Positions 1 through 55,856 of a DNA stretch of 55,856 bases are shown piece after piece (position 1 is the stretch's first letter; the number at the start of each line of letters is the position of its first letter). The position numbers and the translations under genes are program-made. The DNA comes from a virus, in IMG/VR virus record IMGVR_UViG_3300025426_000039, positions 1 to 55,856 of that record. One strand, given 5' to 3'. The notes below the pieces were generated by a model. The model saw only the letters and a program-made list of their open reading frames with translations, ran no database searches and was not told the DNA's origin.

Positions 1-1
1 T

Positions 2-1273
2 ATTGACGCTACTGCCTTCTTTGACGTAAACAATCATAGATTTGGTGTTAACAATTCTAATCCGCAATATACATTAGACATAACTGGCAACGCTCACTTA
101 GGCAACATTTATGTATTGGGCAATGCAATCACAACTGATCCCGGACTCAAACTAAATCTTGGAAATATTAGCAATATTAATATCGCCGGCGGATCTGCCA
201 ACTATGTCATTTATACAGATGGAGCCGGCAATTTAACATTTGGCAACTTGGATGTATTGTCTGGCGTAGAAGGATTCACGGCCAACTACATTACTCTTGG
301 CAGCAACACGCAAGGTGCGCTATCTAGCAATGCAGTAACACTAACATCAAATAGTACAGTAACAGACAGTATTGCGCTGATTAATCAAATTCTTGGAAAT
401 ATCACAAACAACACTGGTTCAGTAATACATGTGTCGGGCAACGTTACTGCCAACGGCACATTTTATGGAAATTTAATTGGAAACGTAACCGCTACGGGAA
501 ACGTAACCGCTGGTAATGTAATAACCACCGGAACGTATTATGGAAACGTAGCAGCAGATACAATTACCCCCTATCAAACTTCAGTGACGATTTTTAAGAG
601 CACATCGGCCATTGGACTTCCTGCAGGATCAAGCATACAGTATCCAACAAGCAATATCGCTGGCTATTTAAGATATAATAATTCTATTTCTACACTAGAA
701 TTTTATAACGGAACTGCTTGGATTGCGCTTACTAACACCATTGGCGATCAAATAATTACTCCCGATGGAGTAAATCAATCATTTACATTGTCTCAAAGCT
801 CCACTTCTAATGGGGTACTGGTTAGTATCAATGGTACTATTCAACGTCCAGGGACTGCTTATACGGTTTCAGGCACAACAATTACATTTTCTGAAGTTCC
901 GCTAATAACTGATATCATTGACGTAAGATATATTGCAACTGCAACCTCGGTGAGTTTGGACTTTGAAGTTGTTGATACTGGAAATGTTCAAATTGGAACC
1001 ACAACTGCAATCATTGATAGTTTTTCATCTAGTCAATATCGTAGTGCAACATATACGATTTCTAGTTCTACATCAACCGATGCACAATTTTCTCAAATAA
1101 TGCTAGTACAAAATGGCGGAACTGTGATAGTAAATACTATAGGTAATGTGCGAACTGCATCAAATACTGTTACATACTCGGCAAATATTAACGGTAGCAC
1201 GGTAAACTTATTAGCCATCAGCTCAACTGCCACAACTCAATTACGAATTCAGCGCACTTACTTTAACGTTTAA
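2..1273 (+). CDS. Tail fibre/adhesin-like structural protein, 5' truncated
   Basis: The reading frame is open from base 2, so the gene begins outside the window and only its C-terminal 423 residues are seen. The protein is rich in Gly, Asn, Thr and Ser, with short beta-strand-like repeats such as GNVTATGNVTAGNV, typical of trimeric phage fibres. Two modules near the C-terminus recur in the 1938-residue fibre gene downstream: a stretch with the pattern VSINGTIQ..TAYTVSGT, and a final ~90-residue domain ending in hydrophobic strands (QLRIQRTYFNV). A shared tip domain suggests a common receptor-binding or trimerisation role, which is inference. The family is recognised by composition and repeats only; the exact T4 fibre equivalent cannot be assigned. 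Confidence 0.75.
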   Translation: MDATAFFDVNNHRFGVNNSNPQYTLDITGNAHLGNIYVLGNAITTDPGLKLNLGNISNINIAGGSANYVIYTDGAGNLTFGNLDVLSGVEGFTANYITLGSNTQGALSSNAVTLTSNSTVTDSIALINQILGNITNNTGSVIHVSGNVTANGTFYGNLIGNVTATGNVTAGNVITTGTYYGNVAADTITPYQTSVTIFKSTSAIGLPAGSSIQYPTSNIAGYLRYNNSISTLEFYNGTAWIALTNTIGDQIITPDGVNQSFTLSQSSTSNGVLVSINGTIQRPGTAYTVSGTTITFSEVPLITDIIDVRYIATATSVSLDFEVVDTGNVQIGTTTAIIDSFSSSQYRSATYTISSSTSTDAQFSQIMLVQNGGTVIVNTIGNVRTASNTVTYSANINGSTVNLLAISSTATTQLRIQRTYFNV

Positions 1274-1344
1274 TCAATTACACATTCGTAATTTCAAAAT
1301 CTTGAAATAGTCAACTACTCAAGAGGTGTTTATCTACGGCTAAA

Positions 1345-1351
1345 CTAAATA
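1345..1351 (+). promoter_or_regulatory. Putative late promoter CTAAATA
   Basis: The element CTAAATA resembles the T4 late -10 (TATAAATA) and lies about 30 nt before the next start codon, followed by a purine-rich ribosome binding site (TTAAGGA). Confidence 0.6.
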
Positions 1352-1381
1352 CTGTATAGGTAAATTAAGGATAATCCAAAA

Positions 1382-3940
1382 ATGGCCGTAACCCGCATAC
1401 AAAATAATCAGATCACTGATAGTACAATTAACGCTCAGTATAAAGTTTCAGCAGGTACCGTTACTGGTAACTTATTTGCCACAAACTTAACGCTAAACAG
1501 TAATATTACTATTCTTGGTAATCTAACAGTCTCAAATAGTTACTCTCAGCTTAACTCAATTAACACATATATTAACGATCCGTTAGTTGTTTTTAACAAC
1601 GGATATACTGGCTCGCCAACGTATGACATTGGTATGCTAATGAATCGTAACTTACAACCAGTTACTGGTTATAATAGTGCCAGCGTAAACGTTGCTTGGA
1701 TTTGGGAAGAATCAAGCAACCAATTCCAGGGTATTTTAACAACAGAAACTGGTACAACTGCTGGTGTTATTAACAATTCGGGATATGCAAACTTGCGTAT
1801 TGGTAACGTAGCTGCTCAAAGCCAGACGATATCAAACAGTTTAACAGTCTCTGGACCAACTACATTAACAACTGCAACTGCTGGCGGAATTCAAGCCGCA
1901 GCAATTGGTAACGTAACTCCAGGCACTGGTGCATTTAATACGCTAACTGCTACTAGTTTCCAAGGTATTATTGGTAACGCAACTCCAAATACTGGTAACT
2001 TTACAACTATTACCACTGGCGGTTTGCAATCAGTTGCAATTGGTAACGTAACTCCAGGAAGTGCAGTATTCACAACAGTTAACACAACAGCCAACATTGT
2101 TGCTAACTCTGCAATAGGTAGCTTAACAATTTATGGTAATGCAATTAGTAGCAATACTGGTAAAATTGGACTTGGTAGTATCAGCAACGTACAAGTTACT
2201 GGCGGTACTAGTGGACAATATGTAACAACTGACGGAGCTGGCAATTTAAGTTTTGCAACAATATCAATTGTTGGTAACACTATACCTCTTGGTGCTAACG
2301 CTAGTGGACAATTGGTATCAAATGCAGTGACATTAACAACATCAACATACGTAACAGATGCAGTGGCACAGTTAAACGCTATTCTTGGCAAGCTAACCCC
2401 AGCAAGCCCGCCAAACTTCCCGGCAACTTCTCTAACTCAAACTACTGGCACTATCTCAGGATTGATGACTGCGTTTACACAAACGGACAATAGTGGATGG
2501 GGTAACCTAAGTGTTGCTGGCGGAACCTCAGTGAACGCAACAAGAAGTGCGGTGTTTGCTACTAGCACAGTAACTAATTCGGGAACCACTACAACTGGTG
2601 GTAATATTCAGCTGGCCATTAATGGTACAGTTTGGCCAAGTAATTATCACGCATTGACTGCAAGCCCGTCAAGTGCAGACAACGGCACATATGGTAACTT
2701 GGTTGTGTCGGGTGTACAAGATTATCACAATATTGTGAGCACAGTGGCAGCTGGATTCTGGTACGTATTTTCAGCGTCAGTGGCAGCAACCAGCATACCG
2801 GCTGGATGGAATAGACTAAACATAACCTACACTGGCGATGCAGCCTCAACTGGTTACCTAACTTGGTATTATGACGCAAGCTCACCAACTGCACCAGCAT
2901 TTAGCGGAACAAGTATTGCATTGAGCAGTAACGTGGTCACTTATTCAAGCACTATTCCGCATTTAAACTCCAGCGCTGGCTTTACAATAAATGGCACAGT
3001 ACAAAACTTAAGTGGTGACTTGTACTATGCAGCTTGGACCAGCACTTCTGCTAACTTCTTCTCAAGTCTTGGCGCAGGTGGAGCATTACTAGCACCGGCC
3101 AATAGAACACTGACTCAAGTGGGAATACCATTACCATTAACACGTAGCAATACTACTGCTTACACGTTCTCGACAACATCAAATGTCACGACCGGCTTTG
3201 GTAGTGCTGCTTCAACACTTGGACCAACACTAAGTGTTTCAACTCCATATGCAACCACTGGTAGTGGACAATTTGCACCAGGTAGTATTATATTGTACAA
3301 AACAGGTACAAGCACACAAATTGAAGAAACAAGTTTAACAAGCTCGTTCGGAACTGCTGCTCGTATTACCAATCCAGATGGTGGTACTGCTGCAGACAAT
3401 CCCACATACACTGGAACTGAGACAACATTTAATAGTCAAACAAGTCCATTGTTAATAACAGACGCAACAGTTGTTGCTGCAAAATTACAGTACGATGTAA
3501 CAAATTACAGTACTGGATATTATCCAGTAGGACCCAATTTGAGTTCTGGACGTGCCGCAAGTCAGTACTTTACGTTTAAGTTTAACTATGCCGCACTGAG
3601 CAGTTTCTATATACACTATACAGGAACATTGGCTGGATTGTGGATTGCATTACCCGGAGTCACTGACCCAACTTATGCAAGCCCCACTAACGGATGGCTA
3701 AATGCGGCGGCGGCCTATGCTGGTTCTGGTGTTCCAGGTACTGGTACAGGTGGCAACGGAAGCAATGGATGTGCAGTTGGCGGAAACGCAACACTAAACT
3801 CCAATGGTACATATAGTGTGAACGTTACATTTGGATCAGTTAACACATCAACCACAGGTAATAAGAGTAACGAGGTTTACGTTAGAGTTAAGTTGACAAG
3901 TGGTCAATCGCTAACAGCATTATACGTTGCAACATCATAA
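1382..3940 (+). CDS. Large tail fibre/adhesin-like protein (852 aa)
   Basis: Starts at an ATG preceded by TTAAGGATAA and a late-type element. The N-terminal ~350 residues are built from short degenerate repeats (for example AIGNVTPGTGAF, IGNATPNTGNF, AIGNVTPGSAVF), an architecture seen in phage fibre shafts. A segment near residue 55 (YINDPLVVFNNG) resembles one in the 1938-residue fibre (SVNEPLLYLTGT), suggesting a shared attachment domain. The C-terminal half is Gly/Ser/Thr rich and probably beta-structured, with no motif I recognise. It lies in a same-strand run of five fibre genes, so it is likely a virion surface or baseplate-attached component. Host-recognition function is inferred from composition and context. 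Confidence 0.75.
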   Translation: MAVTRIQNNQITDSTINAQYKVSAGTVTGNLFATNLTLNSNITILGNLTVSNSYSQLNSINTYINDPLVVFNNGYTGSPTYDIGMLMNRNLQPVTGYNSASVNVAWIWEESSNQFQGILTTETGTTAGVINNSGYANLRIGNVAAQSQTISNSLTVSGPTTLTTATAGGIQAAAIGNVTPGTGAFNTLTATSFQGIIGNATPNTGNFTTITTGGLQSVAIGNVTPGSAVFTTVNTTANIVANSAIGSLTIYGNAISSNTGKIGLGSISNVQVTGGTSGQYVTTDGAGNLSFATISIVGNTIPLGANASGQLVSNAVTLTTSTYVTDAVAQLNAILGKLTPASPPNFPATSLTQTTGTISGLMTAFTQTDNSGWGNLSVAGGTSVNATRSAVFATSTVTNSGTTTTGGNIQLAINGTVWPSNYHALTASPSSADNGTYGNLVVSGVQDYHNIVSTVAAGFWYVFSASVAATSIPAGWNRLNITYTGDAASTGYLTWYYDASSPTAPAFSGTSIALSSNVVTYSSTIPHLNSSAGFTINGTVQNLSGDLYYAAWTSTSANFFSSLGAGGALLAPANRTLTQVGIPLPLTRSNTTAYTFSTTSNVTTGFGSAASTLGPTLSVSTPYATTGSGQFAPGSIILYKTGTSTQIEETSLTSSFGTAARITNPDGGTAADNPTYTGTETTFNSQTSPLLITDATVVAAKLQYDVTNYSTGYYPVGPNLSSGRAASQYFTFKFNYAALSSFYIHYTGTLAGLWIALPGVTDPTYASPTNGWLNAAAAYAGSGVPGTGTGGNGSNGCAVGGNATLNSNGTYSVNVTFGSVNTSTTGNKSNEVYVRVKLTSGQSLTALYVATS

Positions 3941-3959
3941 TAAGAGAGAACTATAAAAA

Positions 3960-6900
3960 ATGGCAATATCACAAAATCAGATCGTTGACTACTTAAATAA
4001 AAAGGTTGGCTATGGCGTAGCCAAGACCGATTTATACACTGCAAAACAACCCTATAACGAGTCTATTGCTAGTCCGTTATTGGTTCCTGGAGCGTCAGTA
4101 CTTCAACAAGATTTCGCAATTCCCAACGTATCAAGTGCGCCTAGTGCAAATACGGTATTAAATGGTAGTACTATTGTTTCGGTGTATAATACATCAACTA
4201 GTGCAGTAGTACAAGGAACTGCATTAAGCGAGTCAGAAACAAACGAAACTTGGAGTACTGGTATAACCAATTGGATTCCACCAAGTTTTGGATCTGGTTA
4301 CCAACTTAAAATATATGCCGGACCTCCAGGAGCAACTGTTGCTCAGGTAGCAAACTTTACAAATTTACCTGTAGCTGGATCTGGTGCTAGTGATTCTTGG
4401 TTCTTTGACTACCAAGCAGGTGTTTTAAACTTTGCTGATACAATAGTGCCAACTGCTGCCGCCAACGTTTCTAACGTTGTTTATTTTATGGGTGCAGCTT
4501 ATACTGGTACTCTTGGTATTACTAACTATGCTAACCTTAGCGTAACTGGTAATTTAACCAGCGTCAATGGTAATATAGTTTTAACTAATGGTAATCTTTA
4601 CGCTCAAAATTTATATGGTACATTCCAAGGTAGCTTGGGCAGTATGGTATCTGCCACTAGTGCCAACGTAGCCTCTTATGATACTGTTACCCCAGTTAGT
4701 AGTAATCAATCTTATTATTTAGAATTAGCTACTCAAGCAACTTCTGGTAATAGTATTACTGGCGTTAACTCTGCATTAAATTATAACCCTAGTACTGGCG
4801 CATTAAATGCTGGTACAGTAATAGCAAGTACTGTTAATGCTGCTACAATTGGTAACGCCGGTGCAGTATTCAGTGGTGCAAGCGAAACTTTAACTGGTAC
4901 ATTAATTGCTGCCACCGTAAACGCAGCAACAATTGGTAACGCTGGTGCAGTGTTCTCGGGTGCTAGCGAAACACTGACTGGTACATTAATAGCAAGTACG
5001 GTTAATGCCGCTACTATTGGTAACGCTGGTGCAGTGTTCTCGGGTGCTAGCGAAACACTGACTGGTACATTAATAGCAAGTACGGTTAATGCCGCTACTA
5101 TTGGTAACACTGGTGCTGTATTTACTGGTGCTAGTGAAACACTAAGTGGTACATTGTTCGCAAGTACAGTAAATGCAGCAACGATCGGTAATGCTGGTGC
5201 AGTATTCAGTGGTGCTAGTGAAACCCTGACAGGTACATTAATTGCGACAACATTAAATGCTGCCACAATTGGTAATACAGGTGCTGTATTTACTGGTGCA
5301 AGTGAAACACTAAGCGGTACATTGATCGCAAGTACTGTTAATGCAGCAACAATTGGTAATGCTGGGGCAACGTTCAGTGGTGCAAGTGAAACACTAAGTG
5401 GTACGTTAATTGCAGCAACATTAAATGCTGCCACAATTGGTAATACTGGTGCTACGCTAACTGGTACTAATGTAAATGGCGTTTATGTATTGGCTTCTAC
5501 TGGATTGTCGACTGCTAATGCAGTAATAACTGGCGGTAACATTGCTGGAACTCCAATTGGTACAGGCGTAGCAAGCACTGGTGCATTTACTACATTAAGT
5601 GCTAGCGGACAAACACAAATAACCAATACTACAAACGCAACAGGATTGAGCACTGGCTCATTCTACACACTAGGTGGTGCTGCAATTAGTCAAGACTTGT
5701 GGGTTGGTGGTACAATTTACGCTAATACACTACAAACAGTTCAAACTCAAATTTTGAGTGTTAATGAACCACTGTTATATTTGACTGGTACTAACCCTTA
5801 TCCTTATAACTATGATATTGGTTTCTACTCACACTTTGTTGGTGGAGCTGCTAACTTATACTCACATTCTGGTTTTGTTCGTAATTACCTTGATGGAGAT
5901 TGGTACTTGTTCTCAAACGTACCTGAGCCATCAGGCAACGTAATTAACTTGGCTAGTACTAACTTAATATATGACGCATTAAAACTTGGCTCATTGTTGG
6001 CAATGAACACAACACCAAGTACAAGTACCACAACTGGAGCATTACAAGTTGCTGGTGGTGCTGGTATTGCTGGAGCATTAAACGTAGGCTCAACTGTTAT
6101 TGCTAGTGGAAATATTGTTGCTGGTAGCGGAACTACAAGCTCAAGCACTACAACTGGCGCATTGGTTGTTGCTGGTAGCGGTGGCGCAGGTATTGGCGGA
6201 GCACTAAACGTTGGTGGCGTTGTACAATTTACAAACGCAACTCAAAATACTGGTGCTAGTACCGGTGCTCTGCAAGTAACTGGTGGTGCTTATATTGGTG
6301 GTAATTTATGGGTTGGTGGTAATATTAATTTGACCTCAAGCACAGTGATTAACTCACCAACTGGACAATTTACAGGTAATGCTGCAGGCTTTGGTGCTTT
6401 ATATGCAGGTATTACTGCTGGTTATGTATACCAACCACAGACAGTTATACAAGCAAGTACAAACTTTAATGGGTATGCACAGGTTAACAACCAAAATATT
6501 AGTAGTGGCACAAGTGCAAGTACTGACTTCGTTGCTACAATGGATACCGGTACCGCCGGAACTGGCTACATTGATATGGGTATTAATAGCTCAGGGTACA
6601 ACGGAGCCACAAATGGTCAGACTCTAAGCTATGCAGGTGACGGTTACTTATATGTACAAGCAAATGCAACAGGATCACTTGGTAACTTGATGCTTGGCAC
6701 TGCTGCTACAACTGGTAATATTTTCTTTGTAGCTGGTGGATTAAACACAAACAATCAAGTAATGACTATAACTACTGCTAATACAGTAGTAGTAACAAGT
6801 TCAGTTGCAGCAACAAACACCAGCAGTGGCGCATTGCAAGTACAAGGCGGTGTGGGAGTTACTGGGGCAGTATATGCTGGAAGTATTCAAAATACTCCAA

Positions 6901-9776
6901 TTGGATCAACAACTGCAAGTACTGGTAACTTTACTACATTAAATGCAACAACTTCAGTTACAACTGCTACTTTAAATGCAGCAACAATTGGTAACGTTGG
7001 TGCAAGCGGACAATTTGGTACAATTATTGCTTCTACATTAAATGCGGCAATCATTGGTAACACAGGCGCTACAATTACTGGTGCTAGTGCAACATTAAGC
7101 GGTACATTAATTGCAAGTACTGTTAATGCAGCAACCATTGGTAACACAGGAGCTGTATTTACTGGTGCTAATGAGACTTTAACTGGCACATTAATTGCAA
7201 GTACTGTTAATGCAGCAACTATTGGTAATACAGGGGCTAATGGTCAATTTGGTACAATTATTGCAAGTACTGTTAATGCAGCAACCATTGGTAATACTGG
7301 TGCCACAATTACTGGTGCTAGTGCAACACTAAGTGGCACACTAATTGCAAGTACTGTTAATGCTGCCACAATTGGTAACGTTGGTGCTAGTGGACAATTT
7401 GGTACAATTATTGCTTCCACTCTAAATGCAGCAACCATTGGTAATACTGGTGCAACTGTAACAGGAACAAACGTAAACGGTGTTTATGTATTGGCTTCTA
7501 CTGGACTTTCAACTGCTAATGCAGTAATAACAGGTGGAAGTATTAATGGTACAACTATTGGTGCTACTAATGCAAGTACTGGTAACTTTACTACATTAAA
7601 TGCAACAACTTCAGTTACAACTGCTACAGTAAATGCTGCCACAATTGGTAATACTGGCGCTAACGTAAATGGTACAGGTACATATTTGACAGCACTAACT
7701 GCTACCAACGTTAACGGTACAGTAAACACTGCCAACGTAAGTTATTATAAAGTAGTTCAAGCCGTAACCAACAACCAAACTTATTATTTGGGCTTTGCTA
7801 ATGCTACAAGTGGTAATAGTACATTTAACACAACTACAACAGTTAACGTTAATCCAAGCACTGGAACAATTTACGCAAGTGCATTTGTTGGATCAGGTGC
7901 AGGCTTAACAAACTTGTCAATTGGATCAATAACAGGTACATACCCAACAGCAAACGCTTCAATCTATACTGGAGTTACAAACAATACTAGTGGTAGTACT
8001 TTCTATCCAATACTAAGTGGACAAAGTAGCACCGGTAACGTACAAGCTCAGGTAAACGGTGGATTAAGTTATGTTCCAAATACTGGAACATTAAGTGCAA
8101 CTGCATTTAGTGGAAGCGGCACTTCTTATATCCAAACACTACAAGTTAACGGAACCTTTACTGGTTGCGGTACGGTTGCAGCAACCAGCGGTGCGTCAAG
8201 TACCAGCACCTCAACTGGTGCGCTACAAGTAACTGGTGGCGCCGGTATTACTGGTAACTTATATGTTGGTAGTACTGGTGTATTTGGTAGTGTATTAAAT
8301 TATATTCCGGCTAACGCACCAATTCAAGTTGGTTTGAACATTAATAACTACAGTCAAGTCAGTATTCAAAACGCCAATAACGGTAACAATGCAAGTTCAG
8401 ACATTGCGGCAGTGGCCAATAACGGTAGCGACAACGATACTTATGTTGACATGGGTATTGTTGGCTCGGGATACAGCCAAGCTGCATACAATTTATACAA
8501 CCCTAACGATGGTTACTTGATTGTTGCTGGTAACACCACAACTGGTGGCGGTAACTTGATATTGAATACATATCAGAAGAACGATATTATATTTGCAACA
8601 GGTGGTACAACTAAACAATTTGAAGTTGCACGTATCACAAGTGGTAACACATTGGTTGTTAAATCTACAAACACCAACTCGCTAACTGCTAATACTGGTG
8701 CGCTACAAGTTTGGGGCGGAGCAAGCATAAGCGGCAACGTTTATAATGGCGCTTCGTTAGTACAAGTTGCTGGCGCACAATTCAATACTGGTAGAGCCAG
8801 TGCTGGAACAACAGGCGCCACAAACATCAATGCATTAATAATGCAAGGTGTCAATGATTCAACACTGATTTATGCTAAACCACTAACTGCATATGACGCA
8901 GTTATTATTGGTGGTAATGGTGCAAGTACAAGTTTTGCACAAGGCGCCAAATTGGTTGTTAACAGTACTGACTCAATGATGATACCAGTTGGTACTAGTA
9001 GCCAACGTCCAGGTAGCAGCGGCGGAACTGACACGACTGGTATGTTACGATACAGTAGTACTGTTGGATCAATTGAATGGTTTAATGGTACAAGTTGGCA
9101 AAGTGCGACAACATCGTTTACAGTTATCCAAGATCAACAGTTTACTGGAACTGGATCGCAGACGGTATTTACATTATCTAGCAGTCAGACTACTGCAAGT
9201 TGTATTGTAAGTATTAACGGTGTGGTACAAATTCCAACATTGGCTTACTCAGTATCAGGAACATCACTGACATTTACAGAAGCTCCACAAAGCACTGATG
9301 TAATTGATGTTCGTATGTTGACAACAACAAGCACTGTGGCACAATTGTATGATACAAGTGGTTATAATACAGTTAACACAATTACTGGAACTGGTATTAC
9401 ATTTACAACTGGTACAAGTAGTTTACAAACTCAGTATACAATTAACACAACTGGTGCAATTGCAAGTACTGTAGCAAACGTTACAATTGCAACGGCAAGT
9501 ACACCAACTACAGTTGATAGTTTCTTTGCTAATACTTACAGTACTGCCAAGTATATATTGACGAGTACATTGGGTAGCGTAAAAGAAGCAACTGAAGTAT
9601 TGGTAATATCAAACGGTACAGTGGCAAACGTTGTAGTTTATGGTACTATTAATACAGCTGGAAACAGTTTAACAACTTGGAGTGCAGTAATGAGCGGTAA
9701 TATTGTTCAGTTACAAGGTACAACAACTAACAACAGTACAGTAATTAGAATGACCAAGCAGTATAACGCAGTTTAA
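3960..9776 (+). CDS. Giant repeat-built tail fibre protein (1938 aa)
   Basis: Long structural protein dominated by repeats. Residues ~285-508 hold eight tandem 28-residue units of the form GTLIASTVNAATIGN followed by AGAVFSGASETLT. A second, more irregular array lies around residues 1000-1235. Modules of the type TGALQVAGGAGI followed by a glycine-rich NLYVGG stretch recur at least six times and also occur in the 427-residue fibre downstream. The C-terminal ~220 residues contain the VSINGVVQIP segment and a terminal ~90-residue domain shared with the first gene of the window. This suggests a long trimeric fibre shaft with a conserved tip. RBS AAGAGAGAA precedes the ATG. The repeat DNA contains near-exact copies, so length may vary between relatives by recombination (inference). 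Confidence 0.8.
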   Translation: MAISQNQIVDYLNKKVGYGVAKTDLYTAKQPYNESIASPLLVPGASVLQQDFAIPNVSSAPSANTVLNGSTIVSVYNTSTSAVVQGTALSESETNETWSTGITNWIPPSFGSGYQLKIYAGPPGATVAQVANFTNLPVAGSGASDSWFFDYQAGVLNFADTIVPTAAANVSNVVYFMGAAYTGTLGITNYANLSVTGNLTSVNGNIVLTNGNLYAQNLYGTFQGSLGSMVSATSANVASYDTVTPVSSNQSYYLELATQATSGNSITGVNSALNYNPSTGALNAGTVIASTVNAATIGNAGAVFSGASETLTGTLIAATVNAATIGNAGAVFSGASETLTGTLIASTVNAATIGNAGAVFSGASETLTGTLIASTVNAATIGNTGAVFTGASETLSGTLFASTVNAATIGNAGAVFSGASETLTGTLIATTLNAATIGNTGAVFTGASETLSGTLIASTVNAATIGNAGATFSGASETLSGTLIAATLNAATIGNTGATLTGTNVNGVYVLASTGLSTANAVITGGNIAGTPIGTGVASTGAFTTLSASGQTQITNTTNATGLSTGSFYTLGGAAISQDLWVGGTIYANTLQTVQTQILSVNEPLLYLTGTNPYPYNYDIGFYSHFVGGAANLYSHSGFVRNYLDGDWYLFSNVPEPSGNVINLASTNLIYDALKLGSLLAMNTTPSTSTTTGALQVAGGAGIAGALNVGSTVIASGNIVAGSGTTSSSTTTGALVVAGSGGAGIGGALNVGGVVQFTNATQNTGASTGALQVTGGAYIGGNLWVGGNINLTSSTVINSPTGQFTGNAAGFGALYAGITAGYVYQPQTVIQASTNFNGYAQVNNQNISSGTSASTDFVATMDTGTAGTGYIDMGINSSGYNGATNGQTLSYAGDGYLYVQANATGSLGNLMLGTAATTGNIFFVAGGLNTNNQVMTITTANTVVVTSSVAATNTSSGALQVQGGVGVTGAVYAGSIQNTPIGSTTASTGNFTTLNATTSVTTATLNAATIGNVGASGQFGTIIASTLNAAIIGNTGATITGASATLSGTLIASTVNAATIGNTGAVFTGANETLTGTLIASTVNAATIGNTGANGQFGTIIASTVNAATIGNTGATITGASATLSGTLIASTVNAATIGNVGASGQFGTIIASTLNAATIGNTGATVTGTNVNGVYVLASTGLSTANAVITGGSINGTTIGATNASTGNFTTLNATTSVTTATVNAATIGNTGANVNGTGTYLTALTATNVNGTVNTANVSYYKVVQAVTNNQTYYLGFANATSGNSTFNTTTTVNVNPSTGTIYASAFVGSGAGLTNLSIGSITGTYPTANASIYTGVTNNTSGSTFYPILSGQSSTGNVQAQVNGGLSYVPNTGTLSATAFSGSGTSYIQTLQVNGTFTGCGTVAATSGASSTSTSTGALQVTGGAGITGNLYVGSTGVFGSVLNYIPANAPIQVGLNINNYSQVSIQNANNGNNASSDIAAVANNGSDNDTYVDMGIVGSGYSQAAYNLYNPNDGYLIVAGNTTTGGGNLILNTYQKNDIIFATGGTTKQFEVARITSGNTLVVKSTNTNSLTANTGALQVWGGASISGNVYNGASLVQVAGAQFNTGRASAGTTGATNINALIMQGVNDSTLIYAKPLTAYDAVIIGGNGASTSFAQGAKLVVNSTDSMMIPVGTSSQRPGSSGGTDTTGMLRYSSTVGSIEWFNGTSWQSATTSFTVIQDQQFTGTGSQTVFTLSSSQTTASCIVSINGVVQIPTLAYSVSGTSLTFTEAPQSTDVIDVRMLTTTSTVAQLYDTSGYNTVNTITGTGITFTTGTSSLQTQYTINTTGAIASTVANVTIATASTPTTVDSFFANTYSTAKYILTSTLGSVKEATEVLVISNGTVANVVVYGTINTAGNSLTTWSAVMSGNIVQLQGTTTNNSTVIRMTKQYNAV
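4812..5483 (+). repeat. Tandem 84-bp coding repeats, eight units
   Basis: Eight in-frame units of 84 bp encode 28 residues each around the invariant core NAATIGN. Neighbouring units starting near 4943 and 5027 share a stretch of roughly 80 identical bases, indicating recent duplication or gene conversion; other units differ at synonymous sites. Confidence 0.9.
6955..7660 (+). repeat. Second, irregular NAATIGN repeat array
   Basis: The NAATIGN core recurs here with two alternating spacers (ASGQFGTIIAST type and ATITGASATLSGTLIAST type), forming a higher-order alternation. It ends with the same NVNGVYVLASTGLSTANAVI passage that closes the first array, so the whole block looks like an internal duplication. 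Confidence 0.8.
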
Positions 9777-9784
9777 TAGGGATG

Positions 9785-9809
9785 GTTAGGGCAGATGGTC
9801 TGCCCTAAC
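9785..9809 (+). terminator. Strong hairpin, likely terminator
   Basis: A perfect 11-bp stem (GTTAGGGCAGA with TCTGCCCTAAC) with loop TGG lies just after the giant fibre gene. The following sequence is only moderately T-rich (TGAGTATATTTTTC), so termination is probable rather than certain. Confidence 0.7.
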
Positions 9810-9852
9810 TGAGTATATTTTTCGGGGATAGTGAACCGATTAGGAAAAGAAA

Positions 9853-11421
9853 ATGGCAAATAATAATTTTATAGTACAAAACGGATTGAACGTAGGCGGG
9901 GCAAGCGGCGCAAATATCAGCATTGATTCAGTAACTGGCTCGCTTATTTTTGCACCAGCACCAACAACAGCTGTGCCAAATCCTACTGCGGTAGTGTTTA
10001 CTCCAGGCGGTACAGTTCAATCAGTAACAACAACAGGTGGTGTCCCAACAGCAAGTGCAATTGCAAGTGCCAATGCCGCAAGTGCAACAACACTAACCAA
10101 CGGTACTGCAAACGTTACAGTCAATACCTCAAACGTTACAATTGGTGTCGGCGGAAATCAAGTTTGGACTGTGACATCCAGTGGTGTTATAGGAGCTGGA
10201 TCTGCACAATTTAACAGTTTAAACGTAACAGGTACTGCTACTGCCGCAATCGTAAACGCAGCTACAATTGGTAACACTGGTGCCACATTAACTGGTACGT
10301 TAAGTACTGCAAGTCAGCCTAATGTTACTGCTGTTGGTACACTAACAGGTTTAACAGTCAGTGGTGCAACCACCGCGGCTGCAATTACAAGTAGTGGCAC
10401 AATCATAGCCTCAACTCTTAATGCTGGTACAATTGGTAATTCAGGTGCAGTACTATATGGTACATTAAATAGTTCAAGTGCAAGTCAGCCAAATATTACT
10501 ACATTAGCTGGTGTCACATCAATTGGTACAAGCGGTGTTACTACAACTGCAGCTGGTAACTTTACAATTACAGGTTGTTTGACAGTTAATGGTACTACAA
10601 CCACAATTAATAATACTGTTTATGAAACAACAGAATACGTGTCTACTGTTGATGCAACAACATTACGTGCAGTTACAATTGGTAACAGTGGTGCGGTACT
10701 ATACGGTACACTAAACAGTTCAAGTGCAAGCCAGCCAAATATTACTACATTAGGTGGTGTTACTTCAATTGGTGCAAGTGGTAGTACAACATTAACAGGT
10801 ACATTGCAAACTGCAAGCCAGCCAAATATTACTACATTAGGTGGTGTTACTTCAATTGGTGCAAGTGGTAGTACAACATTAACAGGTACATTGCAAACTG
10901 CAAGTCAAACAAATATTACAGCAGTTGGTACCCTGGCTGGATTGACTGTGAGCGCAGCAATTGTGCCAAATGCTAATGCTTCGGTTAACTTGGGATCAAC
11001 TAGTGCTTGGTGGAATAACTTTTACGGTACTGCGGTTCATGCACTTTACGCTGACTTGGCAGAAAACTATCAAGCTGATAAATTTTATAATCCTGGTACT
11101 GTATTAATGTTTGGCGGTAGCGCAGAAGTAATGGTAGCAGACGCTGATACAACTCGCGTAGCAGGCGTAGTTTCTACAAATCCTGCAACTCTAATGAATG
11201 GCGGATTAACGGGACAATACGTGACCCCACTAGCATTAATGGGACGTGTTCCATGCCAAGTAATTGGACCTGTGCAAGCCGGGGATTTAATGGTTAGTGC
11301 TGGGTTTGGTTATGCTAAAACAAATAATAGTGCCACTGTTGGGCAAGTTATTGGTAAAGCACTACAAGCATTTCCAGTTGCTGGAAAAGGCGTTATTGAA
11401 GTGGTAGTCGGCAGAGTTTAA
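9853..11421 (+). CDS. Tail fibre protein with conserved chaperone/autoprotease-like C-terminal domain (522 aa)
   Basis: The N-terminal two thirds are repeats (NAATIGN, SQPNITTLGGVTSIGASG) like the neighbouring fibres. The last ~140 residues differ: a segment beginning YADLAENYQADKFYNPGTV and continuing VAGVVSTNPATLMN and GRVPCQVIGPV. I recognise this as the C-terminal domain common in fibres of T4-like cyanophages, related to Peptidase_G2/intramolecular-chaperone type domains, which assist trimer folding and may self-cleave. That family assignment is from memory and is tentative. RBS TTAGGAAAAG precedes the ATG. Two exact copies of an 87-bp unit lie at 10729-10902. Confidence 0.75.
   Translation: MANNNFIVQNGLNVGGASGANISIDSVTGSLIFAPAPTTAVPNPTAVVFTPGGTVQSVTTTGGVPTASAIASANAASATTLTNGTANVTVNTSNVTIGVGGNQVWTVTSSGVIGAGSAQFNSLNVTGTATAAIVNAATIGNTGATLTGTLSTASQPNVTAVGTLTGLTVSGATTAAAITSSGTIIASTLNAGTIGNSGAVLYGTLNSSSASQPNITTLAGVTSIGTSGVTTTAAGNFTITGCLTVNGTTTTINNTVYETTEYVSTVDATTLRAVTIGNSGAVLYGTLNSSSASQPNITTLGGVTSIGASGSTTLTGTLQTASQPNITTLGGVTSIGASGSTTLTGTLQTASQTNITAVGTLAGLTVSAAIVPNANASVNLGSTSAWWNNFYGTAVHALYADLAENYQADKFYNPGTVLMFGGSAEVMVADADTTRVAGVVSTNPATLMNGGLTGQYVTPLALMGRVPCQVIGPVQAGDLMVSAGFGYAKTNNSATVGQVIGKALQAFPVAGKGVIEVVVGRV
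10729..10902 (+). repeat. Exact 87-bp tandem duplication
   Basis: Two adjacent in-frame 87-bp units, each encoding 29 residues that start SQPNITTLGGVTSIGASG, appear identical in DNA sequence. Identity at silent positions points to a very recent duplication. Confidence 0.85.
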
Positions 11422-11442
11422 CCAATTTCTAACCCCAAAAAC

Positions 11443-11468
11443 AGGGCCTTAGGGCCCTTTTGTTTTTT
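11443..11468 (+). terminator. Rho-independent terminator
   Basis: Stem AGGGCC/GGCCCT with loop TTAG is followed by TTTGTTTTTT. It lies between the 522- and 427-residue fibre genes and just before a late promoter element. Confidence 0.9.
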
Positions 11469-11469
11469 G

Positions 11470-11476
11470 CTAAATA
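11470..11476 (+). promoter_or_regulatory. Putative late promoter CTAAATA
   Basis: CTAAATA immediately follows the terminator T-tract and lies about 20 nt before the ATG of the next fibre gene. Confidence 0.6.
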
Positions 11477-11497
11477 TAGAATAAGACGGATAAAATA

Positions 11498-12781
11498 ATG
11501 GCTTTAACTCGCCCACTAGTTAATAATTTAAGCACAAACATTGAAGTTTTCAATGAATCAATGACAGTATTGAATGCTGGAGCATCAAGTCCAAATGTTG
11601 ATGTTGGATTCATATTTAATCGTGCTCATGGCCTAGTAGCCAATACCGCAATGTATTGGAGCGAGAGTCTACAAAGTTTTGTTTATGCTTTTACTAACAA
11701 TGCTGGAGTAACGGCTAGTAATATCTCTATATCAAATTATGCCAATGTACAACTTGGAAATGTATTATTTGTCAATGGCGCTGGACTTTACATAAATGGT
11801 ACCTTGGGCTCTCCTGGATCGGTACTAGGATCCAATGGTACAAGTTTAGCCTGGGTCGCAGGCGGTGGATTCACTGGTGGCACTATAACAAACCAGCTGA
11901 TAGTTAGTAATACCACCGCAACAACTTCAACTACTACGGGCGCATTACAAGTAGCAGGTGGGGCTGGTATTGCTGGCAATTTGTATGTTGGTGGTAATGT
12001 ACAAGTTGCTGGAGCGTTTATAGGCAATGTAACACTTGGTACAGTTCCAAGTAGTCCAAATAATTTATATACTGTAGCCCCATTAAATTTAATCAATAGC
12101 CAGTCAGCTACACTAAAAACACAACTTAATTTAATTAATACTGGTGGTAGCGGTGGCGCTGGATCTGCTATTGATTTTTACACATACACTGGTGTAGGTA
12201 ACGGAATACCGGGTGCAAGATTTGGTGCAATTGATGATAATAACTACGGAGCCACTTTCCAATGGTTTATTAAAGCAGACGGTAACAATGGCAATAACAA
12301 TCTCCAATCAGTACTAAGTGTAAATCAATTAGGCAATGTAGTCATACCAGGTACTACGACGTCAAGTTCAACCACTACAGGTGCATTAGTAGTAGCCGGC
12401 GGTGCAGGAGTTGCTGGCAATTTGAATGTTGGCGGCAATATTACCCGTGGAACGTCTGCTGTTACTGATATTGCAAATACCATTACTAGTGTTGGTACTG
12501 GTGCAACTGCAATTGATACATTTGCTAATACAACAATTCGTGTAGCAAAATACATAATATCAGCTCAAGATACTATTACATCACAAAGCCAAGCGGCCGA
12601 AGTGCTATTAGCACAAGACGGGGCAAACGTTAACGTAGTTACATACGGTATAATATACACCGGTACAAGCCAGAGAATGACCTTTTCTGCAAATATGAGC
12701 GCAGGCACAATAACCCTTTGGGCAACGGGAACTAGTTCAAACAATACTGTAAAATTGTCTAGAACTGCCATACCAATGTAA
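11498..12781 (+). CDS. Tail fibre protein, short paralogue (427 aa)
   Basis: Contains two copies of the TGALQVAGGAGI/NLYVGG module (around residues 147-175 and 288-315) seen repeatedly in the 1938-residue fibre. Its N-terminal 80 residues (with the segment SPNVDVGFIFNRAHG) resemble the stretch of the other fibres containing YDIGMLMNR and YDIGFYSHF. The last ~90 residues (from GATAIDTFANTTIRVAKYII) are a version of the C-terminal domain shared with the first and third fibres. It is therefore a compact fibre with the same head and tip but little shaft. It has its own late promoter and terminator, so it may be produced at a different level. Confidence 0.78.
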   Translation: MALTRPLVNNLSTNIEVFNESMTVLNAGASSPNVDVGFIFNRAHGLVANTAMYWSESLQSFVYAFTNNAGVTASNISISNYANVQLGNVLFVNGAGLYINGTLGSPGSVLGSNGTSLAWVAGGGFTGGTITNQLIVSNTTATTSTTTGALQVAGGAGIAGNLYVGGNVQVAGAFIGNVTLGTVPSSPNNLYTVAPLNLINSQSATLKTQLNLINTGGSGGAGSAIDFYTYTGVGNGIPGARFGAIDDNNYGATFQWFIKADGNNGNNNLQSVLSVNQLGNVVIPGTTTSSSTTTGALVVAGGAGVAGNLNVGGNITRGTSAVTDIANTITSVGTGATAIDTFANTTIRVAKYIISAQDTITSQSQAAEVLLAQDGANVNVVTYGIIYTGTSQRMTFSANMSAGTITLWATGTSSNNTVKLSRTAIPM

Positions 12782-12785
12782 ATTG

Positions 12786-12793
12786 CATAAATA
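12786..12793 (+). promoter_or_regulatory. Putative late promoter CATAAATA
   Basis: CATAAATA lies 20 nt before the ATG of the glycosyltransferase-like gene, followed by the RBS AACAGGAA. Confidence 0.6.
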
Positions 12794-12813
12794 CACTGTA
12801 ACAGGAATCTCAA

Positions 12814-13566
12814 ATGCAACAACTTAAAAAACTTTACAGAAGCAGCTACTCTGGCGAAAGCGTGGTTAAAAATCTTGTCTATAAAGATGTCTCTTGGACA
12901 CCAGAATTAGAATCAGTGCCAAATAGTGTTTTCAATACACATACTACCACACAAGCCGCGGTAATTGGCAATGGTGAAAGTAGAGCTACAATGGATTTAA
13001 ATTTAGTTGTAAATCATGTCTCTGGAATTGGCGGTGTGAATAGTTTACAAACTTATGGGTGTAATGCATTGTATCGCGAGCATTCTCCAGATTTTTTAGT
13101 TGCAGTTGGGGACGAAATTATTGAGGAAATAGCCGCTTCTGATTATTGCAACAATAATATTGTTTATGCTAATGCAGATGCATTATTAGACTACCCTGGT
13201 AAATTTTATCTAATACCACAAAATTTATATTTTGATGCAGGAGCAGTTGCTGCATATATGGCTTGTTTTGATGGACACAAAAAAGTATTCCTATTAGGCT
13301 TTGACAGTTACGATCAGGATGGTCCATACAACAACATATACAAAGGTACCAATGCGTACCAATTAACAGATAAAGTTCATTCTAATGTGTATTTTACAAA
13401 TTCATTACATGCAGTAATGACCACTTACAATGATGTAGAATTTGTGCGAGTGATGCCAAATAGTACTTGGTGGGCACATGACCGTCATATTAGCTTGCCT
13501 AATTTTAGACAAATCGAGTATACTGATTTTGTACTAGAAGCAGATCTTGGCTTGTTGTCTGCTTAA
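12814..13566 (+). CDS. Glycosyltransferase-like protein (CST-I/DUF115-type), tentative
   Basis: The 250-residue protein carries VIGNGESRATMDL near residue 50, resembling the nucleotide-sugar binding loop (GNGPS type) of sialyltransferase-like and MptE/DUF115-like enzymes, and a later hydrophobic strand VFLLGFDSYDQDG (residues ~168-180), also typical of that fold. A sugar-transfer role on phage or host surface structures is possible, but substrate and catalysis cannot be read from the sequence. It follows the fibre block on the same strand and its stop overlaps the end of the convergent Nudix gene by 4 bp. Confidence 0.5.
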   Translation: MQQLKKLYRSSYSGESVVKNLVYKDVSWTPELESVPNSVFNTHTTTQAAVIGNGESRATMDLNLVVNHVSGIGGVNSLQTYGCNALYREHSPDFLVAVGDEIIEEIAASDYCNNNIVYANADALLDYPGKFYLIPQNLYFDAGAVAAYMACFDGHKKVFLLGFDSYDQDGPYNNIYKGTNAYQLTDKVHSNVYFTNSLHAVMTTYNDVEFVRVMPNSTWWAHDRHISLPNFRQIEYTDFVLEADLGLLSA

Positions 13567-13991
13567 TTTAATATATTTTCTAGCGTTTTAATTTTTTTAC
13601 GCACAATATCAAAACTAAAACTACGCCAAAGTCCTGGATGTAAGGGCTTGGGATAATCATCTAGTTCTACCCAACAATACCCTCTATGTTCCTCGTTGAG
13701 TGAGGGAACAAATTCTGTGTCAACACTAACAAGAAAAGTATAGTAAACAAATTTTCTATTGTCTGCGGTAAATGTTTCTAAGGGAATAAATTTTTGAGCA
13801 GTATAGTCGACACCAATTTCTTCGCGGATTTCTCGAATTAGGCCCTGCATTACAGTTTCGCCAGCATCTACTTTACCGCCCACAATGCCCCAGCTACCAC
13901 TGTGTTTGCTTTTATTGCGTAGCAAGAACAAATAACGATTGGTTTTTTTAGCGTAAATTAATGCGCCACATCCCTCTAAGTGCTCGGTCAT
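13563..13991 (-). CDS. Nudix hydrolase
   Basis: A complete Nudix box (G39, E45, R53-E54, E57-E58, G60; pattern GX5EX7REUXEEXGU) lies in the 142-residue protein, so it should hydrolyse a nucleoside diphosphate linked to another moiety using Mg2+. The substrate (oxidised dNTP, NAD, dinucleoside polyphosphate, capped RNA) cannot be deduced. I chose the internal ATG at 13991 (MTEHLEGCG) because it lies one base after the gp15 stop; a longer form would overlap gp15 by 77 bp and its extra residues do not look like the family. T4 also encodes a Nudix protein (NudE). Confidence 0.88.
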   Translation of the reverse strand: MTEHLEGCGALIYAKKTNRYLFLLRNKSKHSGSWGIVGGKVDAGETVMQGLIREIREEIGVDYTAQKFIPLETFTADNRKFVYYTFLVSVDTEFVPSLNEEHRGYCWVELDDYPKPLHPGLWRSFSFDIVRKKIKTLENILN

Positions 13992-13992
13992 A

Positions 13993-15354
13993 TTACAGTA
14001 CCAAACTCCAATTTCCGGCTTTGTAAATACCTTGATAGCTCTTTTGCCAAACGCCATTGTTCCATACATATTGAACTTGTGTAGTCAAGTTGGTAACGTA
14101 CTGAACTCCAGAGTTGTTACTATCAAATATCACAGTCCAGTAACTGCCGTTCCATTGTATAATGTCATTGGCATTGGCGATTAAGTTCGTACCAGTTGCA
14201 CCTTGCCAAGCGGTAGCACTAGTACCATCAGCATCGCCAATTGGATTTAATATCAAATAACTAGTTCCTGTACTTGGGTTTAGGATACTATTGTTAACAG
14301 TAACATTAAATGGATCAATGATGGCATTCACGGGAGGTAGTGTATTTGCTGGTAAAGTAGCAGTATCGGGAGTGAATAGTAACTGAGAAGGATCGCCCGG
14401 ACTAAATGCAACAGTGCCCACGATCTCATGCTGTCCGTCAGTGTAGTCAAAGCTCAATCTAGCTTGGCTTATACCATTGGTTAGTTTGCCATACAACGTG
14501 AGTAAATTTTGCCATGCCACCGGAATTCCTTCGCCAGATGCTGGCAACGGCTCATACAAGGTAAGCGTATTACCTACGTAGATAATATCATAATTCATTG
14601 GTGTAAATCTCAATTGAGTAGTCGCTACCGTATTCACAATGTCGGTGTTTAACTCTCCACTGGTGTCATAGATGTTGGCAATAATTTGTGCCACAACTCC
14701 TGCCTTTTTAACTTTAGCTGGAAGACTTAACCAAATTGGCAATTCAAATGTCAATGAAGCTATATCTATATTGTCATCTGTTCCTAGTGGTACAGTTCTG
14801 TTGGTATAACTTATATCAGTTAATAATGCAACACTTAAACTGGTCCAGTCTAAAAAGTTGTCGGTGCTTTGTATTTCAAATCCAGGGTTAAACAAAGGCA
14901 ACATTTGTTCAAGTAGTTGTTGCTTTTGATCTGTGTTACTGGTCCAAATATCTAGCTTCATTTGCAACTTATATGGTGCAGGCATAATTCTCTCAACACT
15001 ATACGCACTGCCTTGTGCACCAGTAGGCATTTGCGTAACAGAATCAAATGTTTGTTCTATAATTCTATTATAACTCTCGTGATAGGGATTTTGTAAACGA
15101 TCACGGTCGTATGTTAGCGCATTGATATAAGTTGCCATTGCGGGAACAGCATTCAGTGGATTCTCACTGTTAAGTCTAATGATTGTATCTGCTTGATGGC
15201 TTGGTGAGCCATAGTAAACTGGAACAGTTTGCAGTGTGCGATTGCCATTGGCATCACGACCAAACTCAACTTGGTAGTTTGACATCATTCGCATAAATTG
15301 CGTTACAAAACGCCGTATTTGTCCATCGTATGTAAATTGAACTAAACTAGCCAT
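13993..15354 (-). CDS. 15: gp15-like tail terminator / sheath stabiliser
   Basis: The 453-residue protein matches the T4-like gp15 family: MPAPYKLQMKLDIWTSNTDQ around residues 123-142, then EIQSTDNFLDWTSL and FELPIWLSLPAKVKK. gp15 caps the tail tube and sheath and joins the tail to the neck. It is longer than T4 gp15 (272 residues); the extra C-terminal half is an extension ending in a WNGSYW.....YVWNNGVWQKSY segment, which I recall also in marine homologues. It is co-oriented with gp14 upstream (3 bp between them) and Nudix downstream, opposite to the rest of the tail genes. Confidence 0.85.
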   Translation of the reverse strand: MASLVQFTYDGQIRRFVTQFMRMMSNYQVEFGRDANGNRTLQTVPVYYGSPSHQADTIIRLNSENPLNAVPAMATYINALTYDRDRLQNPYHESYNRIIEQTFDSVTQMPTGAQGSAYSVERIMPAPYKLQMKLDIWTSNTDQKQQLLEQMLPLFNPGFEIQSTDNFLDWTSLSVALLTDISYTNRTVPLGTDDNIDIASLTFELPIWLSLPAKVKKAGVVAQIIANIYDTSGELNTDIVNTVATTQLRFTPMNYDIIYVGNTLTLYEPLPASGEGIPVAWQNLLTLYGKLTNGISQARLSFDYTDGQHEIVGTVAFSPGDPSQLLFTPDTATLPANTLPPVNAIIDPFNVTVNNSILNPSTGTSYLILNPIGDADGTSATAWQGATGTNLIANANDIIQWNGSYWTVIFDSNNSGVQYVTNLTTQVQYVWNNGVWQKSYQGIYKAGNWSLVL

Positions 15355-15356
15355 AA

Positions 15357-16736
15357 TTAACTTTCATTATTGTCTGCTCTAATACCTAACACACGGCTTA
15401 GGGGTTGCAGACTATTTTGTGTATTGCCGTTACTGTCAGTGAATGTATTTGTGTTATTTACATATCCTGCAAGTTGTGTTTGATTATTTGTAGCACCTGG
15501 GGTTAGGTTAGTGCGTACTGCATCCTCGATCTTGCCCCAAAAATTACCATTAAATCTAAACAGTCTATTGGGCAAATAATCCAATCGTAAAAAGTAATCG
15601 CCATTTTTTGGATTACTTGGGAAGGCCACTCCAGCTCCAGTTACTAAACTATTTGGAGCTTTGCCATCTCCGGTTAAGTAACCTTCAATTTTGTAATCTG
15701 GGCTTGGTATTCCTGAGTCCCCGGTAATTGCAGTATTGTCTGCGGTGATGATTGTAGAGTCACTGGTTACAGCATTTCCGCTAAGTGCTACCCCGCCTAC
15801 ATTGGCTATGGTGTAAAAATTACTAGTATCGTAACCAGAAGTAGGAACATCAAAATCTGCTTGGGCAACAATTGCTTCATTGATGTTTAAGTAAGTATTG
15901 TAGGTACTCAAGATTGATCCTACTGGAGTTGTTGTTCCCGTACCAGCAGCAATGTTATTGAGAATGTCTTTGTACTCTTGACTATCAACAAGAGGATTAA
16001 GTTTAACACGCCATAAATGAGGCCACCATGTAGGGCTAAAACCCTCGCTTGCCCAACTTGCATCGCCAACAACATAAAAACGTTTTAACGCAGCCGGCAC
16101 GTCTTGATTCAAACTATCATAGTCTTTTAAATGTTCTAGCTCTAATACGTCACCACTTAGCAGTTTGCGCCCAATTTGGTCCACCATGTCACGTAAATGA
16201 AACACCATAAAAATAGTGCCAGTTTGTAAGAATAAACCAAATTGGCTTAGGTCAAAGTCTTGATCAGCACGTTGATATATACCGCGCATCTTGTAAACTG
16301 AGGTATCATATTTTCTATCTCGATTCTCAGTCCATAACAAGTCTTGAATGTTTAATGCACTTTGATTGGTATAACTGGGCTGAGTAGCATCGCTACTGAA
16401 TCCAATAGTTGCCCCAGTGCCTACTAGACTAGTTGTTGTTACATTAAGCGTTATTGAGGTTGTATTAATTGCAATAACCTGAGCATTGGCGGGAATTCCT
16501 GCGCCAAATGCAAAATCATTTAATTGAACACCAGTTGTGTTACTAAAAGTCAAGGGATCGGTGTTTACGGTTTGGCCTGCAGTGGTTGTTAGTTGTACAC
16601 CTTGTGCTACAGGACCGAGATATTTGTTTAACAATACTCCGGTACCGCCAATAGTAAACATTTCTGAAATCCGGCGATCCAAGAATTTGTAATCATTTGT
16701 GTGTCGGCCATTTTGCCATAAACTTAGTCTTGCCAC
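15357..16736 (-). CDS. 14: gp14-like neck protein with beta-rich insertion
   Basis: N-terminus MARLSLWQNGRHTNDYKFLD, then IQDLLWTENRDRKYDTSVYK and ASEGFSPTWWPHLWRVKL match T4-like gp14, a neck protein closing the head after DNA packaging. The start is a GTG preceded by TAGGAAAAG. At 459 residues it is much longer than T4 gp14 (~256): residues ~40-115 form a Thr/Asn-rich, beta-like insertion between conserved blocks, and the C-terminal ~190 residues are an extension. The insertion resembles fibre-type sequence, possibly a surface decoration domain (inference). Confidence 0.82.
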   Translation of the reverse strand: MARLSLWQNGRHTNDYKFLDRRISEMFTIGGTGVLLNKYLGPVAQGVQLTTTAGQTVNTDPLTFSNTTGVQLNDFAFGAGIPANAQVIAINTTSITLNVTTTSLVGTGATIGFSSDATQPSYTNQSALNIQDLLWTENRDRKYDTSVYKMRGIYQRADQDFDLSQFGLFLQTGTIFMVFHLRDMVDQIGRKLLSGDVLELEHLKDYDSLNQDVPAALKRFYVVGDASWASEGFSPTWWPHLWRVKLNPLVDSQEYKDILNNIAAGTGTTTPVGSILSTYNTYLNINEAIVAQADFDVPTSGYDTSNFYTIANVGGVALSGNAVTSDSTIITADNTAITGDSGIPSPDYKIEGYLTGDGKAPNSLVTGAGVAFPSNPKNGDYFLRLDYLPNRLFRFNGNFWGKIEDAVRTNLTPGATNNQTQLAGYVNNTNTFTDSNGNTQNSLQPLSRVLGIRADNNES

Positions 16737-16758
16737 TGTCTTTTCCTAGATTATTGTG

Positions 16759-16765
16759 TATTTAC
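16759..16765 (-). promoter_or_regulatory. Putative late promoter GTAAATA (minus strand)
   Basis: On the minus strand GTAAATA lies about 22 nt before the GTG of gp14, so it would serve the gp14-gp15-Nudix block. Confidence 0.55.
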
Positions 16766-16770
16766 CCAAT

Positions 16771-16799
16771 TTGACTGGGAATGATTTATCTAGTATAAT
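16771..16799 (+). promoter_or_regulatory. sigma70-type promoter TTGACT-17-TATAAT
   Basis: TTGACT and a perfect TATAAT are separated by exactly 17 bp. The predicted +1 is around 16806, at or next to the ATG at 16807, which predicts a leaderless or nearly leaderless transcript. Confidence 0.85.
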
Positions 16800-16806
16800 T
16801 ACAGTT

Positions 16807-17061
16807 ATGCAGTCACATAGCCCCGCTCTTTACAACAGAATAGCAGATGCTCGTCCCATCGTAGTACGATTGGGCGACGCCAAATTGAATTTGATGTTTC
16901 AAAATTGTGTGGCTTATTGGGCAAAATTGGACGGGGAATTTGTGGAATGTCGGCGCCGAAATCGATATACTGTTCGATATGAAGAATTGGCTCGCCAATT
17001 GGATGAAGCTCTTGTTGTATTAGAGCAACACCTGACATTTGGCACTTTGCTCAAGATGTAG
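16807..17061 (+). CDS. Small protein of unknown function (84 aa)
   Basis: The chosen ATG (MQSHSPALYN) is the first one downstream of a strong sigma70-like promoter; an in-frame GTG further upstream would place the promoter inside the gene and is less likely. The protein has two parts: a strand-rich N-terminus (IVVRLGDAKLNLMFQN) and a charged helical C-terminus (YEELARQLDEALVVLEQHL). No family recognised. It precedes the 390-residue gene, which has its own promoter overlapping the end of this one. The strong host-type promoter suggests early expression. Confidence 0.7.
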   Translation: MQSHSPALYNRIADARPIVVRLGDAKLNLMFQNCVAYWAKLDGEFVECRRRNRYTVRYEELARQLDEALVVLEQHLTFGTLLKM

Positions 17062-17067
17062 TATAAT
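17039..17067 (+). promoter_or_regulatory. sigma70-type promoter TTGGCA-17-TATAAT
   Basis: TTGGCA and a perfect TATAAT, spaced by 17 bp, overlap the end of the 84-residue gene; the RBS GGGAG and ATG at 17088 follow. Confidence 0.8.
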
Positions 17068-17087
17068 ATAGTTTTACGGGAGATAAT

Positions 17088-18260
17088 ATGGCAACAGTGG
17101 CAGGCATCAAGATCAAGACCAAACAAACCAAAGTTCGTAATCCGGCTTTTCACGATGAAAAGTACACCGGAGGCGAGCCTGACTGGGACGCCAGCGACAT
17201 TGAACTGAGCGATGCAGACTTTGATCACAAACTGAGAAAAAGTTTTTACTACTACAACTATTACTACAGTCAAAAAGATGCACGTAAAAATGTTGTAGAA
17301 TGGGTGCGTTTACAAACCAAGCGTTTTAACAAAGAGCAAATTAAAGCCTTTGAACGTAGTGGTGATCGCAGTATTCCAATGACTGCATGTTGTTTGATTA
17401 TGGCACATATTCGTGCTAATATGCCCCTAAAGCCTAGACATATTGAATTTTTGGATGAGTGTATTCTAAAAGCAATTGATGGCGCCGAGCCTGAAGTGCA
17501 AGAGGTTGTAGAAGAAGTCAAAGAAGTATATAGAGCTCCCACAATCCAAGATCGTTTAAATGAGAAAACAAGCGAGATCATTGGTGACATCGAAGGTGTG
17601 TATGATGATGTTACAAAAGCAATTAAAACAGACTTTAAGCCCTATGATTTTTTAGTTGCCAAGAATGTAGTACAAAGCCAATTGGGCAAGTATGAGGAAT
17701 TATACAAAGCTCGTAAACAGGAACTTGAACTGGCAATGGCCAAAAAAGATGCAGACTTAAAAGAAGGTTATGCACATTACAAGGCAGCAGATTTCAAGCG
17801 AATGATTGCTTGGATTGACAACTTGATGGCAGCGATCGAACAGTATCGTGGAGTTAAAAAGTCGCTCAAGAAAGCTAGAGTTAAAAAGGCTCCTAGCAAA
17901 GAAAAGGTAATTGCCAAACTCAAATATGCTAAAACGCATACCGAACTAAAGATTGTTAGTATCAATCCTGCAGAAATTGTAGGTGCACAGACGTTATGGA
18001 TTTATAACACAAAATACAGAAAACTTGGAAGATACGAAGCCGAAGCATACAAGACCTTGAGTGTGAAAGGTACCAGTATCATTAATTTTGATGAAAGCAA
18101 GAGCGTATGCAAAACCCTGCGTAAGCCCGAAGAACAACTTAGAGAGTTTGCAAAAGCAGGAAAAGTTCAGCTGAGAAAGTTCTTGGATGATGTCAAAGCC
18201 ACTGAGAGCAAGTTAAACGGCAGAATGAACGCAGAGATAGTGTTACTTAAAGCAGTTTAA
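17088..18260 (+). CDS. Conserved T4-like phage protein of unknown function (390 aa)
   Basis: RBS CGGGAGAT precedes the ATG. The protein is lysine- and glutamate-rich with likely coiled-coil regions (residues ~190-260, for example YKARKQELELAMAKKDADLK) and an acidic segment around residue 140 (EVQEVVEEVKEVY). The N-terminal part includes an unusual tyrosine run (KSFYYYNYYYSQKDARK, around residues 50-66). I recall similar proteins in T4-like phages without an assigned function. It has its own sigma70-like promoter and ends at a composite terminator, so it is a stand-alone, probably early, unit. Confidence 0.72.
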   Translation: MATVAGIKIKTKQTKVRNPAFHDEKYTGGEPDWDASDIELSDADFDHKLRKSFYYYNYYYSQKDARKNVVEWVRLQTKRFNKEQIKAFERSGDRSIPMTACCLIMAHIRANMPLKPRHIEFLDECILKAIDGAEPEVQEVVEEVKEVYRAPTIQDRLNEKTSEIIGDIEGVYDDVTKAIKTDFKPYDFLVAKNVVQSQLGKYEELYKARKQELELAMAKKDADLKEGYAHYKAADFKRMIAWIDNLMAAIEQYRGVKKSLKKARVKKAPSKEKVIAKLKYAKTHTELKIVSINPAEIVGAQTLWIYNTKYRKLGRYEAEAYKTLSVKGTSIINFDESKSVCKTLRKPEEQLREFAKAGKVQLRKFLDDVKATESKLNGRMNAEIVLLKAV

Positions 18261-18268
18261 TACTAACC

Positions 18269-18309
18269 AATCCCGTAATAGTGTAATAAATACGCTATAC
18301 GGGATTTTT
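18269..18309 (+). terminator. Long terminator hairpin with a late promoter in its loop
   Basis: AATCCCGTA pairs with TACGGGATT (9 bp) and, across a one-base bulge, TAGTGTA pairs with TACGCTA (7 bp); a T-tract follows. The loop is ATAAA, so the late element AATAAATA (18285-18292) lies across the tip. Transcripts reading through would form the hairpin; transcripts from the late promoter would start inside the 3' arm and avoid it. Confidence 0.85.
18285..18292 (+). promoter_or_regulatory. Late promoter AATAAATA inside terminator loop
   Basis: AATAAATA lies 18 nt before the gp13 start codon. The predicted +1 (about 18298) is in the 3' arm of the terminator hairpin. Confidence 0.65.
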
Positions 18310-18310
18310 C

Positions 18311-19267
18311 ATGAGTACACCATTTACAAGTAATGTCACAGTTGAGCCGGGTTATGATCATCAAAATAATATAACCGCTCCAAGTCTTTTTAATGCCAAT
18401 ACAGGCGCACAATCTGGGGCACACATTGCCTTTGATGGATCAAGCACAGTAACATTTCCTGGCGTACAAGATCCAAATTGGGCATACGGCAATACTAACG
18501 ACTCAATCCGTGCAGCAATAACCGACTACATTCGTATGCGTTTGGCAGACGGCATAGTTGATGTTGAGCTTGAAAAAGAACACTATGAAATGGCAATTAA
18601 TCAAGCCATGATTAAGTACAGACAACGAGCACAAAATGCATACGAAGAAAGCTATGCGTTCTTGCAACTATTGCCCGAGACTCAAGAATACATCATGCCC
18701 AAAGAGATACAAAACATTAGGGCTATTTACAGACGTGGTATTGGAAGTGTGACAGGAACTACAGCAAGTCAATTTGAACCGTTCTCTAGCGGCTACTTGA
18801 ATACATATATGCTAACCGCAGGACGTGTTGGCGGACTTACCAACTATGAATTGTTCGTCGACTATCAAAAGTTGGCCATGACCATGTTTGGTGGTTTTAT
18901 GAATTTTACATTTAACAGAACTACTAAAAAGTTAACGCTAGTTCGTAAAATGCCATTCCAAGGAGCCAATCCCGATCCAACACAAAATGAAAGTGTGTTG
19001 CTACAAATTGATAATATAAAACCTGATTCAATGTTATTAAATGATCCGCAGATTTTTCCATGGATACAAGATTATGCTTATAGTTTCAGCAAGCGAATTC
19101 TAGGCGAAGCACGCTCTAAGTTTAGTCAAATAGCTGGCCCGCAGGGCGGAGCTACACTAAACGGTGCTGATCTAAAAACAGAAGCACAAGCCGAAATGGA
19201 AAAACTAGAAGAAGATTTGAAATTGTACGTTGATGGTAGCCAGCCGTTGACTTGGATTATGGGATAA
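18311..19267 (+). CDS. 13: gp13-like neck protein
   Basis: The 318-residue protein matches T4-like gp13: IRAAITDYIRMRLADGIVDV followed by LEKEHYEMAINQAMIKYRQR, then EYIMPKEIQNIRAIYRRGIG and, near the C-terminus, PWIQDYAYSFSKRILGEARS. gp13 forms the neck ring that joins portal and tail with gp14. Its size is close to T4 gp13 (309). It is on the plus strand while gp14 is on the minus strand 1.5 kb away, so the neck genes are split by orientation. It is expressed from the late promoter in the preceding hairpin. Confidence 0.85.
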   Translation: MSTPFTSNVTVEPGYDHQNNITAPSLFNANTGAQSGAHIAFDGSSTVTFPGVQDPNWAYGNTNDSIRAAITDYIRMRLADGIVDVELEKEHYEMAINQAMIKYRQRAQNAYEESYAFLQLLPETQEYIMPKEIQNIRAIYRRGIGSVTGTTASQFEPFSSGYLNTYMLTAGRVGGLTNYELFVDYQKLAMTMFGGFMNFTFNRTTKKLTLVRKMPFQGANPDPTQNESVLLQIDNIKPDSMLLNDPQIFPWIQDYAYSFSKRILGEARSKFSQIAGPQGGATLNGADLKTEAQAEMEKLEEDLKLYVDGSQPLTWIMG

Positions 19268-19270
19268 ATA
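19263..19270 (+). promoter_or_regulatory. Late promoter GATAAATA, leaderless arrangement
   Basis: GATAAATA overlaps the stop codon of gp13 and ends 5 nt before the ATG at 19276, so transcription should begin at the start codon. Confidence 0.65.
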
Positions 19271-19275
19271 TCATT

Positions 19276-19698
19276 ATGAGAATTAAAGAAATTATTACTG
19301 AAGAAAGTCGCATGCCTGACAGCCATATTACTGCTACTCCGGGTATGAAGAATCATCCAAATTTAGATAACTCAAGTCCCTATGCTCCTTGGCGTTTTGC
19401 AGCACATTTCTTACCCGGTGCTGGCGCACCTGATGGCAAATATGAATTTGAACCCGAGAAAGAAGGTCCAAGCGGACAGGCTTTAGTTACTGTAGCCTAC
19501 TCACAAGGCGAGCATGATATACTTGACCAAGCTGAAAAAGCCTTTGGAGTTAAATCACATAGATTAACACCTAATGGTTCAAGCGAGAATCCAGATATAC
19601 ATAAAACAAGTCCAGTTAAAGCACGTGGTCCTGTTACATTAAAAATCAAAGGCAATGATGGTGAAATAGATATTGCCATAAAGCCAAAAAGTAATTGA
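19276..19698 (+). CDS. Probable internal head protein with capsid-targeting-like N-terminus (140 aa)
   Basis: The start at 19276 is chosen because a late element ends 5 nt upstream; a farther start would lie inside gp13. The N-terminus MRIKEIITEES resembles the T4 internal-protein targeting peptide MKTYQEFIAEA, with an ITE site matching the prohead protease preference [LI]-x-E. The rest (mature domain ~130 residues) has no family I recognise: a Pro/Gly-rich region to residue ~75, then a strand-rich C-terminus (VTLKIKGNDGEIDIAIKPK). Role as a head-packaged, perhaps injected protein is inference from the N-terminus and late expression. Confidence 0.65.
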   Translation: MRIKEIITEESRMPDSHITATPGMKNHPNLDNSSPYAPWRFAAHFLPGAGAPDGKYEFEPEKEGPSGQALVTVAYSQGEHDILDQAEKAFGVKSHRLTPNGSSENPDIHKTSPVKARGPVTLKIKGNDGEIDIAIKPKSN

Positions 19699-19723
19699 CT
19701 TTATATTACAAATAAGTTAAAAT
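19695..19723 (+). promoter_or_regulatory. sigma70-type promoter TTGACT-17-TAAAAT
   Basis: TTGACT overlaps the stop codon region of the preceding gene; 17 bp later is TAAAAT. The expected +1 is about 19730, in the loop of the hairpin at 19719-19744. Confidence 0.75.
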
Positions 19724-19744
19724 GCTCGTACAGGAGCATTTTTT
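19719..19744 (+). terminator. Terminator hairpin that also hides the kinase RBS
   Basis: AATGCTC pairs with GAGCATT (extended by A-T pairs) with loop GTACAG, followed by a T-run that touches the ATG of gp1. The AGGAG ribosome binding site (19732-19736) is in the loop and 3' arm, so read-through mRNA would both tend to terminate and have its RBS covered. Confidence 0.8.
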
Positions 19745-20422
19745 ATGATCATAGGTATTGTTGGATTGATAGGCAGCGGCAAGGACACTGCTGCTGATTA
19801 TTTGGTAAACTTTCACGGGTATCGTAGGGAAAGTTTTGCAAGTAGTTTAAAGGACGCTGTTGCCAACGTATTTGGCTGGGATCGCCAATTGCTCGAGGGT
19901 AGAACTACTCAAAGCCGAGAGTGGAGAGAACAACGAGATGAATGGTGGAGTACACGTCTGGGACGAGATATTACCCCAAGACACGTATTACAATACTGGG
20001 GCACTGAGGTTATTCGAGATGGCTTCCACGACGACATGTGGATAGCAAGTCTAGAGAATAAAATACGTACCAGCCGAGACAATATTGTGATCACTGATTG
20101 TAGATTTCCTAACGAGATCAAGGCAATACGAGCACAAGGCGGCCGTATAATTTGGATACAACGTGGACCGCTTCCTGAGTGGTACGAGGTTGCTACACGA
20201 GCAAATGCTGGCGAAGCAATGTTTATAGAAAACTTAAAAACTCTAGGAGTACACCCCAGTGAGACTGCCTGGGCCGGAACAGAATTTGATGCAGAGATAG
20301 ACAATAATGACACAATTGACGAGTTGTTTACCCAACTCAAAAGTCTGGTACAATCTCCGAAGGTTTCCAAGGTAGTCGGCTCTTATACACCTCTTGCACG
20401 CAATTCAAGCACACAGTCTTGA
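19745..20422 (+). CDS. 1: Deoxynucleoside monophosphate kinase (gp1-like)
   Basis: Walker A motif GLIGSGKDT at residues 7-15, a lid-like Arg-rich segment (residues ~52-75) and the segment VITDCRFPNEI (residues ~116-126) match T4 gp1 and related phage dNMP kinases, which phosphorylate dNMPs to dNDPs to feed phage DNA synthesis. Length 225, close to T4 gp1 (241). It has its own sigma70-like promoter. The 3' end overlaps the convergent zinc-finger gene by 86 bp; the last ~25 residues are low in conservation features. Confidence 0.88.
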   Translation: MIIGIVGLIGSGKDTAADYLVNFHGYRRESFASSLKDAVANVFGWDRQLLEGRTTQSREWREQRDEWWSTRLGRDITPRHVLQYWGTEVIRDGFHDDMWIASLENKIRTSRDNIVITDCRFPNEIKAIRAQGGRIIWIQRGPLPEWYEVATRANAGEAMFIENLKTLGVHPSETAWAGTEFDAEIDNNDTIDELFTQLKSLVQSPKVSKVVGSYTPLARNSSTQS

Positions 20423-20687
20423 GATTAAAGTGATTGTTATTTTTTAAGTTGCCATCGACATAAAACACCGCACTTTGTTCCTTGGGGAACTTGAATTTAA
20501 AACCGCATTTTTCACATTGCGGTTTTTTTGTATATCCTGACTTGGCCCAAGCAGGCACTGGTTTATTTTTTCTTCCCTTTCGAATACAACTACTACACTT
20601 ACTACGGTAGTGGTACACTTCGTCCTTGACATAATTAATGGCACAGGCGTTTACATTACAGATTGGACATAATTCACGTTTCAACAT
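20337..20687 (-). CDS. Zinc-finger / HNH-like protein (116 aa)
   Basis: Start chosen at 20687 (MLKRELCPICN) because a perfect late element TATAAATA ends 5 nt upstream on this strand. Three pairs of cysteines (CPIC, CSSC, CEKC) and a final CLNC suggest two zinc-binding sites; the C-terminal VDGNLKNNNHFNLKTVCLNC resembles the end of an HNH fold (usually HHVDG....NL..LC..C), but the leading catalytic His is replaced by FYVDG, so it may be a catalytically altered or non-nuclease HNH-like protein. I recall a similar conserved protein in T4-like cyanophages. It overlaps the end of the kinase gene on the other strand. Confidence 0.75.
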   Translation of the reverse strand: MLKRELCPICNVNACAINYVKDEVYHYRSKCSSCIRKGRKNKPVPAWAKSGYTKKPQCEKCGFKFKFPKEQSAVFYVDGNLKNNNHFNLKTVCLNCVQEVYKSRLPWKPSEIVPDF

Positions 20688-20692
20688 AGCAA

Positions 20693-20700
20693 TATTTATA
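20693..20700 (-). promoter_or_regulatory. Perfect late promoter TATAAATA (minus strand)
   Basis: Exact match to the T4 late consensus, ending 5 nt before the ATG at 20687. Confidence 0.75.
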
Positions 20701-20750
20701 CGAAACCTTTGCAAAGGCTCCTGCTATACCATGGAATTTTGGCATTATAA

Positions 20751-20757
20751 CTAAATA
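20751..20757 (+). promoter_or_regulatory. Putative late promoter CTAAATA for gp18
   Basis: CTAAATA lies ~30 nt upstream of the sheath gene; the RBS AAAGGA follows. Confidence 0.65.
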
Positions 20758-20788
20758 TTCATAACATGTATTATAAAGGATTATGACC

Positions 20789-23700
20789 ATGGCACTAGTT
20801 TCCCCAGGAATTGAAATTTCCGTAAATGACCAAAGTCAATATGTAAACAGCAATGTAGGTTCAGTACCACTAGTTATACTAGCCACTGCACAAGACAAAA
20901 CATATAACGGAGCTCCAGCAATAGGAACTTCGGCAGCTTATGCAGGAAAACTGCAATCTTTTACTAGTCAACGAGACTTAGTAACTGCATTGGGCGCACC
21001 AATGTTTCAAACAAGCTCTTCTGGTACTCCAGTTAATGCTGCTGAAACAAACGAATATGGTTTATTAACTGCATATAGCGCACTAGGACTTGGCAATCAA
21101 TTGTATGCAATTCGTGCAAACATTGATTTGGATCAATTAAACGGAACAAGCATTCGCCCAACAGGAGATGAAGCCGATGGAACATACTGGTTGAATCTAG
21201 CAGCAACTGAATTTGGTATTTACTCATTGAATTCAAGCACCAGTTCATTTACCAGCATTGATAGCAATTTGTTATTAATTACTGATCCAGGTCAAGTAGT
21301 CAATGACAGCAATTATTCTTATCCAGTGCAAACTCCAATTAGCACCATTGGTAATCCAGGACAGTATGCTCTAGTATTTGCAAACGCAGTTGGGTCTTCA
21401 ACATCAATTACCAATGCCGTTAGATTGTTCTATAAAATAACTACAACAAGCGTTTCAGGTAACGTTGCCGGCGCCCTAAACAACACATGGTGTCAAGTTG
21501 GATCAACAATATGGCAAAACTCAGTTCCAGCAGTACAAGGAACTACAACTAGCCCAACAATTACAAATAGCAGTACTTTGCAAATCAATGGATCTAACGT
21601 AACAGTTAGCACAGGAAGTTTAACCAACTTAGTAACTGCAATTAATAACGCAGCAATTACTGGTGTAAGTGCAGCGGCAATTAACAATCAATTGACATTC
21701 TTTGTAACAAGTGCTGCTGCCAGCGGTGCAGGAACACTTTCTTTAGTCGATGGAGCAAATACTCCATTGGCAGCTAGTGGTATTAAAACTTTAGCTGGCG
21801 CAGCGGTATCAACAGTTTATGGTTCACCATCAGTATTTTACTGCCCATATTTCTTCTATGGAACATTTGCACAAACACCTTCTGGTGGTTGGTTCTCAAC
21901 AGATACTCAACCACGACCAAGCGGTAGCTTGTGGTGGAAAACAACAGCAACCGGCGGTGGATTTAATCCAGTGTTTAGTCAATATAGTGCGGCTAATGGA
22001 ACATGGAATCAACTTGCTGCTCCTTTATATTCAAACTATGGCAGTGCAATTTATGGACTTGATCCACTAGGCGGAGGCGTTAATCTTCAACACGGTCAAA
22101 TCATTGCAACTTACAACGTGTCAGACTACACATCAAATATGTTGAGATTTGCAGTACAGTTGCCAGGCGTACAGTCAGTGGGAACTGGCGGAATACCAAC
22201 TGCATTTACAATTGGTAATAGCTTTACACTTACCGCAACACAACTAGGTACTAGTGCAACTAATAGTGCTACAATTACACTAAGTGCAACTACTAGTGCA
22301 GGTTTTGTGTCAGCAATACAGGCAGCAGCAATTCCTTATGTTACAGCAGCACTAAATGCCAATGGCACAATATCAATTACGCATACAACTGGTGGACAAA
22401 TTAACCTAGTTAACGTATCTGGAACTCCACTAACCAATGCAGGATTTGCAAACAATTCAGTTGGATCTGGATTCCGTTCTAACAATGTTACTGGCGCAGT
22501 TGTAATTGGTAATTTTAGTCAAATCACCTCAAACATCCAGTATAGCAAAACAACACCATATGCAAGTCCTACCAATGGAACATTGTGGTATTATAGCAAT
22601 CCAGCTGATGTTGATATTATGATTAACAACAATGGTTGGAAGGGATACCGCACAGTTACTAGCGATATTAGAGGTTACAACTTAACAAATACTGATATCA
22701 CTGGAGTTATTATTAGTCCAAGCGCACCAACTAGCCAAGTTAGTGGTGCAAGCCTAGTGGCTGGTGACTTATGGTTAAACAGTGGTGATTTAGTTAACTA
22801 TCCAAATCTAAGTCGTTATAACGGAACTGCTTGGGTAGCAATTAACAACCAAGATCATGTAAGCAATAACGGTATTATTTTTGCTGATGCACGTTGGGAT
22901 AATGGTGGTGGTAACGATCCAGTTAGCGCAGTAATTCCTGTAATCAGCGATGGCGTATCACAAGGATTATTGTTTAGTTCTTGGATTGATCAAGACGCTC
23001 CTGACTATAGATTATATCCACGTGGAACATTATTGTTCAACACACGACGCAGCGGATTTAATGTCAAGAAGTTTGTACAAAACTATTTTAGTCCTGCTAA
23101 CTTCCCAAATCCTGGTACTACTCCAGGAACAAGTGGATCATTACCAAGCGTGGTAAATTCTTGGGTAAGCGCAAGTGGACTTGATCCATACGGAGTTATG
23201 TATGCTGGTTCTGATGCACAACGTGCACTAGTAGTAGCAGCAATGAAGAGCGCCCTAGATAGTAACACTGATGTAATTGAATCAAATTACCAGTTTAATT
23301 TACTATGTGCACCTGGATACCCAGAATTGATTCCTAACTTGGTTGCGTTAAATGACAATCGTGGAGACACTGGATTTATTATTGGCGACACACCAATTAC
23401 ACTGCAACCAACTGCAACAGAACTAACAAACTGGAGCAACAATACTGGAGATTGGGCAGGATTAGGATTAGCAACAGCAAGTCCATACCTAGCAGTTTAT
23501 TATCCAGCCGGCCAAACAACTGACTTATCTGGAAATACAGTTGTAGTTCCTGCAAGTCATGCGGCATTACGTACATATTTGTATAACGACAACGTTGCTT
23601 ATCCTTGGTTTGCTCCAGCAGGAACACACCGTGGACTAGTAAACAACTTGTCTGATATTGGTTATGTAAATCAAGCTACTGGAGCATTTATACATAACGG

Positions 23701-24154
23701 TATCAATCAAGGTTTGCGTGATGCATTATATGAAATTGATATCAACCCAATTACACAACTTCCAGGAGTTGGTCTTGTAATTTGGGGACAAGAAACACGT
23801 AGTGGTGATTCAACATCACGTAACCGTGTTAACGTTGTTCGCTTAGAAAACTATCTAAGAAGAATATTGAATACAATTAGTAATGGATTCTTATTTGAAC
23901 CAAATGACACTATTACAAGAAAGTCAATTGCAACTCAAATTGAAAGCGCACTAAACAATATTGTAAGTCATCGAGGCATTTATGACTTCTTGGTTATTTG
24001 CGATACAAGCAATAACACTCCAAGCGTTATTGCAAACAATCAACTTTATGTTGACGTAGCAATTGAGCCAATGAAAGATGTTGAGTTTATTTACATACCG
24101 ATTGCCTTGTATAATCCCGGAACAATCGCAGCACTAGGAGCGACTTCTACTTAA
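20789..24154 (+). CDS. 18: Tail sheath protein (gp18-like), enlarged
   Basis: N-terminus MALVSPGIEISVNDQS and C-terminal segments GLVIWGQETRSGDSTSRNRV and EPMKDVEFIYIPIALYN match T4-like sheath proteins, which form the contractile outer tail tube. Of two nearby ATGs, 20789 is preferred because it sits 9 nt after AAAGGA, while 20783 is too close. At 1121 residues it is much larger than T4 gp18 (659); the middle ~400-700 residues are Thr/Ser/Gly-rich and probably form protruding beta domains. It is followed by gp19, as in T4. Confidence 0.9.
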   Translation: MALVSPGIEISVNDQSQYVNSNVGSVPLVILATAQDKTYNGAPAIGTSAAYAGKLQSFTSQRDLVTALGAPMFQTSSSGTPVNAAETNEYGLLTAYSALGLGNQLYAIRANIDLDQLNGTSIRPTGDEADGTYWLNLAATEFGIYSLNSSTSSFTSIDSNLLLITDPGQVVNDSNYSYPVQTPISTIGNPGQYALVFANAVGSSTSITNAVRLFYKITTTSVSGNVAGALNNTWCQVGSTIWQNSVPAVQGTTTSPTITNSSTLQINGSNVTVSTGSLTNLVTAINNAAITGVSAAAINNQLTFFVTSAAASGAGTLSLVDGANTPLAASGIKTLAGAAVSTVYGSPSVFYCPYFFYGTFAQTPSGGWFSTDTQPRPSGSLWWKTTATGGGFNPVFSQYSAANGTWNQLAAPLYSNYGSAIYGLDPLGGGVNLQHGQIIATYNVSDYTSNMLRFAVQLPGVQSVGTGGIPTAFTIGNSFTLTATQLGTSATNSATITLSATTSAGFVSAIQAAAIPYVTAALNANGTISITHTTGGQINLVNVSGTPLTNAGFANNSVGSGFRSNNVTGAVVIGNFSQITSNIQYSKTTPYASPTNGTLWYYSNPADVDIMINNNGWKGYRTVTSDIRGYNLTNTDITGVIISPSAPTSQVSGASLVAGDLWLNSGDLVNYPNLSRYNGTAWVAINNQDHVSNNGIIFADARWDNGGGNDPVSAVIPVISDGVSQGLLFSSWIDQDAPDYRLYPRGTLLFNTRRSGFNVKKFVQNYFSPANFPNPGTTPGTSGSLPSVVNSWVSASGLDPYGVMYAGSDAQRALVVAAMKSALDSNTDVIESNYQFNLLCAPGYPELIPNLVALNDNRGDTGFIIGDTPITLQPTATELTNWSNNTGDWAGLGLATASPYLAVYYPAGQTTDLSGNTVVVPASHAALRTYLYNDNVAYPWFAPAGTHRGLVNNLSDIGYVNQATGAFIHNGINQGLRDALYEIDINPITQLPGVGLVIWGQETRSGDSTSRNRVNVVRLENYLRRILNTISNGFLFEPNDTITRKSIATQIESALNNIVSHRGIYDFLVICDTSNNTPSVIANNQLYVDVAIEPMKDVEFIYIPIALYNPGTIAALGATST

Positions 24155-24161
24155 TAGAATC

Positions 24162-24170
24162 GCATAAATA
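24162..24170 (+). promoter_or_regulatory. Putative late promoter GCATAAATA for gp19
   Basis: The element is 20 nt upstream of the tube gene ATG, with RBS AATAGGAGAA between. Confidence 0.65.
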
Positions 24171-24189
24171 AGAGTAATAGGAGAATAAT

Positions 24190-24804
24190 ATGGCAGTAGC
24201 ATCGTTAAGTAAATTTACAGTACCGTTGGCAAACAATCAAAGTAGTGCCTCACAAGGTCTGTTAATGCCCAAGTTAAAGTATCGCTTTCGCGCTACTTTT
24301 GTTAATTTTGGCGTTACCAGCCCTACTACAGAGCTAACCAAGCAAGTGGTTGATATTAAGCGTCCAAACGTTAATTTCAACCCAATCACAATTGACGTTT
24401 ACAATAGTAAAGTATATTTACAAGGTAAACCTGAGTGGCAAGAAACCACAGTTAACTTACGTGATGACGCAACAGGGTCGGTAAGTAGACTAGTTGGCGA
24501 GCAAATTCAGAAGCAATTTGACTTCTTGGAGCAAGCAAGTGCTGCATCTGGAATTAACTATAAGTTCCAATTAGTATATGATATACTAGATGGCGGAAAC
24601 GGAGCTTCAATTCCAACAATTCTTGAACAATGGGAATTGGATGGATGCTTCTTAAGCCAAGTTGATTATGGTGAGATGGATTATAAGAGCAGTGATCCAG
24701 TTCAGATTGCTTGTACAATTAAGTTTGACAATGCTATCCAAACTATTGGTGGCGGAGTTGGTACAAGCGTAGTAACACAAACACCTGGCACCAGCATTAA
24801 CTAA
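24190..24804 (+). CDS. 19: Tail tube protein (gp19-like)
   Basis: The 204-residue protein has the tube fold pattern LKYRFRATFVNFG, then TKQVVDIKRPNVNFNPITID and VYNSKVYLQGKPEWQETTVNL, as in T4-like gp19 (163 residues in T4). gp19 hexamers stack into the inner tube through which DNA passes. Directly after gp18 and ended by a clear terminator. Strong RBS (AGGAGAA). Confidence 0.9.
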   Translation: MAVASLSKFTVPLANNQSSASQGLLMPKLKYRFRATFVNFGVTSPTTELTKQVVDIKRPNVNFNPITIDVYNSKVYLQGKPEWQETTVNLRDDATGSVSRLVGEQIQKQFDFLEQASAASGINYKFQLVYDILDGGNGASIPTILEQWELDGCFLSQVDYGEMDYKSSDPVQIACTIKFDNAIQTIGGGVGTSVVTQTPGTSIN

Positions 24805-24822
24805 AAATTATCTTCTCCAACT

Positions 24823-24848
24823 AACCCGGAATAACCACCGGGTTTTTT
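24823..24848 (+). terminator. Rho-independent terminator after gp19
   Basis: Stem AACCCGG/CCGGGTT with an 8-nt loop followed by TTTT. Confidence 0.9.
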
Positions 24849-24852
24849 ATTG

Positions 24853-24860
24853 ACTAAATA
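24853..24860 (+). promoter_or_regulatory. Late promoter ACTAAATA, leaderless arrangement
   Basis: Ends 5 nt before the ATG at 24866, with no ribosome binding site between. Confidence 0.65.
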
Positions 24861-24865
24861 TTAGT

Positions 24866-26665
24866 ATGCCAACAATGATCCGCCAAACACCTAATCCATT
24901 TACTGATTTACCAGGACCTGCATTGCAGTCACGGTATGATGGAACATCAACATCAACGCCACCACCCAATGGATTTCAATTGCCGTTGGATAGTCAAGCA
25001 CAAACACAAGCAACTACTCAAGTTCGACAAGTTCAAAATACACCACAAACAGTATTACGAGATTATCGACATGCTGCAAGAATTTTTGTTGATGGAAATT
25101 TCAGACTAAGTCCCAAATACAATTTTTTATTTTATGTAGAGTTTGACTTAAATCCATTAATAACAAACATATCAAATACTACTACTCAAGAATTGGGAAT
25201 GATTGTTAAGAGTGTTAACTTACCAAAATATACAATTGGATTCAAAGAACACAACGCATACAATCGTAAAAATTACGTACAAAATAATATCAAGTATGAT
25301 GCTGTAACTATTTCGTTTCATGACGACCAAAGCGATACTGTAAGAAGTTTTTGGTACGACTATTATAGCTACTATTATCGAGATCCTGATTACGCAGATG
25401 CTACATATACAGCACCAACAAAATACAATAGCCGACAAACTTTCGATTGGGGGTATACTCCACGACCAGCAGTGGGCTATAACCAAAGTGCAGCAAATCA
25501 ACCCTACCAGTATATACAAGCAATAAGAATTTATAGTTTGTATCAAAAAAACTTTAGTGAGTATGAATTAATCAATCCTATTATTACCAGCTTTAAACAT
25601 GGTGACCATGTCAACGGCGAACAAGGATTAATGAGTCATGATATGACTGTACAGTTTGAAACTGTAAAATACATGACAGGATATACTACAACTGGCACAG
25701 TTGGTGGCTACATAGATTTACATTATGATAACACACCAAGTCCTTTAACTGGAAGCGGTGGCACTCAATTAATTCCAGATGGAATGGGAGGTTTTAGTAA
25801 TGCTCCGAGTACAATTACAGATTTAGCAAACAACGCTACAGATATTAACCCCAATTTACTATCACAACAAACATTAGCGGCAGCCGCAGTACTACCAAGT
25901 GTTGCTTATGCAGAAGCATTTGGCGGAGCAGTTGTTGCAATGAGTGGTGCCGGCGGAACTAACAATGGCGGATTAAGTATGCCAGCTTTAGGTAGCTTAA
26001 CGCAAGGATTGACTAGTGGAGCAGTACTAGGAGCACAGTTAGCGGCAGCAGGTGTTGGCATTGCCGGAAGTGCTGCAACTTCGTTGGCCAATGGCGTAAC
26101 TGGTGGCTTGGCAGCAGGTTTAGGCCCCAATGGTAAAAGTATATTGGCACTAGGTGCCGCTGCTATTGCCAACCCACAAGCAGTAATTAAAACTGCTGAG
26201 AACATGGTGGTAAGTGCTGCAACCAAAGCAGTAACTAGTGCTGCAAGTGCAGCCGTAAATACTTTTGTAAGCCAAACAATTACACCATACTTTAAAAGTA
26301 TTGGACAAAGTATTAGTACCACTGTTAGTGGAGCTTGGGCTGACTTAACACGTCCGGCATTGCCTCCGCCAACTATTGCTGCTGATGGTACGGTCTCGCA
26401 AGCCTTGCCTAACGGCAATCAAATTTCTACTATTCCCAACGCCGATGGAACCTTTACGCAGATTACAGAAGATAGCAATGGCAATATCTTATCGTCGGCA
26501 CAGTTGCCGGCAGATGCAGTCAATCCAGGTATACCTCCAGTAGACAGTGGCTATGTTGAATTAAGTAACCAATATCTTGATACCAATCTTGGCGCTTGGG
26601 CTGCTGACGTTCCACCAGTGGATACGACTATAGACATTTCAAACATTTCTGATTCATTATCTTAA
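24866..26665 (+). CDS. Tail-tube-like baseplate/tube initiator candidate (599 aa)
   Basis: Residues ~70-280 show the same order of strands as the tube protein: KYNFLFYVEFDLNP, ELGMIVKSVNLPKYTIGFKE, YNRKNYVQNNIKYDAVTISF, then DDQSDTVRSFW. This suggests a tube-fold protein comparable to the T4 baseplate cap and initiator proteins gp48/gp54, which seed tube polymerisation. The C-terminal ~270 residues are Ala/Gly-rich (AAAAVLPSVAYAEAF, GLAAGLGPNG), possibly membrane-interacting or a flexible tail. The late promoter is placed for leaderless initiation. Which T4 gene it equals is not certain. Confidence 0.65.
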   Translation: MPTMIRQTPNPFTDLPGPALQSRYDGTSTSTPPPNGFQLPLDSQAQTQATTQVRQVQNTPQTVLRDYRHAARIFVDGNFRLSPKYNFLFYVEFDLNPLITNISNTTTQELGMIVKSVNLPKYTIGFKEHNAYNRKNYVQNNIKYDAVTISFHDDQSDTVRSFWYDYYSYYYRDPDYADATYTAPTKYNSRQTFDWGYTPRPAVGYNQSAANQPYQYIQAIRIYSLYQKNFSEYELINPIITSFKHGDHVNGEQGLMSHDMTVQFETVKYMTGYTTTGTVGGYIDLHYDNTPSPLTGSGGTQLIPDGMGGFSNAPSTITDLANNATDINPNLLSQQTLAAAAVLPSVAYAEAFGGAVVAMSGAGGTNNGGLSMPALGSLTQGLTSGAVLGAQLAAAGVGIAGSAATSLANGVTGGLAAGLGPNGKSILALGAAAIANPQAVIKTAENMVVSAATKAVTSAASAAVNTFVSQTITPYFKSIGQSISTTVSGAWADLTRPALPPPTIAADGTVSQALPNGNQISTIPNADGTFTQITEDSNGNILSSAQLPADAVNPGIPPVDSGYVELSNQYLDTNLGAWAADVPPVDTTIDISNISDSLS

Positions 26666-26671
26666 TATTAT

Positions 26672-27067
26672 ATGTCAAACATTCAAGCATCAACAGCAAC
26701 AAACGTAACCGGTCCAGTAGCAAATCAAAGTGCACAAACTAATCCTGCACCACGGTACTTTAATAATTTTTATAGTGCACCATTTAATGTTAGCGGTAAC
26801 ACCAATGATGCAATAAATGCATTTTTTGAAGAGTATGCAGAAAATCCCGCAACCGCACAAACTCTAGCTGCCTCGGTATTATATACAGCACAAGCACAGG
26901 GTATAAATCCATTGACAGTTTTAGCACAGTTTCAAGCTCTGCCCAAAGGAGAGTTAAGTAGTTATTTGGTTGCATTTTTAAATAGCAATCGAGTTCCTAC
27001 CAGCGTATTAGGTATAAGAAAAACGCTACAAACTAGTCCTTACGTAACCAGAACTATATTACTATGA
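26672..27067 (+). CDS. Conserved T4-like phage protein, unknown role (131 aa)
   Basis: Starts 7 nt after the tube-like gene and overlaps gp4 by 4 nt (ATGA), so it is translationally coupled. The N-terminal third is low complexity; residues 40-131 are helical (DAINAFFEEYAENPATAQTL; VLYTAQAQGINPLTVLAQFQ) and end VTRTILL. I recall similar small proteins in T4-like marine phages. Position between tube-like and head completion genes suggests a virion or assembly role, but there is no direct evidence. Confidence 0.7.
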   Translation: MSNIQASTATNVTGPVANQSAQTNPAPRYFNNFYSAPFNVSGNTNDAINAFFEEYAENPATAQTLAASVLYTAQAQGINPLTVLAQFQALPKGELSSYLVAFLNSNRVPTSVLGIRKTLQTSPYVTRTILL

Positions 27068-27498
27068 GCAAATACGCCAATGGGATGTTTCAATTAACAA
27101 ACCCAAGCAAATATGTAGGTAAAAAAGATCCACATTATCGTAGTAGTTGGGAACATGCAGTGATGCGTATGTTGGACAACAATCCCTCGATCCTGCAATG
27201 GGCCAATGAATCAATACATATAAATTATCGCAATCCCTTTACTGGCAAGCAAACAATTTATGTGCCTGACTTCTTTGTGATGTACACTGATGCAAATCAA
27301 GCAAAACACGCAGAACTTTGGGAAGTCAAACCCAAAAAAGAAACTACTCTAGAAAATGCTCGCAGTCCCAGAGACAAAGCAGCCGCAGTATTAAACATGG
27401 CCAAGTGGCAGGCCGCAAGAACTTGGTGTAGCGCACACAATCTTCAATTTAGAATATTGACTGAAGAACAAATTTTCCACCAAGGTGTCTCCAAATAA
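27064..27498 (+). CDS. 4: Head completion protein (gp4-like, TnsA-type nuclease fold)
   Basis: Matches T4-like gp4: RSSWEHAVMRMLDNNPSI, then QTIYVPDFFVMY and HAELWEVKPKKE. E30, D69 and E87-x-K89 form the PD-(D/E)xK-type arrangement. gp4 acts late in head maturation; in T4 it is required to complete heads before tail joining and is thought to process or protect DNA ends. Length 144, close to T4 gp4 (150). Start overlaps the preceding stop. Confidence 0.88.
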   Translation: MSKYANGMFQLTNPSKYVGKKDPHYRSSWEHAVMRMLDNNPSILQWANESIHINYRNPFTGKQTIYVPDFFVMYTDANQAKHAELWEVKPKKETTLENARSPRDKAAAVLNMAKWQAARTWCSAHNLQFRILTEEQIFHQGVSK

Positions 27499-27501
27499 AT
27501 A
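27493..27501 (+). promoter_or_regulatory. Late promoter AAATAAATA, leaderless arrangement
   Basis: Overlaps the gp4 stop codon and ends 4 nt before the ATG of the small terminase gene. Confidence 0.6.
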
Positions 27502-27505
27502 AGGT

Positions 27506-28009
27506 ATGACTAAAAAATTAGAAACTTTGCTGAACCTCCCTTCAAGTACCGAAGATGAAGTTACGGCTCAGGAAGCATTGGATTTTATCAAAGAAAACGA
27601 AAACATTCTTGCCGAAGTAGACAGTGCTATAAGCAAGATAGATATTGCACTTCCCACAGTGCGTGATTTGGACACTGCCGATCAAGAGCTTGATGCACTA
27701 GCAGATTTGGCCAGAGACAAAGCAATAGACTTAATGGATTTGGGCATGAATATTGACCCACGTTTTGCTGGGGTTATAATGCAAACTGCCGGGGTTATGT
27801 TGGGGCATAGTATTACAGCAAAAACTGCTAAAATGGATAAGAAGTTAAGAATGATTAACTTACAATTGGCCAAAGCTAGACTTGATCATCAAATCAAGAA
27901 AGATGCCAAAAGCGGATCAGCTGATGCAGATGAGCCCATTGATGGCAAGGGCATTGTGCTAGATCGCAATGAACTATTAAAGCAAATCCTGAACAAGCAG
28001 AACAAATAA
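27506..28009 (+). CDS. 16: Small terminase subunit (gp16-like)
   Basis: The 167-residue protein has the central block RFAGVIMQTAGVMLGHSITA followed by KMDKKLRMINLQLAKARLDH and ends DRNELLKQILNKQ, the pattern of T4-like gp16 (164 residues in T4). It forms a ring that regulates DNA recognition and stimulates the large terminase. Mostly helical with a coiled-coil core. The large subunit lies 5 kb downstream rather than adjacent as in T4. Confidence 0.85.
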   Translation: MTKKLETLLNLPSSTEDEVTAQEALDFIKENENILAEVDSAISKIDIALPTVRDLDTADQELDALADLARDKAIDLMDLGMNIDPRFAGVIMQTAGVMLGHSITAKTAKMDKKLRMINLQLAKARLDHQIKKDAKSGSADADEPIDGKGIVLDRNELLKQILNKQNK

Positions 28010-28020
28010 TATTAAACTCT

Positions 28021-28028
28021 ACTAAATA
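28021..28028 (+). promoter_or_regulatory. Putative late promoter ACTAAATA
   Basis: Lies 20 nt before the next ATG pair, followed by ATAGGATC. Confidence 0.6.
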
Positions 28029-28048
28029 TACAATATAGGATCATGACA

Positions 28049-28678
28049 ATGAAACCATTCCAATCTTACGTCTTTGAATTGCAAAGACCACACGAATTCC
28101 GTATTAAGTTAGCCGGTGTCAATCCCAAAGGCGAAACTATGGACAAAATCAAAATGGCATTAGAAACTTACCAATTGGAAAGTATCAGTGCAGTTAAAAG
28201 TTTGCCAATTCAAGAGCACAGAGAATTTCCACAATGGGGCGGTGCTTGTGAGTGCTGGACATTTGATATTAAAGTTGCATATCCTGCAACCAATATTGCT
28301 ATTATGCAGACACTAAAAGAACGTGCACAATTAAATCCAAGTTGGATGCATGTACGCAATTTACATGAAGCAGAATTTACTGAAGAAGCTGAATCAGTTG
28401 GACATGACCAAAAAGGTGCATTGCTTGATGATCCAGAATTAAAAGACGTTAAAGGTGCACAAGAGTTAGTTGGCCCGGGACGTGTTGCAAGCCTAATTGC
28501 AGAACTAGAAAAACATACACGCAAATTTGAAACTGCTGGCAGTGATTCTAATGGTGACAAAGTGTTTGAAAAAGGCACTACTAAAGGCACAACAACAAAC
28601 GATAAAAAAGTCCCACAAGGAAATACTAGTACTATGGGCACAACAAAAAATAAACTGCAAGGTAAAAGAGGACAATAA
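28049..28678 (+). CDS. Probable head-associated protein with capsid-targeting-like start (209 aa)
   Basis: Two ATGs (28043 and 28049) are possible; the second gives better spacing from AGGATC and an N-terminus MKPFQSYVFE that lines up with the T4 capsid-targeting peptide MKTYQEFIAE. Residues ~10-95 look like a folded alpha/beta domain (FRIKLAGVNPKGETMDKIKM; FPQWGGACECWTFDIKVAY), while the C-terminal ~60 residues are low-complexity and basic (KGTTTNDKKVPQGNTST). No function recognised. It sits directly before the 777-residue gene (2 nt gap) in the packaging module. Confidence 0.6.
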   Translation: MKPFQSYVFELQRPHEFRIKLAGVNPKGETMDKIKMALETYQLESISAVKSLPIQEHREFPQWGGACECWTFDIKVAYPATNIAIMQTLKERAQLNPSWMHVRNLHEAEFTEEAESVGHDQKGALLDDPELKDVKGAQELVGPGRVASLIAELEKHTRKFETAGSDSNGDKVFEKGTTKGTTTNDKKVPQGNTSTMGTTKNKLQGKRGQ

Positions 28679-28680
28679 TA

Positions 28681-31014
28681 ATGAGCCAAAACCACCCACA
28701 CGATAACATTTATAATATTTTAGGTAAGTTGAAAGCTCTTGAGCCAACCCCTGCAGAAACTGTAAAAGCCAAAGCACAACAAATACGTGAAAGCGTAGAT
28801 GCACAAGGCAGTATACTTAAAGGTTTACGTGAAGTAAGCGATGTTGAACAACGTTTATCACAAATGTTTGCTGAAACTAAAAAAGTTTCTGAATCACAGG
28901 GTATGTCGGAAGGCGATGACAACTACTGGGAAGAGATTCAAGACATAATGCGAAAATACGGATTGAGCAAACAAGAAGCTCTTGAGTATTATTATTATGA
29001 AAGAGATGATGCCAAAGATTGGAAAGACATGGAACGCCAAGATGCCGAAGATAATCGAGATGTAGCGGAATGCGCCATGTGTGAAGAAGGTACTTGTACT
29101 GAACACGGTGTAGCGGAAGGTCAAGCAGACCAAGTTAAAAATATTGTTAAGAAGAACGGTAAGCCCGTTGGCGAAATTGGCACGGATCCCGAAGCAAGTC
29201 CTGGAAATGGTAATTGGTATGTAAAACACTATGCGTCAGGGTATGATGTAGTAGGGTTTAATAATGCAGAAGAAGCATTAGCAGAATTAAAGCATTGTAT
29301 GGAGCAAGGTGTGGCGGAAGGCACAATCCACAAAGGCACATACGGCACAAGTTATGATCCCAGCGACGAAGAGAAAAAAGACAAGCCCAAGCATGTACCC
29401 CGCAAGGGCGAAGCAGGTGCACGTAGCAAAGCAGAAAGACAAGCCGCAGGAGATGTTGCTCCCGATCTAGACACCAGTCGTTTGGGACCAAACCCTTTCT
29501 CACAAAAAGTTGTTAAACAACCAGACGTCTGGAAAGGACCAGTAACAAAGATCTCGGGCGCACGCAGCGATGACACAACCAATGCCGACGACACTGGCGA
29601 TACTCCCGAACAACGTGCCAATAAATTAAAAGCCAAATTTAAAAAGACCGGAAAAATTGGCGAAACCAATTTGAGTCTAAGTGAAAGTTTAGCACGAGTA
29701 GAGCGTAAAGTAATACTTGAAGCCAACTTAAAAGAATTAACAAAACAACATCACATGACTATGGATGAGATGTTAGAGTGTTTACGTAACGATGCACAAG
29801 CCTATAAGACTCATGGTCACATGAGCTCCTTGTTACGTGACTGTATGGACATGCATACACACAACAAGAGTTATATGCCAGCATTAGCTGACGAAGGTAC
29901 AGAAAAACCTGGTATGATGAGTCAAGTAGGTCAAGCAATTAAAACTGGTGCAAAACATGTAGCACATGGTATTAATAAAGTAGTAGGGCATCCATCAGAT
30001 GACGAATTATTGGATCGATTACATCAAGACAGTGCAGATGGTCCAGACGCAATTGATCAACACTTTCCACGAGCTCCTGGTCAGTTCAATGAAGAACTAC
30101 AAAAACTAGCTGAACTAGCTGGATTGACATTGGAAACCAATGATGGCGATTTAGCCAATAATTATCCTCCATACGATAAAGTAACACGAGGTGATGTTAT
30201 TGCAGGACGTTTAGGACATGACCAAGAAGGCGGAAAAAAGGAATTTGATGAAGCCGATATGGAAGAGGGAAACCTGTATGCTTACAATGTTTTAAAAGCC
30301 AAACAAGCTGGAAAAACAAAAGCCGACTTAGATGGTGACGGAACATTAGATACAGTTAAAGAAGACCCAATGGCCGATAGCAATGATGTAGTTTCTGTAA
30401 ACGAACTACGTCGCTTGGCCGGAATGCCAGTTGATGAAACCGGAGGTGAGGACGACTGGAATGATTCTTTAGACGGCGAGCGTGAAGATCCCAATGGTTG
30501 GGACGATGATTTGCAAGCCATAACAGATCAATATTGTGATTTGTATTATCAATCACACGAGGGGTACGGCAATGACAATGAAGATCCAGAACAATTTTTT
30601 GGCAAAATAGAATCACAACTACAAGCAATTGAGAATGATGTTGCTGAAAAATTTGGACCCGAAGCAGTGGCCAAAATGAAAAAAGCCGCAATGCATGAGT
30701 ATTGGGGAAATGATCAAGATTTAGATGAAGCCGATGCTCCTGAAGCCGATGCTCCTGTAGTTGAGCCAAAAACACAACCAGTAAACAATGCTGAGCATAA
30801 CAAGCATTATAGTATTAACACTATCGACAACGATGGCGAGGGCGACAGTGGACGCAAGCGCATGTATCCACCATCAGGCGGTGCTGCTCCGGGCGCAGAC
30901 AACGGCATGACTGAACCTGCACGTAAAATGCCAATTAAAGATGGCGTTAAAGAAAGTGCACTTGAATCACGTTTGGCTGCTGAATACGCAAGTATTAAAA
31001 AGACAACACGATAA
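28681..31014 (+). CDS. Large acidic modular protein, possible processed polyprotein (777 aa)
   Basis: Hydrophilic, strongly acidic protein with no enzyme motif seen. It contains three short linkers of one type: SQGMSEGDD (~77), EHGVAEGQAD (~142) and EQGVAEGTIH (~209), separated by small modules including an FNNAEEALAELKHCMEQ segment. Other modules: a basic linker rich in Lys/Pro/Arg (~residues 220-330), a His/Met-rich helical stretch (HHMTMDEMLECLRNDAQAYK, ~355-375), a second ELAGLTLETND motif and NELRRLAGMPVDETGG (~575), which recurs in the 140-residue gene at 31924. Repeated VAEG sites could be cleaved by a prohead-type protease. Virion or scaffold role is inferred from location between terminase genes. 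Confidence 0.6.
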   Translation: MSQNHPHDNIYNILGKLKALEPTPAETVKAKAQQIRESVDAQGSILKGLREVSDVEQRLSQMFAETKKVSESQGMSEGDDNYWEEIQDIMRKYGLSKQEALEYYYYERDDAKDWKDMERQDAEDNRDVAECAMCEEGTCTEHGVAEGQADQVKNIVKKNGKPVGEIGTDPEASPGNGNWYVKHYASGYDVVGFNNAEEALAELKHCMEQGVAEGTIHKGTYGTSYDPSDEEKKDKPKHVPRKGEAGARSKAERQAAGDVAPDLDTSRLGPNPFSQKVVKQPDVWKGPVTKISGARSDDTTNADDTGDTPEQRANKLKAKFKKTGKIGETNLSLSESLARVERKVILEANLKELTKQHHMTMDEMLECLRNDAQAYKTHGHMSSLLRDCMDMHTHNKSYMPALADEGTEKPGMMSQVGQAIKTGAKHVAHGINKVVGHPSDDELLDRLHQDSADGPDAIDQHFPRAPGQFNEELQKLAELAGLTLETNDGDLANNYPPYDKVTRGDVIAGRLGHDQEGGKKEFDEADMEEGNLYAYNVLKAKQAGKTKADLDGDGTLDTVKEDPMADSNDVVSVNELRRLAGMPVDETGGEDDWNDSLDGEREDPNGWDDDLQAITDQYCDLYYQSHEGYGNDNEDPEQFFGKIESQLQAIENDVAEKFGPEAVAKMKKAAMHEYWGNDQDLDEADAPEADAPVVEPKTQPVNNAEHNKHYSINTIDNDGEGDSGRKRMYPPSGGAAPGADNGMTEPARKMPIKDGVKESALESRLAAEYASIKKTTR

Positions 31015-31040
31015 TATTATTGTGCGGGGCAATCCCGTAC

Positions 31041-31048
31041 AATAAATA
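31041..31048 (+). promoter_or_regulatory. Putative late promoter AATAAATA
   Basis: Ends 7 nt before the in-frame GTG at 31056. Confidence 0.5.
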
Positions 31049-31055
31049 TTTGTCT

Positions 31056-31844
31056 GTGGACAAATCTCAACTTTCTCCTGTAGAACAAATTGAATATTAT
31101 TTGGGCAAAGACCGTTTGCCCAATCTCCATTGGCGTCCAGAACTTCCGCATATTAAAACTATTCCACCAAGAACAGATGTACCTATTCCTTTTAGTAGAA
31201 CATTTATGCTTGATGGCGTGAGCCATACAGTAAATAATCTTGGATACAGAGCCAATTATGATTATAATTTTAAAGAGTTAAAAACAAAAAAAATTATTTT
31301 GTTACTTGGTGACAGTGATACTTTTGGACGTGGTGTTGAATTTAGTGATTTGTATTCTACAAAAATGCAAAACAAAACCACATACCATGTGCTCAATATG
31401 GGAGTATCAGGTACTAGTAATGATGGTATGGCTAGAGTGGGAGTTAAAACGCTACTGGCATTACAACAATCAATTGAGCATGTATGTGTGCTTTGGCCAG
31501 TTCAATCGTTAAGAGAATTTGTTAGTAAACAGTTTGAGTCCGGAGTGCACAATTTATCAACTACTGTACCTTACCAAGATTGGTGGGAGCATATAGATTG
31601 GGTTAGTAATAATTATAACTATCAAAAGAATCGAATCTTACTAGAGCAAACAACGCTGAATGTAGGAGCCAAGTTCCATGATCTTATTATTAATCGCTAT
31701 GATAAAAACTCTACAGTAACATACAACAGTTTTCAAAACAATGAAATTACAGAACTAACCGCAGACTCACATACTGCAATAGCCGAATATTTTTTACGTA
31801 AAATCAATAACCAACCCAGTTTATATCAATCAATGCAGTCGTAG
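31056..31844 (+). CDS. SGNH/GDSL-type hydrolase
   Basis: The segment IILLLGDSDTFGRG (GDS at residues ~85-87) is block I of SGNH hydrolases, followed by NMGVSGTSNDG (~115-125) and a C-terminal DSH (~237-239), giving the Ser-Gly-Asn-His layout. Such enzymes deacylate esters on lipids, peptidoglycan or polysaccharides; in phages they may modify surface sugars. The GTG start is my choice because a late element is just upstream; an earlier in-frame TTG at 31020 would put the promoter inside the gene. The 3' end of the gene overlaps a tRNA-like sequence. Confidence 0.7.
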   Translation: MDKSQLSPVEQIEYYLGKDRLPNLHWRPELPHIKTIPPRTDVPIPFSRTFMLDGVSHTVNNLGYRANYDYNFKELKTKKIILLLGDSDTFGRGVEFSDLYSTKMQNKTTYHVLNMGVSGTSNDGMARVGVKTLLALQQSIEHVCVLWPVQSLREFVSKQFESGVHNLSTTVPYQDWWEHIDWVSNNYNYQKNRILLEQTTLNVGAKFHDLIINRYDKNSTVTYNSFQNNEITELTADSHTAIAEYFLRKINNQPSLYQSMQS

Positions 31845-31906
31845 TTTATATTGGTAAAACGCAACTCCACGTTGTCAAGAGGGTTCAACTCCCGCCCGAC
31901 TGCTCC
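31832..31906 (+). tRNA. Degenerate tRNA-like gene, possibly tRNA-Trp(CCA)
   Basis: Acceptor arms GCAGTCG and CGACTGC pair perfectly, followed by T and CCA; the D-arm GTTT/AAAC has a GG in its loop, and the T-loop TTCAACT is near consensus. The anticodon arm is irregular: CAAC/GTTG closes only a 5-nt loop, or a 7-nt loop CTCCACG reads CCA (Trp) with a weak stem. One extra base lies between T-arm and acceptor. The 5' half overlaps the SGNH gene stop. It may be decaying or specialised. Confidence 0.5.
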
Positions 31907-31911
31907 AATTG

Positions 31912-31918
31912 GTAAATA
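31912..31918 (+). promoter_or_regulatory. Late promoter GTAAATA, leaderless arrangement
   Basis: Ends 5 nt before the ATG at 31924; lies directly behind the tRNA-like sequence. Confidence 0.65.
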
Positions 31919-31923
31919 TTATT

Positions 31924-32346
31924 ATGAAACAATATAGAATAACCAGTGCCAACTTTGTTCCTCAGGGTGAAACAGGCGAGGCAGATGCTTATATAGATCC
32001 AAGCGAATTAAACGAGCTTAAACGTCTAGCCGGAATGCCAATTGTGGAAAATGGTGGTATGACCAGTAATGGCGCAGGCCCTGTTGGAGGCAATTTAGAT
32101 AATGTTCCCCAAGCACAAGAAACTGGCATTACAAGTCCAGTAGGCAGTTTGCAACACCGATTGGTTAAAGAGCGCCGTCAATTAGAGCACGAATTTGCAG
32201 TTCAGCCTGGAACTGATATTTGGTTTATTATTAATTTTACAATGCCCAAAGATGGCAAGCAGTTAAGAGATTATGTTGAAAAATATCTCGAAGAAAACCC
32301 GGAGTACAAGCCTAAACTTGCTCCGGGCGCTACTGACACAGAATAA
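31924..32346 (+). CDS. Small protein sharing an RLAGMP module with the 777-aa protein (140 aa)
   Basis: Start at 31924 is supported by the late element 5 nt upstream. Residues ~27-44 (ELNELKRLAGMPIVENGG) closely match NELRRLAGMPVDETGG in the large acidic protein, suggesting a shared sorting or binding module. The C-terminal half is a compact segment (TDIWFIINFTMPKDGKQLRD) with no family recognised. It converges with the HNH gene 2 bp away. A late, virion-associated role is inferred. Confidence 0.6.
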   Translation: MKQYRITSANFVPQGETGEADAYIDPSELNELKRLAGMPIVENGGMTSNGAGPVGGNLDNVPQAQETGITSPVGSLQHRLVKERRQLEHEFAVQPGTDIWFIINFTMPKDGKQLRDYVEKYLEENPEYKPKLAPGATDTE

Positions 32347-32348
32347 CT

Positions 32349-32873
32349 CTATCGACTAGCAACCTTTTTATCAGTACCCAAGTATTGATTCCATGACTCT
32401 TGTCTAACAGTAAACGGCATTTCCTTCCACTTCTTGACTAGTGCATAGTAATCGGGCTTGTAGGGCTTGATACGGGGTAGGATGTTGGTTTTACTGCCTT
32501 TATTAAAGTTACAGGTCTTACAAGCAGTTACGCAGTTAGTCCAATTGGTCTTACCACCACTAACACGTGGAAGAACGTGATCAATTGTTAAGTCTTCAAA
32601 GTCGTAGACTTCATTGCAGTACTGGCATTGAAACAAGTCACGTAGGTACATGTTGTAACGACTAAAGCGCACACCCTTTTTAAAGTGAAAGTAGTCTTTG
32701 GTAACGCATACTGATGGAACATTGATGGTTAAATGCTCTGAACGGATCAGCCAATCCGGATAAGTTTCCAGCACATTGACCCTGCCCAAAAACATAAGTT
32801 TGATAGCATGTTGCCAATCTATTACACTCAATGGCAGGATTGAAATTGGTTCGTAGTTACTGTTGAGCAACAA
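32349..32873 (-). CDS. HNH endonuclease
   Basis: Contains C83-x2-C86, the HNH core LTIDHVLPRVSGGKTNWTNC (His99, Asn113) and C118-x2-C121 with N122/N124, a McrA-like HNH with a zinc site. The N-terminal 80 residues (MLLNSNYEPISILPLS; WQHAIKLMFLGRVNVLE) match a widespread HNH subfamily found in bacteria and phages. It is divergent from the large terminase, separated by 73 bp. It could be a homing-type enzyme or assist packaging like HNH proteins next to terminases in other phages; the sequence does not decide. Confidence 0.88.
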   Translation of the reverse strand: MLLNSNYEPISILPLSVIDWQHAIKLMFLGRVNVLETYPDWLIRSEHLTINVPSVCVTKDYFHFKKGVRFSRYNMYLRDLFQCQYCNEVYDFEDLTIDHVLPRVSGGKTNWTNCVTACKTCNFNKGSKTNILPRIKPYKPDYYALVKKWKEMPFTVRQESWNQYLGTDKKVASR

Positions 32874-32910
32874 AGTATCACTAATTTTGATTACCTCTTT
32901 TGGAAACGGT

Positions 32911-32918
32911 GTTAAATA
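32911..32918 (+). promoter_or_regulatory. Putative late promoter GTTAAATA for terminase
   Basis: Lies 28 nt before the ATG of the large terminase in the divergent gap. Confidence 0.55.
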
Positions 32919-32946
32919 TACTTATATTATATAGTAAAAATCATTT

Positions 32947-34506
32947 ATGAGCAAAGATTTAGAAACCGCAATTATCCGCAATCCCTATCAAAAAATGAGC
33001 ATGACTGAGGAGCAGATTCTTGAGTTTGCTCGTTGTGCTGATCCTGTGACCGGTCCTGAATATTTTCTGACCAATTACTTTTATATCCAGCATCCTACCA
33101 AGGGAAGTATTCAGTATAAGCCCTACGAATACCAAGTACGCTTAATTGATGCGTATCACAATAACAGATTCAGTATCAGTCTAATGCCTCGCCAGACTGG
33201 TAAGACCATTAGTGCCGCAGGATACTTGTTGTGGTTTGCGATGTTTGTTCCAGATTCAACTATTCTTGTTGCAGCACACAAGTATTTGGGTGCACAAGAA
33301 ATTATGCAACGTATCCGATACAGTTACGAGAACTGTCCGGACTTTATACGTGCCGGAGTTACTAGTTATAACAAAGGCAGTTTAGATTTTGAAAATGGAT
33401 CAAGAATAGTAAGTCAAACAACAACAGAAAATACCGGTCGTGGTATGTCCATATCACTCTTATATTGTGACGAGTTTGCGTTCGTACGGCCCACTATTGC
33501 TAGTGAGTTTTGGACTTCTATTACACCTACATTGTCAACTGGTGGTAAGTGTATTATTACAAGTACCCCCAACAGTGATGAAGATCAGTTTGCACAGATA
33601 TGGCGTGCCGCCAATGACTGCTTCGACGAGTATGGAAATACAACCACACTGGGTAAAAACGGATTTAGAGCTTTCTCTAGTAAATGGCAAGAAACCCCGG
33701 GACGTGATGAAGCATGGGCGGCACAAATGCGTAGTCAACTTGGAGAAGAACGTTTTAGACGTGAGATGGAATGTGAATTCATTATCTTTGACGAGACACT
33801 GATCAATTCGTTGCACTTAGTGGAAATGGCCGGCATTGAACCCATAGAACGCCAAGGACAAATACGTTGGTATAAAAAGCCTGAAAAAAATTGCACCTAT
33901 GTTGTAGCACTAGATCCAAGTTTGGGTACTGGTGGAGACCCTGCAGGTATACAAGTATTTGAACTACCCGGATTAAAACAAGTAGCAGAATGGAGTCATA
34001 ATAAAACTATTGTTCAAAGGCAAGTTGTTATCATGCAAGAGATATGCAAATACTTAACTGAGTTTGTTGGCCCAGAAAGCATATACTGGAGCGTTGAAAA
34101 TAACACTCTAGGCGAAGCAGCATTGGTTGTTATTAATCAAATGGGCGAAGAAAACATTCCGGGTATATTTTTAAGTGAAAGTAGAAAGGTAAGTGGATCT
34201 CGTTGGCGTAAAGGATTTACTACAACAAACAAAAGTAAACTTGCGGCATGTGCTAAATTAAAAAGTCTAGTAGAAACCAAACGCATGAAAATTGCATCTA
34301 AGTTGCTGGTGTCTGAGCTTAAAAACTTTGTTGCTAAGGGGCACAGTTATGAAGCAAAACTTGGCGAACACGATGACTTGGTAATGGCAACGTTATTGGT
34401 AATTAGAATGATACAGTATATACAAGACTTTGATTCCAATGCCGATGCAGAATTGCGAGATAATATAGATGCTTTTGTTGAGCCAATGCCTTTTATAATG
34501 GCTTAG
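32947..34506 (+). CDS. 17: Large terminase subunit (gp17-like)
   Basis: ATPase motifs: MPRQTGKT (residues 80-87, Walker A), LLYCDEF (171-177, Walker B with catalytic acid), IITSTPNS (coupling motif, ~204-211). Nuclease domain starts at VVALDPSLGTGGD (D323), with a late acidic pair in GEHDDLVMA. This is the T4-type packaging motor that translocates DNA into the prohead and cuts the concatemer. Length 519 is shorter than T4 gp17 (610), as is common in marine relatives. Followed after 1 nt by the oxygenase gene. Confidence 0.95.
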   Translation: MSKDLETAIIRNPYQKMSMTEEQILEFARCADPVTGPEYFLTNYFYIQHPTKGSIQYKPYEYQVRLIDAYHNNRFSISLMPRQTGKTISAAGYLLWFAMFVPDSTILVAAHKYLGAQEIMQRIRYSYENCPDFIRAGVTSYNKGSLDFENGSRIVSQTTTENTGRGMSISLLYCDEFAFVRPTIASEFWTSITPTLSTGGKCIITSTPNSDEDQFAQIWRAANDCFDEYGNTTTLGKNGFRAFSSKWQETPGRDEAWAAQMRSQLGEERFRREMECEFIIFDETLINSLHLVEMAGIEPIERQGQIRWYKKPEKNCTYVVALDPSLGTGGDPAGIQVFELPGLKQVAEWSHNKTIVQRQVVIMQEICKYLTEFVGPESIYWSVENNTLGEAALVVINQMGEENIPGIFLSESRKVSGSRWRKGFTTTNKSKLAACAKLKSLVETKRMKIASKLLVSELKNFVAKGHSYEAKLGEHDDLVMATLLVIRMIQYIQDFDSNADAELRDNIDAFVEPMPFIMA

Positions 34507-34507
34507 T

Positions 34508-35071
34508 ATGCAACTAATAAACATTACCGATCGGCTATATCAAATTGAGAATATTTTACCAAACTCTCTAGTAACGCAACTGCTTGAATTAGATTGGGCG
34601 TCGATACCTTGGCGTCGTGGATTAAAACAAGAAACGTGGCCAAGACGTAATCTAATTACAACAAACATACAAATACTAGAACAAGTACAACAGTCAATTT
34701 GGGATCAAATTCCAATAATTGAAACACAATGTAATATAGAATTTGCAATAAAATATCCGCCAACGCAATGGTGGATTGACGAGCCAGGATTTGACGTTGA
34801 TATACATACCGATGGAGAATTGCCCGGGGCCATACAATTATTTTGGTTCGGTGCAGGGCCCGAATGGGGCACAGTATTTTACAATAGCAAACAACCAACA
34901 GATATACTGTATCAATTTCCCTTTAGGGCTAATACAGGATATATGATGCTAAATGGCGCTAATTCTGACGGTAGCCAACCCCTACAGTGGCATGGAATGT
35001 TAAATAAAGTGCCCCAAAACACATACCGAGTTACAAGTTATACTAATTTAAGTAGCTATCACGCTAAATAA
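34508..35071 (+). CDS. 2-oxoglutarate/Fe(II)-dependent oxygenase-like protein
   Basis: The iron-binding triad is visible: H100-x-D102 in DVDIHTDGELPG and H162 in LQWHGM, with R174 (TYRVTSYTNLS) placed to bind 2-oxoglutarate. Such oxygenases hydroxylate proteins, nucleic acid bases or small molecules; many T4-like marine phages carry several. The substrate is unknown. The gene starts 1 nt after the terminase stop, suggesting late co-expression and perhaps a virion protein substrate. Confidence 0.75.
   Translation: MQLINITDRLYQIENILPNSLVTQLLELDWASIPWRRGLKQETWPRRNLITTNIQILEQVQQSIWDQIPIIETQCNIEFAIKYPPTQWWIDEPGFDVDIHTDGELPGAIQLFWFGAGPEWGTVFYNSKQPTDILYQFPFRANTGYMMLNGANSDGSQPLQWHGMLNKVPQNTYRVTSYTNLSSYHAK
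35063..35070 (+). promoter_or_regulatory. Late promoter GCTAAATA, leaderless arrangement
   Basis: Overlaps the end of the oxygenase gene and ends 5 nt before the ATG at 35076. Confidence 0.65.
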
Positions 35072-35075
35072 CATT

Positions 35076-36587
35076 ATGAGTACAGAAATTGAACCCGTTG
35101 CCGAAGAGTTATACGATAAGCTTCGTTCCCGCTTTGAAGTTAGATTGCTAGACAAATCTCAAAAGCCCATGAATGGAAATGAAGAAATCAAACCCGAAGA
35201 GGCAAAGTATTTTAACTTTATCTACAAAGATAGTTCTGGCCATAAATTTGGCACAGTGACTATTAGCCTGGCCAATGAAACAGAACTTGTATTAATGGTG
35301 CCAGAAGACATCACAAAAAGAATGAATGACGGTCAGCGAAAAGAATGGACTGAATTTTTAGTCAGCATGAGCAAATTTGCTAGACGTAGACCAAATTTAA
35401 AATACACAATTACAAACTTGGCCAAACCGGGACATGTAAAAAGTCAAGGCAATCAAGGTAGTGAAGATGAGGTTATAAACAGTAATGATGTTAGTGTAAA
35501 TGAAAGTAAACTTTACGGCATTCCTGGTAGACCAAGACACAGTGTGGGCGAACATGCTGGTATTAAAATACGTGTTACGCACACAGAACCTCCTTTAGAT
35601 GAAGTGCGTGGTGCAAGAACAAGACGTATTGAATCAATTTATTTAGAAACTCGTGAGGGAGAACGTTTTAAAGTTCCTAACAATTTGCATGCCGCCAAGG
35701 CCCATGCAACACACCTAGCCAATTATGGCAACCCATATGATAAAATAGGTGAGTGCATTAACAACATGGTTGAGGAAATGAACGCCATGCGCCGTTTCGT
35801 ACGTTCAGCAAAACGCAATCCATTTGAAGATGCTGAAGCTGGAGAAATGGCACAACATGCCACAGACAGATATTACAAGATACAACATGATCTCAAGCGC
35901 ATGACCAATCATGAGTTTTACGATGACTTTGTAAAAAATTATACTACTGAAGAGCAATTAGATGATGATGTTGATCTCGAAGAGTTACGCAACAGATTTA
36001 GCCGAAGAGTCTATGATAACAGATTAGATGATAGCTTAAAATATGTTTACCGCGAACACCTAAGACAAAAAGCACGTAAGTCAAATATACTAGCAGATGA
36101 ATTTGGCGAGTGGGCCGAAAGCGTTGTGTTTGAAGATGATGGCGAAAATGATGTACTTGATGACCAATTACAGGCATTAAAGGAGTACTGCAAATCAGCT
36201 CAAACTGCCGGAGTCGACGCCATAGATGCCAAAACCGAACTAGGGCCTATGCTACAAGACTTACCCGGAGTAGATTGGTTGTTAGATGACTTAACAGAAA
36301 AAGCCAATAACACTCGTGGCCAAGGCAGTGATTACGATGCTAGACGATCAGTTAAAGTTTGGGCTCAAAAATATATGCCAGAATGGGCCAAAGAATTAGA
36401 GTATGGCGATCATAACATCGATGACGCCAGCACCAATTGGGATCAAACAGTTAGTCCATTACAATCACATCCAGATGATGAGTATGGAGCAACTAGCCTA
36501 GATGATCCAGTCACTGATCCCAATCTTCCAGTACATGAAGACAGTTTAGACTTCCTGCGCTTCTTATCTGGCATAAAGACTAAATAA
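35076..36587 (+). CDS. Large charged protein of unknown function (503 aa)
   Basis: Hydrophilic protein with an alpha/beta N-terminal domain (residues ~10-110, including KYFNFIYKDSSGHKFGTVTI), a linker with the VNESKLYGIPGRPRHS segment, a helical middle (residues ~205-340, acidic) and a C-terminal acidic tail ending LDFLRFLSGIKTK, which recalls the LNELKRLAGMP-type motif of neighbouring genes. No enzyme motif seen. Late promoter in leaderless position. Likely virion-associated by location and expression class, but unproven. Confidence 0.62.
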   Translation: MSTEIEPVAEELYDKLRSRFEVRLLDKSQKPMNGNEEIKPEEAKYFNFIYKDSSGHKFGTVTISLANETELVLMVPEDITKRMNDGQRKEWTEFLVSMSKFARRRPNLKYTITNLAKPGHVKSQGNQGSEDEVINSNDVSVNESKLYGIPGRPRHSVGEHAGIKIRVTHTEPPLDEVRGARTRRIESIYLETREGERFKVPNNLHAAKAHATHLANYGNPYDKIGECINNMVEEMNAMRRFVRSAKRNPFEDAEAGEMAQHATDRYYKIQHDLKRMTNHEFYDDFVKNYTTEEQLDDDVDLEELRNRFSRRVYDNRLDDSLKYVYREHLRQKARKSNILADEFGEWAESVVFEDDGENDVLDDQLQALKEYCKSAQTAGVDAIDAKTELGPMLQDLPGVDWLLDDLTEKANNTRGQGSDYDARRSVKVWAQKYMPEWAKELEYGDHNIDDASTNWDQTVSPLQSHPDDEYGATSLDDPVTDPNLPVHEDSLDFLRFLSGIKTK

Positions 36588-36607
36588 TCTGGCATAAAGA
36601 CTAAATA
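36566..36607 (+). repeat. Direct 21-bp duplication carrying late promoters
   Basis: Two adjacent copies of a 21-bp unit (ATCTGGCATAAAGACTAAAT plus A). The first copy contains the stop codon of the 503-residue gene; each copy contains CTAAATA, so the duplication doubled a late promoter. Confidence 0.85.
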
Positions 36608-36645
36608 ATATATAATATATAATATATAATATATAATATATAAGA
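36606..36645 (+). repeat. AT microsatellite with 7-bp period
   Basis: About five copies of ATAATAT in a row lie between the duplicated late promoters and the next gene. Confidence 0.85.
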
Positions 36646-36660
36646 TATTAAGGAATTAAC

Positions 36661-37158
36661 ATGGATCCAAAGTTTTTTAGAAAATACGCAGACATAATCA
36701 CCGAAGCTGAAAAAGTTGATGAAGCTGGACCCCCAGGGTCAGAAAACTCAGCAATGCAATCTTGGATGAACTCACCGGTTACACGGAAAATAGAAAAAAA
36801 ACGTGATCTAAGTCATTCCCAATCACTTCAGCCAGGACAAAATCCAGCGCGACCTAACCCAAATAACAAACCAACGCAAGAAGCCGAGCAAGCCACAAAT
36901 GAAACCATCCCTGGACAAATTAAGTCGGCTGTAAAGAACCTAAGTTTAGCAACAGGCATTGGTTCTCGTGCACAAGCTCACCAGACTGCTGTTGGGGCAC
37001 AACAGAAGAAGGCCAACGATGCAAGAAAAGAATATGATTTATATAATCCTCTAAGAATAGGGCACGACCCCAATGACGACGCTCCTCGAGCTGCCGCCAG
37101 CGCCGAACGAGTTAAGCAACAACGTAGACTAGAGAAACTACAGGCATTAAAGAAATAA
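36661..37158 (+). CDS. Probable internal head protein with capsid-targeting-like N-terminus (165 aa)
   Basis: N-terminus MDPKFFRKYADIITEAEKVD contains IITE/A, matching the [LI]-x-E/A site cut by T4-type prohead protease, after a hydrophobic-basic stretch like the T4 targeting peptide. The remainder is Ala, Gln, Asn, Pro and Lys rich, apparently unstructured and basic (C-terminus RVKQQRRLEKLQALKK), as expected for a DNA-associated internal protein. RBS AAGGAATTA. Located directly before the gp32 promoter and followed by a terminator. Confidence 0.65.
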   Translation: MDPKFFRKYADIITEAEKVDEAGPPGSENSAMQSWMNSPVTRKIEKKRDLSHSQSLQPGQNPARPNPNNKPTQEAEQATNETIPGQIKSAVKNLSLATGIGSRAQAHQTAVGAQQKKANDARKEYDLYNPLRIGHDPNDDAPRAAASAERVKQQRRLEKLQALKK

Positions 37159-37183
37159 TATAAACCCAAAATTTGGCAAACAC

Positions 37184-37209
37184 AAAAAGGAGAATTATTT
37201 CTCCTTTTT
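37184..37209 (+). terminator. Terminator hairpin before gp32
   Basis: AAAAAGGAGA pairs with TCTCCTTTTT around a short AT loop; the 3' arm supplies the T-run. Symmetric, so it may work on both strands. Confidence 0.85.
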
Positions 37210-37211
37210 CC

Positions 37212-37240
37212 TTGACTAGGTATAAATATTATTATATAAT
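37212..37240 (+). promoter_or_regulatory. Overlapping sigma70 and late promoter for gp32
   Basis: TTGACT and TATAAT are 17 bp apart, and the spacer contains an exact late element TATAAATA (37221-37228). The same short region can thus serve host-type and late transcription, fitting the need for gp32 throughout infection. Confidence 0.8.
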
Positions 37241-37303
37241 GCGGGAGTGCATTGTATATTTAGGCACAAAAAAACATTAAGGCAGTACATTAAGGAGACT
37301 ATT

Positions 37304-38308
37304 ATGGCCATGACACTAGCAGAAATTCGAGCAAAACTACAAGCCAACGAGAACCGCGGTTCCGGCGGCAAATCACAAGGCGACAACGCCATTTACGCAC
37401 ACTGGAACATTCCAGAAAACACAACGGCTCGCGTAAGATTCCTCCCCGACGCAAATACAAAAAATTCCTTCTTTTGGGTAGAACGTGCAATGATTCGTTT
37501 ACCATTTGCTGGCATTAAAGGCCAAGCAGATAGTAAAATGGTGAATGTACAAGTACCTTGCATGGAAATGTGGGGCGAGGCATGTCCAATCTTGGCTGAA
37601 GTACGTCCTTGGTTTAAAGACCCCAACCTAGAAGAAATGGGACGTAAGTACTGGAAGAAGCGTAGTTACTTGTTCCAAGGTTTTGTAAGAGAAAACCCAA
37701 TTGGAGATGACAAGACTCCAGAAAATCCAATCCGTAGATTCATCATTAGCCCACAGATCTTTAACTTGATCAAGAACGCCCTAATGGATCCTGACATGGA
37801 GAACTTGCCAACTGACTACAGTGCTGGACTTGACTTCAACATCAAGAAAACTTCAAAAGGTGGGTATGCAGACTACAACACATCAACATGGGCACGTAAA
37901 GAAACTGCTCTTAATGCTGATGAAGCAGAAGCAATTGAAAAGTTTGGTTTATATGACCTAAATGACTTTTTGCCCAAGAAACCAACAGACGTTGAATTGA
38001 AAGTAATCAAGGAAATGTTTGAGGCCAGTGTAGATGGACAACCATACGATCCAGATCGTTGGAGTAACTACTACAAGCCTAGTGGCTTTAAAGGTGGTAG
38101 CGGTGTTGATGCAGATGCATTACCTGAAGCTAAACCAGTTGCACAAACTAAACCAGCGGTAGCAGCAGTGGCTCCTGCTCCAATGGAAGATGAGGACGAC
38201 ACTCCGGTGGCAAGTGCACCAGTGGTAACTCCTGTAGAAGCTAAACCTTCTACACAAAAAGCCGAAGACATTTTGGCTATGATTCGTAACCGTAAATCTA
38301 CTACGTAA
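37304..38308 (+). CDS. 32: Single-stranded DNA-binding protein (gp32-like)
   Basis: Start ATG at 37304 (MAMTLAEIRAKLQ) follows AAGGAG. The segment TARVRFLPDANTKNSFFWVE, the cysteines C86 and C94 in VPCMEMWGEAC (zinc region) and FQGFVRENP match T4-like gp32. Residues 265-334 form a flexible Pro/Ala/acidic tail followed by a short basic end (AMIRNRKSTT), differing from the acidic end of T4 gp32. It binds ssDNA cooperatively in replication, recombination and repair, working with UvsX and UvsY encoded 2-3 kb downstream. Length 334 (T4: 301). Confidence 0.9.
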   Translation: MAMTLAEIRAKLQANENRGSGGKSQGDNAIYAHWNIPENTTARVRFLPDANTKNSFFWVERAMIRLPFAGIKGQADSKMVNVQVPCMEMWGEACPILAEVRPWFKDPNLEEMGRKYWKKRSYLFQGFVRENPIGDDKTPENPIRRFIISPQIFNLIKNALMDPDMENLPTDYSAGLDFNIKKTSKGGYADYNTSTWARKETALNADEAEAIEKFGLYDLNDFLPKKPTDVELKVIKEMFEASVDGQPYDPDRWSNYYKPSGFKGGSGVDADALPEAKPVAQTKPAVAAVAPAPMEDEDDTPVASAPVVTPVEAKPSTQKAEDILAMIRNRKSTT

Positions 38309-38329
38309 TTTGTAGATACTTGTGACTAG

Positions 38330-38354
38330 ACAGGGACTACGGTCCCTGTTGTTT
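38330..38354 (+). terminator. Hairpin/terminator after gp32
   Basis: ACAGGGAC pairs with GTCCCTGT around loop TACG, followed by TGTTT. Located just before the ATG at 38361. Confidence 0.8.
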
Positions 38355-38360
38355 ACTATT

Positions 38361-39152
38361 ATGAAATTAATTTGGTCCAACTCCGGCGACTATCTAAACC
38401 TAGATCCCTACAATTCTGAATTCTCAGAATACTATATGTCGACATTGTCGAAGGATAACGCAAACACATTTGCACCAATTAACTCTAGCGTAAACCTAAA
38501 TTGCTATACTGAGTTACGTGACGCAATTAAAATAATCTCGGACCTATTAGTATCTAAATTTAAATTAACATATTTTGAAAAGTTTCTTAATTTAAATTTA
38601 TTTGATCAAGCAGTCCTCAATGAGTTGCATCAAACTTGGGTATTGATAACGTTACAAAATCCTCGATTACTAACAGTGATTAGTAAAATAGACGATACGT
38701 ATTTGTCAATTTGGAATCAAATCAATAAACAACTACACTCTATAGAAACAGATTTTCATATAGACTACCATTCTAATTACAAAGGATGGCAAACTCCTAA
38801 CCCATATGGTGTTGAATTATTAAGTTTTGATTTTTGTCAAATATCAATTGCATTTTCTCAGCTTGGTAGAACTACGTTTGATAAATGGACTAATTTTGAT
38901 CGAGACGTATCTAATCTTGATTTAAATAATTTTAACACAATTGGTGGAGAACTCTCGATTGATCTTAGACGATCATCATTAAAAAATGCGCCGTTAGAGT
39001 ACGCAGAGTTTTGTAAAAACAAAAATATACCAATTGCTGGGGGCAGGTTGAATTTAGCAAACTTTACTAATTATGAAAAGAACATTGCTACTATAAAAGA
39101 ATTGTTTATTAAAAATTTAAAAAATAACAACACAATCGCATTCAATGAATAA
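38361..39152 (+). CDS. Unknown protein coupled to a radical SAM enzyme (263 aa)
   Basis: The ATG at 38361 is used because the gp32 terminator hairpin lies just upstream; a GTG at 38322 would start inside gene-free hairpin sequence. The protein is mostly helical with a central DYHSNYKGWQTPNPYG segment and no family I recognise. Its 3' end overlaps the radical SAM gene by 8 bp, so the two are translationally coupled and probably act together. It could be a substrate, partner or regulator of the enzyme. Confidence 0.65.
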   Translation: MKLIWSNSGDYLNLDPYNSEFSEYYMSTLSKDNANTFAPINSSVNLNCYTELRDAIKIISDLLVSKFKLTYFEKFLNLNLFDQAVLNELHQTWVLITLQNPRLLTVISKIDDTYLSIWNQINKQLHSIETDFHIDYHSNYKGWQTPNPYGVELLSFDFCQISIAFSQLGRTTFDKWTNFDRDVSNLDLNNFNTIGGELSIDLRRSSLKNAPLEYAEFCKNKNIPIAGGRLNLANFTNYEKNIATIKELFIKNLKNNNTIAFNE

Positions 39153-40296
39153 TATAAAGTCAATTGCATTTGCATTAGATCCTACCAACGTTCCTAGTTT
39201 TTTATTAGACTGGGAAGTAACCAAGTTGTGTAATTTAGATTGTAGTTATTGTAGCACTGGTATAGAAGGTGGTCACGATAATACCACTAAACATCCACCA
39301 CTTGAGGACTGTTTGCGTACAATTGATTTTATGTATGAATATGTTGACCATTACATGAAACACAAAAAATCAAGTCAGCGTAAAGTTGTGTTAAATGTAT
39401 ATGGGGGCGAAAGTTTATTCCATCCCAACATAGTAGAAATATTAACTGCCTGCAGAGAAAAACATAAAGGTTACGATTGGTACTTGACTATAACTTGTAC
39501 AACCAATGGTATAGTGGGAAAAACCCAATGGAATCGTATAGTTACTCTTGTTGATGAGTTTACGGTTAGCTATCATGCAGAAAATATGCCTAAACAAAAG
39601 CAACAGTACAAAGATAATGTTTTATATCTTAAAGAGAATAATAAAAGATTTAAATGTGTTGTAATGATGCATAATAATGCTGAGTTATTTGCTGATTCAG
39701 AAGAAATAATAGAATTCTGTAAAACAAATGAATTGAGATATGTGGCCAAGCCACTTGACAACCATCAATTGGAATGGGCATATACTTCAGAGCAGTATAG
39801 CAAACTAAAAACGTTTTGGATTAGCAAAGTTCCAGAAAAGCAAAAATTAGAATACGTAAAAAGTATATCCAACGTTGGTACAAATGAAAAGGTGCTAAGT
39901 ATCAATGAAGGTAGGCCCTGTTGTGGTGGCCGCAAGTTGAGTTTAAATAATGATTTAAAATCCAGCGTTAGCTTTGTGCCACGCCAAGGCTTTCGGGGAT
40001 GGAGTTGTAGTGTAAATTGGTTTTTTCTGTTTGTAAGACAACTAGATGGTGCAGTATATACCAATAAAGACTGCATGACTAGTACCAGTGGGAAAATAGA
40101 ACCACTGGGATATTTGAGCGATACCGCCAAAATACTAACAACTTTGCAAAATCAACTTGACAACAAGGCTATGCCTGTTATACAATGTGTTAAGGAGATT
40201 TGCATGTGTGGTTTTTGTGCACCCAAAGCAGAGAATAAACAACAATTTTTGGAACTGATTAACCGAAATGTTCCAGAAAATATATTTCAACATTAA
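39145..40296 (+). CDS. Radical SAM enzyme with C-terminal cysteine-rich domain
   Basis: The 4Fe-4S cluster motif CNLDCSYC (C29, C33, C36, pattern CX3CX2C) follows a VTKLCN strand typical of radical SAM proteins; NVYGGESLFHP (~90-100) matches the SAM-binding GGE. The C-terminal region has extra cysteines (CCGGRK, CSVNW, CMTSTSG, CVKEICMCGFC) suggesting auxiliary clusters of the SPASM/twitch kind. Such enzymes often modify peptides or proteins. It is coupled to the preceding unknown gene and lies between gp32 and uvsX. Confidence 0.85.
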   Translation: MNNIKSIAFALDPTNVPSFLLDWEVTKLCNLDCSYCSTGIEGGHDNTTKHPPLEDCLRTIDFMYEYVDHYMKHKKSSQRKVVLNVYGGESLFHPNIVEILTACREKHKGYDWYLTITCTTNGIVGKTQWNRIVTLVDEFTVSYHAENMPKQKQQYKDNVLYLKENNKRFKCVVMMHNNAELFADSEEIIEFCKTNELRYVAKPLDNHQLEWAYTSEQYSKLKTFWISKVPEKQKLEYVKSISNVGTNEKVLSINEGRPCCGGRKLSLNNDLKSSVSFVPRQGFRGWSCSVNWFFLFVRQLDGAVYTNKDCMTSTSGKIEPLGYLSDTAKILTTLQNQLDNKAMPVIQCVKEICMCGFCAPKAENKQQFLELINRNVPENIFQH

Positions 40297-40307
40297 GGAA
40301 AAACATT

Positions 40308-41384
40308 ATGGGAAAAGCATTTGACGTAAGTAAATTTAGAAAAGGTATTACCAAAAGTATTGATGGTATCAGTATTGGATTTACTGATCCGACAGATTGG
40401 ATTAGTACAAACAACTACGCATTAAACTATCTTATCTCGGGCGACTTCAATCGAGGCATCCCCATGGGCAAGGTCACAGTTTTTGCAGGTGAATCGGGAG
40501 CAGGTAAAAGTTTTATCTGTAGCGGAAATTTAATTAAAAACGCACAAGCCCAAGGCATTTATGTTATTCTAGTTGATACAGAAAACGCACTGGACGAAGC
40601 ATGGTTACGAGCACTTGATGTGGACACCAGCGAAGACAAACTGTTGAAACTCAACATGGCCATGATCGATGATCTAGCCAAGATGATCAACGACTTTGTG
40701 AAAGAATACCGAACCATTCCCGAAGGCGATCGTCCCAAGGTACTATTTGTTATTGACAGTTTGGGTATGTTGTTAACTCCCACCGACGTCAATCAATTTG
40801 CTGCCGGCGACTTAAAAGGTGACCTAGGACGTAAACCCAAAGCACTTACAGCTCTGGTACGCAATTGCGTCAACATGTTTGGCGATTTAAACATTGGTTT
40901 AGTTGCAACCAATCACACATACGCAAGTCAGGACATGTTTGATCCAGATGACAAAATCTCTGGCGGACAAGGTTTTATCTACGCAAGTTCAATCGTAGTT
41001 GCAATGCGTAAACTCAAACTAAAAGAAGACGAAGATGGTAACAAGATTTCAGAAGTTAAAGGTATTAGAGCTGCTTGTAAGATTATGAAAACACGTTACG
41101 CAAAGCCTTTTGAAAGTGTGCAAGTCAAGATACCATACGAAACAGGTATGAACCCATATTCCGGACTAACTGACTTAATTGAAAGGAAAGATCTTTTAAA
41201 GAAAGAAGGTAACAGTTTGGTATATACTACTGTTGATGGCGAAATCATCAAGAAGTTCCGCAAAGGTTGGGAACGCAATGATGATGGATGTTTGGATCGA
41301 GTAATGGCAGATGTTACGGCTCATCCACACGTACTGTCTAAAACTACATTGGTTGAAAAAACAGAAGAGGAAGAAACAGAATGA
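40308..41384 (+). CDS. uvsX: UvsX recombinase (RecA-like)
   Basis: Walker A GESGAGKS at residues 61-68, Walker B VLFVIDSLG (~144-152), and the loop region LVATNHTYASQDMFDP match T4-like UvsX. It forms filaments on gp32-covered ssDNA and catalyses strand exchange for recombination-dependent replication. Length 358 (T4: 391). The stop overlaps the next start (ATGA), forming an operon uvsX-small gene-uvsY. RBS TTAAGGAAAA. Confidence 0.95.
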   Translation: MGKAFDVSKFRKGITKSIDGISIGFTDPTDWISTNNYALNYLISGDFNRGIPMGKVTVFAGESGAGKSFICSGNLIKNAQAQGIYVILVDTENALDEAWLRALDVDTSEDKLLKLNMAMIDDLAKMINDFVKEYRTIPEGDRPKVLFVIDSLGMLLTPTDVNQFAAGDLKGDLGRKPKALTALVRNCVNMFGDLNIGLVATNHTYASQDMFDPDDKISGGQGFIYASSIVVAMRKLKLKEDEDGNKISEVKGIRAACKIMKTRYAKPFESVQVKIPYETGMNPYSGLTDLIERKDLLKKEGNSLVYTTVDGEIIKKFRKGWERNDDGCLDRVMADVTAHPHVLSKTTLVEKTEEEETE

Positions 41385-41605
41385 GTATTGAAGTAGATGT
41401 ACTAGGCGAGACCTATACTATTTTAAAACAGTATATTCCCGTTAAGGATAGACAAGAGGCTGCGGACAATTTAATGAGCGTACTAGTAGATATGTTAGGC
41501 GACATTGACTTACAAGAGTTTGGTGCAACTGATAGTAATCTAAAGAAAGCACTCAAAGAATATGTTATGGAAGAAGACGACAACTATAACAACGAAGACG
41601 AGTAA
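41381..41605 (+). CDS. Small acidic protein between uvsX and uvsY (74 aa)
   Basis: Acidic protein with C-terminus EEDDNYNNEDE; overlaps both neighbours (ATGA with uvsX, TAATG with uvsY), so it is tightly coupled to the recombination genes. No motif recognised. It may tune recombination or simply be a conserved accessory of the operon. Confidence 0.75.
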   Translation: MSIEVDVLGETYTILKQYIPVKDRQEAADNLMSVLVDMLGDIDLQEFGATDSNLKKALKEYVMEEDDNYNNEDE

Positions 41606-42057
41606 TGTGGTACAATAAGGTAGTTGCCAATCTTGGGGAAATACCTGCGTTCATTGACTATTACGACAGTGAACTCATTATGGCCAAAAACGAGATCAAA
41701 ATCCAAGGCAATGTTGAACGTGCACTAAGCAACTTGCCCGGCGTTACTGAACATAGGTTTAACCAGCTACAAGAAATTGAAGCGGTATTGGAATACTTAA
41801 ATATACAGTTACGCAAGATTCGGCGCAAACATTTTCAAAAGTATTTAGAAGCATACGCCAGGGCATTAACCAGTAGAGATGCAGAAAAGTATGTAGATGG
41901 TGAAGATGAAGTAATTGACTTTGAAACCATTATCAATGAAGTAGCATTACTTCGTAATAAATGGCTAGGAGTTATGAAAGGCATAGAGAGTAAAAACTTT
42001 ATGCTAGGACACGTGGTTCGTTTAAGAACTGCGGGCATGGAGGATGTGGTAGTATAA
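41605..42057 (+). CDS. uvsY: UvsY recombination mediator
   Basis: The 150-residue helical protein resembles T4 UvsY (137 residues): ALSNLPGVTEHRFNQLQEIE and YLNIQLRKIRRKHFQKYLEA, then LTSRDAEKYVDGEDEVI and VIDFETIINEVALLRNKWLG. UvsY loads UvsX onto gp32-coated DNA. Placement right after uvsX supports this. Ends in a TAATG overlap with the next gene. Confidence 0.88.
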   Translation: MWYNKVVANLGEIPAFIDYYDSELIMAKNEIKIQGNVERALSNLPGVTEHRFNQLQEIEAVLEYLNIQLRKIRRKHFQKYLEAYARALTSRDAEKYVDGEDEVIDFETIINEVALLRNKWLGVMKGIESKNFMLGHVVRLRTAGMEDVVV

Positions 42058-42308
42058 TGGATTGGCGTGAACGTGCAGATGAACTACTGGCCGAATACGA
42101 GGCCTGTTGTCGTGCTCGCCCATATCACAATGCTCTTGATGTCGAGATAGCAAAAGAAAGTTGTGCAACATGGGCTAGTCATTTGGCAACACAACGTGCC
42201 TGGGGCGAGGAAAACGACATAGCCGAAGCCTGCTATCAACTAGAACCCCGCTTAAAAAAATTTAAAGAAACAGTAGTATTGGATATATTAACAGATGGCA
42301 CTATTTAA
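42057..42308 (+). CDS. Small protein of unknown function (83 aa)
   Basis: Starts in a TAATG overlap with uvsY. Helical, with WRERADELLAEYEACCRARP and an AEACYQLEPRLKKFKETVVL segment; three cysteines in the first half. No family recognised. The last 14 bp overlap the methyltransferase gene. Likely part of the uvsX operon. Confidence 0.7.
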   Translation: MDWRERADELLAEYEACCRARPYHNALDVEIAKESCATWASHLATQRAWGEENDIAEACYQLEPRLKKFKETVVLDILTDGTI

Positions 42309-43044
42309 AAATGCATACGACAGTCACCAGCATAGTTTAGAAGTATTAAACACAATCTATGGCTATGATAGTTTTTTAGATAGTTTAAGTGTTATTGCTG
42401 ATATGGGATGCGGCGGAGCAATGGATAGCAGTTGGTGGGCAACGCTAATGACACGCGACGACCCACCAGAGCCACGTAACTATTTGGTTTATGCAGTAGA
42501 TCAAGATGTCGGCAAAATTGAACCCGACATATTGGCACTTGAAAACATAAAAGTACTACAGGGCGATTTTGAAGAAAGAATCATACCCAGAGATGTAGAT
42601 TTGATTTGGGCGCATGATGTTTTTCAATATGCCCGAGATCCATTTAAGTGTTTGCATGCCTGGCGAGAAAGCATGAGTCTAAACGGCATGCTAATAATGA
42701 GCATACCGCAGACAACTTATATGCATAACAACAGATTAATAGTTTCCAATCACAGTTATCAATATTATAGTTACAATATATTAAACATAATGTATATGTT
42801 GGCTATCTCGGGATTTGACGCAAGAGATGCTTACTTTTATAGAAAGCCCAACACACCATGGTTATATGCCGGGGTTTATGCAGCCGCAGAGCCACTAGAA
42901 AGCCATGTTAGCTGGTATGAACTAGCCGAGCGAAGACTTATTAACGATAGTGTAATAAATAGTGTAAACAAGTATGGATATGCTCGTCTAGAGGATGTTG
43001 TTGTCAGCTGGTTTGACAAGAACTTGTATCAAATTAAAGACTAA
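42295..43044 (+). CDS. Class I SAM-dependent methyltransferase-like protein
   Basis: The segment LSVIADMGCGGAMDSSWW (~residues 31-48) is the SAM-binding glycine-rich loop, AVDQD (~68-72) the acidic strand 2, and IWAHDVFQYARDPFKCLHAW (~102-121) plus GMLIMSIPQ (~128-136) fit the methyltransferase fold (motifs of the UbiE/Methyltransf_11 type). Substrate unknown. Overlaps the preceding gene and is followed by the packaged-protein candidate. Confidence 0.75.
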   Translation: MALFKNAYDSHQHSLEVLNTIYGYDSFLDSLSVIADMGCGGAMDSSWWATLMTRDDPPEPRNYLVYAVDQDVGKIEPDILALENIKVLQGDFEERIIPRDVDLIWAHDVFQYARDPFKCLHAWRESMSLNGMLIMSIPQTTYMHNNRLIVSNHSYQYYSYNILNIMYMLAISGFDARDAYFYRKPNTPWLYAGVYAAAEPLESHVSWYELAERRLINDSVINSVNKYGYARLEDVVVSWFDKNLYQIKD

Positions 43045-43047
43045 ATA
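43041..43047 (+). promoter_or_regulatory. Late promoter CTAAATA, near-leaderless arrangement
   Basis: Overlaps the methyltransferase stop codon and ends 7 nt before the ATG at 43055. Confidence 0.6.
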
Positions 43048-43054
43048 TATTACT

Positions 43055-44590
43055 ATGCGATTTTCAGAAATATTAGAACACATACAACTAGACGAAGCAC
43101 AAGGTGGAATGGCCAAACGCTACCTTGAAACACAAAAAGGTCAGGCAATTAACTTTGTAGACGCACAAAAGAATCGTTACACTATTGCCAATGTAACTGT
43201 ATTTCCGGACGCAAGTACTCCCAATATTCCAGTCAGTGATCTAGGCCAACTGTTAAAAGACACTGCTAAGAAATTAAAAATCGATACCAAAACTATTCAA
43301 TTTACAAATCCAATTCCTCAAGATCCTAACAAATTAGGTGCAGGTATTCTAGTAGTAATGCAAGACGAGCATAAACAGTTGCACAGTTTCTTTAGATATG
43401 AATCAAAACGCAAACCTGATGCAATTGGCATACACTGGAGTCCTACTGATTTTGCACAATCCACTGGCATTAAATGGGAAGAAACTCGCATGAGTGGCAA
43501 AGGAGCAGAGAAAACCGAACAAGTAATTGCTCGCGTAGAGTTAAAGCCTCGTTTCTCAGTACCAACAAATACTCGTATTCCTATTGCACAAATACCAGAA
43601 CAGTCAGCTGGTATGCTAGGCAAGGAAGTGGCATTTAAAAAGATCAAACGTGATGCATTTGAAGCAAATAAAGTAGATTTATTCAAACAATTATTAACCA
43701 ATGCACTACTAGGTAGCAATGCAATGGTTCCAGGATTGGCTCCATATGAACGTGATATTCGTGTTGACTTTGGCGAAGTAGCAAGTCCACTAGCGTTGGC
43801 ATCGGGTAAGAACGTTGGTGGAGACTATGTTAAAGTACAAACCGATTTGTTAAAAGAGATGGGGGTTACTTGGAAAGGCATTACCGCAGTTAACTATCCC
43901 GAGGCACAAAACGAAGCATTATTTGATAGCATTTTGGTTTGGGGAAATGGTGAAACGCTACGTGTGAGTAATAAGGCCGAAGGCAAAGGCGGTGCTGCTA
44001 GTTTGTCAAGTATTATTGAAGTTATTGACAAGTACCCCGAGCGCTTTAGTAGTGCCAAAGATCAAGCATTACTAAATGGAAAATATGCAAAGTTTGTTAA
44101 TATTATTAGAGATTTAGTTGCAGTAAGCCCCGCTTGGAAAGGTGTTGTGGCCGCAGCAAAGAATCTAAAATTCATTGATGCCAAAGACGAAGAGATAATC
44201 ATTGGTTACGCAGAAAACCGTATTACTCGTGGCACAAAGGGATTAACACCTAGATTAATAAAATACCTTAAAGATCCAAAAGTAATGGCTGCAAAAACAG
44301 ACGCACCTGACTATGGTGTTTGCTTTCACTTACTAGGAGCAATGGCACGTTTGGTAGTGGGCTATTTGAACCAAGACGTTGAACTAAGCACAGAGTTTTT
44401 TAAGTTTGTGCTAAGCCGTGCTAACCTGATTCAAGTAAACCAATTTACACACAATGACGGTCAAGGTGGAGTGGGGTGGAGCAAATTTGATGTTAAATGG
44501 CCTCCTGTGTTTAATACCAAAATTAAATTTAGCGCCAGTGATTACCAAAGTAACAAAATGCCAACATCTAGATTGGCTTTTAAAACCTAA
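43055..44590 (+). CDS. Large probable head-packaged protein, possible nuclease fold (511 aa)
   Basis: Start at 43055 is supported by the late element. The N-terminus MRFSEILEHIQLDEAQGG resembles a capsid-targeting peptide with LDE/A as prohead-protease-type site. The body is folded; a segment around residues 290-330 (FDSILVWGNGETLRVSNKAE, then GKGGAASLSSIIEVID) has an acidic residue followed by a strand with Ser-Asn-Lys, reminiscent of PD-(D/E)xK restriction-like nucleases, but I am not sure of the fold. T4 packages such proteins (Alt, IPI) to act on the host at once; a similar role here is inference. Confidence 0.6.
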   Translation: MRFSEILEHIQLDEAQGGMAKRYLETQKGQAINFVDAQKNRYTIANVTVFPDASTPNIPVSDLGQLLKDTAKKLKIDTKTIQFTNPIPQDPNKLGAGILVVMQDEHKQLHSFFRYESKRKPDAIGIHWSPTDFAQSTGIKWEETRMSGKGAEKTEQVIARVELKPRFSVPTNTRIPIAQIPEQSAGMLGKEVAFKKIKRDAFEANKVDLFKQLLTNALLGSNAMVPGLAPYERDIRVDFGEVASPLALASGKNVGGDYVKVQTDLLKEMGVTWKGITAVNYPEAQNEALFDSILVWGNGETLRVSNKAEGKGGAASLSSIIEVIDKYPERFSSAKDQALLNGKYAKFVNIIRDLVAVSPAWKGVVAAAKNLKFIDAKDEEIIIGYAENRITRGTKGLTPRLIKYLKDPKVMAAKTDAPDYGVCFHLLGAMARLVVGYLNQDVELSTEFFKFVLSRANLIQVNQFTHNDGQGGVGWSKFDVKWPPVFNTKIKFSASDYQSNKMPTSRLAFKT

Positions 44591-44594
44591 AAAC

Positions 44595-44623
44595 TTGACC
44601 TAGTCATACTCTGAGCGTATACT
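44595..44623 (+). promoter_or_regulatory. sigma70-type promoter TTGACC-17-TATACT
   Basis: TTGACC and TATACT are separated by 17 bp, upstream of the membrane protein gene. Confidence 0.7.
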
Positions 44624-44653
44624 TAACTGTAACAACTTTTCAAGGACAAAAAA

Positions 44654-44863
44654 ATGGACATGGATCAAGCGAGTGTATTCTTGGCAGGGTCAATATTAAC
44701 CGGTTTGGGTTTTATTGTAATTGCTATAACAGTGCTAGTAATAAACAATTTATTGGCAAAGTATTGGAGACCAGTTAAATGGATTCGTTACGAAGAACTA
44801 CCACCAAGATTTATAACCACCGAAGAAGTCAAAGCACAAGATCCTCCAATTGACGCCAAGTGA
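44654..44863 (+). CDS. Small single-pass membrane protein (69 aa)
   Basis: One strongly hydrophobic helix (residues ~10-34, including LTGLGFIVIAITVLVINNLL) followed by a basic/cytoplasmic-type tail. RBS CAAGGACA precedes the ATG. Function unknown; its stop overlaps the start of the glycosyltransferase-like gene (GTGA), so the two may act together at the membrane. Confidence 0.7.
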   Translation: MDMDQASVFLAGSILTGLGFIVIAITVLVINNLLAKYWRPVKWIRYEELPPRFITTEEVKAQDPPIDAK

Positions 44864-45969
44864 TAACAGTACTCTTTAGAAAATTACTTGGTCCTAGTAG
44901 TGCAAGAAATACACTACTAACCGCAGTACTTGATTTATACAATCTCCCCTATCAAATAGTTACAACACCTGCAGAGATCGCAGGTGATTGTGTTATCACG
45001 GATTCTTTTGTAGAACAAATATACAGTAATGATGGCGAGTTTTGTAAACAAATAATAGATCAGTGTGCAAGTCTAAACATTCCTATATTGTTTTATTATC
45101 CTAGTGAATGTGAAAGTACTTTAAGCAGTAGTTACTATCCTACTAGGGACTATGTAAATGAACGTATACCAATTGGCTTGGTCAAGCAAGGAAATAGAAC
45201 TGTTGAGGGATTTAGTGAGTATAATCTAGACAAGTATTTTGTATATCGACTAACCACCGAGTTCAATCGTGCAAGATTAAAATACACTAGCGACAAGATC
45301 AACTCAGAGCCCAAGTCCTATAAGTTTTTATTTTTAAATGGCACACGTAGACCAAATCGCGAAGAGATGTTTGATCGTTTAAAAGAACTAGATTTATTAA
45401 AATACAGTATCTATAGTTTTATTGACTATCGTATACCTGACAGTAAGCCCACTGATATAAAACCTATAATAGACTGGCCTAATCCAAACATACATGAGGA
45501 CTTTAGATTTGAAAACTTTTATCCTCCTCACTTTTGGAATACAGAACTTACTTTGGTATTAGAAACTGCTCCTACAGAAACTTTTGTAACTGAGAAAACC
45601 TTTAAGCCACTGCTAGTAGGGCATCCGTTTATTGCAGTAAGTGGACAAGGACATTTAGCACATCTTCGTAGACTTGGATTTAAAACATTTGCAGGTGTAA
45701 TTGATGAAAGTTATGACTTAAGCGAATGGCCTGGCGAACGTCTAAGAATGGTAGCAAGTGAACTAGAACGTTTGTGTAAAGACAACGTAGAACTAATAGA
45801 ATCAACACGTGAGATAAGACAACATAATAGACTTAATATGTACAAGTTAAGTGAGGAAGTCTATTGGGACTTGTATCAAATTATTGTTACTGCCTTTCCA
45901 CAATACAAAAATGAATTGTACATTGACTTGCCCGATCTTTCGGTAGAAACTTTTACAAAATACGTTTAA
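44860..45969 (+). CDS. Glycosyltransferase-like protein (369 aa)
   Basis: GTG start overlapping the previous stop. The C-terminal part contains FVTEKTFKPLLVGHPFIAVS followed by GQGHLAHLRRLGFKTF, a pattern I recognise from phage and bacterial glycosyltransferases related to the GT10/exostosin-like group (acidic residue, EKT-F-KP-L, G-P). The N-terminal half has another Rossmann-like region (YKFLFLNGTRRPNREEMFDR). It may add a sugar to phage DNA, virion proteins or host surface. Ends 1 bp before the convergent GT9-like gene. Confidence 0.7.
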   Translation: MITVLFRKLLGPSSARNTLLTAVLDLYNLPYQIVTTPAEIAGDCVITDSFVEQIYSNDGEFCKQIIDQCASLNIPILFYYPSECESTLSSSYYPTRDYVNERIPIGLVKQGNRTVEGFSEYNLDKYFVYRLTTEFNRARLKYTSDKINSEPKSYKFLFLNGTRRPNREEMFDRLKELDLLKYSIYSFIDYRIPDSKPTDIKPIIDWPNPNIHEDFRFENFYPPHFWNTELTLVLETAPTETFVTEKTFKPLLVGHPFIAVSGQGHLAHLRRLGFKTFAGVIDESYDLSEWPGERLRMVASELERLCKDNVELIESTREIRQHNRLNMYKLSEEVYWDLYQIIVTAFPQYKNELYIDLPDLSVETFTKYV

Positions 45970-46878
45970 TCAATATCCCCCAACAGTTGGATTAGACATA
46001 CGTTCTAAGACCCATGCCAATTGACTATTAAATTTTTCACCGGACCTATCTTTATACCGATCAATAATAGGTGTTGGATCTGGAAAAGTTGGGGCAGTCA
46101 GCCAATAATTATTAAAGCCAGTTTCATTGTACAATTCATCTATTAGGTTTGTTAGTAATGTTGGGGTCCATGTATAAATTTCGTCTGCGTTCCTTACAAA
46201 ATAAGTTTGTTTATCTAAATGTAAAAAATCATTTATCTGAACATCATCATTTTTCTCAGTTTTAGTACGCCATGGTAGTATAATAGAGGGAATCTTTAGA
46301 GCATGAGCAACATGGCACATACCTCCTTCATATCCTATAACAAAATCACATATTTCATTTAGAACAAATATTTTATTTTCTATAGATATATCTTTACTAT
46401 CAATTATAAATGGATCGTACCCGGCTGATTGTACAAGATCAATTATAAACTGATAAGTAGATTTTGAGTGAAATTTTACAAACGGATACTCGTCAATTTT
46501 GATATTGTCTATTCTTTTAAAAAAATCTGAATCCTTTACATGTTCGCCATTATTGATTAATATAGCAACACCCTTTTTTCCTCGACGCCCAATTGGAAAA
46601 TTTTGATTGAATAATTTTATGTGATCTGTTTGAACATATCTACTGAATAATTTAAAACTTTCTAAAAATCTTGGATGCGGGGGATTTACAAATAATTGAC
46701 AATAATTATCCACTGTAAGAGTGATTCGATTATCAATATCAAAAATGCTTTTCCATTTATGATAAAAAGAATCACTGGAAGTTGTAATATGAACAGGCTC
46801 ATCGAGACTATTAAATAGCGACATAGCAATAAGCGTATCGCCTATAGTATGTCCGCCTCGTTGAAAAACATCAATCAT
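45970..46878 (-). CDS. GT9/heptosyltransferase-like glycosyltransferase
   Basis: N-terminal GGHTIGDTLIAMSLFNSL (~8-25) fits the GD loop of GT9 family enzymes, and ICDFVIGYEGGMCHVAHALK (~191-210), then IPSIILPW matches their nucleotide-sugar region with the Gly-Gly-x-x-His motif. A late element on this strand ends 5 nt before the ATG (leaderless arrangement). Lower GC than its neighbours, possibly acquired. Substrate unknown. Confidence 0.72.
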   Translation of the reverse strand: MIDVFQRGGHTIGDTLIAMSLFNSLDEPVHITTSSDSFYHKWKSIFDIDNRITLTVDNYCQLFVNPPHPRFLESFKLFSRYVQTDHIKLFNQNFPIGRRGKKGVAILINNGEHVKDSDFFKRIDNIKIDEYPFVKFHSKSTYQFIIDLVQSAGYDPFIIDSKDISIENKIFVLNEICDFVIGYEGGMCHVAHALKIPSIILPWRTKTEKNDDVQINDFLHLDKQTYFVRNADEIYTWTPTLLTNLIDELYNETGFNNYWLTAPTFPDPTPIIDRYKDRSGEKFNSQLAWVLERMSNPTVGGY

Positions 46879-46883
46879 ACAGG

Positions 46884-46890
46884 TATTTAG
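46884..46890 (-). promoter_or_regulatory. Late promoter CTAAATA (minus strand), leaderless arrangement
   Basis: Ends 5 nt before the ATG at 46878 of the GT9-like gene. Confidence 0.6.
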
Positions 46891-46949
46891 TAATTAATTT
46901 TTCCTATTAGTCCCATAAGAATATATTTGGTAAAATCCTATTAAATTGC

Positions 46950-46978
46950 TTGATTTAATTAGTAAATACTATTACAAT
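46950..46978 (+). promoter_or_regulatory. sigma70-type promoter TTGATT-17-TACAAT with embedded late element
   Basis: TTGATT and TACAAT are 17 bp apart; the spacer holds GTAAATA, a late-like element. About 55 nt of leader precede ahpC with the RBS AAAGGAGAA. Confidence 0.65.
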
Positions 46979-47034
46979 AAAAACATTAGTGAAAACACTA
47001 ATAAGTTTTCAAATAACATTTAAAGGAGAAAATT

Positions 47035-47574
47035 ATGAAAACAATCGGAGATAAATTAACACACTTTGCAGTAACAGGCGTCAAGCCCGGACAACCAGAA
47101 GATGCTTTCTTCACAATCAACGAAACCAGTTTCGAAGGCAAATGGAAAGTTATTGTGTTTTACCCAAAGGACTTTACATTTGTATGTCCTACAGAAATTG
47201 TAGCATACGATAAATTGAATCAAGACTTTGCGGACCGTGATGCAGTATTGCTAACAGGTAGTACAGACAACGAGTTTTGCAAATTGGCATGGCAAAAATC
47301 ACACGAAGACCTAATCAAGATCACACACAATCAGTTCGCTGATACACAACGTGGTGAATTAAGTCTTGCTGAACAACTTGGTGTATTCTATGCTCCAGCC
47401 GGTGCTGCACTACGTGCCACATTCATTGTTGACCCAGACAACACAATCCAACACGTTACTGTAAACAACTTGGACGTGGGTCGTAGCCCAGAAGAAACAT
47501 TGCGTATTTTAGACGCATTGCAAACTGGCGAATTGTGTGCATGTAATCGTGTAGTAGGCGGGGAGACTCTATAA
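47035..47574 (+). CDS. ahpC: Peroxiredoxin AhpC
   Basis: The peroxidatic cysteine C51 is in TFVCPTEIVAYD, the diagnostic peroxiredoxin motif, with Thr48 two residues before the Phe-Val-Cys block. The C-terminus has two further cysteines, C168 and C170, in ELCACNRVVGG, the three-cysteine layout of mycobacterial-type AhpC (Cys61, 174, 176), which is reduced by AhpD rather than AhpF. It reduces peroxides and peroxynitrite in the cytoplasm. Length 179 fits the family. The adjacent ahpD gene (1 bp gap) completes the system. Rare cargo for a phage. Confidence 0.95.
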   Translation: MKTIGDKLTHFAVTGVKPGQPEDAFFTINETSFEGKWKVIVFYPKDFTFVCPTEIVAYDKLNQDFADRDAVLLTGSTDNEFCKLAWQKSHEDLIKITHNQFADTQRGELSLAEQLGVFYAPAGAALRATFIVDPDNTIQHVTVNNLDVGRSPEETLRILDALQTGELCACNRVVGGETL

Positions 47575-47575
47575 T

Positions 47576-48082
47576 ATGGCATTCATTGATGCAGTAAAGT
47601 CAGCATTGCCTGACTATGCCAAAGATACCAAATTAAACATGGATGCGGTGCTACTACGTAGTACCTTAGATGCAGATGTGGCTATGGGATGTGCAGTGGC
47701 CGCCCTGGCCGCTACTGGTAATGGCAAACTGTTGGCAGTACTACTAGCAGATAATCCAGTATATGCCGAATCGGCAATGACTGCGGCAAGCCTGATGGCA
47801 ATGACAAACAGTTGGTACCCATATGTTGAAATGGCTGACGATGCTAACCTAACTGGATTGCCAGCACAGTTACGCATGAACGCTATCGCTAATCACGGTG
47901 GAACAACTAAAAGCAACTTTGAAGCATTTAGTTTGGCTGCAAGTATTGTTGGCAAATGCGAGTTTTGCGTAAAAGCCCATTACGATGGTTTGAAAACTAT
48001 GGGTTATACTGTTGAACAGTTGAGAGACATCGGCAGAATAGCGGCAGTAATGAATAGTGTAGCAAAGGTGTTGAATAGTTAA
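47576..48082 (+). CDS. ahpD: AhpD alkylhydroperoxidase, reductase partner of AhpC
   Basis: The active site CEFCVKAH (C128, C131, H135) and E116 (NFEAFSLA) match AhpD, where this Glu, Cys and His relay reduces AhpC. In mycobacteria AhpD is recharged by lipoylated SucB and Lpd; a phage AhpD would depend on such host partners (inference). The RBS GGGGAG lies at the end of ahpC, so the genes are co-translated in one operon. Length 168 is near the family norm (~177). Confidence 0.93.
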   Translation: MAFIDAVKSALPDYAKDTKLNMDAVLLRSTLDADVAMGCAVAALAATGNGKLLAVLLADNPVYAESAMTAASLMAMTNSWYPYVEMADDANLTGLPAQLRMNAIANHGGTTKSNFEAFSLAASIVGKCEFCVKAHYDGLKTMGYTVEQLRDIGRIAAVMNSVAKVLNS

Positions 48083-48091
48083 AAAGCAATA

Positions 48092-48125
48092 GGATAAATT
48101 GTTGCGTAAAAACAACAATTTATCC
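48092..48125. other. 13-bp perfect hairpin after ahpD
   Basis: GGATAAATTGTTG pairs with CAACAATTTATCC around an A-rich 8-nt loop. It may stop transcription or stabilise the ahpCD mRNA end; there is no T-run on the plus strand. Confidence 0.6.
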
Positions 48126-48132
48126 AAAAGAC

Positions 48133-48161
48133 TTTACAACAAATCATAAATAAACTACAAT
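48133..48161 (+). promoter_or_regulatory. sigma70-type promoter TTTACA-17-TACAAT with embedded late element
   Basis: TTTACA and TACAAT are 17 bp apart and the spacer contains CATAAATA. Sequence after the -35 (ACAAATCATAA) resembles the tRNA-region promoters. Confidence 0.7.
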
Positions 48162-48167
48162 AGAAAC

Positions 48168-48302
48168 ATGATGAAACATATTATTAAACATTCGCAACTA
48201 CAACTGATAGCCAATTTAGGCGGGGCAGCCTATTGGTCACAGTTTAATGCGATGCCTACATCAATTAATAGTGATCGTGAACCAGGAGAGGGTTTAAGTT
48301 AA
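48168..48302 (+). CDS. Small ORF (44 aa), possible leader peptide
   Basis: Begins MMKHIIKHSQLQLIANLGGA and ends SDREPGEGLS. A promoter is immediately upstream (start about 7 nt after the -10) and the stop codon lies inside the 5' arm of an alternative hairpin (48290-48302), so its translation could steer folding of the following terminator. No family recognised; coding is not certain. Confidence 0.5.
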   Translation: MMKHIIKHSQLQLIANLGGAAYWSQFNAMPTSINSDREPGEGLS

Positions 48303-48360
48303 CGTATAATACCAAATCATATTTTAACTTAAACCCTGGCTTAAACCCCCAGGGTTTTTT
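48290..48360 (+). promoter_or_regulatory. Attenuator-like overlapping hairpins
   Basis: GGGTTTAAGTTAA (48290-48302) pairs perfectly with TTAACTTAAACCC (48324-48336). The end of that 3' arm is also the 5' arm of a terminator: AACCCTGG (48332-48339) with CCAGGGTT (48349-48356) and a T-run. The two structures exclude each other, the layout of an attenuator. The 44-residue ORF ends within the first arm. Confidence 0.6.
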
Positions 48361-48375
48361 AATGAAGGAAAGAAA

Positions 48376-48516
48376 ATGGGAACAGAGAAAAAGAAATTAA
48401 AAGAGCATACGCCTTCTGTTCTAACACCAGAACAAAGGTTAGCTTTATTAGAAGCCAAATTAAAACGTGCCATGGCTACAGCTAGGGCAATTGCTGAGCA
48501 AGCAAAACGTTTATAA
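48376..48516 (+). CDS. Small basic helical protein (46 aa)
   Basis: ATG follows AAGGAAAG. Sequence begins MGTEKKKLKEHTPSVLTPEQ and continues RLALLEAKLKRAMATARAIA, ending EQAKRL: a basic amphipathic helix, possibly nucleic-acid or protein binding. Placed behind the attenuator-like structure and before the ncRNA region. Function unknown. Confidence 0.55.
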   Translation: MGTEKKKLKEHTPSVLTPEQRLALLEAKLKRAMATARAIAEQAKRL

Positions 48517-48649
48517 TTTGGCAAAGAATGTTATAGGAAACGAGGTCCTGAGATCATTAAAATCTCAAACGGGCGGACTGCAGGATGAATCCCACAAGGA
48601 GAAAAATTGCAGGCTAGGGTATAGCTCTAGCATATCCTCTTACAAGAGG
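48517..48649 (+). other. Non-coding stretch with several hairpins
   Basis: No gene seen. Local stems include GAGAT/ATCTC, GCTAG/CTAGC, and ATATCCTC with GAGGGTAT around a TTACAA loop. It runs into the long-stem RNA at 48650 and may be its leader or part of it. Confidence 0.4.
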
Positions 48650-48744
48650 GTATTCTAAAACACACCAGATGACAATTCCTGGGGGCAATGAGAGCCCACT
48701 AAGGCAGGCACGGCGCCCGTGACAACTGGTGTGTTTTAGAATAC
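48650..48744 (+). ncRNA. Structured RNA A closed by a perfect 19-bp stem
   Basis: GTATTCTAAAACACACCAG (48650-48668) pairs perfectly with 48726-48744. The 57-nt interior holds CACGG/CCGTG (loop CGC) and a GGGC/GCCC stem flanked by CCT/AGG, a branched core. No ORF of note. Lies upstream of tRNA-Ser and likely belongs to the tRNA transcript. Function unknown; not a recognised Rfam-type element to me. Confidence 0.65.
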
Positions 48745-48828
48745 AACACCCAGACGAAAAACGCCGATAGATTGATAAACTATGACGGGGCAGTTCGCAA
48801 GATAAGTGTTCCAACTGTGGTGTTGTGT
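48741..48828 (+). ncRNA. Structured RNA B, closed by a ~10-bp stem
   Basis: ATACAACACC (48741-48750) pairs with GGTGTTGTGT (48819-48828) with one wobble. Interior stems: CAGTT/AACTG and an ATAG/CTAT hairpin. Its 5' arm shares 4 nt with the 3' arm of RNA A, so both cannot fully form together. It ends 9 nt before tRNA-Ser. Confidence 0.55.
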
Positions 48829-48837
48829 TACCCATTG

Positions 48838-48927
48838 GGAAGTGTGGCAGAGCCTGGCTTAATGCGTTAGTCTTGAAAACTAAAGACTCGAAAGGGTCCG
48901 TGAGTTCGAATCTCACCGCTTCCACCA
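48838..48927 (+). tRNA. tRNA-Ser(TGA)
   Basis: Acceptor GGAAGTG/CGCTTCC, anticodon loop CTTGAAA on a perfect 5-bp stem, long variable arm, T-loop TTCGAAT and encoded CCA. Confidence 0.95.
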
Positions 48928-48930
48928 AAC

Positions 48931-48938
48931 AATAAATA
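48931..48938 (+). promoter_or_regulatory. Putative late promoter AATAAATA
   Basis: Directly behind tRNA-Ser and 21 nt before the ATG at 48960; RBS CAAGGATAA between. Confidence 0.6.
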
Positions 48939-48959
48939 CTGCTTCAACAAGGATAAAAT

Positions 48960-49676
48960 ATGCGAATAGCAGTATGCATGAGTGGGCATTTTAGAGATTA
49001 CGAAAAAAAGATTGACAAATTTTATGAAAACGTAGTTGGCAATCATGATTGTGATTTTTTTGTTCATTCGTGGCAAGACAGTTTGGGTTTTTCAATCAAT
49101 GGCACTAGGCCCGATTTATCAGCTGAAGATTTTATTAGAATTGGAGGTTTTGACAAAACATCACCTCCGTGCGATACGTCAACTGTAGTGGCTAGATTAA
49201 AACCCAAGAAATATCAATTTGAAACCTATAGCGAAGTTGAACCCAATATCATTTCTGAAGCTGCTTATTACACAAGAATTCATCATTATGATAAGCCTAT
49301 TAATTTAACTTCTATGCAGAGAAAAATCTATTTGTGTGATTTGCTGAGACGCGAATATGAAACAGAAAACAATTTTAAATATGACCTAGTAATACGTACC
49401 AGACCTGATCTCACATTCGATCAAGCTATAGATTTTGATAAATTTGATCTTTCTAATTTGCATACACCTACTGAAGTGTCTTACAACATTATATCAGATG
49501 TTTTTGGGTTTTCCAATAGCGAGATAATGACTACGTATAGTAATTTGTATATCAATTTAAAAAATTTACATGATACAACCAATATTATGTTTAATCCACA
49601 TGAGCTATTGTTAGGATGGATAAAGCAAAACAATATTGATTTTCAACAACACACTTTTGGTATTGTTCTAAGATAA
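48960..49676 (+). CDS. Glycosyltransferase-like protein (RTRPDL family, 238 aa)
   Basis: N-terminus MRIAVCMSGHFRDYEKKIDK and the motif VIRTRPDLTF (~144-153) are typical of a group of bacterial and phage glycosyltransferase-like proteins with a GT-A type fold (DxD-like position in RPDL). FFVHSWQD (~33-40) also fits. Substrate unknown. It overlaps the methyltransferase gene by one base (AATGA), so a sugar-methylating pair is plausible. Confidence 0.65.
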   Translation: MRIAVCMSGHFRDYEKKIDKFYENVVGNHDCDFFVHSWQDSLGFSINGTRPDLSAEDFIRIGGFDKTSPPCDTSTVVARLKPKKYQFETYSEVEPNIISEAAYYTRIHHYDKPINLTSMQRKIYLCDLLRREYETENNFKYDLVIRTRPDLTFDQAIDFDKFDLSNLHTPTEVSYNIISDVFGFSNSEIMTTYSNLYINLKNLHDTTNIMFNPHELLLGWIKQNNIDFQQHTFGIVLR

Positions 49677-50473
49677 TGAGTATGACTAATATATTTTTAG
49701 ATTATCCAGGTTTTATACAAGATGACGTAAGAACTGCTTGGGCAAATAATACACAAGGGCACTATAACGTCAATGCAGAATTTCAATACAGAAGATTTAG
49801 CATAGCATTACCACCAGAAACAGTTAAAGGTAAACGAGTAGTAGACCTTGGGTGTTTAATTGGTGGAGCAGGAGCTTGGTGTTTGGCCAATGGTGCTGCT
49901 AGTTACACTGGAGTAGAGTTGCAACGGGAATTTACAACTCCTGCCCAAGTTAACTTTGCCAAGTACTTTCCCAATGCCAATTGGCAAATACTAGAGCAGT
50001 CTTTTACAGATTTCTTTAACACCAATACCGAATCATATGATATAGTAATTGGTTATGGTATAACACATACAGACCTAGATGTGCATAGTCTATTGAGAAA
50101 CATTGCAAACTTGGATGCTGATGTAATTGCTATGGATTCTAAAAAGCCACCGCTGATAACCAAAGTATTACCATCGTTGGGGGTAGATCCTGAGCTAATA
50201 GAAAAAATTGATCAATTGAGTATAATTGAATTGTTTGACTTTGGTATGTTGTCATCTGGACCTAAAAGATACGATCACAAGTCTCCACTAACAACTAGTG
50301 GCGCACTGGTTGACATATTTAATAGTTTAGGGTATGGTGTGTATACAAGTTACACAGAAGAACTTAAAAAATACTTTCCGGACGTTTATAGTGGCCGTTA
50401 TGCAATTAACTTTCAAAAGGGCTCATCAAGTTATAAAAACTTTGAAACTGTATACGCAGAAGCCAACAAATAG
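49676..50473 (+). CDS. Class I SAM-dependent methyltransferase-like protein (265 aa)
   Basis: VKGKRVVDLGCLIGGAGAWC (~46-65) is the SAM-binding loop, TGVELQ (~75-80) the strand-2 acidic residue, and SYDIVIGYGITHTDLD (~118-133) fits strand 4. Two starts (ATGAGTATG) are 6 nt apart. It is coupled to the preceding glycosyltransferase-like gene. Target may be a sugar, lipid or small molecule; it lacks the NPPY/DPPY motif of DNA adenine methylases. Confidence 0.75.
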   Translation: MSMTNIFLDYPGFIQDDVRTAWANNTQGHYNVNAEFQYRRFSIALPPETVKGKRVVDLGCLIGGAGAWCLANGAASYTGVELQREFTTPAQVNFAKYFPNANWQILEQSFTDFFNTNTESYDIVIGYGITHTDLDVHSLLRNIANLDADVIAMDSKKPPLITKVLPSLGVDPELIEKIDQLSIIELFDFGMLSSGPKRYDHKSPLTTSGALVDIFNSLGYGVYTSYTEELKKYFPDVYSGRYAINFQKGSSSYKNFETVYAEANK

Positions 50474-50497
50474 TGTTGTATTAAAACAACATTGCGT

Positions 50498-50526
50498 TTG
50501 TGCATTAATGACATCAGTACTATAAT
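50498..50526 (+). promoter_or_regulatory. sigma70-type promoter TTGTGC-17-TATAAT
   Basis: Perfect TATAAT with a 17-bp spacer, first of a tandem pair ahead of the tRNA/ncRNA region. Confidence 0.65.
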
Positions 50527-50593
50527 AGAACTAAGTTAAGAAATTAACAAGTTTAATTGATTAGCAAGTTGTAGTATAAAAACAACACCAAAT

Positions 50594-50622
50594 TTGCAAA
50601 GAAATGGTAAACAGTTTATAAT
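50594..50622 (+). promoter_or_regulatory. sigma70-type promoter TTGCAA-17-TATAAT
   Basis: Second tandem promoter, 17-bp spacer, leading into structured RNA C. Confidence 0.75.
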
Positions 50623-50652
50623 ACATACATGTTAAGCGATTAACAGTAACAA

Positions 50653-50697
50653 ATGATAGAGTTAGTTACTATGTTCATTAAAAAATTATTTAAGTAG
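50653..50697 (+). CDS. Possible 14-residue peptide ORF
   Basis: ATG to TAG encodes MIELVTMFIKKLFK, a short amphipathic hydrophobic-basic peptide in the leader after the promoter. It has no clear ribosome binding site; it may be chance. Its stop lies in the hairpin at 50693-50727. Confidence 0.2.
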   Translation: MIELVTMFIKKLFK

Positions 50698-50727
50698 TGC
50701 TAGTTTTGCTTTGCAAGAAGCACTACT
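50693..50727. other. Hairpin AGTAGTGCT/AGCACTACT
   Basis: Perfect 9-bp stem whose 3' arm is reused in the closing stem of RNA C, so folding alternatives exist. Confidence 0.6.
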
Positions 50728-50981
50728 TTAAAACACATTTGAGGTTACCTACCCCGTTAGGTTCTCTAGGAGAGGAGCAAGGGTGCCGACTCACGCAATC
50801 CTAGGGCAACATGAAACAGAGCAGTAATGCTTGGCGATAGCGACGGACCGGTAGGCAGTAATGACGAACTGAAGTCTGTGTAGACGGTACACCGGGATGT
50901 CATCGAGCGTAAACCCCTATTAGGTAACGAACGGGTTGTGAGACGACAGAGGGGAGTTCCTCAAGTGTTTTTTAAAGTAGT
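50722..50981 (+). ncRNA. Structured RNA C (~260 nt) closed by a ~20-bp stem
   Basis: The arm at 50722-50743 (beginning ACTACTTTAAAA) pairs with 50960-50981 (ending TTTTTTAAAGTAGT) with a few irregularities. The ~216-nt interior is more G- and C-rich than the surroundings and without a convincing ORF; short stems such as CTCT/AGAG are seen. Two sigma70-like promoters precede it. Some phrases (AGGGTGCC, GCGTAAACCCC, ACGACAGAGG) recall RNase P RNA, but the P4 core is absent. Function unknown. Confidence 0.6.
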
Positions 50982-51051
50982 TGAGACACTAGTTCAAATC
51001 CACTGGGAATAAAGAGAGAAGTGAGTGGTACTCTCCAACTACTACAATTCG

Positions 51052-51126
51052 GGTCTCATAGTATAATGGTCAGTATAGCGGCTTGTCACGCCGTTGATAG
51101 GAGTTCGATTCTCCTTGGGACCGCCA
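51052..51126 (+). tRNA. tRNA-Asp(GTC)
   Basis: Acceptor GGTCTCA/TGGGACC, anticodon loop TTGTCAC on stem GCGGC/GCCGT, T-loop TTCGATT, G73, CCA encoded. Confidence 0.95.
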
Positions 51127-51134
51127 AAGTTTTT

Positions 51135-51251
51135 GTTCCGATGTTTCCACGCTCGGGGTAGCACCCCGAGGTTCACGCTGAGATCGCAACTCAGGGCAGT
51201 GAGAGTGCAACGCACTTCAGTGAGAGAGGTTAGATTCCTTCTGGAGCACCA
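51135..51251 (+). ncRNA. tRNA-like structured RNA D (~117 nt)
   Basis: GTTCCG pairs with TGGAGC, followed by A and CCA, and AGAGG/CCTTC encloses a T-loop-like TTAGATT. Between them lie CTCGGGG/CCCCGAG, an anticodon-arm look-alike CTGAG-ATCGCAA-CTCAG and AGTGC/GCACT. It is far longer than a tRNA and lacks a D-arm. It may be processed like a tRNA without acting as one. Confidence 0.5.
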
Positions 51252-51309
51252 AAGTTTCGTGGCATTTACACAGTCACCAAGATAGTGTATTGTAAGTCCA
51301 ATCTAATCG

Positions 51310-51385
51310 GCATCGTTCGTCTAGAGGCCTAGGACACGACCCTTTCACGGTCGGTACACGAGTTCGAATCTCGTACGATGTACCA
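51310..51385 (+). tRNA. tRNA-Glu(TTC)
   Basis: Acceptor GCATCGT/ACGATGT, anticodon loop CTTTCAC on CGACC/GGTCG, T-loop TTCGAAT, CCA encoded. Confidence 0.95.
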
Positions 51386-51390
51386 TACAA

Positions 51391-51476
51391 GGAAGTACGG
51401 CAGAGTTGGTGAGCTGCGGCGGACTGTAAATCCGTTCTGTAATGGTGAGTTGGTTCGAATCCAGCTACTTCCACCA
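51391..51476 (+). tRNA. tRNA-Tyr(GTA)
   Basis: Acceptor GGAAGTA/TACTTCC, anticodon loop CTGTAAA, long variable arm as in bacterial tRNA-Tyr, CCA encoded. Confidence 0.95.
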
Positions 51477-51489
51477 ATCGTTAGTAGTT

Positions 51490-51641
51490 ATTGATAAGTG
51501 TTTGAGATGAACATGGGGTATCGTGGATTGATCATCCACTATGCGGGCCTAACTGGCGTGGAACAGGTCCTGACACAACCCGCCATACGCTGTTGCCGGA
51601 AACGATCCGACGCATAAATTGGCACTCAAGCACTTTTCAAT
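51490..51641 (+). ncRNA. Structured RNA E (~150 nt) closed by a 17-bp stem
   Basis: 51490-51506 (ATTGATAAGTGTTTGAG) pairs with 51625-51641 with one mismatch and one wobble. Inside are GTGGAT/ATCCAC (loop TGATC), GGGCCT/AGGTCC and ATGCG/CGCAT stems, a multibranch layout. It ends 1 nt before tRNA-Arg and starts 13 nt after tRNA-Tyr, so tRNA processing would release it. Confidence 0.65.
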
Positions 51642-51642
51642 A

Positions 51643-51717
51643 GTCGCTATAGTATAATGGATAATATGCCGTGCTACGAACGCGGTGATCGTGGTTCGAT
51701 TCCATGTAGCGGCACCA
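51643..51717 (+). tRNA. tRNA-Arg(ACG)
   Basis: Acceptor GTCGCTA/TAGCGGC, anticodon loop CTACGAA, T-loop TTCGATT, CCA encoded. A34 would need TadA editing by the host. Confidence 0.93.
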
Positions 51718-51723
51718 GGCAAT

Positions 51724-51798
51724 GGAGTTGTTAGTTTAGTGGTAAAACCGCGGGTTGTGATTCCGCTATCACGAGTTCGATTCTCGTACGACTCCCCA
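51724..51798 (+). tRNA. tRNA-His(GTG)
   Basis: Anticodon loop TTGTGAT on GCGGG/TCCGC. The extra 5' G (G-1) opposite C73 is encoded, the identity element for HisRS. CCA encoded. Confidence 0.95.
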
Positions 51799-51802
51799 AG
51801 CA

Positions 51803-51810
51803 GTTAAATA
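51803..51810 (+). promoter_or_regulatory. Putative late promoter GTTAAATA
   Basis: Lies 21 nt before the ATG at 51832; RBS AAGGAG between. Confidence 0.55.
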
Positions 51811-51831
51811 TAGTATACTAAGGAGTATACT

Positions 51832-51993
51832 ATGACAGAAGAACAATTAATTGAATTTTTAACAAATAACTTAACACTTCAGGTAGTTAATAACCCCGAT
51901 CCTTACGATTGGAATGATGTGTTTACTATTAGTTTAAATTTAAATGGCAATACAATAAGTCAAATCGTTTTAGACATAAACGATGGACAATAA
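51832..51993 (+). CDS. Small acidic protein within the tRNA array (53 aa)
   Basis: ATG preceded by TAAGGAG. Begins MTEEQLIEFLTNNLTLQVVN and contains DPYDWNDVFTISLNLNG; it looks like a compact strand-rich protein (helix then two or three strands). It lies between tRNA-His and tRNA-Ala with its own late-like element. Function unknown. Confidence 0.7.
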   Translation: MTEEQLIEFLTNNLTLQVVNNPDPYDWNDVFTISLNLNGNTISQIVLDINDGQ

Positions 51994-51996
51994 TTT

Positions 51997-52072
51997 GGGG
52001 GTGTAGCTCAATTGGGAGAGCGACTGGTTTGCAACCAGTAGGTCGCGGGTTCGATCCCTGTCACCTCCACCA
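51997..52072 (+). tRNA. tRNA-Ala(TGC)
   Basis: Acceptor GGGGGTG/CACCTCC with a G-T pair at the third position (the Ala identity element), anticodon loop TTTGCAA, CCA encoded. Confidence 0.95.
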
Positions 52073-52078
52073 GAATAC

Positions 52079-52170
52079 GGAGACTTGGATGAGTGGTTTA
52101 AATCGGCACCCTGCTAAGGTGTTGTATATAGTAATATGTACCGAGAGTTCGAATCTCTCAGTCTCCGCCA
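52079..52170 (+). tRNA. tRNA-Ser(GCT)
   Basis: Anticodon loop CTGCTAA, long variable arm, acceptor GGAGACT/AGTCTCC, G73 and CCA encoded. Confidence 0.95.
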
Positions 52171-52173
52171 AAT

Positions 52174-52202
52174 TTGACAGTAAATGATGTTACTGTTACA
52201 AT
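52174..52202 (+). promoter_or_regulatory. sigma70-type promoter TTGACA-17-TACAAT
   Basis: Consensus -35 and near-consensus -10 with 17-bp spacing just before tRNA-Gln. Confidence 0.8.
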
Positions 52203-52213
52203 AAGAAATCAGT

Positions 52214-52287
52214 TGGGGGTTAGTTAAATGGTATAACAGCGGATTTTGATTCCGCTATTAATGGTTCGATTCCATTACCCTCTGCCA
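52214..52287 (+). tRNA. tRNA-Gln(TTG)
   Basis: Anticodon loop TTTTGAT on GCGGA/TCCGC, T1 unpaired as in bacterial tRNA-Gln, G73 and CCA encoded. Confidence 0.93.
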
Positions 52288-52434
52288 AAGTTTGTTAGTC
52301 GTTAAAAGGAAAACATTATGAAAGACACTGCTAAACAGTAGTGTCAATCTTGATCCCGTATTGGTCAGGGTTGGCACATTAAAGAACTCTTTAATATAGT
52401 ATTAAGACATTAAAGAAACTTTTAATACAATCAA
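52288..52434 (+). other. Intergenic hairpin region with a 7-codon ORF
   Basis: A tiny ORF (ATG at 52318, MKDTAKQ) with RBS AAAGGAAAA overlaps a 9-bp hairpin GACACTGCT/AGTAGTGTC. Further stems ATTAAAG/CTTTAAT and GTATTAA/TTAATAC follow. No other gene seen; it may be a processed spacer or another small RNA. Confidence 0.4.
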
Positions 52435-52510
52435 CCCTCTGTAGCGCAATTGGTAGCGCAACGGACTCTTAATCCGCTGGTTGGCAGTTCAAATCTGCCC
52501 GGAGGGACCA
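52435..52510 (+). tRNA. tRNA-Lys(CTT)
   Basis: Acceptor CCCTCTG/CGGAGGG, anticodon loop CTCTTAA on ACGGA/TCCGC, normal D-loop (TTGGTA) and T-loop (TTCAAAT), CCA encoded. Confidence 0.93.
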
Positions 52511-52516
52511 AATTAC

Positions 52517-52590
52517 GGGCTCGTAACTTAAAAGTAAAGTATCGGACTTTTAATCCGACTAAGAAGGAGCATTACCTTCCGGGCTCACCA
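52517..52590 (+). tRNA. tRNA-Lys(TTT), elbow-less variant
   Basis: Acceptor GGGCTCG/CGGGCTC, perfect anticodon arm TCGGA-CTTTTAA-TCCGA, D-stem ACTT/AAGT and T-stem GAAGG/CCTTC all pair, but the D-loop AAAAGTA lacks GG18-19 and the T-loop AGCATTA lacks TTC. The tertiary elbow contact cannot form in the usual way. It could be a decoy or a specialised tRNA. Confidence 0.8.
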
Positions 52591-52656
52591 TATAAAAACA
52601 CATTCATTAAGGCATCCGGTACGAAAGTAAATTTAGCCGAATGTGTTTCTATATGG
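52588..52656 (+). ncRNA. Structured RNA I between two tRNAs, 18-bp closing stem
   Basis: 52588-52605 (CCATATAAAAACACATTC) pairs with 52639-52656 with a single A-C mismatch. The arms reuse the CCA of tRNA-Lys and the first two G of tRNA-Met, so forming this stem competes with tRNA ends or it acts as a processing signal. Interior of 33 nt has GGC/GCC. Confidence 0.6.
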
Positions 52657-52730
52657 TAATATAGCATAGTGGCTAATGCAGTTGCTTCATACGCAACCTA
52701 TCGTTGGTTCGAGTCCAACTATTACCACCA
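52655..52730 (+). tRNA. tRNA-Met(CAT) or tRNA-Ile(CAT)
   Basis: Acceptor GGTAATA/TATTACC, anticodon loop TTCATAC on GTTGC/GCAAC, T-loop TTCGAGT, CCA encoded. It lacks the 1-72 mismatch of initiators; lysidine-type Ile is possible. Confidence 0.9.
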
Positions 52731-52732
52731 AG

Positions 52733-53839
52733 TTAAACGAGCGCATTACTTAATGTCGACAATACACCCAGTTGTTGTGTTGTTTGTGGCGCAGATACAT
52801 TGCGATGTTTGAGTGTTTGACTCATTAAATTAATAAATTTTGCTCTTAATTCGCTTGAATGTTGGGTATTTTTAATTGTGCTGACAAGATTTAATATAAA
52901 AGTTTTTTGTTTATTTGTGAGAGTATATTGCTCAAATTGAGCTTGTATAACTTGTTCTAACAACACTTGCTCGTCAGGTAACAAAATACCCCAACCTAAC
53001 CAATTGGGTTCAACTAAGTTAGTTACCCTGGTAGGCTTTCGGTGCCGATTGCACCAATCTAGAGTTGGTATTAAATTTTGTATGTTAAGAGGTTGTGCAA
53101 CAAAATGAAAATTAATATTGGCTTGTTTTAAACTTGCGATTAATTGTGCAACATTGTTGCTAAACTTTTGCCAATTAGCAGGATAGCGTAAAAATTCATA
53201 AGAAGTTTCAAATCCATCAATGCTGATTTGTAATTCTAATTGTTTTAATTGAGTGAGTTTGTTGAGTAATTTTGGTTCTAGTACAGTTGCATTGGTAACT
53301 ATTCTACAAGGTAAATTGCGTTCTAGTATAAAGTCTAAAAGTTCTAAATTGCCTTTAGCAAGAAAAAATTCACCACCAAGAAAACTAATAGACTCAATGT
53401 TTGCTTGTTCTTGTAATATAGATAAACATTCTTCACTTAGATCAAATTCTCCTGTTTGATGGTTGTTGAATATGGGTATTTGTCGTCTCTCTTGTGCTAG
53501 TGCAGAACTAGATTCTGAATTGCACATAACACATTTAAGATTGCAAATATTGCTAGGAAAAATTTCATATCTTACTAGCTCAGTACTCGCAAGTGAGTGA
53601 TTAAATTGATTTCTATAACTAGTTTGATTTGATTGTTCCTGAACTCGACACCGCTGACATCCAGTGGGCCAATCAGTTGCAGTTAGTAAACTTTGATATT
53701 CACTGCTCGAATAGTATTCGTCAAGTGTTTGATAGTTTTGCGTAGTCTTGTATACGCAACAAGGAAGAATCCTTGTTCCAGTATCATGATTGCCAACTAT
53801 GCGAATATTATTGCGAATTGCAGAACAGTGAAATGTCAT
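52733..53839 (-). CDS. Radical SAM protein, twitch/SPASM-like (368 aa)
   Basis: The cluster motif C99-x3-C103-x2-C106 in ICNLKCVMCNSES and SFLGGEFFLA (~152-161, the SAM-binding GGE) identify a radical SAM protein. Extra cysteines at the N-terminus (C27-C28; C61-x2-C64) suggest an auxiliary site in front of the core, as in twitch-type phage and bacterial proteins. Reaction unknown; peptide or RNA modification possible. A late element ends 7 nt before its ATG. It ends 2 bp from tRNA-Met on the opposite strand. Confidence 0.85.
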   Translation of the reverse strand: MTFHCSAIRNNIRIVGNHDTGTRILPCCVYKTTQNYQTLDEYYSSSEYQSLLTATDWPTGCQRCRVQEQSNQTSYRNQFNHSLASTELVRYEIFPSNICNLKCVMCNSESSSALAQERRQIPIFNNHQTGEFDLSEECLSILQEQANIESISFLGGEFFLAKGNLELLDFILERNLPCRIVTNATVLEPKLLNKLTQLKQLELQISIDGFETSYEFLRYPANWQKFSNNVAQLIASLKQANINFHFVAQPLNIQNLIPTLDWCNRHRKPTRVTNLVEPNWLGWGILLPDEQVLLEQVIQAQFEQYTLTNKQKTFILNLVSTIKNTQHSSELRAKFINLMSQTLKHRNVSAPQTTQQLGVLSTLSNALV

Positions 53840-53846
53840 ATGAAAA

Positions 53847-53854
53847 TATTTATA
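53847..53854 (-). promoter_or_regulatory. Perfect late promoter TATAAATA (minus strand)
   Basis: Exact late consensus on the minus strand, ending 7 nt before the radical SAM start. Confidence 0.7.
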
Positions 53855-53875
53855 GATTAATGCTAGTCATTAATT

Positions 53876-53992
53876 TATTACCAGTTTCGGGATAGACGGC
53901 GCGATGAGTCCCTGAAAGTCTTAGCTGAAGGCGGCTTCAGTGACACGTCAGTAGACAGAAGGTAGCGTAAACTCTTGCGTTCGAGACAAAGA
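53876..53992 (+). other. Hairpin-rich non-coding region F
   Basis: CTGAAG/CTTCAG (loop GCGG) and TTTCGGGA/TCCCTGAAA (one bulge) are clear stems, with no gene. Resembles the other structured spacers of the tRNA region, but without a long closing stem that I can confirm. Confidence 0.45.
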
Positions 53993-54175
53993 CTAATCTT
54001 CTACACTGGGAAGTGGCGGTGTAGTCCTCTTTAGATTGGTTTCCCGAAAATCTCGATCTTGTGGAGGTGGTGCATCTGGCACAAACTCTGCAGGAAGACA
54101 GTTAAACATCCGTTGTCGATAAGGTTGTTTACTGAATTTGTAGAGTACTCGAAACTCGTCGTAGATGTCTTCCAT
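53993..54175 (-). CDS. Small protein (60 aa)
   Basis: Begins MEDIYDEFRVLYKFSKQPYR and ends in a Pro-rich acidic tail (TTPPLPSVED). A perfect late element TATAAATA on this strand ends 4 nt before the ATG, which supports expression. No family recognised. Its promoter overlaps the 5' end of tRNA-Ile on the other strand. Confidence 0.65.
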   Translation of the reverse strand: MEDIYDEFRVLYKFSKQPYRQRMFNCLPAEFVPDAPPPQDRDFRETNLKRTTPPLPSVED

Positions 54176-54179
54176 ACAG

Positions 54180-54187
54180 TATTTATA
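54180..54187 (-). promoter_or_regulatory. Perfect late promoter TATAAATA (minus strand)
   Basis: Ends 4 nt before the ATG at 54175; overlaps the first base of tRNA-Ile. Confidence 0.65.
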
Positions 54188-54263
54188 GCCTCATAGCTCA
54201 GTTGGTTAGAGCAATGTGTTGATAACGCATAGGTCCTCTGTTCGAGTCAGAGTGAGGCTACCA
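54187..54263 (+). tRNA. tRNA-Ile(GAT)
   Basis: Acceptor AGCCTCA/TGAGGCT, anticodon loop TTGATAA on ATGTG/CGCAT, T-loop TTCGAGT, CCA encoded. Confidence 0.95.
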
Positions 54264-54271
54264 ATTTAAAG

Positions 54272-54300
54272 TTGACAACAAATGAGTTGTCATATATAAT
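54272..54300 (+). promoter_or_regulatory. sigma70-type promoter TTGACA-17-TATAAT
   Basis: Full consensus with 17-bp spacing. The start TTGACAACAAATGA is shared with the promoter at 55743; a TGACAAC/GTTGTCA inverted repeat spans the -35. Confidence 0.88.
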
Positions 54301-54309
54301 ATAGAATAT

Positions 54310-54386
54310 TCCCTAGTAGCTCAGCTGGTAGTAGCGTCTGACTGTTAATCAGAAGGTCCGAGGATCGTGCCCTCGCTAGGGAGCCA
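54310..54386 (+). tRNA. tRNA-Asn(GTT)
   Basis: Acceptor TCCCTAG/CTAGGGA, anticodon loop CTGTTAA on TCTGA/TCAGA, G73, CCA. The T-loop ATCGTGC is non-standard (T54 and A58 changed). Confidence 0.9.
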
Positions 54387-54472
54387 AACAAGTCAGTTCC
54401 CGGATGACTTTAAGAATGCGGGCTGCTCAATCGCCAACGGAGCGAGCGTAAGGTAACAGTTGGAAGTATTTC
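54387..54472 (+). other. Spacer with hairpins (region G)
   Basis: AAGTCA/TGACTT closes a 9-nt loop just after tRNA-Asn; GCTC/GAGC and CCAAC/GTTGG stems follow. No gene seen. May be a further small RNA of the tRNA transcript. Confidence 0.45.
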
Positions 54473-54548
54473 GCCCCTATAGCTCATTCGGTAGAGCAAC
54501 TGATTTGTAATCAGTAGGTGCCGTGTTCGAATCATGGTGGGGGCACCA
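54473..54548 (+). tRNA. tRNA-Thr(TGT)
   Basis: Acceptor GCCCCTA/TGGGGGC, anticodon loop TTTGTAA on ACTGA/TCAGT, T-loop TTCGAAT, CCA encoded. Confidence 0.95.
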
Positions 54549-54555
54549 AACAATT

Positions 54556-54792
54556 ATGTGGATATACATTGAAACTTTTTTATTAGTATTTGCAACAGAC
54601 ATTCTCTATACGTATTATCTACGTGCAGTTAATGCTGATCGTGCAGTACTGGCAAGTTTTTGGAGTGTGATGTGTACGTTCACGGCTAGTATAGCAGTAA
54701 TCAACTATACCGAGAACCATTATACGTTAATTGCAAGTTTAGCCGGCGCAGGTGCTGGCACATATTTTGGAATGAAGTTTAAAAAGAAATAA
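54556..54792 (+). CDS. Small membrane protein with three predicted helices (78 aa)
   Basis: Start at 54556 (MWIYIETFLLVFATDILYTY); farther starts would lie in tRNA-Thr. Hydrophobic segments at residues ~1-19, ~31-50 and ~56-74, with a lysine-rich C-terminus (KFKKK), suggest an inner-membrane protein. No ribosome binding site is obvious. The stop touches the start of tRNA-Pro. Function unknown. Confidence 0.75.
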   Translation: MWIYIETFLLVFATDILYTYYLRAVNADRAVLASFWSVMCTFTASIAVINYTENHYTLIASLAGAGAGTYFGMKFKKK

Positions 54793-54871
54793 CCGAGTGT
54801 AGGATAGCCTGGTTCATTCCGCCTGCTTTGGGAGCAGGATGTCGCAAGTTCGAATCTTGCCACTCGGACCA
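54793..54871 (+). tRNA. tRNA-Pro(TGG)
   Basis: Acceptor CCGAGTG/CACTCGG, anticodon loop TTTGGGA on CCTGC/GCAGG, CCA encoded. The 5' end overlaps the previous stop codon region. Confidence 0.93.
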
Positions 54872-54881
54872 ACAACAAAAT

Positions 54882-54965
54882 GCGAGTGTGGCGGAATTGG
54901 TAGACGCACCGGTTTTAAGCACCGACGCCGACGGCGTGAGAGTTCGAATCTCTCCTCTCGCACCA
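54882..54965 (+). tRNA. tRNA-Leu(TAA)
   Basis: Class II tRNA with long variable arm, anticodon loop TTTAAGC, acceptor GCGAGTG/CTCTCGC with one mismatch, CCA encoded. Confidence 0.92.
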
Positions 54966-54968
54966 TAC

Positions 54969-55045
54969 ACCACTGTAGTCTAACTGAATAAGGCACCGCT
55001 CTTCTAAAGCGTACGATGTGAGTTTGAATCTCGCCGGTGGTACCA
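54969..55045 (+). tRNA. tRNA-Arg(TCT)
   Basis: Acceptor ACCACTG/CGGTGGT, anticodon loop CTTCTAA, T-loop TTTGAAT (C56 replaced by T), CCA encoded. Confidence 0.92.
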
Positions 55046-55058
55046 TTTATCATAATTT

Positions 55059-55133
55059 GCGACTATAGCATAGCGGTAGTGCCGCGAACTCATAATTCGT
55101 ACGGGGGTGGTTCGAATCCACCTGGTCGCACCA
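55059..55133 (+). tRNA. tRNA-Met(CAT)
   Basis: Acceptor GCGACTA/TGGTCGC, anticodon loop CTCATAA on GCGAA/TTCGT, T-loop TTCGAAT, CCA encoded. Second CAT tRNA; one of the two may be read as Ile after lysidine modification. Confidence 0.92.
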
Positions 55134-55136
55134 ATT

Positions 55137-55212
55137 GCAACTTTAGCTGATGTGGTCATAGCACCCCGTTGAAGCCGGGAGGAACCAGGTTCGATTCCTG
55201 GAGGTTGCACCA
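55137..55212 (+). tRNA. tRNA-Phe(GAA)
   Basis: Acceptor GCAACTT/AGGTTGC, anticodon loop TTGAAGC on CCCCG/CGGGA, T-loop TTCGATT, CCA encoded. Confidence 0.93.
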
Positions 55213-55220
55213 AATAAATA
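55212..55220 (+). promoter_or_regulatory. Late promoter AAATAAATA, leaderless arrangement
   Basis: Directly behind tRNA-Phe, ending 4 nt before the ATG at 55225. Confidence 0.6.
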
Positions 55221-55224
55221 CTTG

Positions 55225-55677
55225 ATGTGGCGACCAATGCAATATCAAGATTTAACCGAGGTTTTCCAAATAGCCGATGCAATTTGGGGTCCAGATTATC
55301 ACGAATCTCAAGCAGTATACGAGGATAAATTTCTATATCATCCGCCAGGGTGTCAAGTATACCAAGTAAAGCATTTGATATTGGGATATGTTGTAGCCCA
55401 TCCTTGGCGATATGGAATGCCACCCTTGCTTGATACTGTGCTAGATAGAACTGTGATAACAGACAGCTACCACATACATGACATTGTGTTGGATACCTCG
55501 TTGCGCGGACAAGGAGTATCCAAATTGGTGGTAAATCAAATACTAGCAAACAATCAAATAGTAACTTTGGCAGCAGCAAACCGTAGTACTCAAACAAAAA
55601 ACATTTGGCAACATTTTGGGTTTGTTGAGACTGGCATCAAATGTGATTACGGCGTTTATATGTCAACGCTCTTGTAG
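55225..55677 (+). CDS. GNAT-family acetyltransferase
   Basis: The strand IHDIVLDTSLRGQGVSKLVV (~85-104) holds the acetyl-CoA loop RGQGVS (Q/RxxGxG/A type), followed by LAAANRSTQTKNIWQHFGF (~120-138), typical of the GNAT C-terminal. Length 150 fits. The ATG at 55225 is used although a TTG directly upstream is in frame. It may acetylate a protein, tRNA or small molecule; T4-like phages carry several GNATs. It is set within the tRNA array; its stop overlaps tRNA-Thr. Confidence 0.85.
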   Translation: MWRPMQYQDLTEVFQIADAIWGPDYHESQAVYEDKFLYHPPGCQVYQVKHLILGYVVAHPWRYGMPPLLDTVLDRTVITDSYHIHDIVLDTSLRGQGVSKLVVNQILANNQIVTLAAANRSTQTKNIWQHFGFVETGIKCDYGVYMSTLL

Positions 55678-55741
55678 TTAAATGGTATAACAACGCCATG
55701 GTAAGGCGTAGTTGAAAGTTCGATTCTTTCCTAGAGCACCA
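55672..55741 (+). tRNA. tRNA-Thr(GGT)
   Basis: Acceptor GCTCTTG/CTAGAGC with one mismatch, anticodon loop ATGGTAA on ACGCC/GGCGT, T-loop TTCGATT, CCA encoded. Overlaps the end of the GNAT gene. Confidence 0.9.
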
Positions 55742-55742
55742 C

Positions 55743-55771
55743 TTGACAACAAATGATAAGTACTGTATAAT
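55743..55771 (+). promoter_or_regulatory. sigma70-type promoter TTGACA-17-TATAAT
   Basis: Full consensus, 17-bp spacer starting ACAAATGATAA, before tRNA-Gly. Confidence 0.88.
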
Positions 55772-55782
55772 AGATAGTAATG

Positions 55783-55855
55783 CGGGATTAGTTTAATGGT
55801 AAAACGAAACGTTGCCAACGTCTAGACACCAGTTCGATTCTGGTATTCCGCTCCA
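55783..55855 (+). tRNA. tRNA-Gly(GCC)
   Basis: Acceptor GCGGGAT/ATTCCGC, anticodon loop TTGCCAA, T73 as in bacterial tRNA-Gly, CCA encoded. The array probably continues beyond the window. Confidence 0.92.
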
Positions 55856-55856
55856 A

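Follow-up and report, generated by a model that had tools for sequence, protein, structure and literature searches.

The viral DNA examined here, a 55,856-nt stretch called the window (IMG/VR record IMGVR_UViG_3300025426_000039), encodes adjacent ahpC and ahpD genes. We read them, with a probability of roughly 0.7, as a functional AhpC–AhpD peroxidase system that forms a small accessory transcription unit of a jumbo myovirus, PA5oct-like by its large terminase (TerL). The enzymes themselves are ordinary bacterial ones and known; what is new is a phage-borne, regulated, transferable AhpCD cassette.

Gene pair and enzyme identity

The ahpC gene (47035–47574, plus strand) encodes a 2-Cys peroxiredoxin of 179 aa, and ahpD (47576–48082, plus strand) encodes a two-domain alkylhydroperoxidase D of 168 aa. 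Both ORFs were intact and separated by one base, and ahpC was preceded by a Shine–Dalgarno region (AAAGGAG; 47020–47030, plus strand). An earlier note, made from the sequence alone, had placed the two ORFs one base apart under a strong ribosome-binding site and had assigned AhpC C51, C168, and C170 and AhpD E116, C128, C131, and H135; all of these assignments were borne out.

AhpC matched Pfam AhpC-TSA above the cut-off (E = 5e-23), and its best solved relative was Mycobacterium tuberculosis AhpC (2bmx, E = 3.5e-42). The peroxiredoxin active site PxxxTxxC and the catalytic Arg were present (P44, T48, the peroxidatic C51, and R127, all invariant in the alignment), as was the three-cysteine pattern of AhpD-dependent AhpC, with the resolving-region cysteines C168 and C170 invariant and the protein aligning with the AhpC of 2bmx. 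C51, C168, C170, and an extra C82 were retained in all 78 full-length viral AhpC sequences (59 distinct).

AhpD matched the Pfam CMD family (E = 1.5e-10), and its best solved relative was M. tuberculosis AhpD (1gu9, E = 1e-22). Its catalytic Glu, CxxC, and His correspond to M. tuberculosis E118, C130, C133, and H137; E116, C128, C131, and H135, together with H107 and C39, were invariant in 81 of 81 viral AhpD sequences (63 distinct), and the catalytic residues were also invariant across 64 aligned phage and bacterial AhpDs. The protein scored above the cut-off of the NCBIfam core-domain model TIGR00778 (30.8 against 27.8) and below that of the full-length model TIGR00777 (117 against 192 bits), as expected for a divergent AhpD member. 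An AlphaFold2 model, run with an alignment (pLDDT 95), superposed on M. tuberculosis AhpD (1knc/1gu9) with a whole-chain TM-score of 0.90 and an rmsd of 1.6, and it fitted half-size relatives of the CMD fold poorly, which indicates the full-length, all-helical AhpD fold. The phage and M. tuberculosis (Lpd- and SucB-linked) AhpC–AhpD systems therefore have in common the catalytic residues, the AhpD fold, and the AhpC three-cysteine pattern, whereas the two AhpDs are only ~35% identical and the phage motif is CEFC or CHFC where that of M. tuberculosis is CSHC. F130 of the window's protein thus occupies the position of M. tuberculosis H132, a difference that counts against a functional system.

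The identity of both enzymes is well supported. The median dN/dS among viral copies was 0.075 for ahpC and 0.065 for ahpD, values that indicate strong purifying selection. In the window and in most viral loci, ahpC lies immediately upstream of ahpD with a 1-base overlap or a 1–7 bp gap, and a more distant set of viral AhpDs (about 47–70% identity to the window's) is likewise paired with AhpC.

Phage context, distribution and ancestry

The window, itself an IMG/VR virus record, was identical over nearly all of its extent to the terminal 55.9 kb of a larger contig of 120 kb. Its TerL was nearest to those of PA5oct-like Pseudomonas jumbo phages (54%), its nearest cultured relatives by this marker, in which AhpD was not found. 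The window also encodes a tail tube protein and 21–22 tRNAs. About 20 tRNA genes form a dense array at 51052–55855 that encloses a radical SAM gene (52733–53839, minus strand), and a repeat signal at 4810–5456 (about 560 bases, 80% identity, offset 84 bases) sits within a 1938-aa ORF at 3960–9776.

A single octapeptide scan of IMG/VR recovered 378 viral stretches encoding AhpD relatives, and a degenerate scan of the same database recovered at least 587 stretches encoding relatives. AhpCD is a bacterial housekeeping-type system, as would be expected had host DNA been fused to a phage contig by mis-assembly, the chimera that the earlier note had named as refuting its claim of a phage-encoded operon. 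That explanation, to which we assign next to no probability, was ruled out by the more than 580 IMG/VR stretches encoding relatives, by the single viral clade formed in each of the AhpC and AhpD trees, and by contigs of up to 357 kb that carry the pair; moreover, the closest bacterial AhpD was just 59% identical. TerL and tail genes on the contig, the hundreds of contigs with the pair, and flanking genes of phage type uphold the phage-encoded operon. The largest of these contigs, the 357 kb relative, also encodes a heme oxygenase, a ferredoxin-dependent bilin reductase, ClpP, ClpS, CsgG, CsgF, UvdE, and a CHASE2-adenylate/guanylate cyclase (G002; L265–L270).

The survey of phage genomes that the note had proposed found the pair on hundreds of IMG/VR contigs and on none of the catalogued records: AhpD was encoded by 0 of 50,697 phage records, matched by no PHROGs family, and, as a model, by no viral structure in BFVD. 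No report of AhpD or of an AhpC–AhpD pair in phages was found among open-licence papers. Peroxiredoxins of the same AhpC/Prx family do occur on phage records (prxU of Microcystis phage MaAM05; records labelled Acinetobacter phage MD-2021a), but their full-length matches to the window's AhpC were below 36% identity, and some phage-labelled peroxiredoxin records may contain host DNA.

The pair resembles phage auxiliary metabolic genes in being located in a genuine phage genome, conserved, and dispensable in some relatives, and it might alter host metabolism during infection. AhpD was present in two of eight other contigs with close TerL; two relatives of 340–360 kb carry ahpCD, and a 354 kb relative lacks both AhpD and AhpC. 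One contig (G420) encodes AhpD without AhpC. Such absences are soft, since the contigs are fragments. The TerLs of AhpD-bearing contigs were 57–66% (five) and 33–34% (two) identical to that of the window, which places the accessory cassette in at least two phage lineages as defined by TerL. The genes flanking ahpCD in the window seldom adjoin it in relatives, and this lack of conserved neighbours marks ahpCD as a portable accessory cassette. The sampled habitats, judged from IMG sample numbers, are presumably mainly fresh water, and the carriers are probably large, uncultured, freshwater phages.

Of the first 80 loci, about 25 have extra genes within the pair. By Pfam, these include class II aldolase, Bax-inhibitor-1, cytochrome c, PsiE, and Band 7 genes, with weaker matches to GDSL. 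Bax-inhibitor-1 (YccA-like) genes adjoin ahpD, between ahpC and ahpD, in four loci (L042, L062, L076, and L081), and a Band 7/SPFH protein is encoded between the two in L063; YccA-like and Band 7/SPFH-type proteins modulate FtsH in bacteria. The cytochrome c of L044 and L051 (Pfam Cytochrom_C, E = 4e-10) has a signal-peptide-like start, and homing-endonuclease-like ORFs, GIY-YIG/NUMOD in appearance by eye, are located between ahpC and ahpD in L019, L033, L043, and L046.

The earlier note had called AhpC the mycobacterial three-cysteine type. As a statement of ancestry this label is misleading, since the pattern is equally that of Burkholderiales and the AhpC is nearer to a Cupriavidus protein (73%) than to an actinobacterial one (54%). 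The nearest bacterial AhpDs were from Burkholderiales, at up to 57% identity in a scan of species genomes and 59% among sampled genomes of that order, as were the nearest AhpCs (about 60–69% by tblastn). Phylogenies of both proteins, which the note had suggested for tracing the donor, placed the viral clades beside Burkholderiales AhpCD; Burkholderiales were nearest in both trees, and a mycobacterial donor was rejected on this basis. In these quick maximum-likelihood trees, built with the best 80 bacterial loci, moderately supported, and rooted on a long branch, viral AhpC and viral AhpD each formed one clade with an SH-aLRT of 93. The sole nominally bacterial row inside the viral clades came from a Bacteroidota MAG, on a contig of 5.9 kb that itself seems to derive from a phage. 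Taken with its moderate support, the topology fits one old acquisition of ahpCD from a Burkholderiales-like source. In some loci (L296 and L297), both trees combined AhpC of the window-like lineage with AhpD of the distant lineage, suggesting exchange of one partner.

The operon of Cupriavidus gilardii (AhpC and AhpD, WP_053823112 / WP_053821939) resembles that of the phage in gene order, three-cysteine AhpC, and the AhpD Glu, CxxC, and His, with identities to the window of 73% for AhpC and 51% for AhpD. The genes were also adjacent in nearly all Burkholderiales loci sampled, but at a spacing of about 60–130 bp compared with mostly −1 to +7 bp in phages; the phage proteins also differ in forming separate clades and, in many copies, in small insertions in AhpC. 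Most Burkholderiales lack AhpD, as AhpD-like proteins of any identity were encoded by only about 35 of 399 genomes, and the close type by about 23.

Promoter and mRNA hairpins

A sigma-70-type promoter, TTGATT (46950–46955) and TACAAT (46973–46978) spaced by 17 nt, was predicted upstream of ahpC (46950–46978, plus strand). A promoter scan of the window alone performed no better than shuffles, and the assignment is based on conservation across relatives, most of which have a similar site. It is followed, where the mRNA is predicted to begin, by a 7-bp hairpin with the sequence ATTAGTG-AAAA-CACTAAT (46985–47002, plus strand). The promoter, the hairpins on either side of the pair, and the patchy distribution described above are all additions to the earlier note. 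In most viral relatives, the region upstream of ahpC reads TTGAxx-N16–19-TAxxxT and then a perfect stem of at least 5 bp within 13 nt. Among 80 upstream representatives with a mutual identity below 80%, the promoter scored strongly in 72, of which 58 had the stem, compared with 6.6 expected from dinucleotide shuffles. Stem sequences vary while pairing is preserved (TAGTG/CACTA, CAGTG/CACTG, AGAAC/GTTCT, and GCAGAA/TTCTGC), a pattern of covariation.

Downstream, an inverted repeat of 13–14 bp (48092–48125, plus strand) starts 9 nt past the ahpD stop and may form a 3′-end or terminator hairpin, with no T-run after it on the coding strand. Stems of at least 7 bp occurred downstream of ahpD in 45 of 135 distinct stretches (5.5 expected), several of them terminator-like, for example AAAAACCCTAC...GTAGGGTTTTT. 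These elements point to an early, self-contained transcription unit whose 5′ mRNA end would be shielded by the hairpin, the early timing and the stabilisation being predictions. Farther downstream, the ~290 nt between ahpD and a tRNA-Ser gene (48540–48830) gave a far stronger fold than shuffled sequences (z = −6.2) and had no Rfam match at gathering scores; the region is present in L214 at 80% identity, and portions match L285, L286, and L299.

Electron supply and role during infection

AhpD feeds AhpC, and lipoamide-bearing proteins and NADH reduce AhpD, although experimental evidence for part of this scheme is limited (PMC8945050). No lipoyl-domain (PF00364) or thioredoxin (PF00085) gene was detected in ten large phage contigs, so the electrons must come from the host. 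These contigs also had no evident Lpd-like reductase: PF07992 matches were weak, that of G002 belonging to a DAO-type FAD oxidoreductase and others occurring in G003, and a phage-encoded donor was accordingly rejected. The most likely donor would be host Lpd with lipoylated E2 proteins. The suggestion in the earlier note that the phage draws on host Lpd and lipoamide is thus consistent with gene content.

In the proposed mechanism, host RNA polymerase would transcribe the ahpCD unit soon after infection, and AhpC oligomers would use C51 to reduce H2O2 and organic hydroperoxides. The resulting disulfide (C51 with C168/C170) would be handed to the C128–C131 pair of AhpD, which dihydrolipoamide on host E2 proteins would re-reduce, with host Lpd and NADH recharging the lipoamide. 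The phage would in this way supply a peroxidase independent of AhpF and thioredoxin and limit peroxide damage in the infected cell. This may benefit the phage, might protect phage replication, and might extend to nitrosative stress. Phage RNR and DAO-type oxidase genes were found with and without ahpCD; as neither tracks the cassette, they identify no protected target.

We also considered that the main role could be metabolic rewiring, in which AhpD would oxidise dihydrolipoamide on the host pyruvate and 2-oxoglutarate dehydrogenases, shifting NADH and carbon flow, with peroxide removal secondary. The presumed use of central metabolism as the electron source by phages with no lipoyl or thioredoxin domain gene is compatible with such a role, as are the metabolic genes (class II aldolase, cytochrome c) that some relatives hold between ahpC and ahpD. 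However, AhpC is retained with AhpD in nearly all loci and its peroxidase residues are invariant, which would be needless for a pure lipoamide oxidant, and we consider rewiring unlikely as the main role. Slightly less probable still is that AhpCD clears peroxide or reactive species of a host anti-phage response and not those of general metabolic stress. Its patchy, self-contained character fits accessory counter-defence genes, but no known defence system was linked at these loci, and ecological peroxide exposure fits the same distribution. Peroxide removal on host electrons remains our preferred reading, and ahpCD is a credible way for a phage to manage host oxidative stress.

The full proposition goes further, and we hold it at even odds: that a transferable antioxidant cassette is common to PA5oct-like jumbo phages and one or more further TerL lineages. 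This cassette would have a promoter and a 5′ mRNA hairpin of its own, and the host pyruvate and 2-oxoglutarate dehydrogenases would supply its electrons through lipoamide. As the first peroxidase of the AhpD-dependent kind known from any virus, it would place the redox connection between peroxide defence and the central metabolism of the host under phage control. If the cassette is active, widespread large uncultured phages would provide their hosts with an entire pathway for peroxide removal, driven by the hosts' own central metabolism, and oxidative stress would become a testable constraint on infection. AhpD would then join the enzymes known to be carried by phages, and gains and losses of this compact, regulated cassette could be traced across phage lineages.
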